Origin: Sedimenticola thiotaurini
GTDB lineage: Bacteria > Pseudomonadota > Gammaproteobacteria > Chromatiales > Chromatiaceae
Reading direction: 5' to 3'
Assembly: GCA_011051715.1 (NCBI GenBank)
Contig: DRKP01000054.1
Location: forward strand, 1-53,843
Length of the DNA: 53,843 nucleotides
Numbering within the stretch: the stretch's first letter is position 1; every line of letters begins with the position of its first letter. The notes beneath the pieces are model-generated. The model was not told the origin of the DNA, ran no database searches, and saw only the letters and a program-made list of their open reading frames with translations. Below are positions 1 to 53,843 of the stretch, piece by piece. A program made the position numbers and the translations under genes.

Positions 1-1
1 G

Positions 2-502
2 ATGGCACAGGGGACCCTGATCTCACGGTCATTCGATATTACCGCAGCGGATTTCAGATTCACCAACTTTGGCGATGATGATCCGAGCGTGGTGGTTTCA
101 CCAGCCAGGATCAGGTTTTCAGTGAGCTTCGACGATTCGGCGGATATCGATGCAACCACGACCGGCCTGGTAATCGACAGTTTCAATCTGCCTAATTACA
201 GTGCCCGGTACGCCTACAACTCCGCATCTGATTTTCTGGTGGTTGCTACCAATCCATTCGCGAACAAGAGTTGTTATCATCCCAATCCGTATGATTTCTG
301 TTTCTTTGTTGATGATGTAGGGTCATCCAATCCAGTTGCGACACTATTTGTGCAGACAACAAGCAAGGGAGGTGTTTGGAGCGCCAGGGCGATAAGATTA
401 ACCTGGACCTCCCGGGTTCCCGAACCCGCTACCCTCACATTGATGGGCCTCGGCCTGGCCGGCATCGGCTACCGGCGGCATCGCAGCATGAAGACCGCAT
501 AA
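2..502 (+). CDS. PEP-CTERM sorting-domain protein (C-terminal part)
   Basis: Exported protein ending in a PEP-CTERM tail: VPEPATLTLMGLGLAGIGYR (about residues 139-158), a VPEP motif, a hydrophobic segment and a basic end. In this system an exosortase recognises and processes the tail during export, usually for envelope or exopolysaccharide-associated proteins. The remaining ~135 residues are beta-rich with no domain I recognise. There is no signal peptide after the first visible ATG at base 2, so the gene very probably starts before the window and this is its 3' part. No exosortase gene is in the window. A strong hairpin terminator follows at 528-547. The sorting tail is clear; the function is unknown. 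Confidence 0.8.
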   Translation: MAQGTLISRSFDITAADFRFTNFGDDDPSVVVSPARIRFSVSFDDSADIDATTTGLVIDSFNLPNYSARYAYNSASDFLVVATNPFANKSCYHPNPYDFCFFVDDVGSSNPVATLFVQTTSKGGVWSARAIRLTWTSRVPEPATLTLMGLGLAGIGYRRHRSMKTA

Positions 503-527
503 CAACATCCGCAGGTCCTCAATCCCA

Positions 528-547
528 CCCCGCTTCGGCGGGGTTTT
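528..547 (+). terminator. Rho-independent terminator after the PEP-CTERM gene
   Basis: Perfect 6-bp GC stem (528-533 with 538-543), a stable TTCG tetraloop and a TTTT run, 26 bases after the stop codon. Confidence 0.85.
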
Positions 548-773
548 CAATTTCCGATCCATGTCCATAGCGGGCCGCCAGCCGGCATCGCGACGCAGGT
601 TTCACCGCTTCGGTTTCCCTGCGATCGCTGCGTCCGGTTTTCCCCGGGATTTATGTCGTCACCGACCGAATGTGGTATCGACTGATTTGTTGCGCGGAAG
701 ATTGGTATTCGTCAGTATTGAAGCGGCTCTCCACGAATGGGGAGCGATGAGAACAGCACAGGGAGGGGAGAGA

Positions 774-1172
774 ATGAACAAACCGATGGTATTCGCACTG
801 GCGTTTGCGACACTGTCCGGAACTGCCGTGACCTCATCGGCGGCCAGCATGAGCGGCAGCGAGATCGGGCGGGTGTTCGCCGGAAACACGATCGAATGGG
901 TCAGTCTGAAGAAAAAGCCCATGAGTCCCAGGTGGAAGCCGCCATATGGTCGCACCTATTTCTCTCCGAATGGAACGATGGAGGGGACGCTGAAAGGGAA
1001 GTCGAGATCCGGTACCTGGAGGATCGATGGAAACCAGTTGTGCCTGAACTGGAAGCAGGAGAAGTGTAGGGATCTCGAACCCGATGGCGGTGGGGGTTAC
1101 TACATCGTGAATCGGGAAAAAGGAAAGCGGGGGGTCCACATAAAGAGAGTGCTGCAGGGAAAGCAGCTCTAG
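774..1172 (+). CDS. Small exported protein of unknown function
   Basis: 132-residue protein with a signal peptide (MNKPMVFALAFATLSGTAVT, cleavage near SSAAS). The ATG at 774 is chosen because a good ribosome-binding site (GGGAGGGGAG) lies 5-6 bases upstream and the signal peptide starts there. The mature part has the pattern of a small beta-barrel-like domain: EIGRVFAGNTIEW, RTYFSPNGT, GTWRIDGNQLC and a second Cys (EKCRDL). The same pattern recurs in the C-terminal half of the next gene (1349-2158), so the two are paralogous in this domain. The two cysteines could form a disulfide in the periplasm. I do not recognise a named function. Confidence 0.7.
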   Translation: MNKPMVFALAFATLSGTAVTSSAASMSGSEIGRVFAGNTIEWVSLKKKPMSPRWKPPYGRTYFSPNGTMEGTLKGKSRSGTWRIDGNQLCLNWKQEKCRDLEPDGGGGYYIVNREKGKRGVHIKRVLQGKQL

Positions 1173-1232
1173 GGTACACACGAAGAATCAGGGGCCCCGG
1201 TGCGGGCCGGGTCTCGGATGGCTGCATAGTAT

Positions 1233-1257
1233 GGATTCCGGCCTTCGCCGGAATGAC
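1233..1257. repeat. Dispersed palindromic repeat, ATTCCGGC type (copy 1)
   Basis: Perfect 8-bp inverted repeat ATTCCGGC-cttc-GCCGGAAT (1235-1242/1247-1254) followed by GACG. The same unit is inverted at 38385-38412 and degenerate at 17098-17124. It resembles a small palindromic repeat common between genes in many proteobacteria. Confidence 0.7.
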
Positions 1258-1348
1258 GAATAGAGATTGGCTTGGGACTCCATCGATCAGGTGGCATCTC
1301 CCGGGTGGGCGTGGGAGAGAAGAAAAAACCGTATGACAGGGGGCTGAT

Positions 1349-2158
1349 ATGAAAAACACTGGGCTCTTCGGGCGAGTCCCGCTCATCGTGGCGGCTGTGA
1401 TGTTCCTCGGTGGGTCGATTGCCGTTGCCGCGGAAGAAATTCCTCTGCCCGACGACGTGGTGATCCTCTCTCCGGCGCCAGGGCTGCCCGATGATCTGGC
1501 CGGATTCATTGGAAAATGGGGGGAGGGTCGCTGGAGTGGCAATCTCATGCCGGTCGAGGTGGTGATCGAGAACATCAGGGCGGATGGTAGGGCGAGCGTG
1601 ATCTATGCGCACCCGGACTATCCGGACTGGAATACAAGGGCAGGGTATTTACGCGGGCGGGGATTCATGCTGGATGGCTGGCTGATCACCAAATTCAGGG
1701 GGCTGACCCTGAATTTGAAGGTCCCGGAGAACGACACGATCGAAGGAACGAATGCTCCAAATATCCATCTCAGAGGGATCACCCTGAAACGTCAGAAATA
1801 CCCGATCTGGAAAAGACTGACGGCTGCAGAGATCAGGGAAACTTTTACAGGAAAGACCGCGACCATATGGCACGAAAAGAAGGAATTTCCCCTGCAGCGC
1901 TATTACGCTCCGGACGGGACGATTTTCACCAGGACCCCCTTTTCGGAGACACCGAAAAAGGGATTTTGGTTTATCGATGAACAGGGGCGCCTGTGCGAAC
2001 GGGCAAACCCCATGTTGAAAAAACATTTGTGGTGCCAGGTTGTGGCAGACAATGGCGAAGAGATTGCCCGCTTCTTCATGGTGACCGGCAGAAAGAGGAT
2101 CCCGAGGCCCATCAAGACATTTACCTATCGGTCATTCTCAGATGGGAATACGCTTTGA
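1349..2158 (+). CDS. Exported two-domain protein of unknown function
   Basis: 269 residues with a signal peptide (about 1-27, hydrophobic VPLIVAAVMFLGGSIAVA). The N-terminal domain (about 45-150) has a GKWGEGRW start, VEVVIENIRADGRASVIYA and a GT...HLRGITLKR end, a lipocalin-like repeat of beta strands that I have seen in uncharacterised periplasmic proteins. The C-terminal domain (about 160-255) repeats the pattern of the upstream gene: EIRETFTGKT, RYYAPDGTI, KGFWFIDEQGRLCE and a second Cys (LWCQ). RBS GGGGGC lies 8 bases before the ATG. Probably related to the gene at 774 by domain duplication. The product could bind a small ligand, but this is inference. Confidence 0.7.
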   Translation: MKNTGLFGRVPLIVAAVMFLGGSIAVAAEEIPLPDDVVILSPAPGLPDDLAGFIGKWGEGRWSGNLMPVEVVIENIRADGRASVIYAHPDYPDWNTRAGYLRGRGFMLDGWLITKFRGLTLNLKVPENDTIEGTNAPNIHLRGITLKRQKYPIWKRLTAAEIRETFTGKTATIWHEKKEFPLQRYYAPDGTIFTRTPFSETPKKGFWFIDEQGRLCERANPMLKKHLWCQVVADNGEEIARFFMVTGRKRIPRPIKTFTYRSFSDGNTL

Positions 2159-2216
2159 TTCGTGGTGCAGTCGCTGTTTCCATGTGTTGTAGAGACATCA
2201 AGTGATGTCGACGCGA

Positions 2217-2347
2217 ACCGGCCTGCGGCCGCTGAGTCGAACCTCTGATCGGTTCGAACCCTCTCACTGGAGACCGCGGTGCGCTGATCGTGCAAAGGGG
2301 GGAAGGACAGGTCGGTGCATCAGCAGAATTGGTCGGGGTGAGAGGAT
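2217..2347. repeat. Direct repeat copy 1, ending in an orphan tRNA-Pro 3' end
   Basis: 131-bp sequence repeated at 2399-2529 with only 2 mismatches (182-bp offset). Its last 18 bases (2330-2347) duplicate the 3' end of the tRNA-Pro gene, CCA included. Inside, TCGAACC-N7-GGTTCGA (2237-2257) is a perfect palindrome, and 2251-2267 matches the tRNA-Pro T-arm in the opposite orientation (16 of 17 bases). No gene is visible from 2159 to 2511; this repeat and its 51-bp spacer fill most of that stretch. Confidence 0.85.
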
Positions 2348-2398
2348 GACTCCGGGCCTTCGGCCCTTCGCCCCTGCGGGGCCCGCTGCGCGGTTCTC

Positions 2399-2529
2399 AC
2401 CGGCCTGCGGCCGCTGAGTCGAACCTCTGATCGGTTCGAACCCTCTCACTGGAGACCGCGGTGCGCTGATCGTGCAAAGGGGGGAAGGACAGGTCGGTGC
2501 AGCAGCGGAATTGGTCGGGGTGAGAGGAT
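2399..2529. repeat. Direct repeat copy 2, overlapping the tRNA-Pro 3' end
   Basis: Second copy of the 131-bp repeat. It overlaps the functional tRNA-Pro over 2512-2529. The spacer between copies (2348-2398) holds two small GC palindromes, GGGCCTTCGGCCC and GCCCCTGCGGGGC. Confidence 0.85.
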
Positions 2530-2588
2530 TCGAACCTCCGGCCCCTGCCTCCCGAAGGCAGTGCTCTACCAGGCTGAGCTACACCCCG
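2512..2588 (-). tRNA. tRNA-Pro (anticodon CGG)
   Basis: 77-nt gene on the minus strand with encoded CCA. The 5' end CGGGGTGTAG pairs with 3' CACCCCG, the D-arm is AGCTCAGCCTGGTAGAGC, the anticodon loop is TTCGGGA (anticodon CGG) on a CTGCC/GGCAG stem, and the T-loop is GGTTCGAATCC. The CGGGGTGTAG acceptor end and discriminator A match bacterial tRNA-Pro. It reads CCG proline codons. The 3' end is duplicated 182 bp away. Confidence 0.97.
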
Positions 2589-2601
2589 ATTGTGGACTTC
2601 T

Positions 2602-3570
2602 TCAGCTGGTCCGCTGGACGGAGAACTCCGCCAGGGCGGCCAGTGCGCTGCGGTAGTAGGAGGGGGGCAGGGCGTCGAGAGCGCTGATCGCCCTGGCGGC
2701 CTCCTGTTCAGCAAGGCGCGAAGTGTACTCGATCGCGTCGGTTGATTCAATGGCCGCCATGACCGCGCCGATGTACTCCCGTCCGCCCTTTTCGATCGCT
2801 TCACGCAGGGTCTGCTTCTGTTCCGGCGTGCCCACCTGCATGGCGCGGATCAGGGGCAGGGTGGGCTTGCCTTCGGCCAGGTCGTCGCCGATGTTCTTGC
2901 CGATCTCCTCCCCCGAGGTGCTGTAGTCGAGGGCGTCGTCGATGATCTGGAAGGCGATGCCCAGGTGCAGGCCGTAGTCGGCCAGGGCCTGCTCCTCCTC
3001 CGGGGTGCTGTCGTTCAGCACCGCGCCCAGGCGGGCACCGGCCTCGAACAGGGTGGCGGTCTTGCGCAGGATCACCTCGCGGTACTTCTCCTCGTCGGTG
3101 TCCGGGTCGTTGCAGTTGAGCAGCTGCAGCACCTCGCCCTCGGCGATGCGGTTGGTGGCGTGGGAGAGGACGTCCATCACCCGCATCATGCCCACGTCGA
3201 CCATCATCTCGAAGGAGCGTGAATAGAGGAAGTCACCCACCAGCACACTGGCGGCATTGCCCCAGACCGCGTTGGCGGTGTCCCGGTTGCGGCGCATCTC
3301 GGAACCGTCCACCACATCGTCGTGCAGCAGGGTGGCGGTGTGGATGAACTCGATCACCGCCGCCAGGTCGATGTGCCGCTCGCCCTGATAGCCCAGGCAG
3401 CGGGCCGCCAGCAGCACGATCATCGGCCGCAGCCGCTTGCCACCGCTGTTGACGATGTAATGGCCGATCTGGTTGATCAGCACCACGTCTGACTGCAGGC
3501 GCCTCAGGATCAGGGCGTCCACCGCATTCATGTCGTCCGCGATCAGCTCGCGAATGGCCGGGATATCCAT
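2602..3570 (-). CDS. ispB: Octaprenyl diphosphate synthase (ubiquinone side chain)
   Basis: 322 residues, the usual length for a long-chain trans-polyprenyl diphosphate synthase. It shows GGKRLRP (43-49), the first Asp-rich motif HDDVVDGSEMRRN (D84, D85, D88), and the second, IIDDALDY (about 209-216). It elongates farnesyl diphosphate with isopentenyl diphosphate to make the quinone side chain. It is divergent from rplU, as in E. coli and Pseudomonas, which supports ispB over the similar ispA. The stop codon lies 13 bases from the 5' end of tRNA-Pro on the same strand. Confidence 0.95.
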   Translation of the reverse strand: MDIPAIRELIADDMNAVDALILRRLQSDVVLINQIGHYIVNSGGKRLRPMIVLLAARCLGYQGERHIDLAAVIEFIHTATLLHDDVVDGSEMRRNRDTANAVWGNAASVLVGDFLYSRSFEMMVDVGMMRVMDVLSHATNRIAEGEVLQLLNCNDPDTDEEKYREVILRKTATLFEAGARLGAVLNDSTPEEEQALADYGLHLGIAFQIIDDALDYSTSGEEIGKNIGDDLAEGKPTLPLIRAMQVGTPEQKQTLREAIEKGGREYIGAVMAAIESTDAIEYTSRLAEQEAARAISALDALPPSYYRSALAALAEFSVQRTS

Positions 3571-3685
3571 CGAAATCTGTTTGATTGTGCGGCAGAAAAT
3601 GGGTTGGCAGGAGCAGGCATGCTAGGATTGCCCCCGATTTCTGTCAAGCGGAGGGGCGGGGCGGCCGCGGCGCCGGGAAAAGCGT

Positions 3686-3714
3686 TTGACCTGACACCAC
3701 GGGGTGGGTAGAAT
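3686..3714 (+). promoter_or_regulatory. Sigma-70-type promoter for rplU-rpmA
   Basis: -35 TTGACC (3686-3691) and -10 TAGAAT (3709-3714) with exactly 17 bases between them; each matches consensus at 5 of 6 positions. Predicted start of transcription near 3721, about 62 bases before rplU. Confidence 0.75.
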
Positions 3715-3782
3715 TCCGCCTCTTTCGTAGGTGCGCCCCGATTCGCGCGCCGGAATAAGCGGATTTTGCGGAGATTCTTGGT

Positions 3783-4097
3783 ATGTATGCCGTAATTCAG
3801 ACCGGTGGCAAGCAGTACCGCGTCGCCGAGGGCGATGTCCTCAGGGTGGAGAAGCTCGCGGCCGACGAGGGCGCGGGCATCGAGCTCGACAAGGTCCTGA
3901 TGGTCGCCGACGGCGACGACATCAAGGTGGGAACCCCCTACGTGGAGGGCGGCAGGGTCACGGCCACCGTCCAGTCTCACGGCCGGGGCGGTAAGGTCAA
4001 GATCGTCAAGTTTCGCCGGCGCAAGCATCACCTGAAGCGCCAGGGCCACCGCCAGTGGTACACGGAACTGAAGATCACCGGGATCAGCGCAGGCTGA
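3783..4097 (+). CDS. rplU: 50S ribosomal protein L21
   Basis: 104 residues, full length for bL21. It starts [14 protein letters not shown] and carries [20 protein letters not shown], the basic segment that contacts 23S rRNA. It is the first gene of the rplU-rpmA pair and has a good promoter at 3686-3714. A 15-base gap separates it from rpmA. Confidence 0.98.
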
Positions 4098-4112
4098 AGG
4101 GCAGGTTGAACC

Positions 4113-4370
4113 ATGGCACATAAGAAAGCAGGCGGCAGTACACGCAACGGTCGCGACTCCGAGTCCAAGCGCCTCGGTGTCAAGGCATTCGGCGGGCAGA
4201 AGGTGAGCGCCGGTTCCATCATCATCCGCCAGCGCGGCACCCGGGTGCACAACGGCGTCAACGTGGGCTGCGGCAAGGATCACACCCTCTATGCCAAGGC
4301 CGACGGGGTGGTGAAGTTCGAGATCAAGGGACCGCGCAAACGCAAGTACGTGAGCGTGGTTCCGGCCTGA
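4113..4370 (+). CDS. rpmA: 50S ribosomal protein L27
   Basis: 85 residues, full length for bL27. The N-terminus [20 protein letters not shown] is the flexible tail that reaches the peptidyl-transferase centre. No cleavable N-terminal extension of the Firmicutes type is present. It is cotranscribed with rplU and followed by a terminator before obg. Confidence 0.98.
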
Positions 4371-5549
<1,179 letters not shown>

Positions 5550-5553
5550 TCCG

Positions 5554-6687
5554 ATGGAGATGATCCGCCACCGCACCGATCTGCCGGCCACCCGCCGCTG
5601 GGTGGTGAAGATCGGCAGCGCCCTGCTGACCGACGACGGCCGGGGACTCAACCGCGAGGCCTTCTCCGGCTGGGTGGAGCAGATGGCCGCCCATGTGCTG
5701 GATGGCCGGGAGCTGGTGCTGGTCTCCTCCGGCGCCGTGGCCGAGGGCATGAGCCGGATGGGCTGGAGCCGTCGCCCCAGTGCCCTGCACGAGCTGCAGG
5801 CGGCCGCCGCCATCGGCCAGATGGGGCTGATCCGGGCCTATGAGACCTGTTTCCTGAAGCGCGGACTGCATACCGCCCAGGTCCTGCTCACCCACGACGA
5901 CCTCACCGACCGCCGCCGTTATCTGAATGCCCAGAGCACCCTGCGCACCCTGATCCGTCTCGGCGTGGTGCCGGTGGTGAACGAGAACGACACCGTCGCC
6001 AACGAGGAGCTGCGCTTTGGCGACAACGACACCCTGGCGGCGCTGGTGACCAACCTGGTGGAGGCCGATCTGCTGGTGCTGCTGACCGACCAGGACGGTC
6101 TGTTCGACAGCGACCCGCGCCGCAACCCCGGGGCCCGCCTGATCGGCGAGAGCCGGGTGGACAACCCGGAACTGGTGCGAATGGCAGGGGACAGCGTCAG
6201 CGGCCTGGGCCGCGGCGGCATGGCGACCAAGGTGCGGGCAGCCCGGCTGGCGGCCCGCTCCGGGGCCGCGACGGTGATCGCCCCCGGGGCGGCGGCGGAT
6301 GTGCTCACCCGCGTCGGCCGCGGCGACGACATCGGCACCCTGCTGGTGCCTGTGCAGGGGCCGGAGGCGGCGCGCAAGCGCTGGCTGGCGGGCCATCTGC
6401 AGGTGCGCGGACGGCTGGTGCTGGACGCCGGGGCGGTGCGGGTACTGCGCGAGTCCGGCCGCAGCCTGCTGGCGGTGGGGGTGAAGGAGGTGGTGGGCGG
6501 CTTCTCCCGGGGCGAGGTGGTCTCCTGTGTCGATCCCGACGGCAACGAGGTGGCGCGCGGCCTGGTCAACTACAGCGCCGTCGAGGCCGACCGCATCAAG
6601 GGGCAGCCGTCCAGCCGCATCGGCGAGATCCTCGGCTACATGGACGAGGAGGAGTTGATCCACCGGGACAATCTGGTCCTGGTCTAA
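5554..6687 (+). CDS. proB: Glutamate 5-kinase
   Basis: 377 residues, full-length ProB: an amino-acid kinase domain ([49 protein letters not shown]) followed by a PUA domain (about 280-360). It phosphorylates glutamate at the first step of proline synthesis. The ATG at 5554 fits family N-termini and has AGGA 7 bases upstream; an earlier in-frame ATG at 5521 would overlap obg. The stop codon TAA shares its last two bases with the 164-bp repeat element that begins at 6686. proA is not in the window. Confidence 0.96.
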
Positions 6688-6849
6688 GAGCCTGTCGGAC
6701 TTGATCGTTTGAAGCGAAAATCACTGGGGGCGAATCAAATCGGTTTATCGAATGAGGCGAATAGCAGGGCTATTTAACGATTTCGATAAGCTGAGTTGAT
6801 CGCCATCCAGGGATTTGCAGCCAAACAGCATCAAGTCCGACAGGCTCCT
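6686..6849. mobile_element. 164-bp MITE-like element, copy 1
   Basis: Noncoding element with ~18-20-bp terminal inverted repeats (GAGCCTGTCGGACTTGAT at the left, its complement at the right, 6830-6847). The same 164-bp unit is at 24791-24954 with no length difference. Inside are nested arms TTATCGAA/TTCGATAA (6745-6752/6782-6789) and AATAGC/GCTATT (6760-6765/6769-6774). It starts inside the proB stop codon. No target-site duplication is obvious and no transposase is in the window. Confidence 0.85.
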
Positions 6850-6876
6850 GGATCGACCGGCCTTTGCCACGGACAC

Positions 6877-6904
6877 AAAAAAACCGGCCACAGGCCGGTT
6901 TTTT
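6877..6904. terminator. Bidirectional terminator between proB and rpsT
   Basis: CCGGCC-ACA-GGCCGG stem-loop (6884-6889/6893-6898) flanked by an A run on the left and a T run on the right, so it works on both strands. It serves proB (plus) and rpsT (minus). Confidence 0.92.
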
Positions 6905-6924
6905 CGTATCCGCAGACCAGGCCG

Positions 6925-7185
6925 TCACATGGCCTTGATCTGGGCGTTGAGGCGACTCTTGTGGCGGGCCGCCTTGTTCTTGTGGATCAGGCCCTGGCCG
7001 GCGATGCGGTCGATCACCGGGACCGCCTTGCGGTAGGCCTCGGTGGCCGCCTCCCTGTCGCCCGCGGCAATGGCCTTGACCACGTTCTTCACGTAGGTGC
7101 GCATCATGCTGCGGCGGGAGGCATTGTGCTGACGATGCTTTTCTGCCTGGCGTGCGCGCTTGCGGGCTTGTGCTGAGTTGGCCAA
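6925..7185 (-). CDS. rpsT: 30S ribosomal protein S20
   Basis: 86 residues, all-helical and basic, starting [20 protein letters not shown] and ending in [11 protein letters not shown]; full length for bS20. The start codon is TTG (complement of 7183-7185), with AGGAG about 7 bases upstream. E. coli rpsT also uses UUG, where the weak start supports autogenous control, so the same regulation may apply here. It has its own promoter at 7234-7262 and is divergent from murJ. Confidence 0.97.
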
Positions 7186-7233
7186 AGTAGTCTCCTAAAC
7201 CGAATATACGAACAATGCTCTGAAGAGCGCGGT

Positions 7234-7262
7234 ATTCTGATGCCGGCGGAGGCGATTGTCAA
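7234..7262 (-). promoter_or_regulatory. Sigma-70-type promoter for rpsT
   Basis: On the minus strand: perfect -35 TTGACA (7257-7262), 17-base spacer, -10 CAGAAT (7234-7239). Transcription would start near 7227, leaving a ~40-base leader. Confidence 0.75.
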
Positions 7263-7417
7263 TAGCCGATGCCGCTGTTCGTCGCCGGGGCGGGATGGCC
7301 GGCAGCCGGCGGGCGGGTCGGCACCGCTTCCCCCAGAGGGGCAGTGCCGGTCGTCGGCCGCCCCTCATCGTCCTATAATCGCCGTTTTCCGGACAACAGG
7401 CTCGGCTGGATCACCAC

Positions 7418-8953
7418 ATGTTCAAATCCCTGGCCAAGGTGGGATCCAACACCCTGCTGTCCCGCATCCTCGGTTTCGTCCGTGACCTGGTGCTGGCCCA
7501 CGTGTTTGGCGCCGGTGCCGGCACCGATGCCTTCTTCGTCGCCTTCAAGATCCCCAACTTCCTGCGCCGCCTGTTCGCCGAGGGGGCCTTCTCCGTCGCC
7601 TTCGTGCCGGTGCTGTCCGAGTACCGGAAGAGGCGCAGCTTCGCCGAGATGAAACAGTTCGTCGACCACGTGGCCGGCACCCTGGGGGCGGTGCTGCTGC
7701 TGGTGACGCTGCTGGGGGTGCTTGGGGCCCCGCTGCTGGTGATGCTGTTCGCCCCCGGCTTCATCGGCGACCCGGACAAGCTGGCCCTGGCCGGTGACAT
7801 GCTGCGCCTCACCTTCCCCTACCTGCTGTTCATCTCCCTGACCGCCTTCGCCGGGGGCATCCTCAACACCCATGGCCGGTTCGGGATACCCGCCTTCACC
7901 CCGGTGCTGCTCAATGTCTCGCTGATCGCCTGTGCCCTGTGGCTGGCGCCGCGGATGGAACAGCCGGTGGTGGCCCTGGCCTGGGGGGTGTTCATCGCCG
8001 GCCTGGCCCAGCTCCTGTTCCAGGCCCCGTTCCTGCATCGCCTGCGGCTGCTGCCCCGGTTTCGCTTCGCCCCCCGGGACGAAGGGGTGCGGCGCATCGG
8101 GCGGCTGATGCTGCCGGCCCTGTTCGGCGTCTCGGTGACCCAGCTCAATCTGCTGCTGGACACCCTGATCGCCTCCTTCCTGGTCACCGGCAGCATCTCC
8201 TGGCTCTACTACTCCGACCGGCTGATGGAGTTCCCGGTCGGGGTGCTCGGCGTCGCCCTTGGGACCGTGATCCTGCCGAGCCTGTCGAAGAGGCACGCCG
8301 CCGACTCCCCGGAGGGGTTCTCCAGCACCCTGGACTGGGGCCTGCGCTGGAGCCTGCTGCTGGGGCTGCCGGCGGCGGTGGGGCTGTTCCTGCTGGCGGG
8401 GCCGATGATCGCCACCCTGTTCCAGTCCGGTGCCTTCCAGCCCGACGACGTGCTCATGTCCCGGCGCAGCCTGATGGCCTACTCCCTGGGACTGCTGCCG
8501 TTCATCCTGATCAAGGTGCTGGCGCCCGGCTTCTACTCCCGCCAGGATACCCGCACGCCGGTGCGCATCGCGGTGATCGCCATGGTCAGCAACATGGTGT
8601 TGAACATCACCCTGGTGTTCCCCCTGGCCCATGCCGGCCTGGCGCTGGCGACCACCCTGTCGGCCGCGCTCAATGCCGGCCTGCTCTACCGCGGGCTGCG
8701 CCGGGAGGGGGTCTACCGGCCGCCGCCGGGATGGGGTGGCCTGATCGGGCGCAGCCTGCTGGCCGCTGTGGTGATGGGCGCGGCGCTGTACTGGGCCGCC
8801 GGTCCCCTGGACGGCTGGCTGGCGGCGCCGACCCTGGAACGGGCGGTGCGGCTGCTGCTGCTGGTCCTGCTGGGGGGCGCAAGCTACTTCGCCACCCTGT
8901 TCCTGTCCGGTATCCGGCTGCGCCACTTCCGCAGCAACTGGCAGGGCCGCTGA
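7418..8953 (+). CDS. murJ: Lipid II flippase MurJ
   Basis: 511 residues, polytopic inner-membrane protein of the MOP superfamily (about 14 helices). The N-terminus MFKSLAKVGSNTLLSRILGF and the signature AHVFGAGAGTDAFFVAFKIP are typical of MurJ. It moves lipid II across the cytoplasmic membrane for peptidoglycan synthesis. A perfect -10 TATAAT lies at 7374-7379 but I see no good -35. The gene sits between rpsT and ribF as in Pseudomonas. Confidence 0.96.
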   Translation: MFKSLAKVGSNTLLSRILGFVRDLVLAHVFGAGAGTDAFFVAFKIPNFLRRLFAEGAFSVAFVPVLSEYRKRRSFAEMKQFVDHVAGTLGAVLLLVTLLGVLGAPLLVMLFAPGFIGDPDKLALAGDMLRLTFPYLLFISLTAFAGGILNTHGRFGIPAFTPVLLNVSLIACALWLAPRMEQPVVALAWGVFIAGLAQLLFQAPFLHRLRLLPRFRFAPRDEGVRRIGRLMLPALFGVSVTQLNLLLDTLIASFLVTGSISWLYYSDRLMEFPVGVLGVALGTVILPSLSKRHAADSPEGFSSTLDWGLRWSLLLGLPAAVGLFLLAGPMIATLFQSGAFQPDDVLMSRRSLMAYSLGLLPFILIKVLAPGFYSRQDTRTPVRIAVIAMVSNMVLNITLVFPLAHAGLALATTLSAALNAGLLYRGLRREGVYRPPPGWGGLIGRSLLAAVVMGAALYWAAGPLDGWLAAPTLERAVRLLLLVLLGGASYFATLFLSGIRLRHFRSNWQGR

Positions 8954-9057
8954 CCGGGGTGCCGCCGGTGGCGGATATAGCGAGGGACTTGCACTGGAAC
9001 TTACCTTATAATTCAGAGTTTTGATCTCCCCGTCTTCGAGGCGTGGCCGGAACTTCG

Positions 9058-10014
9058 ATGCAGATCATCCGCGGTCTCCACAATCTGCGTCCCGAGCACC
9101 GGGGCTGCGTGGCCACCATCGGCAATTTCGACGGCGTGCACCTGGGGCACCAGGCGGTGTTCCGCCACCTGCGCGACAAGGCGGCCCGGTTCGGCCTGCC
9201 GGCGACGGTGATCACCTTCGAGCCCCAGCCGCAGGAGTTCTTCGCCCCGGAGCGGGCGCCGGCGCGGCTGACCCGGATGCGGGAGAAGCTGATGGCGCTG
9301 AAGGACGCGGGCATCGACCGGGTGGTGCTGCTCGAGTTCAACCGCAAGCTGGCGGAGATGACAGCGGAGGCGTTCGTGCAGAAGCTGCTGGTGGAGGGTC
9401 TCGGCGTGCGTTACCTGTTCGTGGGCGACGACTTCCGCTTCGGTCGCGGCCGCCGCGGCGATATCGGGCTGCTGCGCCGGGTGGGCCGGGAACACGGCTT
9501 CGAGGTGGAGAACATGAACACCTTCGCTGTCGGCGACGAGCGGGTCAGCAGCACCCGCATCCGCGAGCTGCTGGCGGCAGGAGAGCTGGAGCTGGCGGCC
9601 CACTATCTGGGCCGCCCCTATCGTATTTGCGGCCGGGTGGCCCACGGCGATGCCCGCGGCCGCAGCATCGGCTTTCCCACCGCCAACATCGACCTGCACC
9701 GCCGCGTCAGTCCCCTGCGCGGGGTCTACGCGGTCAGGGTCTACGGGCTCGGTGACGAGCCGGTCGACGGCGTCGCCAACATCGGCACCCGGCCCACGGT
9801 GGAGGGGGATACCCGCCACCTGCTGGAGGTGCACCTGTTCGGTTTCGACCGGCAGATCTATGGTGAACACATCCAGGTGGAGTTCCACCGGCGGCTGCGC
9901 GACGAACGGCGCTTCGACTCGTTCGACCAGCTGCAGCAGCAGATCCGCCGCGACTGTGCCGCGGCCAGAGACTATTTTCAGCAATCATCCAACCCAGAAG
10001 GCAACCGGCCGTGA
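9058..10014 (+). CDS. ribF: Bifunctional riboflavin kinase/FAD synthetase
   Basis: 318 residues. The N-terminal FMN adenylyltransferase domain has [12 protein letters not shown] and ends with SSTRIRELL; the C-terminal riboflavin kinase domain has [11 protein letters not shown] and GVYAV. It converts riboflavin to FMN and FAD. The ATG at 9058 gives [10 protein letters not shown], the usual start; an in-frame GTG at 9043 is possible. TATAAT at 9007-9012 is a perfect -10, but the nearest -35-like TTGCAC is only 12 bases away, so the promoter is uncertain. ileS starts inside its stop codon. Confidence 0.95.
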
Positions 10015-12839
10015 CAGACTACAAGCCCACCCTGAATCTCCCCAAGACCGGCTTTCCCATGAAGGGCAACCTGGCCCAGCGCGAGCCCGAGATGCTGAAG
10101 CGCTGGGAGGCGATGGATCTGTACCACGCCATCCGCCGCGCCTGCGACGGTCGCCCCAGGTTCGTACTCCACGACGGCCCCCCCTATGCCAACGGCGAGA
10201 TCCACATCGGCCATGCGGTGAACAAGGTGATCAAGGACTTCATCGTCAAGAGCCGCACCCTGGAGGGCTTCGATGCCCCCTATGTACCGGGCTGGGACTG
10301 CCACGGCCTGCCCATCGAGCTGCAGGTGGAGAAGAAGGTGGGCAAGCCGGGTGCCAGGGTGAGTGCCGCTGAGTTCCGTGTCGCCTGCCGCGACTACGCC
10401 AGCCGGCAGGTGGACCGCCAGCGGGCCGATTTCAAGCGTCTCGGCGTGGTGGGTGACTGGGACGATCCCTATCTGACCATGGACTATGCGACCGAGGCCA
10501 ACATCATCCGCGCCCTCGGCCGCATCGTGGAGAACGGCCACGTGCACAAGGGCTACAAGCCGGTGCACTGGTGCACCGACTGCGGCTCCGCCCTGGCCGA
10601 AGCGGAGGTGGAGTACAAGGACAAGGAGTCCTACACCATCGACGTGCGCTTCCCGGTGATGGATCCGGAGGCGCTGATGGCGCGCTGTCACTCGGTGCCG
10701 GAGGGGCACGGCGAGGGGCCGATGTCGGTGGTGATCTGGACCACCACCCCCTGGACCCTGCCCGCCAACCAGGCGGTGGCCCTCAATCCCGTTCTCGAGT
10801 ACGTGGTGGTGCAGGTGGACGGCCCCCAGGGCCGGGAGCGGCTGGTGGTGGCCGACGGGCTGCTGAAGGAGACCATGGACCGCTGGGACATCGAGAACTA
10901 CCAGGTGATCGCCTACGGCCGGGGCGACGCCTTCGAGGGGCTGATGCTGAAGCACTGCTTCTACGACCGCGAGGTGCCGGTGATCCTGGGCGAGCACGTC
11001 ACCCTGGAGGCGGGTACCGGCGCGGTGCACACGGCCCCCGGCCATGGCCTGGAGGACTACATCGTCGGCCAGCGCTACGATCTGCCGGTGGACAATCCGG
11101 TGGGCGGCGACGGCCGCTTCCTGGAGGATACCGAGCTGTTCGCCGGCGAGCACGTGTTCAACGCCAACGAGAAGGTGATCGAGGTGCTGAAGGCGCGCGG
11201 CGCCCTGGTGCACGAGGAGCGGCTCAGCCACAGCTATCCCCACTGCTGGCGCCACAAGACCCCGATCATTTTCCGTGCCACGCCCCAGTGGTTCATCAGC
11301 ATGGACCAGAACGGCCTGCGCCGGACCGCCCTGGCCGAGATCGAGAAGGTGGTGTTCACGCCGGAGTGGGGCAAGGCGCGCATCGCCGGCATGGTGGAGA
11401 GCCGCCCCGACTGGTGCATCTCGCGCCAGCGCACCTGGGGCGTGCCCATCGCCCTGTTCGTGGAGAAGAAGAGCGGCGAACTGCACCCGCGTACCGCGGA
11501 GCTGGTGGAGCAGGTGGCGCAGCGGGTGGAACAGGAGGGGATCGAGGCCTGGTTCTCCCTCGACCCGGAGGAGCTGCTGGGTGACGAGGCGGCGCAGTAC
11601 GAGAAGGTGCCGGATACCCTGGACGTCTGGTTCGACTCCGGTGTCACCCACTTCTCCGTGCTCAGGCCGCGCCCGGAGCTGAGCTTCCCCGCCGATCTCT
11701 ACCTGGAGGGTTCCGACCAGCACCGCGGCTGGTTCCAGTCCTCGCTGCTGACGGCGGTGGCGATCGATGGCTGCGCCCCCTACAAGGGGGTGCTGACCCA
11801 CGGCTTCACCGTCGATGCCAAGGGGCACAAGATGTCCAAGTCCCTCGGCAACGTGGTCAGCCCGCAGAAGGTGATGAAGAACCTGGGCGCCGACATCATC
11901 CGCCTGTGGGTCGCGGCCACCGACTACCGCGGCGAGATGACCGTCTCCGACGAGATCCTGAAGCGCACCGCCGACGCCTACCGGCGCATCCGCAACACCG
12001 CCCGCTTCCTGCTGGCCAACCTCAACGGCTTCGATCCCGCCGCCAACCGGGTGGAGCCGGAACGGATGATCGAGCTGGACCGCTGGGCGGTGGACCGGGC
12101 CTGGCAGCTGCAGCAGGAGTTCCGCCAGGCCTATACCGAGTACCAGTTCCACGTCATCTTTCAGAAGATCCACAACTTCTGCGTCAATGAGATGGGCGGC
12201 TTCTACCTGGACATCATCAAGGACCGCCAGTACACCACCCAGGAAGACAGCCTGGCGCGGCGCTCCTGCCAGACCGCCATGTACCACATCATCGAGGCCA
12301 TGAGCCGCTGGCTGGCGCCGATCCTCAGCTTCACCGCCGACGAGATCTGGCGCCACATCCCGGGAGAGCGGGGTGAGACCATCTTCACCGAGACCTGGTA
12401 TGAAGGGCTGTTCGCGCTGGACGACGACGACCCCTTCGACCGCCGTTTCTGGAGCCAGGTGATGGACGTGCGCGCAGCGGTGGGCAGGCGGCTGGAGCAG
12501 CTGCGCGGCGACGGCATCATCGGCTCCTCGCTGGATGCCGAGGTGGACCTCTACTGCGACGACAGCCTGCGCCAGCTGCTGGGGCAACTCGAAGACGAGC
12601 TGCGTTTCGTGCTGATCACCTCCGATGCCCGGCTGCATGCGCTGAGCGAGCGGCCGGAGTCCACCCCGTTCTCCGACCTTGAGGGGCTGGCCATCGACGC
12701 CCGCGCCTCGGAATATGCCAAGTGCGTGCGCTGCTGGCACCACCGGGCGGACGTGGGAGCCGATCCGCGCCATCCGCAGCTCTGTGGTCGCTGTGTCGAG
12801 AACGTGGAAGGCCCGGGCGAGACGCGGCGCTTCGCCTGA
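10011..12839 (+). CDS. ileS: Isoleucyl-tRNA synthetase
   Basis: 942 residues, class I synthetase. HIGH motif as [11 protein letters not shown] (about 55-65), CP1 editing domain with the [10 protein letters not shown] segment, KMSKSLGN (about 607-614), anticodon-binding domain and a C-terminal zinc site, CVRC at about 905 and CGRC at about 925. It charges tRNA-Ile. The start is GTG, overlapping the ribF stop by 4 bases (GTGA), so translation is coupled. lspA follows after 13 bases. Confidence 0.97.
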
Positions 12840-12852
12840 GCCGGGGACGACC

Positions 12853-13317
12853 ATGCTGCGCTGGCTCTGGCTCTCCCTGTTGGTGGTGGCGGTGGACCAG
12901 GGCAGCAAGCAGCTGGCCGAGGCCACGCTGCAGTTGTACGAGCGCATCCCGCTGCTGCCGGTCTTCAACCTGACCCTGGCCTACAACCGGGGGGCGGCGT
13001 TCAGCTTTCTCAGCGACCAGGGCGGCTGGCAGCGCTGGCTGTTCACCGGCCTGGCCGCCGGCGTCGTCCTGGTGCTGCTGCTGTGGCTCTCCCGCCTGCG
13101 CAGCCAGGAGCGGCTGCTGGCCGCCTCCCTGGCCCTGATCGTCGGCGGTGCCCTCGGCAACCTGATCGACCGGCTGCTGTGGGGGCATGTCATCGACTTC
13201 CTCGATCTCCACTACGGCGGCTGGCACTGGCCCGCCTTCAACCTGGCGGACAGCGCCATCGTCGTCGGGGTCGGCCTGTTCCTGTTCGATTCCCTGCGTC
13301 AGGGACGCAGGAGTTAG
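12853..13317 (+). CDS. lspA: Lipoprotein signal peptidase (signal peptidase II)
   Basis: 154 residues with four membrane helices. Catalytic aspartates lie in GNLIDRL and FNLADSAI; the N-terminus has VAVDQGSKQ. It cleaves prolipoprotein signal peptides in the inner membrane. The ATG at 12853 follows ileS by 13 bases. In E. coli and Pseudomonas, fkpB and ispH follow lspA directly; here they are at 51-52.5 kb in the opposite orientation. Confidence 0.96.
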   Translation: MLRWLWLSLLVVAVDQGSKQLAEATLQLYERIPLLPVFNLTLAYNRGAAFSFLSDQGGWQRWLFTGLAAGVVLVLLLWLSRLRSQERLLAASLALIVGGALGNLIDRLLWGHVIDFLDLHYGGWHWPAFNLADSAIVVGVGLFLFDSLRQGRRS

Positions 13318-13466
13318 GAGAACCGGAAGCGGCTCTCAGGTATCCGGCCGCCGCCTCCCGATCCGGCATCCTCTCCGGCGCCGGATTCCCCTACTCTCCA
13401 TCCCTTTGCCGGCGGCACCGCTTCCGCTAGATTCCCTGTCATTCACTCCTGTCGAGGAAAGCATCC

Positions 13467-14093
13467 ATGAGCAATGCATTGAACTACCTGCTGGCCGCCC
13501 GGCCGGAGGCGATGAAGGCCTATTTCAAGTTTCTGAAGGAGTCCGAGAGCCACCTGGACACCAGGACCCGGGATCTGATCTCGGTGATCACCAAGGTGGC
13601 GGTGCAGACCGAGGGCGGCTTCCGCCAGTACCTGACCCGGGCGCTGCGCAACGGCGCCAGCCCGAACGAGATCCTCGATGCCCTGCTGATGGCGTTCCCG
13701 GTACTGGGGCTGGCCAAGATCGTGTGGGCCACCGAGATCCTGCTGGAGATGGACATCCCCGAATTCCGGCCGGAGAACCTGGACGCGGAGCCGGCCTGGC
13801 ACCTGCTGGGCCCGGTGGACGGGATCCCGCAGGGGGAGGCGGCCTACTACGAGGTGGACGGGCGCCACCTGTTCGTCTACCGCAGCGGCGACGAAATCCG
13901 GGTCTACGACAGCCGCTGCCCCCACCAGGTCACCGACATCCCCCACCTGGCGCTGGAGGGCAAGACCCTCACCTGCCCGAAACACCAGTGGGCCTTCGAC
14001 ATCGAGAGCGGCGAGTGCATCGCCAGGGGCAGCCGGCCGCTGCGGCGGTTCGAACACAAGGTGGAGGAGGGGCAGTTGCTGGCCCACTGGTGA
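13467..14093 (+). CDS. Carboxymuconolactone decarboxylase-like/Rieske fusion protein
   Basis: 208 residues, two domains. The N-terminal part (about 1-100) is an all-helical AhpD/carboxymuconolactone decarboxylase-like fold (ARPEAMKAYFKFLKE, NGASPNEILDALLMAFPVLG), but the redox CxxC of AhpD is absent. The C-terminal part (about 110-208) is a Rieske ferredoxin: C151-P-H153 and C170-P-K-H173-Q-W bind a [2Fe-2S] cluster. No signal peptide, so cytoplasmic. RBS GAGGAAAG precedes the ATG. No oxygenase or reductase partner is nearby. Likely an electron carrier tethered to a CMD-type module; the role is unknown. Confidence 0.85.
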   Translation: MSNALNYLLAARPEAMKAYFKFLKESESHLDTRTRDLISVITKVAVQTEGGFRQYLTRALRNGASPNEILDALLMAFPVLGLAKIVWATEILLEMDIPEFRPENLDAEPAWHLLGPVDGIPQGEAAYYEVDGRHLFVYRSGDEIRVYDSRCPHQVTDIPHLALEGKTLTCPKHQWAFDIESGECIARGSRPLRRFEHKVEEGQLLAHW

Positions 14094-14140
14094 GCGCTGA
14101 GGGGTGAACGGGGGTGTCCGATACCCGGGGATCTCCCCCT

Positions 14141-14167
14141 TCACCCCTCACTCCTCACTCCTCACTC
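14141..14167. repeat. Heptamer tandem repeat across the ampD stop codon
   Basis: Three to four tandem CTCACTC-type heptamers (GAGTGAG on the coding strand of ampD). The ampD stop codon lies inside the array. A shorter related stretch, CCCCTCACTCCTCAC, is found at 25927-25941 after the minus-strand pat gene. Confidence 0.7.
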
Positions 14168-14718
14168 CCAACCATCCCCAGATAGCGCGCCCATTCGAAC
14201 GCCGCTCCCGGGTCGGTCTTGCGGTCGGGGGCGATGTGACAGTGACCGGTGATGCGGTCGCTGGTGATGGCCGGATAACGCCGCATGATGTGGCGGGTGA
14301 CGCGGGCCAGGCAGAGATACTGGTCGTCGCTGTAGGGGATGTCGTCCGCCCCTTCCAGTTCGATGCCGATGGAGAAGTCGTTGCACGCGGTACGCCCCCC
14401 GAAGCAGGAGCGGCCGGCGTGCCAGGCGCGCAGCTCCAGCGGGACATACTGGGTCAGCGCGCCGTGGCGGTCGATCAGCAGGTGGGCGGATACCCGCTGC
14501 CGATGGATGGAGCGGAAATAGGGGTCGGCCGACGGGTCCAGCCGGTTCAGGAACAGGTCGTCGATCCAGGGTCCGCCGAAGCGGCCAGGCGGCAGGCTGA
14601 TGTTGTGGATCACCAGCAGATCGATGGTGGTGCCGGGGGGGCGCGGGTCACAGTTCGGGGACGGCAGCCGACGCGCCTCCGGCAGCCAGACTCCGCCGCT
14701 CACGGGCGCTTCTTGCAC
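14155..14718 (-). CDS. ampD: 1,6-anhydro-N-acetylmuramyl-L-alanine amidase AmpD
   Basis: 187 residues, full-length AmpD. Zinc ligands H38 (VIHNISLPPG), H159 and D169 (GHCHIAPDRKTDPG) are present, with the AWHAGRS and SIGIELEG motifs. It removes the peptide from anhydro-muropeptides in cytosolic cell-wall recycling and indirectly controls ampC-type induction. Its ATG overlaps the end of the CBS gene by 19 bases, so it is the last gene of the DUF1538/PII/CBS operon. That neighbourhood is not the usual ampD-ampE pair. Confidence 0.93.
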   Translation of the reverse strand: MQEAPVSGGVWLPEARRLPSPNCDPRPPGTTIDLLVIHNISLPPGRFGGPWIDDLFLNRLDPSADPYFRSIHRQRVSAHLLIDRHGALTQYVPLELRAWHAGRSCFGGRTACNDFSIGIELEGADDIPYSDDQYLCLARVTRHIMRRYPAITSDRITGHCHIAPDRKTDPGAAFEWARYLGMVGSEE

Positions 14719-15107
14719 AGGCCCTTCAGCACCATGTCGGTGAGGCTGACGATGCCCACCACCCTGCCGTGCTCCAGCACCGGTGCGCGCGACAGCTCGA
14801 AGCGGGTGAACAGGCGCGCGCAGTAGCGGATGTCCATCTCCGGATCGACGGTGATCACCGGTTTGGACATGATCTCGTAGATGTTGACCCGGCTCGGGGG
14901 GCGGTCCCTGGCCAGCACCTGGCGGGCGATGTCCGAGATCATCACCATGCCGTACTCGTCGTGGTCGTGGCGCTTGTTCACGATCAGGGACTTGGTCTCG
15001 ACATGGGCCATCTGCTGCAGGGCGTCCTCCACTGTGGCCACCCCGTCCACCATGTCGAACTTGGTCTTCATCACGTCCCGGACGCGGACGATCGCTTTCT
15101 CGCTCAC
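14700..15107 (-). CDS. CBS-domain pair protein
   Basis: 135 residues, almost entirely two CBS motifs (about 8-62 and 75-132): VRDVMKTKFDMVDGVATVED, then EIMSKPVITVDPEMDI and GIVSLTDMVL. CBS pairs bind adenosine nucleotides and act as energy sensors. The start is GTG, overlapping the PII-like stop by 4 bases (GTGA). There is no other domain, so it probably acts on a partner, the most likely being the DUF1538 proteins encoded upstream. Confidence 0.88.
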   Translation of the reverse strand: MSEKAIVRVRDVMKTKFDMVDGVATVEDALQQMAHVETKSLIVNKRHDHDEYGMVMISDIARQVLARDRPPSRVNIYEIMSKPVITVDPEMDIRYCARLFTRFELSRAPVLEHGRVVGIVSLTDMVLKGLCKKRP

Positions 15108-15454
15108 AACTCCTCCTCCACTACGCTGGTCAGCTGTTCAATCTGGTGGGAGACCCCGACCGCGTCCTCCACGTCGATCTGGAACGCGATTCCGGTACCC
15201 GGCTTGTCGTCGAACTCCCCCACTTCGGCGATGGTCTCCAGGATCTGCCGGCTCAGGTGCTCCTCCACCAGCAGCAGGATCATGTCACGCTGGATCTCGA
15301 GATTGAGGCCGAAGAAGGTCTTGCTCTTGCTGAGGCCCTCGCCGCGCGCCTGGTTGACCACGGTCGAGCCGGTGGCCCCTGCCTGGCGCGCCGCCTCCAG
15401 CACCGCGTTGGTCTTGCTGTCTTCGATCAGGGTGATGATGAGTTTGAAGTGCAT
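15104..15454 (-). CDS. PII-like signalling protein
   Basis: 116 residues with a ferredoxin-like PII fold: MHFKLIITLIEDSKTNAVLE (beta-1/alpha-1), GSTVVNQARGEG (beta-2), a T-loop region, LLLVEEHLSRQILETI and the B-loop-like KPGTGIAFQIDVEDAVGV near the C-terminus. The uridylylated T-loop tyrosine signature of GlnB/GlnK is absent, so it belongs to a divergent PII-like group. The start at 15454 is chosen from the fold and the GGGGAGGAA site upstream; the DUF1538 stop codon ends 1 base before it. PII proteins usually bind ATP/ADP and a metabolite and gate a neighbouring transporter. Confidence 0.85.
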   Translation of the reverse strand: MHFKLIITLIEDSKTNAVLEAARQAGATGSTVVNQARGEGLSKSKTFFGLNLEIQRDMILLLVEEHLSRQILETIAEVGEFDDKPGTGIAFQIDVEDAVGVSHQIEQLTSVVEEEL

Positions 15455-15455
15455 G

Positions 15456-16253
15456 TCATTCCTCCCCCGTTCCGGCACCGCTGCGGGCGGCCCGGTGGGC
15501 GATCCATTCACTGATTTGGGCATACCCCATCACGCTCATGATGGGAAAGAGGCTGGCGAAGGCGATGAGCCCGAAGCCGTCCAGCAGGGGGTTGCGCCCG
15601 GGAATGCTGTTGGCGAGACCCAGGCCGAGGGCGGCCACCAGCGGCACCGTCACGGTCGAGGTGGTGACCCCGCCGGAGTCGTAGGCCAGGGCGACGATGG
15701 GCTTGGGACAGAACAGGGTCTGCACCATCACCAGCACATAGCCGGTGATGATGTAGTAGTGCAGCGGTGTGCCGGTGACGATGCGGTAGGCACCCAGGGC
15801 GATGCCGATGGCCACTCCGATGGCGACGGCGATGCGCAGGCCCCAGGTGCCGATGGCGCCACCCGAGACCTGGTTGGCCTTGATCGCCACCGCGATCAGC
15901 GACGGCTCGGCGATGGTGGTGGAGAAGCCGATGGCGAAGGCGAACAGGTAGACCCAGACATAGTGCTGCCAGTTGATCACCGTGCCACCATCGTCGATGC
16001 CGATGCCGAGGAATTCGGGGGCGGTGAGCTGTTTCGCCATCAGCTTGCCGAGCGGAAACAGGGCCTGTTCCAGCCCTTCCAGGAAGAAGGCGAGACCGAA
16101 CAGGACGAACAGGAAGCCGATCAGGATCTGCCGCAGGTGGGGGATCCTCTTGCGCAGGATGAACAGCTGGAATCCGAACAGCACCACCACGATGGGCAGG
16201 ACATCGCGCAGGGTGCTCAGCAGGGCGCTGAGAAAACTGCCGAACAGCTCCAT
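15456..16253 (-). CDS. DUF1538 membrane protein, second copy
   Basis: 265 residues with 6-8 predicted membrane helices. Family signatures: [55 protein letters not shown]. The glycine/serine/threonine-rich segment could line a translocation path; no substrate is known to me. Its ATG shares one base with the stop of the preceding DUF1538 gene (TGATG). The two copies are clearly homologous along their length and probably form a heterodimer or pseudosymmetric channel. Confidence 0.88.
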   Translation of the reverse strand: MELFGSFLSALLSTLRDVLPIVVVLFGFQLFILRKRIPHLRQILIGFLFVLFGLAFFLEGLEQALFPLGKLMAKQLTAPEFLGIGIDDGGTVINWQHYVWVYLFAFAIGFSTTIAEPSLIAVAIKANQVSGGAIGTWGLRIAVAIGVAIGIALGAYRIVTGTPLHYYIITGYVLVMVQTLFCPKPIVALAYDSGGVTTSTVTVPLVAALGLGLANSIPGRNPLLDGFGLIAFASLFPIMSVMGYAQISEWIAHRAARSGAGTGEE

Positions 16254-16996
16254 CAGAGGATCATCCCGTAGGCCATGACGAAGATCATCGGTGTCAGCGA
16301 GGCGAAGGCGATGAGGCCGAAGCCGTCGGTCAGCGGATTGCGCCCGCGGATACTGGTGGCGAGGCCGACGCCGAGGGCGGTGACCAGGGGGACGGTGATG
16401 GTCGAGGTGGTGACCCCGCCGGAGTCGTAGGCGATGCCGATGATCTCCGGTGGCGCGAAGGCGGTCATGATCACCACACCGAGATAGCCGAGAATGATCA
16501 GGTACTGGATAGGCCAGCCCTTGATGATACGGATCACGCCCACCACGATCGCCAGTCCCACCGAGATCGCCACCGTCAGTCGCAGACCGTTGGCATAGGA
16601 GGACATCGCCTCCTCGTCAGGGTCGATCATACCGCCCCGGGCCGCCACCTCGGCGGCCTCCTCGGAGACGGCGATCAGCGCGGGCTCCGCCACCGTGGTA
16701 CCGAAGCCGAGGGAGAAGGCGAACAGCAGCAGCCAGAACAGGCTTCCCTTGCGGGCGAAATCGTGGGCCATGTTTTCGCCGATGGGAAACAGGGCGGTCT
16801 TCAATCCGTGCACGAACAGGGTCAGTCCGATTACCACCAGCAGGGTACCGGTGAGCAGTCCGAGCAGATCGGGAATCGGCTGGCGCAGCACCAGCAGCTG
16901 GAAGAAGGCGATCACCAGGAGGATCGGAAGCAGGTCCCGGATGCTCTCCATCGACGACCGAAACAGGTGTTGCAGACTCTTGCTCACGCGATCCAT
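16253..16996 (-). CDS. DUF1538 membrane protein, first copy
   Basis: 247 residues from the ATG at 16996 ([14 protein letters not shown]); the open frame runs further upstream but that part looks noncoding and includes a degenerate repeat. Signatures [35 protein letters not shown] and [20 protein letters not shown] match the next gene. A segment with [19 protein letters not shown] between two helices is charged and missing in the second copy; it could be a cytosolic loop where the PII-like or CBS protein docks (inference). First gene of a five-gene operon. Confidence 0.86.
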
Positions 16997-17547
16997 CTTA
17001 CACCGAAGCCGACATGCGGCGACATGCCGCCCGGACACCCCTGCCCAGCCCTTTTTCGGTCGTGGTGTCGACAGTCGGGACCCTCTGAGGGCAGTTGTGT
17101 GGATCCCGGCCTTCACCGGAACGATAGCGGATGCCCGGCTGTTATGGTGGCCCGTTAACCCGGTCACAACGCGGCCGAGACCGGGTCACGTTTCACCGTT
17201 CCCGCCGCTGCTGCTCCTAAAGTAACCCGTCCGGGCAGTCGAAACAGAGGCTGACCCCGTTCCACCGTAGATGCGCGGTCTCATCCCCCCACCGGCAGGT
17301 GACGTTGCGACCGCGGAGAGCGGCCCCGGCAGGCCAGGTGTCGGTCCCCGGGATCGCCGTTCCGGAACGACGACGACCGCTGCACAGAACGAAGGGAAGG
17401 AGGTCACGTTTCGGGTGGTGGGCAGGGGCCGGCACAGGGAGTGTGAAGCCTTTCACGGCCTGTCCGGCATAGCGGAACCAGACTCGACACCAGCAGTGAC
17501 CGGCCCCCCCGGGGCCTCGGACCAGCGGTACAGACCCGGACATCGAT
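16997..17547. other. Divergent intergenic region
   Basis: About 550 bp between the DUF1538 operon (minus) and the DUF1631 gene (plus). It holds a degenerate ATTCCGGC-type palindrome (17098-17124). Open frames exist on both strands but none has a convincing start or a recognisable protein. Promoters for both transcripts must lie here; I could not identify a good pair of hexamers. Confidence 0.5.
17098..17124. repeat. Dispersed palindromic repeat, ATTCCGGC type (degenerate copy)
   Basis: GTGGATCCCGGCCTTCACCG and following bases match the 1233-1257 unit with several changes that break the palindrome. Confidence 0.5.
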
Positions 17548-19788
17548 ATGGCTTTCAACAACAACATTCTCTCCTTTCAAGGCAACCAGGCAATGGAACG
17601 CCGGTTCGTGCTCAGGGAAGAATACCGCCACACGGTCAACGCCTGCCGCCAGGTGTTGCTGAAGACCGTGCCGAAGCTGATGGAGGGCATGTTCGAGCAG
17701 CTGGACGACGCCCTCTACGCCCTGGCGGACAAGGCGGAGAGCGACAGCCAGCAGGCCTCCTATTTCGACGCCATGCGGAAGATGCGGCGTGAGAGGGAGA
17801 CGATCGAAAACGAATTCAACCGCCATCTCCTGATCGGCTTCGACCATTTCTGGCAGAGCGGCCCCCCCCTGGCCGCCGCCGATGCGGCGCCGCAGCTGGA
17901 GCAGGATGAGTTCTCCCTGGTGGAGAACGAGGATCTGGAAGAGGGCCTGGCGGTCAACAACATGGTCTCGCGGGGGGAGAACCGCCACTATCGCGACCTC
18001 TACGCCCTGAACCAGAGGATCGGCCACATGGTCGATCGCGAGATCGACTCGGCGCGCAATCCGCTCGGACCGGCGGCCATCTGCGAGGGATTCCACCAGG
18101 TGATCCGGCCGCTGTCCCTGGACGTGGCGGTGAAGATCGTCATCTACAAACAGTTCGAGCGCACCGTGGTCGATGCCCTCGACCAGCTCTACGGGGAGAC
18201 CAACGAGGTGCTGGCGCGGGGCGGGATCCTGCCGAAGCTGAGTCACCGGGTACGCCGGGCGCCCAGCTACGGACCGGCGCCGGCCAGCGGGGCGGCTGGA
18301 ACCGTGATGGAGCAGGCACAGGGGACCGAGATCGACGATCCCCGGCTCCAGGGCGAGTTGTTCCCGGTGCTGCAACAGATGCTGGGACGCCGCCGCGGTG
18401 GACAGCAGGCACCCCATGTTCCGGTGGTGGCGACCGACCAGGTGGTGGGTCTTCTCTCCTCGCTGCAGCAGGCCAACATGGCCGCCATCACCAGCGCCGC
18501 GTTGTCCGATCTGGGCAATCTGGATCTGCGTGCCAGCCTGCAGCAGGCGATCCAGGCGACCGGCGGTGGCGAGCACCGCATGGAGGAGAGTGACGACGCC
18601 GCCATCGACGTCATCTCGATGCTGTTCGAGTTCATCCTCGAGGACCGCAGCCTGCCCGACGCCATGAAGGCCCTGCTGGCGCGCCTGCAGATCCCGATGC
18701 TGAAGGTGGCCATCCTCGACAAGGAGTTCTTCAGTCGCAAGAACCATCCGGCGCGCAGGCTGCTCAACAGCATGGCCCAGGCCGCGGTGGGCTGGACCGA
18801 AAAGGCGGGTCGGGCCGATGGCGGCCTGTATGCCAAGATGGAATCCATCGTCGAACGGGTCCTGGACCGGTTCGAAGACGACATCGGCCTGTTCACCGAA
18901 TTGAACGAGGAGTTCACCGCCTTCCTGGAGCGGGAGGCGCAGGGGCGCGAGCTGGCGGAGAAGCGGGTGGCACAGGTGACCCAGGGCAAGGAGCAGCTGA
19001 AGCAGTCGCGGGAACGGGTGGAGCGTGAGCTCCGCCAGCGGCTGGCCGGACGCGACGCGGTGCCGGAGGTGGTGGCCGATCTGCTGCAGGAGGGTTGGCG
19101 CGACGTGCTGCTGCTGATCCTGCTGCGCCAGGGCGACGACAGCGGCCAGTGGCAGGACGCGCTGACCCTGGTGGACCGGCTGTTGTGGAGCGTGGAGCCG
19201 AAGGTGGACGAGGAGCAGCGGCAGGAGCTGCTGCAGGAGATCCCCGGTCTGCTCAAGGCCCTGCGCAGCGGGCTCAACGAGATCTCCTACGATCAGCACC
19301 GCATGGCCGAGCTGTTCCGTGACCTGCAGGCCTGCCACGTCGACTGTCTGAAGGGCGTGGACCCGGCGGAGCATGTGCCGGTGGCGAAACTTTCACCGCC
19401 GGACGGGGATGTTGATGCCACCGGCGAGGCCCCGGCGGCCGCTTCCGACGATGGGGGGGCGGAAGAGCGGGAATCAGCGGAAAAGGATGAGTTCGAGCAG
19501 CGGGCCGATTCCCTGCCGCTGGGGACCTGGCTGGAGGTGACCGACGAAAACGGCGACCGCTTCCGCGCCAAGCTCTCCTGGCGCAGCAAGGTCACCGGCA
19601 CCTGCCTGTTCGTCAACCGCAAGGGGATGAAGGTGGCGGAGCTGCCCCGGGACGGCCTGGTGGAGTGGTTCCGCAGTGGCCGTGCGGTGGAGCTGCGTGA
19701 GGTCAACGTCCCGTTGATGGACCGGGCCCTGGTGGCCATGATGAAGGTGCTCGACAGCGACGGCAAAGGGGCGCCGGCGGCCAGCTGA
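17548..19788 (+). CDS. DUF1631 family protein
   Basis: 746 residues, cytoplasmic and mostly helical. I recognise the family from EYRHTVNACRQVLLKTVPKL, RLQIPMLKVAILDKEFFS and HPARRLLNSMAQAAVGW. The last ~90 residues (LPLGTWLEVTDENGDRFRAK, SWRSKVTGTCLFVNRKGMKV) form a small beta-barrel like the C-terminal segments of PilZ-type proteins, but the RxxxR/DxSxxG c-di-GMP motif is not evident. The family is often next to chemosensory or surface-related genes; function unknown. Monocistronic: a strong terminator follows at 19813-19848. Confidence 0.85.
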   Translation: MAFNNNILSFQGNQAMERRFVLREEYRHTVNACRQVLLKTVPKLMEGMFEQLDDALYALADKAESDSQQASYFDAMRKMRRERETIENEFNRHLLIGFDHFWQSGPPLAAADAAPQLEQDEFSLVENEDLEEGLAVNNMVSRGENRHYRDLYALNQRIGHMVDREIDSARNPLGPAAICEGFHQVIRPLSLDVAVKIVIYKQFERTVVDALDQLYGETNEVLARGGILPKLSHRVRRAPSYGPAPASGAAGTVMEQAQGTEIDDPRLQGELFPVLQQMLGRRRGGQQAPHVPVVATDQVVGLLSSLQQANMAAITSAALSDLGNLDLRASLQQAIQATGGGEHRMEESDDAAIDVISMLFEFILEDRSLPDAMKALLARLQIPMLKVAILDKEFFSRKNHPARRLLNSMAQAAVGWTEKAGRADGGLYAKMESIVERVLDRFEDDIGLFTELNEEFTAFLEREAQGRELAEKRVAQVTQGKEQLKQSRERVERELRQRLAGRDAVPEVVADLLQEGWRDVLLLILLRQGDDSGQWQDALTLVDRLLWSVEPKVDEEQRQELLQEIPGLLKALRSGLNEISYDQHRMAELFRDLQACHVDCLKGVDPAEHVPVAKLSPPDGDVDATGEAPAAASDDGGAEERESAEKDEFEQRADSLPLGTWLEVTDENGDRFRAKLSWRSKVTGTCLFVNRKGMKVAELPRDGLVEWFRSGRAVELREVNVPLMDRALVAMMKVLDSDGKGAPAAS

Positions 19789-19812
19789 GGAGTGGTCGCC
19801 GGCAGTGCGTGG

Positions 19813-19848
19813 CCGTCTCCGCCGGTAGCGGCGGAGACGGTTTTTTTT
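19813..19848 (+). terminator. Strong terminator after the DUF1631 gene
   Basis: Perfect 11-bp stem (19813-19823/19830-19840), 6-base loop and eight T residues. Confidence 0.95.
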
Positions 19849-19905
19849 CCGGAGCCCGGTCCGGTCGTGGCCGGGAAACCGTTCGCCGGGGGCTGGTTCC
19901 GTTCG

Positions 19906-19971
19906 TTCGCGCCGGGGGCGGTGCTCCTACATGCATGGTATCCCCTGTAGGAGCGCCGCCCCCGGCGCGAA
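19906..19971. repeat. REP-like inverted repeat, GCGCCGGGGGCG type (paired copy)
   Basis: 25-bp arms (19906-19930 and 19947-19971) with one mismatch and a 16-base loop: TTCGCGCCGGGGGCGGTGCT against its complement. Single arms recur at 29836-29860 and 53724-53743. The paired arrangement resembles BIME-type REP doublets. Confidence 0.75.
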
Positions 19972-20112
19972 ACCGTGGTCGGGGGCCGGCCCGCGGGACG
20001 GGATCATGCGGAGCGGCCCGACAACGTGCGTCCCTCCCCCGCCCTGGCATACAATGGCCGCTCGATGCGATCCCCTCCCGGGATCGCCGGCAAATCCGAC
20101 AGGAGCGGCAGC

Positions 20113-20457
20113 ATGGCCGAGAAGATGACCGATTCGGGTCTCAAGTACGAGGACCTGGCGGAGGGTGAAGGTCCGCAGGCACAGGCGGGGCAGCAGGTGC
20201 GGGTCCACTACACCGGCTGGCTCACCGACGGCACCAAGTTCGACTCCAGCCTGGACCGCAACCAGCCGTTCGACTTCCCGCTGGGCGGAGGACGGGTGAT
20301 CCGGGGCTGGGACGAAGGGGTGCAGGGGATGCGCGTGGGCGGCAGGCGGCGTCTCACCATCCCGCCCCAGCTCGGCTACGGCGCCGCTGGTGCGGGCGGG
20401 GTGATCCCGCCCAACGCCACCCTGGTGTTCGAGGTGGAGCTGCTTGAGATCCTCTGA
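20113..20457 (+). CDS. FKBP-type peptidyl-prolyl isomerase, short
   Basis: 114 residues, a single FKBP domain with no signal peptide: [64 protein letters not shown]. Cytoplasmic prolyl isomerase/chaperone. The ATG at 20113 follows AGGAGCGGCAGC. nadC begins inside its 3' end, so the two are cotranscribed. Confidence 0.93.
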
Positions 20458-21301
20458 CCTGGAGCGGGCGCTGCCGTCCCCGGAACGAATCCGGGAGCAG
20501 GTGCGCATCGCCCTGGCCGAGGACCTGGGGGATGGCGATCTCACCGCCGCCCTGATCGACGCCGTATCCGAGGCGGATGTCCGGGTGATCTGCCGCGAGC
20601 CGGCGGTGCTCGCGGGCCGCGCCTGGTTCGAGGCGGTGTTCCGGCAACTGGACCCGGCCATCCGGGTGAGCTGGTCGGCCGCCGATGGTGACCGGCTGGA
20701 GGCGGGCCAGCCCCTGTGCCACCTGCACGGCAACACCCGTGCCCTGCTCAGTGGCGAACGCACGGCGCTCAACTATCTGCAGACCCTCTCCGGCACCGCC
20801 ACCCTGGCCCGGCGCTATGCCGACGCGGTGGCCGGGACCGGTGTGCGGATCCTGGACACCCGCAAGACCCTGCCCGGCCTGCGCCTGCAACAGAAGTACG
20901 CGGTGGTCTGCGGCGGCTGCCACAATCACCGGGTCGGCCTCTACGACGCGGTGCTGATCAAGGAGAACCACATCCTGGCGGCGGGCTCCATCGCCGCCGC
21001 CCTGGATGCGGCCCGGGCAGCGACCCCGGTCGGGACCGAGATCGAGATCGAGGTGGAGGATCTGGACGAGCTGGACCAGGCCCTGGCCGCAGGCGCCCGG
21101 CGCGTCCTGCTGGACAACTTCGATCTGGCGGCGCTGCGACAGGCGGTCTCCCGCAACGCCGGCAGGGCACGCCTGGAGGCCTCTGGTGGCGTCACCCTGG
21201 AGGGGATCCGCGCCATCGCCGAGACCGGGGTCGACGACATCTCGGTGGGGGCCCTGACCAAGGACGTCAGGGCGATCGACCTCTCGATGCGCTTTCTCTG
21301 A
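20444..21301 (+). CDS. nadC: Nicotinate-nucleotide pyrophosphorylase (carboxylating)
   Basis: 285 residues. Quinolinate phosphoribosyltransferase with [68 protein letters not shown] and [20 protein letters not shown]. It makes nicotinate mononucleotide from quinolinate and PRPP in NAD synthesis. The start is TTG at 20444, overlapping the FKBP gene by 14 bases, with GGTGGAG upstream; no ATG or GTG fits the N-terminus better. nadA and nadB are not in the window. Confidence 0.95.
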
Positions 21302-21509
21302 CGGGAACCAAACATGCGGCCCGGCTGTCTGCATGGGCTGGACCGGGCCCGAACCGGGTGAAGGGCAAATTTTGTGAACGGACACGTATTCTGCACCCGT
21401 GGAGCTTCCGGTTTCCGGCCGCTCCGGCAATAGTTGGAACCGGGAACCGGTGACCGCCGGCATCGTGCCCCCGGTAACAAACAAACAACATCGACAGCAA
21501 GGAAACCCC

Positions 21510-22196
21510 ATGAATCGAATCATCCGACGTGCGCTTCCCCTCGCGGCCCTGGCCGTTCTCCCGCTCGCGGTACAGGCGGCGGAACTGGATACGCAGGAGA
21601 AGAAGTTCAGCTATACCCTGGGCTACCAGTTCGGCCAGCAGATGAAGCAGGATGGCATCAAGGTGGATGCCGCCGCCTTCGCCGCCGGCATCGACGATGT
21701 GCTCAGTGGCAACGATCTGCAGCTGTCGCTGGATGAGATGCGGGCGGCGCTGAAGGCGGGACGCGAGGCGCTGCAGAAGGAGCAGCAGCAGAAGGAGCAG
21801 GCGGCACTGGCCGCCGGCAAGGCGTACCGGGAGAAGAATGCCGGGAAGGAGGGGGTGGTGACCCTGCCTTCCGGCCTGCAGTACAAGGTGCTGCGCGAGG
21901 GCAAGGGAACGCCGCCGGCTGCCGACGCGAAGGTCACGGTCAACTACCGCGGCACCCTGATCGACGGTACCGAGTTCGACAGCTCCTACAAGCGCGGCAA
22001 GCCCACCACCTTCAGTCTCGACCGGGTGATCCCGGGCTTCAGGGAGGCGATCACCCGGATGAAGCCGGGCGCCAAGTGGCAGGTGGTGATGCCGCCGGAG
22101 CTGGCCTACGGCAGCAAGGGCGCCGGGACCGCCATCGGTCCCAATGAGACGCTGCTGTTCGAGATCGAGCTGCTGCCGGAGGAGAAGGGGAAATAG
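21510..22196 (+). CDS. fkpA: Exported FKBP-type peptidyl-prolyl isomerase (FkpA/Mip-like)
   Basis: 228 residues: signal peptide (1-24, ending VQAAE), helical dimerisation domain with KFSYTLGYQFGQQMKQDGI and a long Gln/Lys-rich helix (about 75-110), then an FKBP domain (KVTVNYRGTLIDGTEFDSS, RVIPGFREAITRMKPG, MPPELAYGSKGAG). Periplasmic or surface folding catalyst. AAGGAAA lies just upstream of the ATG. The layout matches FkpA and Mip; I use fkpA but mip is equally possible. Confidence 0.93.
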   Translation: MNRIIRRALPLAALAVLPLAVQAAELDTQEKKFSYTLGYQFGQQMKQDGIKVDAAAFAAGIDDVLSGNDLQLSLDEMRAALKAGREALQKEQQQKEQAALAAGKAYREKNAGKEGVVTLPSGLQYKVLREGKGTPPAADAKVTVNYRGTLIDGTEFDSSYKRGKPTTFSLDRVIPGFREAITRMKPGAKWQVVMPPELAYGSKGAGTAIGPNETLLFEIELLPEEKGK

Positions 22197-22208
22197 GCCA
22201 CTCTCTCC

Positions 22209-23399
22209 TCACCCGAGGTAGGGAAACACCAGTCGCGTACCGCTGAACAGGTGTCGCGCCTCCGGCAGGGCCGGGAGGCGGATGCTCGGCCGGCGGCAGA
22301 TGCGCTGGGTGTGGAGGCCGGCCCCGCGCAGGGTGTGATGGCGGTGGTCGAACTCCCGGGTCACCGCCTCCTCCCACGGGGGAGGGCGGTAACCATCGTA
22401 CGGGTGAAACCCGTTGGCGCACCACTCCCACACCCGGCCGTAACCCGAGATGGCGCGGGTGCGGGCGGCGATCTCCCACTGGTACTCGTGCTGGACCACC
22501 GCCCCGGCCAGTCCGTCCCCGCTGGTGGCGACCCAGCGCGCGTAGGCGGTGGCCTCGTGTCGGCTGATGCCCATCACCGCCTCCTCCGGATCCAGGTCGA
22601 AGGGGCCGTTGATGCCGATACCGTACCAGTGGCCGTCCGCATCCCGCCGCCAGTGGTCCGGTGCCCCGATCCGCTCCCGCGTGCGCCACTCCCAGCCTGC
22701 CTCGTCCCACAGCGACGGATCGTCGTAACCACCCGCTTCCATGAAGCCGAGCCAGGCCCCGTTGGCCACGGGCAGGCGGTCGATGCGAAAGCTGCTGAGC
22801 TGCACCACCTGGGGCGGCAGTTCATTGTCCCGGGCGGCCGGGTCGTCCAGGGCGCCGATGCGGTAGTGTCCCTGGGCCATGCCGACCAGGTCGTGCGAGG
22901 GGGGGCGGGCGGTCAGCGGTGTGCGCACCCGGTACCGGATCGGCAGCTGCAGCTGCCGCTGGGCCAGTACCATCAGCATCTGCTCGTAGAGCAGGGCCTG
23001 GTCCTGCAACACCAGCGGCAGCAGCCGCTGTTCCGCCACCAGGGGGTGGTCTCCCAGGGTGGCTGGGTTGGCCAGGGCGGTGAGGTTGCGTTCCTGCAGC
23101 TCCAGTGCCCAGTTGAGCAGGTGATCCAGCGGCGGCAGTTGCCGCCACTGCCCGGCGGATGGCGGGTTTGCGTTGCCGCCGAAGAGGTGGCGGACGCGGC
23201 CGGTCATGCCGCTGTCCCCCTGCACCAGCTCCTGCACCCACCAGGTCTCGAGATAAACGGCGCGGCCAAGATACCAGGCCAGGGGGGCGAGCCGCGGATG
23301 CCACTCGCGGTAGGCCTCCTCCTCCGGGACATGGGCCGGAAGCTGGTTCATCATCTGGTGCAGGGTGTTCAACTGGCCGAGCAGTTCGTGGCGGCTCAT
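22209..23399 (-). CDS. EgtB-like DinB/SUMF1 protein without iron histidines
   Basis: 396 residues. The N-terminal DinB-like helical domain (about 1-165) resembles EgtB (PLAWYLGRAVYLETWWVQE), and the C-terminal part is a formylglycine-enzyme/SUMF1 fold (VMGISRHEATAYARWVA, YGRVWEWCANGFHPYDGYRP). In EgtB-type sulfoxide synthases iron is bound by three His, one in a WHLGH-like motif and two in HxxxHxE. Here these positions read WYLGR and DQALLYE, so none of the three is kept. It is therefore unlikely to be a working ergothioneine synthase. It lies convergent to fkpA and 163 bp from tusE. Confidence 0.82.
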   Translation of the reverse strand: MSRHELLGQLNTLHQMMNQLPAHVPEEEAYREWHPRLAPLAWYLGRAVYLETWWVQELVQGDSGMTGRVRHLFGGNANPPSAGQWRQLPPLDHLLNWALELQERNLTALANPATLGDHPLVAEQRLLPLVLQDQALLYEQMLMVLAQRQLQLPIRYRVRTPLTARPPSHDLVGMAQGHYRIGALDDPAARDNELPPQVVQLSSFRIDRLPVANGAWLGFMEAGGYDDPSLWDEAGWEWRTRERIGAPDHWRRDADGHWYGIGINGPFDLDPEEAVMGISRHEATAYARWVATSGDGLAGAVVQHEYQWEIAARTRAISGYGRVWEWCANGFHPYDGYRPPPWEEAVTREFDHRHHTLRGAGLHTQRICRRPSIRLPALPEARHLFSGTRLVFPYLG

Positions 23400-23512
23400 G
23401 ACGGGCTTCCGCAGTTCCGGGTCCGGGAAAGGAAGGCATGGTACTCGGATCGACGGTCACAATGCCACCGGTCCGGGGCTGTCGGGCTATGGAAAAGGGT
23501 GTGCAAAGAAAA

Positions 23513-23543
23513 GGGCCCGGGCGATCCTGTATCGCCCGGGCCC
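23513..23543 (-). terminator. Terminator after tusE
   Basis: 13-bp perfect stem (23513-23525/23531-23543) with a 5-base loop; on the minus strand it is followed by TTTTCTTT. It separates tusE from the EgtB-like gene. Confidence 0.85.
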
Positions 23544-23562
23544 GGTCCTGCGGCGGCGCGGT

Positions 23563-23862
23563 TCAGACGCAGCCAGTCGGTTTCGGCAGGCCGCCGTACT
23601 TGGTGATCGGCTTCATCGGGCCGGTCAGCCACAGGTTGAACAGCTCCTTGGAGTTCTCGCCCAGGTACTTGGAGAACTTGCGGATCGGCGGCACCACGGA
23701 ATGTTCGTCGTAGTATTCACGGGCCTTCAGGATCTGCTCCCATTTCCGTTCGTCCAGTTCGAAGCCATCGGCCTCGGCCATGGCCCGGGCCACCTCCGGT
23801 GTCCAGTCGCTCATATCCAGCAGATAGCCATCACCGTCGCGGGGGGGTAATTCGGTAGTCAT
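23563..23862 (-). CDS. tusE: TusE/DsrC family sulfur-relay protein
   Basis: 99 residues of the TusE/DsrC/DsvC family. The C-terminal arm ends GLPKPTGCV with the conserved penultimate Cys that carries sulfur. DsrC proteins of dissimilatory sulfur metabolism have a second Cys 10 residues earlier; here that position is in KYGGLPK, so only one Cys is present, as in TusE of the tRNA 2-thiouridine relay. The ATG at 23862 is chosen over a TTG two codons earlier; AAGGAG lies 10 bases upstream. tusB/C/D are not in the window. Confidence 0.88.
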   Translation of the reverse strand: MTTELPPRDGDGYLLDMSDWTPEVARAMAEADGFELDERKWEQILKAREYYDEHSVVPPIRKFSKYLGENSKELFNLWLTGPMKPITKYGGLPKPTGCV

Positions 23863-23906
23863 CGTCAACTCACTCCTTCACAAAAAACCTAGTAATATAC
23901 TCGGAA

Positions 23907-23936
23907 ATTATAGAGGCATTCTAAATGGGGTTGAAA
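23907..23936 (-). promoter_or_regulatory. Likely promoter for tusE
   Basis: Perfect -10 TATAAT on the minus strand (23907-23912) with weak -35-like TTCAAC 17 bases further. The region is AT-rich compared with its surroundings. Leader about 38 bases. Confidence 0.5.
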
Positions 23937-24090
23937 CAGATATCTACCTTGTAATCATCATGGATATGGTCTGTATGGCCGAGGGGGCTTGAGGAGGGTC
24001 AATGCGCCCGCATCCGGGATTCCCATACAATGGGCAAGTGCCGGCAGCCGGGACGCCTCCCCTGTCCGGACCGCCGGAGAGAAATCGGAT

Positions 24091-24792
24091 TTGGATCTGT
24101 CCCTGCCACTGGCGTTTACCATCGGCCTGTTCAGTACACTTCATTGTGTCGGCATGTGCGGCGGCATCATGGGCGCGCTCAGCTACGGCCTGGCCGAGGG
24201 GATCCGCAGCCGGACTCCCCGCTTCATGGCCTTCCTGCTCGCCTACAGCGGCGGCCGGATCGCGAGTTACGCCCTTGCCGGGGCACTGATGGGATCGGTC
24301 GGGACGGAACTGCTGGATCTGCTCGGTCCGGGCCAGGGGCATCGCTGGCTGCAATGGATGGCGGCCCTGTTCCTGGTGCTGATCGGCCTGCACCTGGCGG
24401 GATGGCTGCCACGGCTGGCCCAGGTGGAGCGCATCGGCGTGCCGCTGTGGCGGCGGCTGGAACCGTTGGGACGCCGCCTGATGCCGGTGAACAGCCTGCC
24501 CCGGGCGCTGGCCTACGGCCTGGTGTGGGGCTGGCTCCCCTGTGGCCTGGTCTATACCATGCTGCTGACTGCCGCCAGCCGTTCCGGATCCCTGCAGGGG
24601 GCACTGTACATGCTGGCCTTCGGGCTGGGGACGGTGCCGGCCGTGGTGGCCACCGGCTTCCTGGCCGGAAGGCTGTACCGCTTCGCCCGCATGCCCTACC
24701 TGAGGGAGGCCGTTGGGGGTATCATAATATTGATTGGCTTGCTGACATTGTGGTTTCCGGAACTGCTCGACCTGGCCGGTACCACGACCTAG
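24091..24792 (+). CDS. TauE/SafE-like or DsbD-like membrane protein (cytochrome biogenesis type)
   Basis: 233 residues with 6 predicted helices. Two Cys-bearing motifs, STLHCVGMCGGIMGALS near the N-terminus and WGWLPCGLVYTMLLTAA in the middle, match the DsbD/CcdA-related family often annotated as sulfite exporter TauE/SafE and found next to cbb3 oxidase assembly genes. A role in electron or copper transfer across the membrane is likely. The TTG at 24091 gives the usual MDLSLPLAF start; GGAGAG lies ~10 bases upstream. No cco genes are nearby. The second base of its TAG stop begins the 164-bp element copy 2. Confidence 0.8.
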   Translation: MDLSLPLAFTIGLFSTLHCVGMCGGIMGALSYGLAEGIRSRTPRFMAFLLAYSGGRIASYALAGALMGSVGTELLDLLGPGQGHRWLQWMAALFLVLIGLHLAGWLPRLAQVERIGVPLWRRLEPLGRRLMPVNSLPRALAYGLVWGWLPCGLVYTMLLTAASRSGSLQGALYMLAFGLGTVPAVVATGFLAGRLYRFARMPYLREAVGGIIILIGLLTLWFPELLDLAGTTT

Positions 24793-24954
24793 GAGCCTGT
24801 CGGACTTGATCGTTTGAAGCGAAAACCACCGGGGGCGCATCAAATCGGTTTATCGAACGAGGCGAATGGCACGGCCATTTGACGGGTTCGACAAGCTGAG
24901 TTGATCGCCATCCAGGGATTTGCAGCCAACCGGCATCGAGTCCGACAGGCTCCT
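24791..24954. mobile_element. 164-bp MITE-like element, copy 2
   Basis: Same length and order as 6686-6849. Terminal repeats AGGAGCCTGTCGGACTTGAT (24791-24810) and ATCGAGTCCGACAGGCTCCT (24935-24954). Internal stem AATGGC/GCCATT (24865-24870/24874-24879) differs from copy 1 by a paired A-T to G-C change. It fills the space between the TauE-like gene and the AAA+ regulator, ending 17 bases before the latter's ATG. Confidence 0.85.
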
Positions 24955-24971
24955 GCAACCGGGTGATCGTG

Positions 24972-25844
24972 ATGGATGACAGACAGCACAGACTTCTTGG
25001 CAGTTCACCCCTGTTCCTGCAGGTGGTGCATGCGGCACGCATGGTGGCCCCCACCGACGCCACAGTGCTGGTGACCGGTGAACGGGGGGTGGGCAAGGAG
25101 CTGCTGGCCCGGGAGATCCATCTCCACAGCCGCCGGCGCAACCGTCCCTTCCGGGTCGTCGGCTGTGCCGGCGTCTCGCCGGAGCAGTTTGCCCGGGAAC
25201 TGGACGAAGCAGACGCCACCGGCACCCTGTTCCTGGACGAGGTGGGCGAGCTGGCTCCGGTGCACCAGGCCGGACTGATGCACCTGCTCGATGCCCTCGA
25301 CGGGAAGGCCAGGCTGATCGCGTCCAGCAGCCTGGATCTGTACCGGATGATGCAGGAGGGTGGCTTCCGCGAGGATCTCTACTTCCGGCTCAACGTGGTG
25401 CCGCTGGAGCTGCCACCCCTGCGCCAGCGCAGCGACGACATCGTCAACCTGCTGAAGCAGTTCAGCCAGCAGCTGGCCCGCAGCTATGGCCGCCGTCCGC
25501 CGCGCTACTCGGTCACCAGCCGCAACATCCTGAAGGCCTACCCCTGGCCGGGCAACGTGCGCGAGCTGAAGAACTTCTGCCAGCGCATGGCGATCCTGAT
25601 GACCGGTCGCATGGTGCAGCCGGAAGACCTGCCGCCCGAGATCCGCCGCGCCGCGGCGCCGAAGCCGGAACACTCCCCCTTCACCCTGCCGCCGGAGGGC
25701 ATCGACCTGGCGGTACTGGAGGGCGAGATGATCCGTCAGGCCCTGGGCATGACCGGCGGCAACCGCAGCAAGGCCGCGCGCCTGCTCGGCATCAGCCGCG
25801 ACACCCTGCTCTACCGGATGCAGAAACACGCCATCCGGGCCTGA
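24972..25844 (+). CDS. AAA+ regulator of the sigma-54 activator family lacking the GAFTGA loop
   Basis: 290 residues: AAA+ domain followed by a Fis-type helix-turn-helix (GGNRSKAARLLGISRDTLLY). Walker A is GERGVGKE (36-43), Walker B GTLFLDEVGEL (84-94), and FREDLYFRLNV carries the arginine-finger region. Between Cys65 and Walker B there are only 18 residues where NtrC-type proteins have about 38, so the GAFTGA loop that touches sigma-54 is missing. There is no receiver or other sensor domain. It probably does not activate sigma-54 promoters and could act with sigma-70, as described for TyrR-like proteins. An in-frame GTG at 24963 is an alternative start. Confidence 0.87.
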   Translation: MDDRQHRLLGSSPLFLQVVHAARMVAPTDATVLVTGERGVGKELLAREIHLHSRRRNRPFRVVGCAGVSPEQFARELDEADATGTLFLDEVGELAPVHQAGLMHLLDALDGKARLIASSSLDLYRMMQEGGFREDLYFRLNVVPLELPPLRQRSDDIVNLLKQFSQQLARSYGRRPPRYSVTSRNILKAYPWPGNVRELKNFCQRMAILMTGRMVQPEDLPPEIRRAAAPKPEHSPFTLPPEGIDLAVLEGEMIRQALGMTGGNRSKAARLLGISRDTLLYRMQKHAIRA

Positions 25845-25946
25845 ACATCGGGGAGCAGGCGCTCTCCCGCCCCGGCGATCGCCGCTGCCGGGTCAGCAGC
25901 GGGACGGCATGGGGCGACAATCCCCCTCGCCCCTCACTCCTCACCC

Positions 25947-28628
25947 TCAAAGCCACCGCTCCACGATCCGCAGTCCCGGATCGTCCGACGACGGCCGCAC
26001 CGAGAAGCCGAGGCTGCGCATCAGCGACAGCATGCGCTGGTTGTCCGCCAGCACCTCGCCCTCGATCACCCGGATTCCGTGGCTGCGTGCCGCCTCCATC
26101 AGCGCCTCCATCAGCTGGGAGCCGATCCCCATGCGCCGGCGCCTGTCCGACACCGCGAGGGCGAACTCGCAGGAGCGCCCATCCGGGTTCACCGTGTAAC
26201 GGGCCACCCCCAGCTGCACCCGCCGGCCGTTCTCCACGATTACAGCGATCAGCGCCATCTCCCGGCTGTAGTCGAGCTGGGTGAAGCGCACCAGCATCTC
26301 CGGGGTCAGTTCGTCGATGGTCTGCATGAAGCGGTAGTACTTGGCCTCCGGCGACAGGTTGCGCACGAACTCCTGTTCGATGTCGGCGTCCTCGGGGCGG
26401 ATCGGACGGATGGTCATGGGGGTGCCGTCGGGCAGGTGACCGCGTCGGATCAGATGGGCCGGGTAGGGGTGGATCGCCATGTGGGAGTAGGGGGTCGGCG
26501 ATGTCGGCGGACGCCGTACCAGCACCCGGGCATCCACCGCCACCACGCCCCGGTCGTCGGCGAACAGGGGATTGATGTCCAGCTCCCGGATATGGGGCAG
26601 CTCACACACCATCTCCGATACCCGCAGCAGGGTCTCCTCCACCGCCTCCCGCTGCACCGCCGGCATGTTTCGGAACTCGCCCAGCAGCTGGGAGACCCGG
26701 GTCTTCTCGATCAGGCGCCGTGCCAGCAGCCGGTTCAGGGGCGGCAGGGCGACGGCGCTGTCGCGCAGGATCTCGGCGATGGTGCCACCGGCGCCGAAAG
26801 CGATCACCGGACCGAACACCGGGTCCCGCTTCACCCCCACCATCAGCTCCCGGGAGATGGCGGAACCGGCCATCGGCTCCACCGTGACGCCGCGGATCTC
26901 GGCATCGGGCACCGCTGCCTGCGCCTCCTCCACCAGGGTCTTGAAGGTGGTACGGACATCGGGGGCGTTGAGGATGTTGATCCGCACCCCGCCCACATCC
27001 GACTTGTGGGATATCTGCGGTGAACTGATCTTCATCGCCACCGGAAATCCCACCGACTCCGCCGCCACCAGCGCCTCGGTTGCGCTATGGGCCTCCAGGG
27101 TCGGGGTGCAGCGGATGTGGAAGGCACTGAGCAGGGCCTTCGATTCGGTGTCCGACAGCATCTCGCGGCCCTCAGCCAGGGCCGCCTCGATGATCATGCG
27201 TGCGCCCTCGATATCCGGGTCGCGGGAGTCGGACAGGGGGCCGGGCGTCTGCAGCAGCAGCCGCTGGTTGCAGTGGTAGCGCGCCAGGTAGGAGAACGCC
27301 TCCACCGCCCGTTCCGGGGTGATGAAGCTGGGTATCCGCTGACTGGATAGGTGTTCCCGTGCCTCCCGCACCTGGGTCTCTCCCATCCAGCAGGTGACCA
27401 CCGGCTTGGTCCTCTGGCTGCGCGAGGCGGTCGCCACCGCCCGGGCCGCATCCAGCGGACGGGTCATGGACTGGGGCGTCAGCAGGGCCAGCACGCCGTC
27501 CACGTTCGGGTCCTTCAGGCACAGCTCCACCGCCTCGCCGTAGCGTTCCGGGGGCGAATCCCCCAGCAGGTCGATCGGGTTGCCGTGGGACCAGTAGGGC
27601 GGCAGCAGCCGGTCCAGGGCGGTGGTGGTGACAGGATCCAGGGTGGCGATCTCCACCCCCAGGTCCTCGGCCCGGTCGGTGGCCAGCACCCCCGGGCCGC
27701 CACCGTTGGTGACGATGGCCAGCCGGTTGCCGCGCACCCGCTTGCTGCTGGAGAGGATCTCGGCGGCGGCGAACAGCTGGCCGAAGGCCATCGCCCGCAC
27801 CACGCCGGCCCGCTCCAGGGCGGCATCGAACACCTCGTCCGAACCGATCAGGGCGCCGGTGTGGGTGCTGGCGGCCTCGGAACCGCGGCTGTGGCGCCCA
27901 ACCTTGAGCACGATCACCGGCTTGGCCCGGGCCGCTGCTCGCAGGCCGCTCATGAATGAACGGGCGTCGTGGATGCCCTCGATGTAGAGCAGGATGGCGT
28001 CGGTGCGGGAGTCCACAGCCAGGTAGTCGAGCACGTCACCGAAGTCGATGTCCGCCGCGTTGCCGAGAGACACCACGGTGGAGAAACCCATCTGATGGGG
28101 CTGGGCCCAGTCCAGGATGGCGGTGCAGAGGGCGCCGGACTGGGACACCAGGGCGAGACGCCCTTCCGGCGCCGGTGTGTCCAGGAAGGTGGCGTCCAGG
28201 CCGATTCCGGGGCGCATCAGGCCGAGGCAGTTGGGGCCCATCAGGCGGATCCCGTAGTGGCGCGCGGTATCGATCAGCGACTGCTCCAGCCGGCCGCCGT
28301 TGTCGCCGATCTCGCGGAAACCGGCGGTGAGCACGATCGCCGCCGCCACCCCCTTCTCCCCGCACTGGCGGATGATCTCCACCACCCGGTCCGCCGGTGC
28401 CGCCACCACGGCCAGATCGACGGGACCGTCCACCTCCGCCAGGCTGGCATGGCAGCGGTATCCCTGCACCTTCTTGTGTTTCGGGTTGATCGGATAGAGA
28501 TCGCCACCGAAACCGGCCTTGACCAGGTTGCGGAACACCCGGGTGCCGACACCGTCGGCCTTGTCGCTGGCGCCGAACACGGCGATGCTCTTCGGGGAGA
28601 AGAGTGGTTCCAGTTGATGCGGACCCAT
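25947..28628 (-). CDS. pat: Pat-type protein lysine acetyltransferase (NDP-forming acyl-CoA synthetase-like plus GNAT)
   Basis: 893 residues in the order CoA-binding Rossmann domain (IAVFGASDKADGVGTRVFRN), succinyl-CoA-ligase-like domains (LMGPNCLGLM, ALVSQSGALCTAILDW, NGGGPGVLATDRAEDLG), ATP-grasp domain (about 490-700, PVAMKISSPQISHKSDVGGV) and a C-terminal GNAT domain (about 735-893, DRRRRMGIGSQLMEAL). This layout is that of YfiQ/PatZ/Pka, which acetylates lysines of proteins such as acetyl-CoA synthetase. It is divergent from a deacetylase-like gene. Transcript ends near a CTCACTC-type repeat. Confidence 0.9.
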   Translation of the reverse strand: MGPHQLEPLFSPKSIAVFGASDKADGVGTRVFRNLVKAGFGGDLYPINPKHKKVQGYRCHASLAEVDGPVDLAVVAAPADRVVEIIRQCGEKGVAAAIVLTAGFREIGDNGGRLEQSLIDTARHYGIRLMGPNCLGLMRPGIGLDATFLDTPAPEGRLALVSQSGALCTAILDWAQPHQMGFSTVVSLGNAADIDFGDVLDYLAVDSRTDAILLYIEGIHDARSFMSGLRAAARAKPVIVLKVGRHSRGSEAASTHTGALIGSDEVFDAALERAGVVRAMAFGQLFAAAEILSSSKRVRGNRLAIVTNGGGPGVLATDRAEDLGVEIATLDPVTTTALDRLLPPYWSHGNPIDLLGDSPPERYGEAVELCLKDPNVDGVLALLTPQSMTRPLDAARAVATASRSQRTKPVVTCWMGETQVREAREHLSSQRIPSFITPERAVEAFSYLARYHCNQRLLLQTPGPLSDSRDPDIEGARMIIEAALAEGREMLSDTESKALLSAFHIRCTPTLEAHSATEALVAAESVGFPVAMKISSPQISHKSDVGGVRINILNAPDVRTTFKTLVEEAQAAVPDAEIRGVTVEPMAGSAISRELMVGVKRDPVFGPVIAFGAGGTIAEILRDSAVALPPLNRLLARRLIEKTRVSQLLGEFRNMPAVQREAVEETLLRVSEMVCELPHIRELDINPLFADDRGVVAVDARVLVRRPPTSPTPYSHMAIHPYPAHLIRRGHLPDGTPMTIRPIRPEDADIEQEFVRNLSPEAKYYRFMQTIDELTPEMLVRFTQLDYSREMALIAVIVENGRRVQLGVARYTVNPDGRSCEFALAVSDRRRRMGIGSQLMEALMEAARSHGIRVIEGEVLADNQRMLSLMRSLGFSVRPSSDDPGLRIVERWL

Positions 28629-28830
28629 GCGGGTTGCCTCGCTGTGATGTGGTGACCGGTTGCCCGGTTGGGGTTAAGATGGGAACGAATCCGGCGGACC
28701 ACGACCGATGGCACGGATGCGGGTTGCGTGGGGCGGGGTCCTTGCCGGGGGCGTGCCGACCCATGGTCATCGGTGGCCGGTCGCTGTGCCCATTCTACCC
28801 GTAATCGTCCGTGACGTCCGGAGCCGAGCC

Positions 28831-29757
28831 GTGCCCATCGCCTATCTCTCCCATCCAGACTGCCTGCTGCACGATGTCGGCGCCGAGCATCCGGAGCGGC
28901 CGGCCCGCCTCAACGCCATCAACGACCAGCTGATCCGCTCCGGCATGGAGTTCGTACTGCAGCAGTACGAGGCCCCGCCGGTGCAGCGGGAGCACCTGGA
29001 CCGGGTGCACGACCCGGACTATGTCACCGGCCTGTTCGCCGAGGCCCCCTATGACGGGCTGCTGAGGCTGGACAGCGATACCTTCATGATGCCGAAGACC
29101 CTGGACGCCGCCCTGCGCGCGGCGGGAGCGGTGGTGAAGGCGGTGGACCTGCTGATGGCGGGGCAGGCGCGCGCCGCCTTCTGCGCCGTGCGTCCACCGG
29201 GTCACCATGCCGAGCGCCACCGGGCCATGGGATTCTGCTATTTCAACAACGTGGCGGTGGGGGCGGCCTATGCGCTCGACGTCCACGGCCTCGACCGGGT
29301 TGCCATCGTCGATTTCGACGTGCACCACGGCAATGGCACCGAGGACATCTTCCGGGACGATCCGCGGGTACTGTTCTGCTCCAGCTTCCAGCACCCGTTC
29401 TACCCCTTCACCGGGCACGAGACCGGGACCGACCACATCATCAACGTGCCGCTGGCGGCAGGCGCCGGGGGCGGGGAGTTCCGGCGCCAGGCGGAGGCCC
29501 GGTGGCTGCCGGCGCTGGCGGCGTTCCAGCCCCAGCTGCTGCTGGTCTCGGCCGGGTTCGATGCCCATGTGGAGGACGAGATGGGGCAGCTGCGGCTGCG
29601 CGAGGAGGACTACGCCTGGATCACCGGGCGGCTGAAGGCGATCGCCGACGACAGCGCCGGCGGGCGCATCGTCTCCTGCCTCGAGGGGGGCTACGCGCTG
29701 GACGCCCTGGGGCGCAGCGTCGCCGCCCACATCGACGCCCTCCTCGGGCACGCCTGA
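28831..29757 (+). CDS. Histone deacetylase-like amidohydrolase
   Basis: 308 residues of the class II-like histone-deacetylase/AcuC/acetylpolyamine amidohydrolase superfamily. Zinc and catalytic residues are all visible: RPPGHHAERHRAMGFCYFNN (His pair), DFDVHHGNGTED (Asp and His ligands), SAGFDAH (Asp ligand) and EGGYAL. No signal peptide. The start is GTG at 28831 (MPIAYLSHPDC) with CCGGAG upstream; the family N-terminus begins there. Divergently paired with pat, suggesting opposing roles in protein acetylation, though a small acetylated amine is also a possible substrate. Confidence 0.9.
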   Translation: MPIAYLSHPDCLLHDVGAEHPERPARLNAINDQLIRSGMEFVLQQYEAPPVQREHLDRVHDPDYVTGLFAEAPYDGLLRLDSDTFMMPKTLDAALRAAGAVVKAVDLLMAGQARAAFCAVRPPGHHAERHRAMGFCYFNNVAVGAAYALDVHGLDRVAIVDFDVHHGNGTEDIFRDDPRVLFCSSFQHPFYPFTGHETGTDHIINVPLAAGAGGGEFRRQAEARWLPALAAFQPQLLLVSAGFDAHVEDEMGQLRLREEDYAWITGRLKAIADDSAGGRIVSCLEGGYALDALGRSVAAHIDALLGHA

Positions 29758-29835
29758 CCAACGATCACCACGCCCCCACACCACCGCGTAGGAACGGAGC
29801 CCCGCTGCGAACCGGGTGGGCCGGTGGCATTTTTC

Positions 29836-29860
29836 TTCGCGCCGGGGGCGGCGCTCCTGC
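29836..29860. repeat. REP-like GCGCCGGGGGCG repeat, single arm
   Basis: TTCGCGCCGGGGGCGGCGCT followed by CCTGC, same unit as 19906-19930. The flanks (29787-29815, 29888-29908) carry degenerate relatives with GAACGGAGCCCC. Confidence 0.65.
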
Positions 29861-29910
29861 CGGGTTGTTCCGGCCGAACGGGCGGGAACGGAGCCCCCGC
29901 CGCGAATCCC

Positions 29911-31188
29911 TCAACCGCGGTCCACCAGCGCCAGCGACAACTCCGGCCAGTAGGTGATGATCAGTACCGCCGCCAGCAGGATCAGGAACCAGGGCAGGGT
30001 GGCGCGATAGAGCTGCATCACCGGCTTGTCGAAGCGGTAGCTGGCGATGAACAGGTTCATCCCCACCGGCGGGGTGAAATAGCCGATCTGCATGTTGGCC
30101 AGGAAGATGATCCCCAGATGTACCGGATCGATGCCGTAGCCGGTCGCCACCGGCAACAGCAGCGGTACCATCAGCACCAGGGCGGAGAAGATGTCCAGCA
30201 TGGTCCCCAGGACCAGCAGGAACAGATTCAACAGCATCAGGAAGGTGAGCCGGTCGGAGACCAGCCCCCGGATCCAGTCGAACAGCCGCGACGGCACCTC
30301 GGCGTCGATCAGGTAATTGGTGGAGGCGAGCGACACCCCGAGGATGATCAGGATACCGCCCACCAGCACCATCGCCTCCCGCATCACCCGGGGCAGTTGC
30401 CGCAGGGGGATCTCGCGCAGGATACCCACCTCCACGACCAGCACGTACAGGGCGGTGACCGCCGCCGCCTCGGAGATGGCGAAGTAACCGCTGTAGATTC
30501 CCCCCAGCACCACCAGCGGCAGGGGGATCTCCCACACCGATTCGCGCAGCGCCGCCAGCGCCTCGTCGCCGGAGAAGGGGGCCAGTGGCAGACCGCGGCT
30601 GGACCAGAGGCTCCAGCCGCTGAGCAGCAGCAGCATCAGCAGCCCCGGCAGGATCCCGGCCAGGAACATGGCGTCCACGGTGATGCCGCCGCCGATGCCG
30701 AGCTGCTGGGCGATCACCGCGTACAGGATCAGCGGCAGTGCCGGGGCGAACAGCAGTCCGAGACTGCCCGAGGTGGTGACCAGGCCGAGGCTGAAGTTCT
30801 CCTGGTAGCCGGCCCGGGTCAGCGCCGGATAGAGCAGCGCCCCGAGGGCCACGATGGTGACGCCGGAGGCACCGGTGAAGGCGGTGAACAGGGCGCAGGC
30901 CACCAGCGACACCAGGGCCAGGCCGCCGGGCATCCAGCCGAGCAGGGCACGGGTGAGGCGCACCAGCCGCCGCGGCGCGCCGCTCTCGCTCAGCAGGTAA
31001 CCGGCGAAGGTGAACAGGGGGATGGCCAGCAGCACCGGCATCTCGGCGATACGGTAGAACTCGATCGCCACCACCGACAGGTCGATCTCCGAGCGCTGGA
31101 AGCCGAGCATGGCGCTGGCGGCGATGATGCTGAACAGGGGGGCGCCGAGCAGTGCCAGCAGTACCAGGGCCAGGCCGGTGAGAATCAT
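29911..31188 (-). CDS. TRAP transporter large permease (DctM type)
   Basis: 425 residues with about 12 membrane helices. Family marks: FTGASGVTIVALGALLYP, TSGSLGLLFAPALPLILY, GYFTPPVGMNLFIAS. It drives sodium- or proton-coupled uptake of a solute handed over by the periplasmic binding protein. The ATG at 31188 shares one base with the stop of the small permease (TGATG), so translation is coupled. Last gene of the transporter operon. Confidence 0.93.
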   Translation of the reverse strand: MILTGLALVLLALLGAPLFSIIAASAMLGFQRSEIDLSVVAIEFYRIAEMPVLLAIPLFTFAGYLLSESGAPRRLVRLTRALLGWMPGGLALVSLVACALFTAFTGASGVTIVALGALLYPALTRAGYQENFSLGLVTTSGSLGLLFAPALPLILYAVIAQQLGIGGGITVDAMFLAGILPGLLMLLLLSGWSLWSSRGLPLAPFSGDEALAALRESVWEIPLPLVVLGGIYSGYFAISEAAAVTALYVLVVEVGILREIPLRQLPRVMREAMVLVGGILIILGVSLASTNYLIDAEVPSRLFDWIRGLVSDRLTFLMLLNLFLLVLGTMLDIFSALVLMVPLLLPVATGYGIDPVHLGIIFLANMQIGYFTPPVGMNLFIASYRFDKPVMQLYRATLPWFLILLAAVLIITYWPELSLALVDRG

Positions 31189-31682
31189 CACGGGAGCGGC
31201 TCCGCCCGGGCCGGCCGGCCGAGCAGGGTGGCAGTGAGGAATCGCAGCGCCATCACGGTGAAGCCGAGCGGCATGATCGCCTCGCAGGCCCAGGCCGGCA
31301 CCTGGCCGAACAGGACGCCGCCGTCCTCCCACTCGAACACCACGAAGCGGCCGCTGTGCCAGGCCAGCAGGCCGGTCACCGACGCGGCGAACAGGTCGGT
31401 GAGGCGCCGGCTCCAGTCCCGCAGCCGTTCCGGCAGATAGCGGGAGAGCAGATCGATGCGGATGTGGTTGCCCTCGCGGGTGGCGGCCATGGCACCGAGC
31501 AGGGTCACCCACAGTACCAGCACCCGCAGGGTCGGGTCCCCCCAGGAGATGCCGCTGTCCCACAGGTTGCGCAGCAGGATCTGGGTGCAGGCGAGCAGGA
31601 TCATGGCCGCCAGGGCGGTCACCAGCAACCCGTCCTCGATCCGGAGCAGGGCGCTGTGGAGACGGCTCAGGAGCGGGCGCAT
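31188..31682 (-). CDS. TRAP transporter small permease (DctQ type)
   Basis: 164 residues with four helices and the DctQ pattern (ILLRNLWDSGISWGDPTLRV, REGNHIRIDLL). It pairs with the large permease in the inner membrane. It lies 19 bases after the binding-protein gene. Confidence 0.92.
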   Translation of the reverse strand: MRPLLSRLHSALLRIEDGLLVTALAAMILLACTQILLRNLWDSGISWGDPTLRVLVLWVTLLGAMAATREGNHIRIDLLSRYLPERLRDWSRRLTDLFAASVTGLLAWHSGRFVVFEWEDGGVLFGQVPAWACEAIMPLGFTVMALRFLTATLLGRPARAEPLP

Positions 31683-31701
31683 GGTCTGGACGGGCGGTGG
31701 A

Positions 31702-32697
31702 TCAGCGCCGGCGGTACTGCTCGAGCAGTTGTTCGATCCGGTGGTAGAGGTCGGGGGAGAAGGAGCGCTGTTGCAGCATTCGCCCGGTGGAGCGGCGGAC
31801 GATGCGCTTCCACTCCTCCAGCTCCTTCCGGTTGGGGGCGACGAAGCGCACCCCCTGGTTCTTCAGTGCCTGGCGGGCAGCGCGGTTGTCACGCCGGGTC
31901 TGGGCACTGATCTCGGCCACGGTGCGGCTCATCACCTCCTCCAGCACCTGGCGGTCGGCAGACGAAAGCCTCTTCAGGGCGCGCTCGCGCAGCACCAGGG
32001 CACCGTACATGTAGAGCACCGGGGTGTCGGTCAGATACTTGACCCGGGTATGCCACTGCAGCGCGATGGCCGCCACCGGCGAGGCGCCGACGGTGTCGAT
32101 CAGGCCGGTCTGAAGACCGGTCAGGACATCGGTGAGGGGCAGGGGAATGGGGGAGATCCCCAGGGCACGAAAGGCGGTCTGGCTGATCGGATCTCCCTCC
32201 GGGGCCCAGACCTTGTGCTGCTTCAGGCTGCTGACGCTGGTGATCGGGGTCTGGCTCATCAGGTAGACGAAACCGCCCTCGCTCAGGCCGAAGGCGACGT
32301 ACCCCTTCTTTTCCAGGCCGTCGATGATGGCCTGATCCATCCGTTTGCGCACATAGTCCACCTCGTCCAGGGAGCGGAACAGGAATGGCAGGCTGTAGAT
32401 CTGGAAGTCGGGATAGAGCACCGACAGCTCGCCGGCGGTGAGGGCGCCGCCGGCGAGCTGGCCGACACGGATCTTGCGCAGCACGCTCTTGTCGTTGCCC
32501 ATCACCCCGCCGGGATAGAAACGCAGCCTGACCCGGCCGTCGGTGCGCTGCCCGATCTCCGCGCCGGCGGCGCGCATCGCCTTCATCCAGCTGGTGCCGT
32601 CCGGTACCAGGGTGGCGATCTTCAGGGTGACGGCCTGGGCGGGAACCGCCGCCAGCAGGCCGCACAGCAACAGGGTCCGCAACAGGGTGTGCAGCAT
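31702..32697 (-). CDS. TRAP transporter periplasmic solute-binding protein (DctP/TatP type)
   Basis: 331 residues with signal peptide (1-22, ending AVPAQA). Mature start VTLKIATLVPDGTSWMKAM, then RLRFYPGGVMGNDKSVLRKI and GLQTGLIDTVGASP. The usual DctP selectivity arginine that binds carboxylates sits in a KVWAPEGDP-type segment here rather than the common KxR pattern, so the ligand may not be a C4-dicarboxylate. The ATG overlaps the TatT stop by one base. The neighbouring TatT marks this as a TPAT-type system. Confidence 0.9.
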   Translation of the reverse strand: MLHTLLRTLLLCGLLAAVPAQAVTLKIATLVPDGTSWMKAMRAAGAEIGQRTDGRVRLRFYPGGVMGNDKSVLRKIRVGQLAGGALTAGELSVLYPDFQIYSLPFLFRSLDEVDYVRKRMDQAIIDGLEKKGYVAFGLSEGGFVYLMSQTPITSVSSLKQHKVWAPEGDPISQTAFRALGISPIPLPLTDVLTGLQTGLIDTVGASPVAAIALQWHTRVKYLTDTPVLYMYGALVLRERALKRLSSADRQVLEEVMSRTVAEISAQTRRDNRAARQALKNQGVRFVAPNRKELEEWKRIVRRSTGRMLQQRSFSPDLYHRIEQLLEQYRRR

Positions 32698-33554
32698 CAG
32701 AAATACTCCTCGTCCAGCAGGCGGCGCGCCTGCTCCCTGGCCAGGACGTTGCTCAGGGTGAGCCCCGGCTCTTCCGGTGAGGCGGCCAGTACCTCGTTGA
32801 GCAGGCGGTCGTGCAGGGTGCGGTCGAACACCAGGCGGGCGTAGCGCCTGGCGTATTCCACCTTGGCCATCAGGTCGCGGCCGCCGGAATAGCGGATGGC
32901 GAGCTCGAAATGGTGCCGTCCCAGCTCCGGTTTGCCACCGAGGGCCGGGGGCAGCTGGGTCCGCAGCACGCCCAGATAGAGCTGGGCCCGGCCGCGGTCG
33001 TAGTCCGGCTCCAGGTCAACCACCCGCTGCAGCATGGCCTCCACCCGCGGCAGCTGGGCCAGGGCGTTCCAGTCGTCACTGCGTACCTGGATCCAGCCTG
33101 CCCAGCTCACCGCCATGCCGTAGAGCGATGGCAGCGTTCCGCTGGAAACCTGCTCCAGCAGTGGCTGGAAGCGGTCGAACGGGGCATCGAGCTGGCGGCA
33201 CAGGTCGGGCAGATCGATACAGAGGGCGCGGCGGGCCAGTTTCAGGGAGTGGCCGGTAAGGCGCCGGCCCCGCTCCGGGTCGGTCACCAGGGCGGTGGCA
33301 TAGGCACCGTAGAGCCTGGCACCGGCGCGCAGCAGGCGACCGTCGTCGGGGCTCTCCCCGATCAGGCTGTCGATCAGCAGCAGGTAGGCTGGGGTGCCGG
33401 CGCGAACCGTCTCCGGGTCGTCCTGGTCCAGCATGGCGCGGGACAGGTTGTCGGCCAGGCGGCCGGTGGCCAGGCTGGTGCAGCCGCTTGTCAGGGCGAC
33501 GGCGGCAAACAGCAGGAGCAGACGGATGGCAGCGGTCAAGGGAGGTTCCGGCAA
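32697..33554 (-). CDS. TRAP-associated TatT-family lipoprotein
   Basis: 285 residues. Lipobox L-T-S-G-C with Cys25; the rest is helical TPR-like repeats (GRRLTGHSLKLARRALCIDL, YLGVLRTQLPPALGGKPELG). The family is known as TatT, first described in Treponema, where a trimer with a pore associates with the TRAP binding protein; ligand candidates were hydrophobic. The start is a TTG at 33554; another TTG at 33539 would also give a good lipoprotein signal. One-base overlap with the binding-protein gene. Confidence 0.87.
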   Translation of the reverse strand: MPEPPLTAAIRLLLLFAAVALTSGCTSLATGRLADNLSRAMLDQDDPETVRAGTPAYLLLIDSLIGESPDDGRLLRAGARLYGAYATALVTDPERGRRLTGHSLKLARRALCIDLPDLCRQLDAPFDRFQPLLEQVSSGTLPSLYGMAVSWAGWIQVRSDDWNALAQLPRVEAMLQRVVDLEPDYDRGRAQLYLGVLRTQLPPALGGKPELGRHHFELAIRYSGGRDLMAKVEYARRYARLVFDRTLHDRLLNEVLAASPEEPGLTLSNVLAREQARRLLDEEYF

Positions 33555-33570
33555 GGCCCGGCGGCAGGCA

Positions 33571-33936
33571 TCAGCGATGTTTCTTGTTCACGTTCTCGAT
33601 GTGATCGATCCAGTTCCTGAACGCGGTCCCCAGGGAGGAACCACCGTGCCTGCGGCCGCGGAAGGTCTGGAAACATCCCCCTTCGCCCTCCCCCTCGAAA
33701 CGGGACGAGCCGATGCTCAGAAGAAGAATGATCAGAAACACGTCGGCGACGATGGCCAGCACCACCGCCGAGCCATGCAGGATCACGTTCCGGCCCATCC
33801 ATTCGAACAGGTCGTTCTGGTAGAAGATCCCGACCCAGATCGAGCCGAACAGCAGGGCCACCGCGAGCAGCGAGAACAGGTCCGCGATCCGTTCATGGTG
33901 GCGGGCGAACCCCTTGATGCGGGCACAAACGGTCAT
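33571..33936 (-). CDS. Small membrane protein of unknown function
   Basis: 121 residues, two hydrophobic helices (about 22-45 and 60-80), then a polar tail EGEGEGGCFQTFRGRRHGGS and a charged C-terminus. The ATG at 33936 is preceded by AAGGAGA. It sits between bolA (10 bases upstream) and tatT (16 bases downstream), so it is in the same transcript as the TRAP transporter. I do not recognise the family. Confidence 0.75.
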   Translation of the reverse strand: MTVCARIKGFARHHERIADLFSLLAVALLFGSIWVGIFYQNDLFEWMGRNVILHGSAVVLAIVADVFLIILLLSIGSSRFEGEGEGGCFQTFRGRRHGGSSLGTAFRNWIDHIENVNKKHR

Positions 33937-33946
33937 TGGTCTCTCC

Positions 33947-34261
33947 TTATTCTGCACCACCGCCAAGACATTCCGGGGTGTCGGCGACCCGCCCCCCCTT
34001 GCTGAACCACTCCTCCGGAGTCAGCGTATGCAGGGCCAGTGCATGGAGGCCGCTCTCGAATTGCGGTTTCAGCAGCTGGTTCACCAACCGGTGTCGCTGC
34101 ACCGGCGCCTTGCCAGCGAAATCCCGGCTGACCACCGTGACCTTGAAATGGGACTGGGCGTCCTTCGGCACGTTGTGCATGTGGGTCTCGTCCAGCACCT
34201 CCAGGTGCACCGGCGAGAGCTCCGTCCGCAGTGTCTGCTCGATGCTCTGTTTCACGCTCAT
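33947..34261 (-). CDS. bolA: BolA family protein
   Basis: 104 residues, full length for BolA: MSVKQSIEQTLRTELSPVHL, ETHMHNVPKDAQSHFKVTVV, and H-R-L-V-N in the C-terminal helix. BolA proteins bind monothiol glutaredoxin with a shared [2Fe-2S] cluster and also act in stress-related transcription. The ATG at 34261 is chosen from family length; an upstream extension looks noncoding. First gene of a run ending in the TRAP transporter. No glutaredoxin gene is in the window. Confidence 0.92.
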   Translation of the reverse strand: MSVKQSIEQTLRTELSPVHLEVLDETHMHNVPKDAQSHFKVTVVSRDFAGKAPVQRHRLVNQLLKPQFESGLHALALHTLTPEEWFSKGGRVADTPECLGGGAE

Positions 34262-34499
34262 GCGGGCTATCCTAACGTCTTCATGGCTGTGGACCAAACC
34301 TCTTCCCCGCAAGGCTGGGGGGGAGGCCGTTGGCGGCCGGGGCGCCGCTGCCGGATGAGGTCACCCGGGCCGGATTCGCCGCCGCGCGGCCTGGCAGCCG
34401 TGAAGGATACTCTCCCCTGCATGGTATACGGCGGCCGTTCCGGCGCCGGCTTGATAGGTATCGACCAAACGGAAGGAAGGGGCGGTTCGGGGCCGGGCC

Positions 34500-34838
34500 T
34501 CAGCGATCCATCTTCTCGGCACAGTGGACACAGTATTCGGAGGTGGGCATCACCGCCAGCCGTCCGGGTGGGATCGGTTCACCGCAGCCGCTGCAGATCC
34601 CGTACTCACCCGCCTCGATCCGGGCCAGCGCGCGGTTGATCTGGCTCAGCTCGCGACGCCCGGCCTCGCCCAGGGCGTCGAGCACCTCCTCGTTTTCCCG
34701 TTCGGTCGCCTGTTCCGAGAAGTCCGGGGGCAGGGGGCCGTCGCTGTGGCGCACTTCCGCGGTGATCTCCTGGATGCGCCGGTTGAGTTCGTCACGCCGT
34801 CGCAACAACTGCTGTTTGATCTCCTGGTAGTCGTCCAT
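34500..34838 (-). CDS. TraR/DksA family zinc-finger regulator
   Basis: 112 residues: N-terminal coiled coil (about 4-70) and a C4 zinc finger, C82-x2-C85 and C103-x2-C106 (CSGCGEPIPPG, EYCVHC). These proteins bind in the RNA-polymerase secondary channel and modulate transcription with ppGpp. At 112 residues it is shorter than E. coli DksA (151), so it is a short paralogue, not the main DksA. Downstream of fur and DUF1820 on the same strand. Confidence 0.88.
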   Translation of the reverse strand: MDDYQEIKQQLLRRRDELNRRIQEITAEVRHSDGPLPPDFSEQATERENEEVLDALGEAGRRELSQINRALARIEAGEYGICSGCGEPIPPGRLAVMPTSEYCVHCAEKMDR

Positions 34839-34906
34839 AGTCTCGGGTCTCCGATACTCCGTTTGCGACACTTCCCCGGTGGCCGCAGGCCCCGCGGAGG
34901 CCGGGA

Positions 34907-35227
34907 TCAGCCTTTCCTCGGCGGTGAAAAGGGTGAGGGGAACGGGGTGATCTTGGCATTTGGATCCAGGTCCAGGATCTTGCTGCTGCCGTGTTTCTCC
35001 ACTTCGTCGACACGGATCACGGCATGGACCGGAACCAGGGTGCGGCTGACGCCGCTGAACTCGTCCTTCAGGCGTTCTTCCGACGGGTCGATGAGCAGGC
35101 TGCCGGGCTCGCCGAAGATCAGTCCCTCGATCTCGACGAAGCCGTGGATCTCCGCCTGGCGCACCTGTTTCGCATACAGCTGGTAGATCTTGCCGTGGTT
35201 GACGAAGCTGATCCTGAAGATGCGCAT
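34907..35227 (-). CDS. DUF1820 family protein
   Basis: 106 residues, no signal peptide. I recognise the family from the N-terminus MRIFRISFVNHGKIYQLYAK and the GFVEIEGLIFGEPGSLLIDP stretch. Common in gammaproteobacteria with no known function; cytoplasmic. It lies 24 bases after fur and 68 before the dksA-like gene. Confidence 0.85.
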   Translation of the reverse strand: MRIFRISFVNHGKIYQLYAKQVRQAEIHGFVEIEGLIFGEPGSLLIDPSEERLKDEFSGVSRTLVPVHAVIRVDEVEKHGSSKILDLDPNAKITPFPSPFSPPRKG

Positions 35228-35251
35228 GTTGCGGGATCCGTGGCCGGCGGG

Positions 35252-35755
35252 TCAGCGTTGTGCCCGGCGATCGGCCGACTGGCGGCGGCAGTCGGCGCAC
35301 AGGCCATAGAGGATCATGCTGTGGTCCTCGATCCCGAAACCGGCCTGGTCGGCGATCTCCCGCTGCCGGGCCTCGATCACTTCGTCGTGGAACTCCTCCA
35401 CCCGGCCGCAGCGGACGCAGATGATGTGGTCGTGATGGTGTTCGGGCGTCAGCTCGAATACCGACTTGCCCCCCTCGAACTGCAGGCGCTTGACCAGGCC
35501 GGCCTGTTCGCACTGGGTCAGCACGCGGTAGATGGTGGCGACGCCCACGTCCTCGTTCTGCTCCACCAGCAGCCGGTAGATCTCCTCGGCGCTGGCGTGG
35601 CGTCCCTCCTTCTGTTCCAGGATCTGCAGGATGCGGATACGCGGCTGGGTGACCTTCAGCCCCGCCCGTTTGAGCCTGTCCTGGATGTCACTCAATGTCG
35701 TCGACCCCTCTGCCGCCTGCTGTTGCCCGGTTCGCTCCAGTATATCACCAGACAT
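35252..35755 (-). CDS. fur: Ferric uptake regulator Fur
   Basis: 167 residues. Winged helix with RAGLKVTQPRIRILQILEQ and VATIYRVLTQCEQAGLV, the EHHHDHIICVRCG metal site and a second Cys pair (LYGLCADC). All family metal ligands are present, so this is the true Fur, in contrast to the paralogue at 41697. The ATG at 35755 adds a Gln-rich 20-residue leader; a TTG at 35695 with AGAGGGG upstream would give the usual short N-terminus. Divergent from hisI. Confidence 0.93.
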   Translation of the reverse strand: MSGDILERTGQQQAAEGSTTLSDIQDRLKRAGLKVTQPRIRILQILEQKEGRHASAEEIYRLLVEQNEDVGVATIYRVLTQCEQAGLVKRLQFEGGKSVFELTPEHHHDHIICVRCGRVEEFHDEVIEARQREIADQAGFGIEDHSMILYGLCADCRRQSADRRAQR

Positions 35756-35808
35756 TGGGACGGGGTGGTATCATGCCGGGTCAACACCATGAGCGACAGC
35801 GAAAGGCG

Positions 35809-36255
35809 ATGAAACAGACCGAATCACTGGAACCGGGAGAGGGACTGCCCCTGGAGCAGGCGATCGAACAGCTGCCGTTCAACGCCGACGGTCTGCTGCC
35901 GGCGATCGCCCAGCAGTATGACAGCGGCGAGGTGCTGATGCTGGCCTGGATGAACCGGGAGGCCCTGCGCGAGACGCTGGCGACCGGCCGCGTCTGTTAC
36001 TGGTCGCGCTCGCGCGGCAGGCTGTGGCGCAAGGGCGAGTCGTCGGGGCAGGTGCAGCGGCTCAGGGAGATGCGCTTCGACTGCGACGGTGACACCATCC
36101 TGCTGCTGGTGGACCAGACAGGACCCGCCTGCCACACCGGCCGCCGCAGCTGTTTCTACAATGCGGTACGGGGTGACCGGGTGGAGGTGATCAGCAGGCC
36201 GATGATCGATCCGAAACGACTCTACGGTGATGCAAAGGGAAAGGCCGATGCCTGA
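35809..36255 (+). CDS. hisI: Phosphoribosyl-AMP cyclohydrolase
   Basis: 148 residues, the single-function HisI: LPAIAQQYDSGEVLMLAWMN, TGRVCYWSRSRGRLWRKGE, FDCDGDTILLLVDQTGPACH and HTGRRSCFY with the zinc/metal Cys residues. Third step of histidine synthesis. The N-terminus has a 20-residue extension before the core. AAAGGCG precedes the ATG. It is away from other his genes and overlaps gloB by 8 bases. Confidence 0.93.
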   Translation: MKQTESLEPGEGLPLEQAIEQLPFNADGLLPAIAQQYDSGEVLMLAWMNREALRETLATGRVCYWSRSRGRLWRKGESSGQVQRLREMRFDCDGDTILLLVDQTGPACHTGRRSCFYNAVRGDRVEVISRPMIDPKRLYGDAKGKADA

Positions 36256-37027
36256 TATCGATCCGATACCGGCGTTCGACGACAACTACATATGGCTGCT
36301 CAGCCGCCCCGACGCTGCCACCGCAGTGGTGGTGGACCCGGGCGACGAGGACCCGGTGATGGAGACGCTGCAGCGGCGTGGCCTGGCGCTGGAGGCGATC
36401 CTCGTCACCCACAAGCATGGCGATCATGTCGGCGGTATCGACGGTCTGCTGGAGGCCTGGCCCGGGATCCCGGTCTACGGCCCGGCGGCGGAGCCGATCC
36501 GCCGTGTCACCCGGCCGCTCGGCGATGGCGACCGGGTGGACCTTCCGGGCCTGGGTCTCACCCTCCAGGTCCTGGAGGTGCCGGGGCATACCGAGGGTCA
36601 TCTGGCCTATGTCGGCGATGGCGCCCTGTTCTGTGGCGATACCCTGTTCGCCGCCGGTTGCGGGCGGGTGTTCAGTGGTACCCATGAACAGCTCCACCAC
36701 TCCCTGCAGCGGCTGGCGGCGCTGCCCCCCTCCACCCGGGTCTTCTGCGCCCATGAGTACACCCTGGCCAACCTCGGGTTCGCCCTCTGGGTGGAGCCGG
36801 ACAGTACCGCGCTCCGGGAACGGCTGCAGCGGGAGCGGGCACGGCGCGACGCTGGTGAGCCGACGGTGCCCTCGACCCTGGAGCTGGAACTGCAGACCAA
36901 CCCCTTTCTGCGCACCGGCGAGGCGGCGGTGATTGCGGCGGCGGAGCGCTATGCAGGGGGCAGGCTGGAGGATGGCGCCGGGGTGTTCACGGCGATTCGA
37001 AACTGGAAGGACCGGGAGTACGACTGA
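36248..37027 (+). CDS. gloB: Hydroxyacylglutathione hydrolase (glyoxalase II)
   Basis: 259 residues. Starts PIPAFDDNYIWLL and carries the metallo-beta-lactamase motif THKHGDHVGG (H55, H57, D59, H60), GHTEGHLAY, CGDTLFAAGCGR and CAHEYTLANL. It hydrolyses S-D-lactoylglutathione from methylglyoxal detoxification. The ATG at 36248 lies inside the hisI end, and the stop touches the pyrC ATG (TGAATG). gloA is not in the window. Confidence 0.94.
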   Translation: MPDIDPIPAFDDNYIWLLSRPDAATAVVVDPGDEDPVMETLQRRGLALEAILVTHKHGDHVGGIDGLLEAWPGIPVYGPAAEPIRRVTRPLGDGDRVDLPGLGLTLQVLEVPGHTEGHLAYVGDGALFCGDTLFAAGCGRVFSGTHEQLHHSLQRLAALPPSTRVFCAHEYTLANLGFALWVEPDSTALRERLQRERARRDAGEPTVPSTLELELQTNPFLRTGEAAVIAAAERYAGGRLEDGAGVFTAIRNWKDREYD

Positions 37028-38371
37028 ATGCAGCGCGAGATACTGATCAGGAATGCCCGCATGGTCAACGACGGGCAACTGCTGGAGGGGGACCTGCTGA
37101 TCCGCAACGGCCGTATCGAACGGGTCGACCCGGAGATCCCGGCCACTCCCGGGACCCGGGTGCTGGAGGCGGATGGACGTACCCTGATGCCGGGGATGAT
37201 CGACGACCAGGTCCATTTCCGCGAGCCCGGGGACGGTCGCAAGGCGGACATGCGCTCCGAATCCCGGGCGGCGGTGGCCGGTGGCATCACCAGTTTCATG
37301 GACATGCCCAACACCAGCCCGCAGACGGTCACCCTGGAGGCGCTGGAGGCGAAGTACCGGCTGGCGGAGGATCGCTGCTGCGCCAACTACGCCTTCTACC
37401 TGGGGGCGACCAACGACAACCTGGCCGAGATCCGCGCCCTGGCACCGGATCAGACCTGCGGCATCAAGGTGTTCATGGGGGCCTCCACCGGCAACATGCT
37501 GGTGGACCGGGAGGAGACCCTGCGGGCCATCTTCAGGGATGCGCCGGTGCTGGTGGCGACCCACTGCGAGGACACCCCGACCATCCAGCGGAACGAGGCG
37601 GTCTACCGCGAGAAGTACGGCGAGGACGTGCCGATGGCCTGCCACCCGCTGATCCGCAGCGCCGAGGCCTGCTACCTCTCCTCGTCGCTGGCGGTGGAGC
37701 TGGCGCGGGAGTTCGACACCAGGCTGCACGTGCTGCACCTCACCACCGCGCGGGAGATGGAGCTGTTCCAGCCGGGCCCCCTGGACGACAAGCGCATCAC
37801 CGCCGAGGCCTGCGTCCACCACCTCTACTTCGACGACCGGGACTACGAATTCAAGGACGCCTTCATCAAGTGCAACCCGGCGATCAAGACGCGCGAGGAC
37901 CGCGATGCCATCCGGCGTGCCCTGGTGGAGGACCGCATCGACGTGATCGGGACCGATCACGCGCCCCACACCCTGGACGAGAAGCTGCAGAGCTACTTCA
38001 AGGCGCCGGCAGGGCTGCCGCTGGTGCAGTGGGCCCTGCCCATGGTGCTGGAGCTGTACCACGACCGCCTGATCAGCCTGGAGCAGCTGGTGGAGAAGAC
38101 CGCCCACGGCCCGGCCCGGCTGTTCCGCATCAGCGAGCGCGGCTACCTGCGCGAGGGCTACTGGGCCGATCTGACCCTGGTGGATCTGCACAGCCCCTAC
38201 CGGGTGGAGCGCGAGGGGGTGCTGTACAAGTGCGGCTGGTCGCCGCTGGAGGGGCGTCGTCTGCGTTCGCGGGTGGTGGCCACCTTCGTCAACGGCCAGG
38301 TCGCCTACTACGAGGGCCGGGTCAACGACCGGGCCAGGGGGCAGCGGCTGCAGTTCGATGCCCCCGGTTAG
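37028..38371 (+). CDS. pyrC: Dihydroorotase
   Basis: 447 residues, amidohydrolase of pyrimidine synthesis. Metal site motifs: DDQVHFREPG (59-68), GIKVFMGASTGNML with the carbamylated Lys, ATHCED, VLHLTTA and GTDHAPHT. The first His of the usual HxH is Gln61; I recall this DDQVH form from a subgroup of dihydroorotases, so the enzyme may still be active with an altered metal shell. Translationally coupled to gloB. An allantoinase or hydantoinase is the alternative, but the motifs favour dihydroorotase. Confidence 0.88.
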   Translation: MQREILIRNARMVNDGQLLEGDLLIRNGRIERVDPEIPATPGTRVLEADGRTLMPGMIDDQVHFREPGDGRKADMRSESRAAVAGGITSFMDMPNTSPQTVTLEALEAKYRLAEDRCCANYAFYLGATNDNLAEIRALAPDQTCGIKVFMGASTGNMLVDREETLRAIFRDAPVLVATHCEDTPTIQRNEAVYREKYGEDVPMACHPLIRSAEACYLSSSLAVELAREFDTRLHVLHLTTAREMELFQPGPLDDKRITAEACVHHLYFDDRDYEFKDAFIKCNPAIKTREDRDAIRRALVEDRIDVIGTDHAPHTLDEKLQSYFKAPAGLPLVQWALPMVLELYHDRLISLEQLVEKTAHGPARLFRISERGYLREGYWADLTLVDLHSPYRVEREGVLYKCGWSPLEGRRLRSRVVATFVNGQVAYYEGRVNDRARGQRLQFDAPG

Positions 38372-38384
38372 CGTCTGAACGAAA

Positions 38385-38412
38385 CGTCATCCCGGCGCAG
38401 GCCGGGATCCAT
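38385..38412. repeat. Dispersed palindromic repeat, ATTCCGGC type (inverted copy)
   Basis: CGTCATCCCGGCGCAGGCCG with following GGATCCA is the reverse-complement form of 1233-1257, 13 bases after the pyrC stop codon. Confidence 0.7.
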
Positions 38413-38483
38413 GTGGCTGAAACTTCCGGCCGACACCGCAACGACGATGGGGCCTGGTTCGGACATGCTCCGATGGACGGTCG

Positions 38484-39335
38484 TCAGGCCTCCGCGATCG
38501 CCCCCTTGTCCACCCCCTCGAACGCCCGTACCCGGATCCGGCTGCCGGGATGTTCCGCCGCCAGGGTGGCGGCGATGTGCCGGGCCAGGTTCTCCACCGT
38601 GGTATCGGTGTCGATCAGGTCGCAGCGCGACCGCGGCAGCGCCAGTTCGAACCGGCCCTGGCCGGCGGTGTAGCCGAAGCGGTAGCAGGGTACGCCATTG
38701 CGCTCGAACGTCTCCAGCAGATCGGCGCGGGTGCCGAGATAGATGTCCCGCCAGCGCCGGGCCCAGGCCGCCTCCAGCGTCGCGTCCCGCTCCCCGTCGA
38801 GAAACAGGTGGATGCGCGAGCGGTGCCCGTGGGCGATGCGCTGGCAGTTTCCCGAATGGTGTTTCAGGCCGTGGCTGTAGCGGTACCAGGCGCCCTCGAT
38901 CGACTCCGGAGCCAGCCGCAGCCGCAGCCGGTGCACGTTGTCGGGCAACTGGGGTGTGATGGCATCGCCGATGGCGTGGGCCAGGCTGTCGCCATTGACT
39001 GCCGGGGCGTCGATGATGGTGACCGCATCGCGGGGGGAGCTGTGCTCCAGCCAACCGCCGTCGGGCAATTGCAGTTCCACCCGGCAGCGCGGGCCGGACG
39101 TCTCGATACGGCAGTTGCGGGCCTGCCCCGGGACCAGCAGGCGATGGTCGAACTGCTGGTCGATGATCTGCTTCAGTCGACGTTTCACGTCGCCGAAATC
39201 GAGTACCATGCCCTGATGGTCCAGGCTGCCCTCCAGCTCTGCGTCCACCAGCCAGCTCTCGCCCAGCAGCCCGAGTTCCGGGTCAAGCAGCGAGGCGTCC
39301 AGCACGGTGAGACGGTTGACGAACAGGGTGATCAT
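38484..39335 (-). CDS. Double 6-pyruvoyl-tetrahydropterin synthase/QueD-like protein
   Basis: 283 residues made of two PTPS-type domains. First domain (about 1-115): GMVLDFGDVKRRLKQIIDQQ and QFDHRLLV, the helix typical of the family. Second domain (about 150-283): HSGNCQRIAHGHRSRI with the zinc-binding His set. A normal QueD has about 120-140 residues and one domain, so this is a fused duplication. It could make 6-carboxy-tetrahydropterin for queuosine, or a folate-like pterin; no queC/queE are nearby. Confidence 0.83.
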   Translation of the reverse strand: MITLFVNRLTVLDASLLDPELGLLGESWLVDAELEGSLDHQGMVLDFGDVKRRLKQIIDQQFDHRLLVPGQARNCRIETSGPRCRVELQLPDGGWLEHSSPRDAVTIIDAPAVNGDSLAHAIGDAITPQLPDNVHRLRLRLAPESIEGAWYRYSHGLKHHSGNCQRIAHGHRSRIHLFLDGERDATLEAAWARRWRDIYLGTRADLLETFERNGVPCYRFGYTAGQGRFELALPRSRCDLIDTDTTVENLARHIAATLAAEHPGSRIRVRAFEGVDKGAIAEA

Positions 39336-39507
39336 GGGGGCGAAGCATAGCCCAGCGAATGGGAACGGGTACAGGTTCGCTCTGATATCAGGCCGACAAC
39401 TTCAGGTTTGCCGGGTTGATATTCTGCCGGGCAGGATTAAAGTTCCCATGTTCCCTGCCGATGGTAGGGGGACAATGGGCCCGACTTCGACAGAGACAGT
39501 GATTCGC

Positions 39508-40758
39508 ATGAGTACCGAAACTCCCCCGTTGGATATCGATCTGTTCCGCAGTTTCGATTTCCTGCGCCACTGGAGCAGTGAGCAGCTACGCCGCCTGGCC
39601 GCCCGCGTCCGTATCGAGCAGGCCCCCTCGGGACGTCTGCTGGTGAGCCGTGGGGGGAGCCACGATTTTGGTCTGTTCCTGCTGGATGGATGGCTGCGCC
39701 TGAAGCATCCCGGGGGCCAGGTCCGGGAGGTGCGTTCCATCGACCCGGAGGCGCGGGAAGCCCTGACCCGGGGGCTGCCGGAGGCGTGCGACGTGGTGTC
39801 GGTGACGCCGGTGCGCTTTTTTCGCCTGACCAACGCCTTGATGGAGGAGATCGCCCGTATGGAACCGTCTGTGGACCGTGATGCGGAGCTGCAACCGGAT
39901 ATCGACGTGGAACAGGTCGCCGGGGAGATCGGCCAGCGCATGCGACAGGCGCTGGACGAGGACCGGCTCGAGTTGCCGTCGCTGCCGGAGGTGGCGATCA
40001 GGGTGACCGAGGCGCTCGACGACGATGTCAGCGACGCCAGTGATATCGCCCAGATCGTTCAGGTGGATCCTGCGATCACGGCAAAACTGATCAAGGCGGC
40101 GAACAGCGCGCTCTACGGCCGTCTGACCCCGGTGGAGACCTGTACCGCGGCGGTGGTGCGGCTGGGCAGCGGGATCACCCAGAAGCTGGTGATCTCGTTC
40201 GCGGTGCGCGAACTGTTCCGCTCGGACTCCGGGGCCCTGCAGCAGCAGATGTGGTCACTGTGGAAGCACAGTACCCGCATCGCCGCCCTGTGCCACCTGT
40301 TGGCGCGGCTGGATGGCCGCTTCGACCCCGAGCAGGCGATGCTGGCGGGCCTGTTGCACGACGTCGGCGTGATCGCCGTGGTCCAGTACCTGGACACCCT
40401 GAAGGAGGCGGTGAGTCCCGCCCACGCAGTGAGCCGGGTGGTCGATCGGCTGCGCGCCGAGATGAGCGCGGAGATCCTGCAGCGCTGGCGCTTCGCCGAA
40501 CCGTTCGTGACCGCGGCCAGGGAGGCCGAGGCCTGGATGCGGAATCCGGAGGATGGGCCCGACCTCTGTGACCTGGTCGTGGTCGCGCAGTTGCATGAGC
40601 GGATGGGAGGCGAGACCGCGGCCCCGATGCCGGTACTCGGTGACACGCCGGCGTTCGGTCGGCTGCGCCTGGGCGACCTGACCATGGAGGGGCGGCTGGC
40701 GATCAACGACGAAATGGCCAGTCAGCTGGCCCAGACCGAATCACTTCTCAACATCTGA
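39508..40758 (+). CDS. HDOD-domain signalling protein with cNMP-binding-like N-terminus
   Basis: 416 residues. The first ~110 form a cyclic-nucleotide-binding-like barrel (LFRSFDFLRHWSSEQLRRLA, FGLFLLDGWLRLKHPGGQV). An HDOD domain follows (about 150-350: LPSLPEVAIRVTEALDDDVS, DPAITAKLIKAANSALYG, LLHDVGVIAVVQYL). HDOD proteins are signalling adaptors; several gammaproteobacterial members affect motility or c-di-GMP circuits. The start is uncertain: 39508 best fits the fold, but ATG 39475 has a closer RBS. Divergent from the PTPS gene. Confidence 0.88.
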   Translation: MSTETPPLDIDLFRSFDFLRHWSSEQLRRLAARVRIEQAPSGRLLVSRGGSHDFGLFLLDGWLRLKHPGGQVREVRSIDPEAREALTRGLPEACDVVSVTPVRFFRLTNALMEEIARMEPSVDRDAELQPDIDVEQVAGEIGQRMRQALDEDRLELPSLPEVAIRVTEALDDDVSDASDIAQIVQVDPAITAKLIKAANSALYGRLTPVETCTAAVVRLGSGITQKLVISFAVRELFRSDSGALQQQMWSLWKHSTRIAALCHLLARLDGRFDPEQAMLAGLLHDVGVIAVVQYLDTLKEAVSPAHAVSRVVDRLRAEMSAEILQRWRFAEPFVTAAREAEAWMRNPEDGPDLCDLVVVAQLHERMGGETAAPMPVLGDTPAFGRLRLGDLTMEGRLAINDEMASQLAQTESLLNI

Positions 40759-40978
40759 CTACCCCCCCTCCTCCAGAGTGCTGTTGTCAGCAATCTTTAC
40801 AAGAGGCTGGCGGCATCTCCCGGTCTGTATTGATAACGATTTGAAAAATAGACCAATAAATTAATTGGCAAACATATTGCTTCAGCATCGGCCATAGCGG
40901 AAGAAGAAAAATCGTATGGTTCGGAATGGCCCGTCATGCCGTAATCCGGTCAGCGCTTGCCGAGTCGAGGAGCACATC
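40759..40978. promoter_or_regulatory. AT-rich promoter region before the RRM-like gene
   Basis: Strikingly AT-rich stretch (about 40826-40882) in a GC-rich genome. It contains TTGATA (40830-40835) and TTGAAA (40841-40846) as -35 candidates and a near-palindrome CCAATAAATTAATTGG at 40853-40868. The exact promoter cannot be fixed by eye. Confidence 0.4.
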
Positions 40979-41449
40979 ATGCTGGTGTTTATCCGGGAAA
41001 TACCGGAATCGGTCACCCGTCAGGACCTGCGCCACTTCGTTGGCGAGGCGTTTCGCTCGCCCTGGAACCGGCTGTTCGGCCGCAAGGGTGAGATCCGGGA
41101 GCTGGATATACTCAAGATCACCGACGAGGAGACCCAGACCGTGGAATATCACGGACTGGTGGACATCGAGCCGTCCAAGAGCGCCATGCTGGCGATCCGG
41201 CGGTTGAACAAGTCACGCCTGCTGGGACGGAGTGTCGATGTTCGCCGGTACTGGATACGCTCCACCTACCGGGATCGCCGTGGCCAGCCGCAGGGAGCGG
41301 AGGAGCTCTCGCTGCCGGAGCGTCGCATGCGCGACCGGCGGCGGCCCCGCCTGCGGGAAGAGCGGGTCCATGTCAGTGGACCGGTGACGGTGGCCAGCGA
41401 TTCCTCCCCCTGGCTGACCGTGGTCGGTGAGGAGACGGCGGGGTCCTGA
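40979..41449 (+). CDS. RRM-like RNA-binding protein with basic tail
   Basis: 156 residues. Residues 1-85 follow the RRM order (beta-alpha-beta-beta-alpha-beta): MLVFIREIPESVTRQDLRHF, DILKITDEETQTVEYHGLVD, MLAIRRLNKSRLLGRSVDVR. The RNP1 aromatic positions are not typical. The tail is strongly basic (PERRMRDRRRPRLREERVHV). This resembles a family of bacterial RRM-like proteins, and RNA binding is the likely function. The ATG at 40979 follows CGAGGAGCACATC. It is monocistronic in an AT-rich promoter setting. Confidence 0.75.
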   Translation: MLVFIREIPESVTRQDLRHFVGEAFRSPWNRLFGRKGEIRELDILKITDEETQTVEYHGLVDIEPSKSAMLAIRRLNKSRLLGRSVDVRRYWIRSTYRDRRGQPQGAEELSLPERRMRDRRRPRLREERVHVSGPVTVASDSSPWLTVVGEETAGS

Positions 41450-41472
41450 TCCCCGGTGGTTGGGGCGCTGGA

Positions 41473-41548
<76 letters not shown>

Positions 41549-41696
41549 CGAACGCGCAGCGAGTATAAAGAAACCCCCCTGAGGGTACAACAGCTTCGGC
41601 GTCCCCGCCCGATGCCGGTGCGGCGGGTCCGGTCGTCCAGCCGGCGGATCACCCTTTGCCGACCGCCTGGCATCCGGTCACTTCCTGTTCGTGCCG

Positions 41697-42137
41697 TTAT
41701 CCGGTTGACGATCGCGAGGGTCGCAGATGGATCACCACGTCGACGTGGTCGATCTCGGTCCCATCCGGCAGCGTCTCCGGCAGCCTCAACTGCAGGGCGT
41801 CTTCGTCGACATCCGTCAGCTGCTGAGTCTCGGGATCGTAGAAGTGGTGGTGGGGGTGGGTGCTGGAATCATAGAAGGCACGCTGGGAGTCGATGGTGAG
41901 CTCCCGGATCAGGCCCTTGCGTGAGAACAGCCCCAGGGTGTTGTAGATCGTCGCCTTGGAGACCCTGTCCCCTGCTTCCAGGGTCAGCTGCAGAACCTGA
42001 TCCGCGGTCAGATGCTGGGGGCGGCTCAGGATCGCACGTGCGATCACCACCCGCTGCCGGGTGGGGGTGATGCCATGCCTGCGCAGCAGGCGGGAGACCG
42101 CTGCCGGATCGTCCAGGTGCTCGTCGATCGTTTTCAT
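41697..42137 (-). CDS. Fur-family repressor lacking the C-terminal Cys pairs
   Basis: 146 residues: winged helix with RRHGITPTRQRVVIARAIL and VSKATIYNTLGLFSRKGLI, and a C-terminal dimer domain with HPHHHFYDPETQQLTDVDED. Neither structural zinc CxxC of Fur/Zur/PerR is present; the HHHFY segment with Asp following resembles Irr-like members that bind heme or manganese. It could sense peroxide, heme or a metal. It lies 17 bases downstream of thiO, same strand, and so may share its transcript. Confidence 0.85.
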   Translation of the reverse strand: MKTIDEHLDDPAAVSRLLRRHGITPTRQRVVIARAILSRPQHLTADQVLQLTLEAGDRVSKATIYNTLGLFSRKGLIRELTIDSQRAFYDSSTHPHHHFYDPETQQLTDVDEDALQLRLPETLPDGTEIDHVDVVIHLRPSRSSTG

Positions 42138-42153
42138 AACGGATAGAAGTATA

Positions 42154-43263
42154 TCAGGAATTCAGCCGGTCGGGTCCTTGGGCCGTGGCCAGGCCGTAGG
42201 GACCCGGTGGCACGATCGGTGGGCGGTCCAGCACCAGATCGGCCATCAGCCGCGCCGAGGCCGGTCCCAGCACCACACCGTTGCGAAAATGACCGGCCTG
42301 GAGGAACAGACCCGCGACCCCGTCGACGGGGGTGACGAACGGAATCCCCCGGGGCGAGCCGGGGCGCAGCCCGGCCCAGTGGTGCTCGACGGGAAACTCC
42401 TTCAGCAGCGGGAACAGGGAGCGGGCGATCGCAGACAGCTCCTCCCGGGCATGGCTGGTGGTCCGTTTCCCGAATCCCTGCCGCTCCAGGGTGCTGCCGA
42501 ACAGGATACGCCCGTCCCGGCGCGGGATGGCATAACGGTCCTGGCGCAGGGTGATCCGGGTGAGCAGCCCGGGTCTGGCCCGGAACAGGATCATCTGCCC
42601 CAGCACCGGCTCCACCGGCAACCCGATGCCGGCCGCCGCCGCCAGTGACCCGCTCCAGGCGCCTGCGCAGACGATCACCCGGTCCGACTTCAGGATCTCA
42701 CCGTTGCTGTCGACACCCTCGATGCGGCCCCGTGAATGGATCAGGCGCCTGGCCGGGCATTCCTCCCGGATATCGACCCCACGTTGCAACAGATCCTGCC
42801 TGAGGGCCTTGGCCAGCCGTGGGTTGCGCACCTGGGCCACCCCGGGCAGCCAGATCCCGGGTTCGCCGGTGGCGCGGAGGGCCGGCTCGATGCGGCCGAT
42901 CTCCTGTGGCGGGACGATCTGCAGGGGAATCCCCTGCTCCCCGGCCCAGCGGGAGGCGGCGGCCTGCTCGTCGGGGGCCAGGATCAGCAGGCCGCTGCGG
43001 GTCCATTGGGGGTCGATACCGGTGCTCCCGGCCAGCGATTCGGACAGTGCCTGGTAGCGCTCCTGGCTCCAGCGGGCGAGTCGGGTCACCGGGTCCGGGT
43101 AGCGCCAGGGATAGAGCGGGGAGACGATGCCGCCACCGGCCCAGGAGGATTCGCGGCCGGTCCGCTGCCGCTCCAGGAGGGTCACCGAGAGGCCGGCCTG
43201 GCTCAGTTCCCGGGCGGTGAGCATGCCGACCAGGCCGCCACCGATGACGATACAGTCAGGCAA
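42154..43263 (-). CDS. thiO: Glycine oxidase (thiamine synthesis)
   Basis: 369 residues, FAD-dependent D-amino-acid-oxidase family. FAD motif CIVIGGGLVGMLTARELSQ at the N-terminus, ESSWAGGGIVSPLYPWRYPD and GLFLQAGHFRNGVVLGPASA near the C-terminus. It makes dehydroglycine for the thiazole ring. The start is a TTG at 43263 by position. Neighbour of fimT, as in Pseudomonas, where a homologous gene sits next to the minor pilins. No other thi genes are nearby. Confidence 0.9.
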   Translation of the reverse strand: MPDCIVIGGGLVGMLTARELSQAGLSVTLLERQRTGRESSWAGGGIVSPLYPWRYPDPVTRLARWSQERYQALSESLAGSTGIDPQWTRSGLLILAPDEQAAASRWAGEQGIPLQIVPPQEIGRIEPALRATGEPGIWLPGVAQVRNPRLAKALRQDLLQRGVDIREECPARRLIHSRGRIEGVDSNGEILKSDRVIVCAGAWSGSLAAAAGIGLPVEPVLGQMILFRARPGLLTRITLRQDRYAIPRRDGRILFGSTLERQGFGKRTTSHAREELSAIARSLFPLLKEFPVEHHWAGLRPGSPRGIPFVTPVDGVAGLFLQAGHFRNGVVLGPASARLMADLVLDRPPIVPPGPYGLATAQGPDRLNS

Positions 43264-43401
43264 TGGACGAATACCCGGGTGCAGGAACCCGATTCATGTT
43301 AGAACTGGCCTCCGGGCGGAGGGAAACCGCTCGTCAGTGATAAGCGGCACTCCGTCTCCCAGGGCTGGGAAGGGCGTCCGGCTCCTGCTATAGAGTGGCA
43401 T

Positions 43402-43947
43402 ATGAAAAAGGTCGAAGGATTTACGCTGATCGAGCTGATGGTCACCGTGGTGGTGATGGTCGTGGTGTTGGCGGTCGGCATACCCATGTTCCGGTCGATT
43501 ATAGCCAGCAACAGGCTGGCGGCCCAGACCAACACCCTGGTGACGGCCCTGAACCTGGCCCGGGGCGAGGCGTTGAAGCGGGTATCGATGGTGAGCCTGT
43601 GCAAGAAGGGTGCCGGTGTCTCCTGCAGTACCGACGACAACGACTGGGGCAGTGGCCTGCTGGTGTTCGAGGACCTGAACGGGGATGGGGCATTGGACAG
43701 TGGTGAGGAGGTGATCCGGGTGTGGGATGCGGTCTCGGGGAGCCCTACCATCAGTGCGGTCGATGCCTCCGACGACAGCGGTGTGACCTCCGTGTCGTTC
43801 GATCCGGTGGGGATCCAGGCAGCGGCGAGAACGGTGACCTTCGACATACCCAATCCGGATGGAAAGGGGTGTACTTCGGGCACCAAGACAGCGGTCATCA
43901 CCCTGTCGCCGACGGGACAGATCAGCTCCAGTAATGTGTGCAAATAG
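43402..43947 (+). CDS. fimT: Minor pilin, GspH/FimT family (FimT/FimU)
   Basis: 181 residues. Type III prepilin leader MKKVEG|FTLIELMVTVVVMV with Gly-1 and Glu5, a hydrophobic helix, then a GspH-type globular head with Cys residues that may pair (SLCKKGAGVSC, GKGCTSGTK). It is processed by PilD and assembled into the type IV pilus tip complex. First gene of the pilin operon. TGCTATAGA at 43386-43394 resembles an extended -10 but is too close to the ATG for a normal leader. FimU is as likely as FimT. Confidence 0.88.
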   Translation: MKKVEGFTLIELMVTVVVMVVVLAVGIPMFRSIIASNRLAAQTNTLVTALNLARGEALKRVSMVSLCKKGAGVSCSTDDNDWGSGLLVFEDLNGDGALDSGEEVIRVWDAVSGSPTISAVDASDDSGVTSVSFDPVGIQAAARTVTFDIPNPDGKGCTSGTKTAVITLSPTGQISSSNVCK

Positions 43948-43950
43948 ACA

Positions 43951-44517
43951 ATGAAGGCTGGAAAGGACAGAGTTGTGGAGAAAGGTGTGGAGTCTGTGAC
44001 GGCTCATCTACCGCCGGTAAGGGTGGGGGCAATGGGTGGTTTCACCCTGATCGAAGTGCTGGTCACGGTACTGATCCTGGCTGTCGGCCTGTTGGGGCTG
44101 GCCGGTCTGCAGACGGTCAGTATTCGCAACAATCACTCCGCCTACCTCCGTTCCCAGGCCGTGCAGCTGGCCTACGATATCGCCGACCGGGTGCGGGCCA
44201 ACTCCCTGGTGAACGCGGACCTGACCAATTTCGATACCATCACCGCGAACCAGAACAGCGCCTGCTTCACCACCGCCGGTTGCAATGAATTCCAGATGGC
44301 GGCAAACGACCTTTGGGAGTGGCAGAACCAGGTGGCCGCCCTGCTGCCCGGTGGTCAGGCGGTCATTTGCCGGGACTCCACGCCTGACGACGGCAGCGGC
44401 AGCGGTGATGGCCAGTGCGACAGCGCCACCACCACCAGCCTGACGGTCAAGGTGTGGTGGAACGACGACCGGGCCACCGCCACCTCCCAGCGTTTCGTGA
44501 TGAGTTTCAGGCCATGA
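43951..44517 (+). CDS. pilV: Minor pilin PilV
   Basis: 188 residues from the ATG at 43951, with a long leader of 29 residues before the processing site GG|FTLIEVLVTVLILAVG. An ATG at 44032 (MGGFTLIEV) would leave only three leader residues, so a start between the two, for example a GTG, is possible. Body has LRSQAVQLAYDIADRVRAN and paired Cys. It forms part of the pilus-tip minor pilins. Follows fimT by three bases. Confidence 0.88.
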   Translation: MKAGKDRVVEKGVESVTAHLPPVRVGAMGGFTLIEVLVTVLILAVGLLGLAGLQTVSIRNNHSAYLRSQAVQLAYDIADRVRANSLVNADLTNFDTITANQNSACFTTAGCNEFQMAANDLWEWQNQVAALLPGGQAVICRDSTPDDGSGSGDGQCDSATTTSLTVKVWWNDDRATATSQRFVMSFRP

Positions 44518-45632
44518 GCAGAGCGATACAGAGGGTTCGCAGTCGCCGTGGCAGCCGTGGCGTGACCATGGTGGAGCTGCTGATTGCCATGGTGCTGGCG
44601 CTGCTGCTGTCGGTGGCCATCGTGCAGCTGTTTGTCAGCAACCGGCAGACCTTCAATATACAGGAGGGCATCGCCCGCCTGCAGGAGAACGGCCGTTTCG
44701 CCATGGAGTTCATCACCCGGGAGCTGCGGGACGCGGGCTATTCCGGCTGTATTCAGGACGGCACCCAGATCAACAACGTCCTCAACAAGACCCTTGCCAG
44801 CGGTGGCCTCAGCCCGATGTGGGATTTCTCACGGACGGTACTGGGCTTCGAGGGTGGAACCAGCGGCTGGACCCCCACCCCCGGCAGCGGCACCTATGCG
44901 GATTTCGACTTCCCCAGCGCGATCAATGGAACCGATATCATCACCATACACACATCCGAACTGCTGCCGTTGAAGGCGTTCCAGGCTGGCAACCTGACTG
45001 CTGCCGCGGTGGGTGAGGCGGCGATCACCACCAATCAGGCCACTGGCCTGAACCAGAACGACATCCTGTTCGTCACCGACTGCGACAAGGGGGCCATCTT
45101 CCAGGTGACCAACGCCAATCCCGGTACCACCATCGCCCATGAGGTGACGACCAAGACGACCAGCGGTGCGGTCACCCGCTATCCGGGGAATGCAATCAAG
45201 GCACTGGGTCATGTCTACGGACAGAACAATGGCGCCAGCCCGGCGGGACCGGCGGAGATCAGCCGGTTGCGCGCAGTCTCCTTCTTCATCCGCAACGATA
45301 CGAATGGCCGTCCGGCCCTGTGGAGGCGTATCTACAACGAGGCGCCGGAAGAGCTGGTGAAGGGGGTCGAGGACATGCAGATCCTCTATGGCATCGCCAC
45401 GGACGTGAACCAGTGGGGGACGGTCTCTTACTATGTCAGTGCGGACCAGGTGGCTGCCGGTGACTGGAACAAGGTCGCCTCGGTACGTATCCATCTGCTG
45501 CTGCAGAGTGACGACAACATGGCGAAGAACCCGATTCCCTATACCTTCAATGGCACCACGACCACACCCACCGACCGTCGGGTCCGGCGCGAGTTCGTGA
45601 CCACGGTCGGTATCAGGAACCAGATTCTGTGA
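44514..45632 (+). CDS. pilW: Minor pilin PilW
   Basis: 372 residues. Leader MSRAIQRVRSRRGSRG|VTMVELLIAMVLALLL with many Arg. The helix continues NRQTFNIQEGIARLQENGRF, a PilW hallmark, followed by a large beta domain and ELRDAGYSGC. Starts inside the pilV stop (ATGA). Part of the priming complex with PilV, PilX, FimU and PilY1. Confidence 0.92.
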   Translation: MSRAIQRVRSRRGSRGVTMVELLIAMVLALLLSVAIVQLFVSNRQTFNIQEGIARLQENGRFAMEFITRELRDAGYSGCIQDGTQINNVLNKTLASGGLSPMWDFSRTVLGFEGGTSGWTPTPGSGTYADFDFPSAINGTDIITIHTSELLPLKAFQAGNLTAAAVGEAAITTNQATGLNQNDILFVTDCDKGAIFQVTNANPGTTIAHEVTTKTTSGAVTRYPGNAIKALGHVYGQNNGASPAGPAEISRLRAVSFFIRNDTNGRPALWRRIYNEAPEELVKGVEDMQILYGIATDVNQWGTVSYYVSADQVAAGDWNKVASVRIHLLLQSDDNMAKNPIPYTFNGTTTTPTDRRVRREFVTTVGIRNQIL

Positions 45633-45643
45633 GGGGGATCAGG

Positions 45644-46198
45644 ATGCGGCATGCAATGACATCAATGCCCGGAAGACAGGGCGGCGCGGTACTGATCATC
45701 GCCCTGCTGCTGCTGGTGGTGCTGACCCTATTGGGTACATCCTCGATGCAGAACACGGTGCTGCAGGAACGGATGGCCGGCAACATGAACCAGCGCAACC
45801 TGGGGCTGCAGGCGGCCGAAGCAGCGCTGAGGGAAGGGGAGTCATGGCTCGCCGGCCTCGCCGCCGCCCCGGTCGAAAAGAGTACCTCCCCCAACAGCAG
45901 CGAGGTCTGGAAGCGGGATGCGCCCATCGTGAACAGTGACCGCTACTGGTGGACCCAGGCCAGCGAGAGCTGGTGGAATTCGGGCAGCACGCGGCAGGCG
46001 ACGGAATATGACGCGGTGCCCGGACAGAGCGCGCCTCGCTACGTCATCGAGCACCGCTTCTTCAAACAGGACAATCAGGTGGTCGGCTTCGGCCCCCCGA
46101 CAGGTCGTGACTACCATCGTCTCACCGCCCGGGGTGTCGGACAGACGAATACGGCGAAGACGACACTGCAGAGCCATTTCACCCGACGCTACAACTGA
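45644..46198 (+). CDS. pilX: Minor pilin PilX
   Basis: 184 residues. N-terminus MRHAMTSMPGRQGGAVLIIA with PilX-type hydrophobic helix (LIIALLLLVVLTLLGTSSMQ) and the conserved ERMAGNMNQRNLGLQAAEAA stretch. Glu5 of the pilin helix is missing, as in other PilX proteins. The ATG at 45644 has GAGGGGG seven bases upstream; a GTG at 45629 overlaps the pilW stop. Confidence 0.9.
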   Translation: MRHAMTSMPGRQGGAVLIIALLLLVVLTLLGTSSMQNTVLQERMAGNMNQRNLGLQAAEAALREGESWLAGLAAAPVEKSTSPNSSEVWKRDAPIVNSDRYWWTQASESWWNSGSTRQATEYDAVPGQSAPRYVIEHRFFKQDNQVVGFGPPTGRDYHRLTARGVGQTNTAKTTLQSHFTRRYN

Positions 46199-46233
46199 AC
46201 GAATCCACTCAACGTGACCGACGAGGTGGCATC

Positions 46234-49200
46234 ATGACCATTTCCACCAACATCAAGATCAAGCATCTGCTCGGCTGTACCGGACTGTCGTTGCTGGTGG
46301 GAATGGCCGGCTCGGCCCAGGCCGCCAACATGGCGCTGGCCGATACCCCCCTGTTCCTGGGTGACAGTGTCGATCCCAACGTCTTCTTCGAGCTGGACGA
46401 TTCCGGTTCCATGGACTGGGAGGTGCTGACCCGCAAGCACTGGCACTACTGCGCCTACGACTCCAATGCCATCGGTGTCACCGGGGACTGGGACTGCGGC
46501 TGGCTGGTGAACAACGGCCTCTCCCGTCTGTTCGCCGACGACAATGGCAGTTTCGAGTATTTCGAGTACATCTTCGAGACTGGTGACCACGCCTATTCCA
46601 CCGGCTGCGGCAATACCAGCCGCGAGGTGCTCGAACTCTGTGGTGCCGGGACCAAGGCCGCCGACTGGCGTCTTCTCTCCTCCTCCCTGAACGTGATGTA
46701 TTTCGATCCCTCGTCCACCTACCGGCCCTGGGTCGGTTTCCCCGACGCCGACTTCGGTGCCGCCCGCAGCGATCCCCAGCCCGGCAGCGATGGCTACAAC
46801 ATCCTGCGGGATCTGGGCGCCAATGGCGGCTTCACCTTTCATGTCTGGGAGGACGACCGGGGCTGGAACAGCGCTGACGACCGCCCGCGCCGGGGCAGCA
46901 ACCAGAATGCAACCGACACGCCCAACGGCATGGTCGACCTGTGGGACAGCCATACCGAGTTCAATGTCACCGGCAGCACGGTGCGCTATAGGACCATCAG
47001 TTACGCCCCGAACGACGGAGGCATGAATCCCACGATCTCCAACTGGACCGAGGTGACCAACGGTAATCCACACCCCGACTATGGCACTCCGGCGGAGATC
47101 CGGGCCAATATCGCCAACTGGTACCAGTACTACCGGCGCCGGGCGTACATCGCCAAGGCCGCGGTCGGCAAGGTCGTGAACGAACGTCCAAACTTCCGCT
47201 ACGGCATGGGACTCATCAATGCCGATACTGAGCTTTCGGACTGGCCGCAATCGCTTCCCGCCAGCAGTGTCACCGACTACTCGACGCACAACGCGGCGAT
47301 GATGGATGCCCTCTACGGTTTCGACTGGAGGGCACGTGGCACGCCGCTGCGGCGCGGTCTGGAACGCGTGGGCAACTACTACATGAGTACCGGCAGCTCG
47401 GCGGCAATCACCGACGAGTGCCAGCAGAACTTCACCATCCTGTTCACCGACGGCTACTGGAACGGGAGCAATCCTGCCAGCGCCATCGGTGACTCCGATG
47501 GCGACGGCTACGACCGCACGCTGGCGGATGTCGCCGACTATTATTATCAGAACGATCTGCGCACCGACCTGGCAAACGAGGTCGCGACCAACGCCTTCGA
47601 CGATGCCACCCACCAGCACATGGTGACCTATACCGTGGCGTTCGGTGTGGAGGGACGACTGCTCGACGAGGATGCCGACGGCTGGCCGGATCATCGCGAG
47701 GACGGCTCCACCTTTCCCGTGGTCGATTCCAGCGGTAATCTGCTCGATAGCGGTCGCAGCGCCGACTGGGGGAATCCGGCTGCCGGGAATCCGGAAAAGA
47801 TCGACGACATGTGGCACGCGGCGTTCAACAGCCACGGCAAGTTCCTCGCCGCCAGCACGCCGCAGCGGCTGCTCCAGGCGCTCAACGAGACCCTGGAGAA
47901 CATCTCCGACCGCACCGGTTCAGCTGCATCGGTGGCCCTGAACTCCGGATCCCTGAACAACAACACCCACCTCTACCAGGCCCGCTTCGACGCCGAGGAC
48001 TGGAGTGGGCAGCTGCTGGCCTACACCATCTCGACCACGGGTGCGCTCAGCAGCGATCCCGTGTGGGATGCCCGGGACAAGCTCGAGGGGCAGGCGCCAG
48101 GCGATCGGGTGATCGTCTCCTACAATCCGACCAGCGGCAGTGGCTTCGGCTTCCGCTACACGGTCAGCGGGGGCAGTGTGACCACCGGAATGGACAGCGA
48201 TCAGGAGCTCGCCCTGATGGCCAATGCGCCGTATCCTGCCACCACCACCGACACCACCGAGATCGAGGCCAACCGCGCCTACGTGGCGGCCCTGGTCGAC
48301 TACCTGCGCGGCGACCGGGGCAACGAAGGCGGTGCCGGCTATGGCTTCCGTACCCGCAACTATCTGCTCGGGGACGTGATCCACTCCAATCCGGTCTATG
48401 TCGGCGATCCGAATTTCCGCTATCCGGATAGTTGGATCGATCTGCTCAATCCTTCGGCAGACCAGCCGGAGAACGCGGACGACTCGTACCGGTACTCGGC
48501 CTTCGCCAGTTCGGTCACACGTACGCCGATGATCTATTTCGGTGCCAACGACGGCATGCTGCATGGCATCAATGCGACCGACGACGACTCGTCGTCGAGT
48601 GCCACCCAGTTCAGTGATGGCGGAGCCGAGATGCTCGCCTATATTCCGAGCATGGTGTACCGGAACCTGCCGGAACTGGCCAGCACCACCTACGACCACA
48701 GGTACTTCGTCGATGGGCCGCCCACCGTCGTGGATGCATTCTTCGACGACTCCGGCAGCGCCGGCTGGCGCACCGTGCTGGTCGGTGGCCTGGCCGGTGG
48801 CGGCCAGGGGGTCTTCGCCCTGGATGTCACCAATCCCGATCACGAGAGCGGCGGCTTTCTCGAGGGCAACGCGGCCAACCTGGTGTTGTGGGAGTTCAGT
48901 GACCAGGACGACGCCGACATGGGATACAGCTATGCCCAGCCCGCCATCGTGCGCCTGCACAACGGCGAATGGGGCGTGGTGGTGTCCAACGGCTACAACA
49001 GCACCGTCAGTGACGGCAACGCCAGCAGCAGCGGCAACGCCGTGCTCTTCATCCTCGACGTCGAGGACGGCTCCGTGCTGAAGAAGATCGACACCGGTGT
49101 CGGCATGGATACCACCGACTCGGAGACCTACAACGATCGCCCAAATGGCCTGGCGACGCCTGCACCGGTGGATCGGGACGGGGACGGCATCGTCGATTTC

Positions 49201-50217
49201 ATCTATGCCGGCGATCTCTATGGCAACCTGTGGAAATTCGATGTCACCAGCGACAGCGCCGGTGACTGGGACGTGGCGCAGATCGAGAGCGTCAAGCAGC
49301 CGTTGTTCACTGCGGTCTCGGCCGAGGGGGATCGGCAGCCGATCACGGTGCGCCCGGACGTGGGTGATGCCCCCTATGGCCAGGCCGGCTCCATGATCTA
49401 CTTCGGTACCGGCCAGTACCTGGAGGTCACGGACAATACGCCCACCGGCCAGGCGACCCAGACCTTCTACGGTATCTGGGACAACGGCAGCCACGTGGTG
49501 CTGACCCGGGGCAGTGGCGAGGCGCTGCAGAAACAGGAGATCCTGCTCGAACAGTCCCAGACCTACACCAACACCGACGAGGACGGTGATGTCATCTCCA
49601 CCTCGGAATTCGAGGTGCGTGCCATCACCGACACCACGGTGGCCTGGAAGATCCCGCCGGCAACCAGCGGCAAGATGGGCTGGTACATGGACCTGGTGGT
49701 GAAGGACTCCGGCGACAACCAGGGCGAGCGTGTGGTGGCCAATCCCATCCTGCGTAACAACCGGGTGCTGTTCGCAACCCTGATCCCCTCCGCCGAGCGG
49801 TGCGCCTATGGTGGTTCCAGCTGGCTGATGGAGGTGGATGCCTACTCCGGTGGCGCACTGCCCTATTCACCCTTCGATCTCAATCAGGACGGCGTGTTCG
49901 ATGCGGAGGACTATGTGGATATGCCGGATGACAGCAGCGGCAATCCCCAGGCACCGGTGACCGCGGCGGGCAAGAAGTCGAAGGTGGGTATCATCCCGAC
50001 GCCCGGCATCCTCTCCGGTGGCAATCCGGAGCAGGGTGGTGGTGCCGCCGGTACCGTCGGCGGTACCGACGATCAGGGCAACGAAACCGATGTCAATGCC
50101 TGCGCGCCTGGCGCGGAGTGTGCTCTCACCAGCGGTTCATCCGGCGATATCGAGGCGACCCGACTGAACCCCGGCAAGGGCGACTTCGGCCGTCAGTCCT
50201 GGCAGGAACTGCGCTGA
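46234..50217 (+). CDS. pilY1: Type IV pilus tip adhesin/regulator PilY1
   Basis: 1327 residues, the usual size. Signal peptide 1-30 (ending GSAQA). A vWA-like region begins with the MIDAS DxSxS at D55-S57-S59 (FELDDSGSMDW). The C-terminal half is the beta-propeller of PilY1 with a nine-residue calcium loop at D980, D982, D984, D988 (DRDGDGIVD) and a second DLNQDGVFD at about 1215. It caps the pilus tip, controls extension and retraction, and mediates adhesion and surface sensing. Many Cys are present in the N-terminal half. It lies between pilX and pilE. Confidence 0.95.
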   Translation: MTISTNIKIKHLLGCTGLSLLVGMAGSAQAANMALADTPLFLGDSVDPNVFFELDDSGSMDWEVLTRKHWHYCAYDSNAIGVTGDWDCGWLVNNGLSRLFADDNGSFEYFEYIFETGDHAYSTGCGNTSREVLELCGAGTKAADWRLLSSSLNVMYFDPSSTYRPWVGFPDADFGAARSDPQPGSDGYNILRDLGANGGFTFHVWEDDRGWNSADDRPRRGSNQNATDTPNGMVDLWDSHTEFNVTGSTVRYRTISYAPNDGGMNPTISNWTEVTNGNPHPDYGTPAEIRANIANWYQYYRRRAYIAKAAVGKVVNERPNFRYGMGLINADTELSDWPQSLPASSVTDYSTHNAAMMDALYGFDWRARGTPLRRGLERVGNYYMSTGSSAAITDECQQNFTILFTDGYWNGSNPASAIGDSDGDGYDRTLADVADYYYQNDLRTDLANEVATNAFDDATHQHMVTYTVAFGVEGRLLDEDADGWPDHREDGSTFPVVDSSGNLLDSGRSADWGNPAAGNPEKIDDMWHAAFNSHGKFLAASTPQRLLQALNETLENISDRTGSAASVALNSGSLNNNTHLYQARFDAEDWSGQLLAYTISTTGALSSDPVWDARDKLEGQAPGDRVIVSYNPTSGSGFGFRYTVSGGSVTTGMDSDQELALMANAPYPATTTDTTEIEANRAYVAALVDYLRGDRGNEGGAGYGFRTRNYLLGDVIHSNPVYVGDPNFRYPDSWIDLLNPSADQPENADDSYRYSAFASSVTRTPMIYFGANDGMLHGINATDDDSSSSATQFSDGGAEMLAYIPSMVYRNLPELASTTYDHRYFVDGPPTVVDAFFDDSGSAGWRTVLVGGLAGGGQGVFALDVTNPDHESGGFLEGNAANLVLWEFSDQDDADMGYSYAQPAIVRLHNGEWGVVVSNGYNSTVSDGNASSSGNAVLFILDVEDGSVLKKIDTGVGMDTTDSETYNDRPNGLATPAPVDRDGDGIVDFIYAGDLYGNLWKFDVTSDSAGDWDVAQIESVKQPLFTAVSAEGDRQPITVRPDVGDAPYGQAGSMIYFGTGQYLEVTDNTPTGQATQTFYGIWDNGSHVVLTRGSGEALQKQEILLEQSQTYTNTDEDGDVISTSEFEVRAITDTTVAWKIPPATSGKMGWYMDLVVKDSGDNQGERVVANPILRNNRVLFATLIPSAERCAYGGSSWLMEVDAYSGGALPYSPFDLNQDGVFDAEDYVDMPDDSSGNPQAPVTAAGKKSKVGIIPTPGILSGGNPEQGGGAAGTVGGTDDQGNETDVNACAPGAECALTSGSSGDIEATRLNPGKGDFGRQSWQELR

Positions 50218-50230
50218 CAGGGGGATGACC

Positions 50231-50665
50231 ATGAGGCGACCGCAGAGATTCCAGCAGGGACTGACCCTGATCGAACTGATGGTGGTGGTGGCGATCATCG
50301 CCATCCTCGCCGCCATCGGCTATCCGATGTATACCCAGCAGGTGCAGAAGGCGCGGCGTACCGATGCGCGCAGCGCGCTGCAGCAGATCGCGCTGGCTGA
50401 GGAGCGGTACTATTCCACCCATGGTGCCTATACCAGTACGCTGGGCAATCTGGATCTTCCGGCTTCACTGGCGGATGGCGATACCGAGGAGCAGTACTAC
50501 AATCTGGCGGTGGTGGTCAGCGGCGCCAGCAGCGATACCTTTTTGCTGACGGCGACACCGGTGGCGGGCAAGAGCCAGGAGAACGATGCCGCCTGCACTA
50601 CCCTGACCCTGGATCAGACCGGGTCCAGGGGGGCGACCGGCAGTGATACCGACAAGTGCTGGTAG
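50231..50665 (+). CDS. pilE: Minor pilin PilE
   Basis: 144 residues. Leader MRRPQRFQQG|LTLIELMVVVAIIAIL with Glu5, then AAIGYPMYTQQVQKARRTDA and a C-terminal disulfide loop (DAACTTLTLDQTG...CW). It is a Pseudomonas PilE-type minor pilin. The ATG at 50231 is chosen over 50225 because GGGGG is spaced correctly. Last pilin of the operon, 13 bases after pilY1. Confidence 0.92.
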   Translation: MRRPQRFQQGLTLIELMVVVAIIAILAAIGYPMYTQQVQKARRTDARSALQQIALAEERYYSTHGAYTSTLGNLDLPASLADGDTEEQYYNLAVVVSGASSDTFLLTATPVAGKSQENDAACTTLTLDQTGSRGATGSDTDKCW

Positions 50666-50699
50666 CGCCGCTGCGTGCCGGCGTCAGGAGCGAATAGCG

Positions 50700-50981
50700 A
50701 TGAACAGAGCGAGAACAATAGCAACGGGTATGGTGTTGTGGATGGGTGTCCTGGTCCCCTTTTCGTCCGCGACGGCCCGCGATCAGGCGGTCGGCGGCGG
50801 GGTGGTTGCAGTTCCCAGGATACAGCAGGAACGGCCGGTCCAGGCCCCTCCTGCCTATTCCCCGCAATACAATCGCGGTGACAACCGGCGTCGACAGGAG
50901 TCGTCACGGCGCGAAACAGTGCCAGCGGGTGCAGGCGTCGAAAGAACCCCGCCGAAGGAGCCGGAAGAGACCCCCGAATAG
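50700..50981 (+). CDS. Small exported Pro/Arg-rich protein
   Basis: 93 residues: signal peptide 1-26 (ending SSATA), then a Pro, Arg and Glu-rich disordered tail (RPVQAPPAYSPQYNRGDNRR, TPPKEPEETPE). AGGAG lies nine bases before the ATG. It follows pilE by 34 bases on the same strand, so it may be the last gene of the pilus operon. Pseudomonas has the small gene pilY2 in this neighbourhood, but between pilY1 and pilE; I see no convincing similarity. Function unknown. Confidence 0.6.
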   Translation: MNRARTIATGMVLWMGVLVPFSSATARDQAVGGGVVAVPRIQQERPVQAPPAYSPQYNRGDNRRRQESSRRETVPAGAGVERTPPKEPEETPE

Positions 50982-51123
50982 GCGACCAGGCACCTGCCAC
51001 AGATGTTCCAGGTCTCCCGGATCGTGACGTTGCAGATGCCAGACCGGGGGACCTCCGCGACCCTGGCGTCCTTCGTGCCTTGGCGGGAGACCATGTCACG
51101 CGGCGTGGGGCGCGAACCGGCCG

Positions 51124-52059
51124 TTATTGCAACTCCCGCGGCAGGGAGAAGACCACCTGTTCCTCTTTTCCCTCGGACGCCTCCACCGAATCGGCACCCC
51201 AGCTCCTGAGGCGCCGGATCACCGCCTCCACCAGCACCTCCGGTGCCGATGCGCCGGCCGTCACGCCGACGTGTCGTATGCCTGTCAGCCATTCGCGCCG
51301 GATGTCTTCGGCGCCATCGATCAGGTGGGCGGGACAGCCCAGCTTGACGGCGATCTCCTTCAGCCGGTTGGAATTGGAACTGTTGGGTGAACCCACCACC
51401 AGGACCAGGTCACAGCGACGGGCCAGCTGCTTTACCGCGTCCTGGCGGTTCTGGGTGGCGTAACAGATATCGTTCCTCTTCGGTCCCTGGATGTTCGGGA
51501 AACGCCTCCTCAATGCCTCCACGATGCGGGCGGTGTCGTCCATGGAGAGGGTGGTCTGGGTGACATAGGCGAGCCGGTCGGGGTCGTTCACCTGGAGGTT
51601 GTCGACATCCTCCTCGGTGACCACCAGGTGGATCCGTTCCTTGCCCTGACTGCTGTCATACTGGCCCATGGTCCCCTCCACCTCGGGATGGCCGCGGTGG
51701 CCGATGAGGACCACGTCATCGCCGTTGCGGCAATGCCGGGCCACCTCCAGATGCACCTTGGTCACCAGCGGACAGGTGGCGTCGAACACCCGCAGGTCAC
51801 GCTTTTGCGCCTCCCGGCGCACCGCCTGGGAGACGCCATGGGCGCTGAAGATGACGGTGTTGCCGTCGGGTACGTCCTCCAGTTCGTCGACGAACACCGC
51901 CCCCTTGCGTCGCAGCCCTTCGACGACGAAGCGGTTGTGCACCACCTCGTGGCGCACGTAGATGGGTGCGCCGAAGATCTCCAGCGCCCGGTCGACGATC
52001 TCGATGGCGCGATCGACTCCGGCACAGAAGCCGCGTGGACTGGCGAGCAGGATGTCCAT
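51124..52059 (-). CDS. ispH: 4-hydroxy-3-methylbut-2-enyl diphosphate reductase
   Basis: 311 residues, full length. Three cluster cysteines are visible: [17 protein letters not shown] (C12), [12 protein letters not shown] (about 96) and [14 protein letters not shown] (about 197), together with [13 protein letters not shown] and [10 protein letters not shown]. It makes IPP and DMAPP at the end of the MEP pathway. The ATG at 52059 starts 4 bases after the fkpB stop codon, so the two are coupled. Convergent with the pilus operon, as in Pseudomonas. Confidence 0.97.
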
Positions 52060-52063
52060 CGGC

Positions 52064-52525
52064 TCACTCCCCGGTGGCGTCGTCGGGCGGTGGCCCGACG
52101 TCCAGGATCCGCACGCGGAACACCACCTCCTGTCCCGCCAGCGGATGGTTGAAATCGATCTCCACTTCCTCTTCCTCCAGCGCCAGGACGATACCCGCCA
52201 CCTCCTCGCCCCCCGGTGTCTCGAATGCGATGACCAGCCCCTCCGCCAGCTCCATTCCCGCCGGAAAGTCCGAGCGCGGCAGGCGCCGGGTCTTGCCCTC
52301 GTCCCTTGGGCCGAAGGCCTGGCTGGGTGTGAGTGTGAGGGTCTGTTCCTCGCCACTGGTGAGGCCGTAGAGGGCGTGCTCCAGACCCTCGTTCAGGCTT
52401 CCGTCCCCAAGGGTGACGGTAGTGGGTGAGTCGCCGAAGGTGGAGGCGATCTCGGTGCCGTCGGTGGTGGCGAGGGAGAAATGGAAGGTCACCCGGCTGC
52501 GCGGGCCGATTTTCTGCTGGTCCAA
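52064..52525 (-). CDS. fkpB: FKBP-type peptidyl-prolyl isomerase, SlpA/FkpB type
   Basis: 153 residues. FKBP domain interrupted by an insert-in-flap domain (about 70-125), the SlyD/SlpA layout: [59 protein letters not shown]. The His-rich tail of SlyD is absent, so SlpA/FkpB is the better name. Cytoplasmic. In E. coli and Pseudomonas it lies between lspA and ispH; here it is next to ispH but 39 kb from lspA. Confidence 0.93.
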
Positions 52526-52658
52526 ACTGATATCCGCTGGTTAGATCGATTCTGGGATGGGGGCCATGGGCGGGCCTGCCGGGGCGTGACTCCGGCTTCT
52601 CCGTATCCCTGTGATGGTGAAGGCGGGGCCTGCAGCCCTGTCGGCGGGCGCCACGCCG

Positions 52659-53210
52659 TTATCCGTCCCTCTGCCAGTAGACCTCGGCACCCCCGTGGCG
52701 TCGCGCCAGCGCCCGGGCCAGCACGAACAGCAGGTCGGACAGCCGGTTGAGATAGGCCAGGGCATGAGGACTGACCGTTTCCTCCTCCTGGTGGGCGAGG
52801 GTCAGGAGCCGGCGCTCGGCGCGACGGCAGACGCTGCGGGCATGATGGCAACTGGCGGCGGCCAGGTTGCCGGCCGGCAGGATGAACTCCTGCAGCGGCG
52901 GCAGCTCCTGGTTGATGCGGTCCAGTGCCTGTTCCAGCTCGCTGACCGAATCGTCGGTCAGCACCCGGTGGGACGGCATCGCCAGTTCCCCTCCCAGGTC
53001 GAACAGGCGATGCTGGATCCGTGCCAGCAGCCGCTCGTCGTCGTCCGGGATCTCCTGCGCCCGCAGGATGCCGAGTACGCTGTTGAGCTCGTCCACCGTG
53101 CCGATGGCCTCGATCCGGGGGCTGTCCTTCTCCACCCTTCGACCGTCGCCCAGGCCGGTGCTGCCATTGTCACCGGTACGGGTGTAGATCTTCGACAGTC
53201 GGTAGCCCAT
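52659..53210 (-). CDS. Cob(I)alamin adenosyltransferase, PduO type
   Basis: 183 residues. P-loop-like ATP motif YTRTGDNGSTGLGDGRRVEK at the N-terminus, then IGTVDELNSVLGIL, HRLFDLGGELA and the C-terminal CRRAERRL and YLNRLSDLLFVLARAL helices. It forms adenosylcobalamin from cob(I)alamin and ATP. The ATG at 53210 matches the family N-terminus. No cobalamin-biosynthesis or B12-dependent genes are visible in the window, and no riboswitch is seen upstream. Confidence 0.93.
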   Translation of the reverse strand: MGYRLSKIYTRTGDNGSTGLGDGRRVEKDSPRIEAIGTVDELNSVLGILRAQEIPDDDERLLARIQHRLFDLGGELAMPSHRVLTDDSVSELEQALDRINQELPPLQEFILPAGNLAAASCHHARSVCRRAERRLLTLAHQEEETVSPHALAYLNRLSDLLFVLARALARRHGGAEVYWQRDG

Positions 53211-53351
53211 GGCGCCGCGGTTCCTGTTCACTGGTCTGGAAACCGGACCAGTATAGCAGAGCGGGGTGGTGTCGGTAGCTGGCAGGCGCAGCCTGGGTGG
53301 GGGCCCGGCGCCGGAATCAATACGGCCGGGGCGATGGGACTGCGAGAAAAT

Positions 53352-53379
53352 TTGCAATATTTTCAGTGGGCACTATGAT
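53352..53379 (+). promoter_or_regulatory. Promoter of the small gene at 53417
   Basis: -35 TTGCAA (53352-53357) and -10 TATGAT (53374-53379) with a 16-base spacer, in a strongly AT-rich patch (53347-53425). Predicted start near 53386, about 30 bases before the ATG. Confidence 0.65.
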
Positions 53380-53416
53380 ATTTCTTACAAACAAATTAAA
53401 TTACAGGTGTAGTCCA

Positions 53417-53602
53417 ATGAATATCATAGAAAAAATGTATAAAGCGCCTCTACCGGTCTATGAGGTTCAGGAACTCACCATGGAGGAGGCACTGGATGTC
53501 CTGGAGGCGATCGGGGAAGGGTCGCATTTGGAACCGACCGTAGTGTGGTCCGGGACCGGCGATTTCCCGGTACCACCGGATTCGCAAAGTGTGGCCGGCT
53601 GA
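53417..53602 (+). CDS. Small cytoplasmic protein, 61 residues, unknown
   Basis: MNIIEKMYKAPLPVYEVQEL at the N-terminus, then an acidic helix (TMEEALDVLEAIGEGSHLEP) and a Pro-rich end. The 5' part is AT-rich, unlike neighbouring genes, and a clear promoter is placed 30 bases upstream. No strong RBS is seen (AGTCCA before the ATG). No family is recognised. The AT-rich pocket could mean recent acquisition or a stress-regulated promoter. Confidence 0.5.
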   Translation: MNIIEKMYKAPLPVYEVQELTMEEALDVLEAIGEGSHLEPTVVWSGTGDFPVPPDSQSVAG

Positions 53603-53723
53603 ATCCCCGGGCACTGCTTGAACAAACCCCTTGTCGTCCCGTAGCTCCGGTACAGACCTGAAACTGGAGGATGCAACCGCGGGGGTGGCGGCCGTTGCCG
53701 GAAGGTGGGCATCCGGGTGCCCC

Positions 53724-53743
53724 TTCGCGCCGGGGGCGGCGCT
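53724..53743. repeat. REP-like GCGCCGGGGGCG repeat, single arm (copy 3)
   Basis: TTCGCGCCGGGGGCGGCGCT, identical to 29836-29855. Together with 19906-19930 this is a dispersed family. No gene is visible from 53603 to the window end. Confidence 0.65.
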
Positions 53744-53843
53744 TGTATGTTTGTTCCCGATAGGTCAGAAAAGACCTGTCGGGGCGGAGGGACGAGCGTC
53801 GCATCTGACCTTGGTACAGACAGTAGGAGAAATCGTCCCGCCC

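Follow-up and report, generated by a model that had tools for sequence, protein, structure and literature searches.

Why should two homologous DUF1538 membrane proteins be encoded beside a PII-like protein and a CBS-pair protein? This question is raised by one locus in the window, the 53,843-nucleotide stretch of Sedimenticola thiotaurini DNA analyzed here. PII proteins are classic nitrogen, carbon and energy switches. Their control of other transporters is established, the targets named in the available part of a 2023 review being AmtB/Amt1, Nrt, Urt and SbtA (PMC10710835). We propose that the operon would encode a UmpAB-type monovalent cation/proton antiporter together with its own regulatory subunits, and consider it likely that a dedicated PII subunit, probably inhibitory, gates this antiparallel transporter from the cytosolic side.

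The four genes of the module lie close together on the minus strand, from 16996 down to 14700, and ampD comes next (Table 1). All five genes named in the initial annotation were confirmed by Pfam or NCBIfam profile matches. The range given there for the whole operon, 15104–16996, covers three genes only, with the CBS-pair gene and ampD lying below it. Coupling by overlap was borne out for umpA and umpB (1 base between stop and start) and for the PII and CBS genes (4 bases), but not for umpB and PII, where 1 base separates stop from start. The 19-base overlap described for ampD holds for the listed start codon, GTG at 14718; starting from the GTG at 14703 would instead leave a 4-base GTGA overlap and presumably better matches the N-terminal length of E. 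coli AmpD. Of 65 loci, counting that of the window, only 16 contained AmpD at any place. It follows the module in some lineages only, and is probably a neighbor rather than a part of it. A promoter and terminator scan returned 0 promoter-like and 1 terminator-like site, not above shuffled sequence. PADLOC gave no match for the four proteins, and an anti-phage defense role was rejected on that ground.

Table 1. Features of the UmpAB-type module and the adjoining gene (positions in the window)
Feature	Position	Strand	Details
umpA-like (first DUF1538 copy)	16253..16996	-	247 aa; PF07556 237 bits, E 2.3e-70
umpB-like (second DUF1538 copy)	15456..16253	-	265 aa; PF07556 231 bits, E 1.1e-68
PII-like, proposed regulator subunit	15104..15454	-	116 aa; PF00543 51.9 bits, E 1e-13
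CBS-pair gene, proposed accessory sensor	14700..15107	-	135 aa; PF00571 69 bits, E 3.4e-19, 2 stretches
ampD	14155..14718	-	PF01510 E 5e-32; NCBIfam AmpD 272.6 bits, cut-off 143
UmpA loop III-IV with extra charged stretch (16607-16636)	16580..16666	-	predicted outward-facing

Both membrane proteins belong to the DUF1538/UmpAB family, scoring above the PF07556 cut-off of 22.6 bits. The initial annotation called the substrate unknown, which is not supported because the family has a characterized member: a 2017 study established that UmpAB, the DUF1538 pair of Halomonas zhaodongensis, works as a heterodimeric Na+(Li+,K+)/H+ antiporter (PMC5484666). It rescued E. coli lacking Na+/H+ antiporters, and both antiport and heterodimer formation were shown for UmpAB expressed from pUC-umpAB without its neighbor genes (PMC5484666). 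A point against the proposed PII control is that the assay host, E. coli, a positive control for PII here, has PII proteins of its own. Against the NCBIfam equivalog models, window UmpA scored 377 bits (NF041627, cut-off 490) and window UmpB 353.5 bits (NF041628, cut-off 500); with both below cut-off an identical substrate is not assured, and we therefore call the pair UmpAB-type rather than an UmpAB ortholog with a proven substrate. A sequence search of the PDB gave no match for the membrane part, and neither did Foldseek against PDB and BFVD at E ≤ 0.001, its best match being a weak one to EAAT3 (E 5.8e-3, prob 0.51). As the listed structure-alignment rows (VIA) for the fused model extended over the PII domain alone, the membrane fold is not claimed as new.

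Gene neighborhoods of DUF1538 were surveyed for the PII and CBS partners suggested in the initial annotation, and DUF1538 without a PII partner proved the exception. Of 220 loci, 206 had a same-strand PII, as a neighboring gene in 191 and as a fused domain in 15; the 220 include two loci (L248, L253) fetched via a PII hit rather than via DUF1538. In the remainder PII lay farther off (3), was unseen at a contig edge (9) or was absent (2), the last two being L238 and L243, where flanking sequence is present. This linkage is far beyond chance. The linked loci belong to Gammaproteobacteria, Campylobacterota and Actinomycetota, plus a single locus from Alphaproteobacteria and two from Clostridia. 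Across 274 gammaproteobacterial genomes, 83 of the 85 with this PII type also carried DUF1538, against about 28 expected. One exception (L245) still has, upstream, a remnant of the umpB 3' end that is 64% identical across 25 residues, and the locus of the other (L244) stops at a contig edge. Natural UmpA-UmpB-PII single chains occur in Campylobacterota with PII at the UmpB tail; for the 4 chains scanned out of 11, PF00543 scores were 25.5, 26.5, 28.7 and 30.8 bits (cut-off 25). This adjacency and these fusions support the initial idea of a membrane transporter partnered by PII.

The CBS partner is optional and lineage-limited, being found in 162 of the 220 loci; the near-obligate linkage is that of PII. 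Where the umpA-like and umpB-like copies of one genome lie on separate contigs (L237/L238), PII and CBS accompany the umpB-like copy. In a Halomonas locus with separate umpA and umpB as in the published arrangement (L254), PII lies 3.9 kb off beyond two intervening genes, and no CBS gene was found. Some PII partners of divergent DUF1538 proteins fall below the Pfam cut-off (e.g. 20.2 bits in L232), and tandem PII-like domains stand beside DUF1538 in L225, L232 and L235. No description of the DUF1538-PII pairing was found in the literature searched. The antiporter family is already known; the regulator is what appears new.

The window PII-like protein is a member of the PII superfamily by its PF00543 score (cut-off 25 bits), and its single-chain AlphaFold2 model (mean pLDDT 82.8) had GlnK structures as best Foldseek matches (prob 1.00). 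Canonical GlnB/GlnK proteins are marked by Lys90, Arg101, Arg103 and the uridylylation site Tyr51. Among 217 PII units Lys90, Arg101 and Tyr51 were each kept in 0 and Arg103 in 6; the Arg101 position held Gly in 206, a gap in 10 and Thr in 1. Sensing of ATP/ADP, taken initially as usual for PII, cannot be assumed here since the Lys90 and Arg101 equivalents are gone from all 217 units. A loop of the form ARGEG....KTFFGL.LE is strongly conserved. Some SbtB proteins carry a C-terminal CGPxGC R-loop; the window PII contains no cysteine and hence no such loop. The source organism gave no match to diadenylate cyclase (PF02457) in a 99.99% complete genome, and c-di-AMP was rejected as a ligand there. 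The CBS-pair protein has the ribose-binding S/TxxD motif of CBS domains in both of its PF00571 stretches (GMVMISDI and GIVSLTDM). Among 160 CBS proteins from relatives a strict pattern for the motif matched at least once in 136 and twice in only 14.

The two DUF1538 homologues have opposite K+R bias, +7 for window UmpA and −4 for window UmpB. Means were +4.4/−5.7 over 96 pairs and +5.6/−6.9 over 108 fused proteins, with 9 exceptional rows, in a set that includes loci fetched via the PII gene (L270–L294). Rows L045_P1/P2 and L149_F2 seem mislabeled by ordering (the tree described below places L045_P1 and L149_F2 with the other group) and were kept in the counts, where they weigh against opposite orientation. 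This charge bias indicates that UmpA (predicted N-in/C-out) and UmpB (predicted N-out/C-in) insert in opposite orientations; the UmpB tail, bearer of the fused PII, is accordingly predicted to be cytosolic.

The extra charged loop noted earlier in the first copy is real: in 83 of 96 gene pairs, loop III-IV of the first copy is 27–29 residues long, and the second copies have at most 18 in 95 of 96. Its suggested role as docking site was rejected, because the predicted topology places it outside and because it is missing from 98/108 fused first halves and 13/96 first copies of pairs (111/204 in total), including 15/15 PII fusions. A rapid tree built from 97 sampled rows, its careful search unfinished, set first and second copies largely apart and separated the Actinomycetota/Clostridia pairs from the Gamma/Campylobacterota pairs. 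This grouping could reflect two duplications or long-branch error and no claim is made from it. One alignment in which short PII rows were smeared across the membrane part was discarded.

In the mechanism that we favor, UmpA and UmpB, homologous seven-helix proteins in opposite orientation, would build one antiparallel transporter. The PII-like protein would contact it at the cytosolic face, most likely by insertion of the ARGEG....KTFFGL.LE loop. Docked PII may block or slow antiport until a metabolic signal frees the transporter, as in GlnK/AmtB and SbtB/SbtA. In some lineages the CBS pair could supply a second, nucleotide-type input.

Other readings of the operon were weighed against these data. 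Co-transcription would suffice to explain adjacency in one genome, and the genes might then share only an operon and its expression, with PII and CBS working elsewhere in the cell. We regard this as highly improbable given the natural fusion of PII to UmpB, linkage across several phyla despite rearranged gene order (L173, L174, L240), and the rarity of this PII type without DUF1538 (2/85). A role for PII as an activator or as an assembly or stability subunit, neither inhibitor nor gate and possibly with small-molecule sensing lost altogether, finds support in the universal loss of Lys90 and Arg101, and permanent fusion in 15 loci is easily squared with a structural role. Yet the PII loop is strongly conserved, the tandem PII-like domains suggest a role for the PII oligomer as such, and the activity of UmpAB by itself in E. 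coli (PMC5484666) means that PII is unneeded for assembly there. We consider this role rather unlikely.

It is less probable still that the membrane pair chiefly carries another solute, for instance as an SbtA-like inorganic-carbon or Na+-coupled system, with PII as an SbtB-like carbon sensor and the Halomonas antiport a side activity or specific to that member. RuBisCO was found in 68 of 90 DUF1538 gammaproteobacterial genomes against 74/184 (phylogeny uncontrolled), which may point to carbon physiology instead of cation handling, and in the fused model the PII domain aligned equally with SbtB, CPII and GlnK (Z ~10.4 to 11.5, tied). RuBisCO is absent, however, from the other 22 of the 90, and the module occurs in heterotrophic genera such as Halomonas, Marinobacter, Vibrio, Arthrobacter and Paraclostridium. 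The window PII lacks the R-loop, Pfam gave no match of the DUF1538 proteins to SbtA, and antiport of Na+, Li+ and K+ has been measured for a family member that replaces the missing antiporters of E. coli (PMC5484666).

Should a PII gate on a UmpAB-type antiporter prove correct, a dedicated and sometimes fused PII on a Na+/H+ antiporter would bring salt and pH homeostasis under the PII switch in many bacteria, and it would offer a simple test system for antiporter regulation. The opposite-orientation pair would provide a testable architecture for UmpAB and a reason for two homologous genes. The operon points to an overlooked possible route of cellular salt and pH control. More tentatively, and with somewhat less than even confidence, this distinct PII subfamily may serve monovalent cation/proton antiporters in general (UmpAB nearly everywhere, Kef-type in places) as a regulatory subunit that responds to a signal other than the canonical ATP/2-oxoglutarate and ties cytosolic pH and Na+/K+ to metabolism; UmpAB itself would be an antiparallel antiporter of two seven-helix subunits, with single genes, pairs and fusions all still extant as stages of its history.

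Kef-type CPA2 proteins are likewise monovalent cation/H+ antiporters, and a related PII lies directly beside a Kef-type Na/H exchanger in 5/5 genomes of one small group. They differ from DUF1538 in their Pfam family (PF00999) and in having a TrkA domain of their own. UmpAB of H. zhaodongensis resembles the window pair in its PF07556 domains, its overlapping two-gene arrangement and its extra loops (III-IV in UmpA, II-III in UmpB); the main text of its report mentions neither PII nor CBS, and the sections available do not state opposite orientation of the subunits (PMC5484666). In GlnK-AmtB a PII gene is also linked to a membrane transporter, whose cytosolic side is blocked by the T-loop of PII (PMC10710835), but transporter family and substrate are different. 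The window PII also differs from GlnK in lacking the uridylylation tyrosine, Lys90 and Arg101 and in a differently built T-loop. SbtB is similarly a dedicated PII-like partner of a Na+-linked secondary transporter with inverted repeats, SbtA, into whose cleft its T-loop enters (PMC8352866). No sequence relation between SbtA and DUF1538 was found, and the inverted repeats of DUF1538 would be split between two proteins. Like DUF1538, DUF606 and other dual-topology families occur as single genes, gene pairs and fusions, the two members of a pair having opposite charge bias (PMC3962082). DUF1538 is set apart from these by having seven, not about four, helices in each unit, by a known antiport function and by a PII partner.

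Two DUF1538 (PF07556) genes, termed umpA-like and umpB-like, are followed on one strand by genes for a PII-like protein (PF00543), a CBS pair (PF00571) and AmpD (Table). The initial annotation described junctions with 1- to 4-base overlaps or adjacent stops. One base is shared between the umpA stop and the umpB start and 4 bases between the PII-like and CBS-pair genes, with a gap of one base between umpB and the PII-like gene. The 19-base ampD overlap of that annotation held with the listed start only; if ampD begins at the GTG at 14703, the overlap shrinks to 4 bases. The pair was the sole DUF1538 detected in the genome, and the PII-like gene is the weakest of its three PII genes (51 vs 113 and 116 bits).

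Table. Coordinates of the operon, related loci and other features of the window.
Feature	Locus	Coordinates	Strand	Remark
umpA-like DUF1538 gene	window	16996..16253	minus	first transcribed
umpB-like DUF1538 gene	window	16253..15456	minus	second transcribed
PII-like gene	window	15454..15104	minus	third transcribed
CBS-pair gene	window	15107..14700	minus	fourth transcribed
ampD	window	to 14155	minus	last in transcription order
AhpD-like/Rieske protein	window	13467-14093	plus	208 residues
DUF1631 protein	window	17548-19788	plus	diverges from operon
Low-G+C segment	window	1-2000		G+C 0.557
Multi-PII-domain protein	L232	5638-6810		these three: 222-396 residues, adjoining fused DUF1538
Multi-PII-domain protein	L235	5575-6762
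Multi-PII-domain protein	L225	4542-5207
umpA-umpB, ATP-grasp, 682-aa protein, PII	L254 (G676, Halomonas)	57-5774	one strand	without CBS
PII directly beside Kef-type Na/H exchanger gene	L252 (G249); also L265-L269	3961-6412 (L252)		three different relative orientations among the 5 genomes

Elsewhere in the window, one protein combines carboxymuconolactone-decarboxylase (AhpD-like) and Rieske domains, and the DUF1631 protein is a relative of the PacR model (308 bits, below the cut-off of 1200). The low-G+C segment (about 0.63-0.69 elsewhere) is perhaps recently acquired DNA.

The PII partner of DUF1538 is nearly obligate. PF07556 was present in 90 of 274 gammaproteobacterial genomes, 17/246 from the phylum of an Arthrobacter, 15/121 from the phylum of a Campylobacterota genome, 13/41 from the genus of a Halomonas strain and 0/14 control genomes. 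Neighbourhoods were read at 220 loci, with some species represented twice: 93 from the 90 gammaproteobacterial genomes, the best 80 from a named-genome scan, 16 Actinomycetota, 15 Campylobacterota, 13 Halomonas and 3 plasmids (from 5 matched). PII was adjacent (same strand, matches ≤450 bases apart) at 191 loci and fused at 15. At three more it lay further along the same strand, separated by a transposase gene (L079), CBS (L173) or two genes (L254). Contig edges ended nine loci, and PII was absent despite available flank at two. One of these (L238) is an umpA-like copy; a separate contig of its genome (L237) carries an umpB-like copy accompanied by PII and CBS. The other (L243) is fragmentary. 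Conversely, DUF1538 occurred in 83 of the 85 genomes among the 274 with a match to the window's PII at E ≤ 1e-8. The two exceptions were a PII at a contig edge (L244) and one after a short umpB remnant (L245). In the seven DUF1538 genomes missed by this query, divergent PII genes adjoin DUF1538, and some divergent partners fall under the Pfam cut-off (L232). Annotation of Paraclostridium and Methylocystis plasmids, with DUF1538 then a 'P-II family nitrogen regulator' gene, agrees with the linkage. The survey bore out a PII partner of DUF1538; CBS proved a lineage-limited partner, lying ≤1.5 kb from DUF1538 at 162/220 loci and at none of the 16 Actinomycetota-sample loci or 3 plasmids.

Campylobacterota, including Sulfurimonas, Arcobacter, Aliarcobacter, Poseidonibacter and Thiovulum, encode DUF1538-DUF1538-PII as a single chain of about 640-690 residues. 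In the 4/11 chains scanned with Pfam, whose PII cut-off is 25 bits, the PII domain scored 25.5 to 30.8; the phylum sample added four further fusions. No CBS gene was found beside PII at the 15 fused loci, one of which (L256) ends with its contig. Gene order was PII-CBS-UmpAB in L173, L174 and L240, and some lineages carry two PII genes. The 220- to 390-residue proteins of L225, L232 and L235 contain two or perhaps three PII-like domains, the third weak or undetected, and possibly form a covalent PII pseudo-trimer. At four loci (L098, L125, L134, L136) fused UmpAB has PII-CBS downstream and is also immediately preceded by a further, weakly matching PII-like gene, which in L098 and L134 is under the Pfam cut-off. 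The 682-aa protein of L254 matched no Pfam family; a relative of the ATP-grasp gene there lies near UmpAB in L120.

The initial annotation left the substrate of the membrane pair unknown. This is superseded by the 2017 report of Halomonas zhaodongensis UmpAB, a DUF1538 pair that forms a heterodimer and exchanges Na+(Li+,K+) for H+ as an antiporter at pH 6.5 to 9.5 (PMC5484666). The source clone was 4.2 kb with one truncated and three intact ORFs, umpA and umpB being the last two. Vesicle assays used a pUC-umpAB construct, so antiport was measured without the neighbouring genes, although the E. coli host has PII proteins itself. PII and CBS have 0 occurrences in the paper's main text. NCBI equivalog models exist for UmpA and UmpB (cut-offs 490 and 500 bits). 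The window proteins matched the correct model below these cut-offs (377 and 353.5 bits, respectively) and are therefore named UmpAB-type. DUF1538 is also among pH-related features in a table of a 2026 study (PMC13255231).

Topology was assessed from Lys+Arg counts in alternate loops after first and second copies had been placed in a common alignment frame, using the seven-helix scheme of the UmpAB paper, with which the helices of a predicted model are consistent. Mean bias was +4.4 in 96 first and -5.7 in 96 second copies, +5.6 in the first and -6.9 in the second half of fused proteins (n = 108), and +7 and -4 in the window pair. Signs of the means were the same in every group sampled; nine rows deviate, three of which look mislabelled. 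From this opposite bias we infer an antiparallel pair, with UmpA N-in/C-out and UmpB N-out/C-in. The UmpB C-tail, where PII is fused, would then be cytosolic and the extra loops of both subunits would face outside. The charged loop III-IV of UmpA, earlier proposed as a docking site, would thus be unable to dock PII or CBS; it is also missing from 111/204 first copies, including 15/15 PII fusions. Single-copy DUF1538 with PII was seen in Actinomycetota (L216-L220). The near-zero bias of these five sequences (mean +1.0, 0 to 2) is suggestive only; they are possibly dual-topology homodimers. The same series of single gene, gene pair and fusion is described for DUF606 in a mini-review (PMC3962082).

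An AlphaFold2 model of the PII-like protein (pLDDT 82.8, with dips at residues 41-50 and towards the C-terminus) matched GlnK structures. Of the canonical GlnB/GlnK positions, Lys90, Arg101 and Tyr51 were each found in 0/217 PII units, with Gly at 101 in 206, and Arg103 in 6/217. The segment ARGEG-x4-KTFFGL-x-LE--RD is strongly conserved among 63 gammaproteobacterial sequences (G, F, G 100%; K, T, L 90-98%), and divergent sequences keep K-T-F-(F/L)-G-(L/M). Loss of the canonical residues with conservation of the loop makes canonical ATP/2-oxoglutarate sensing and uridylylation unlikely, and a protein target for the loop likely, as judged from sequence. Nucleotide binding does occur in other PII-like proteins that lack these residues. 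Cyclic di-AMP is an improbable ligand in this organism, since no DAC gene was detected in the genome.

As UmpAB functions without its PII, the latter would most simply be a brake or modulator of antiport. Cation/proton exchange as the common theme of these loci is supported by a second PII of this subfamily in one gammaproteobacterial genome, which adjoins a Na_H_Exchanger/TrkA (Kef-type) gene. This neighbour was kept in 5/5 genomes that encode a PII of that kind at ≥80% identity (151 genomes searched), a narrow group. A Kef-type gene also directly follows CBS in L244. A simple reading is complicated by the enrichment of RuBisCO among the hosts, with 68/90 gammaproteobacterial genomes with DUF1538 versus 74/184 without (phylogeny not controlled); a carbon-linked role is thus conceivable. 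For control of antiport, the PII loop may enter the cytosolic face of UmpAB, by analogy with GlnK-AmtB (PMC10710835) and SbtB-SbtA (PMC8352866). No report of the DUF1538/UmpAB-PII pairing was found in the searched parts of the open PMC library. PII-controlled transporters are already known; this one would add a new transporter class and a diverged PII.
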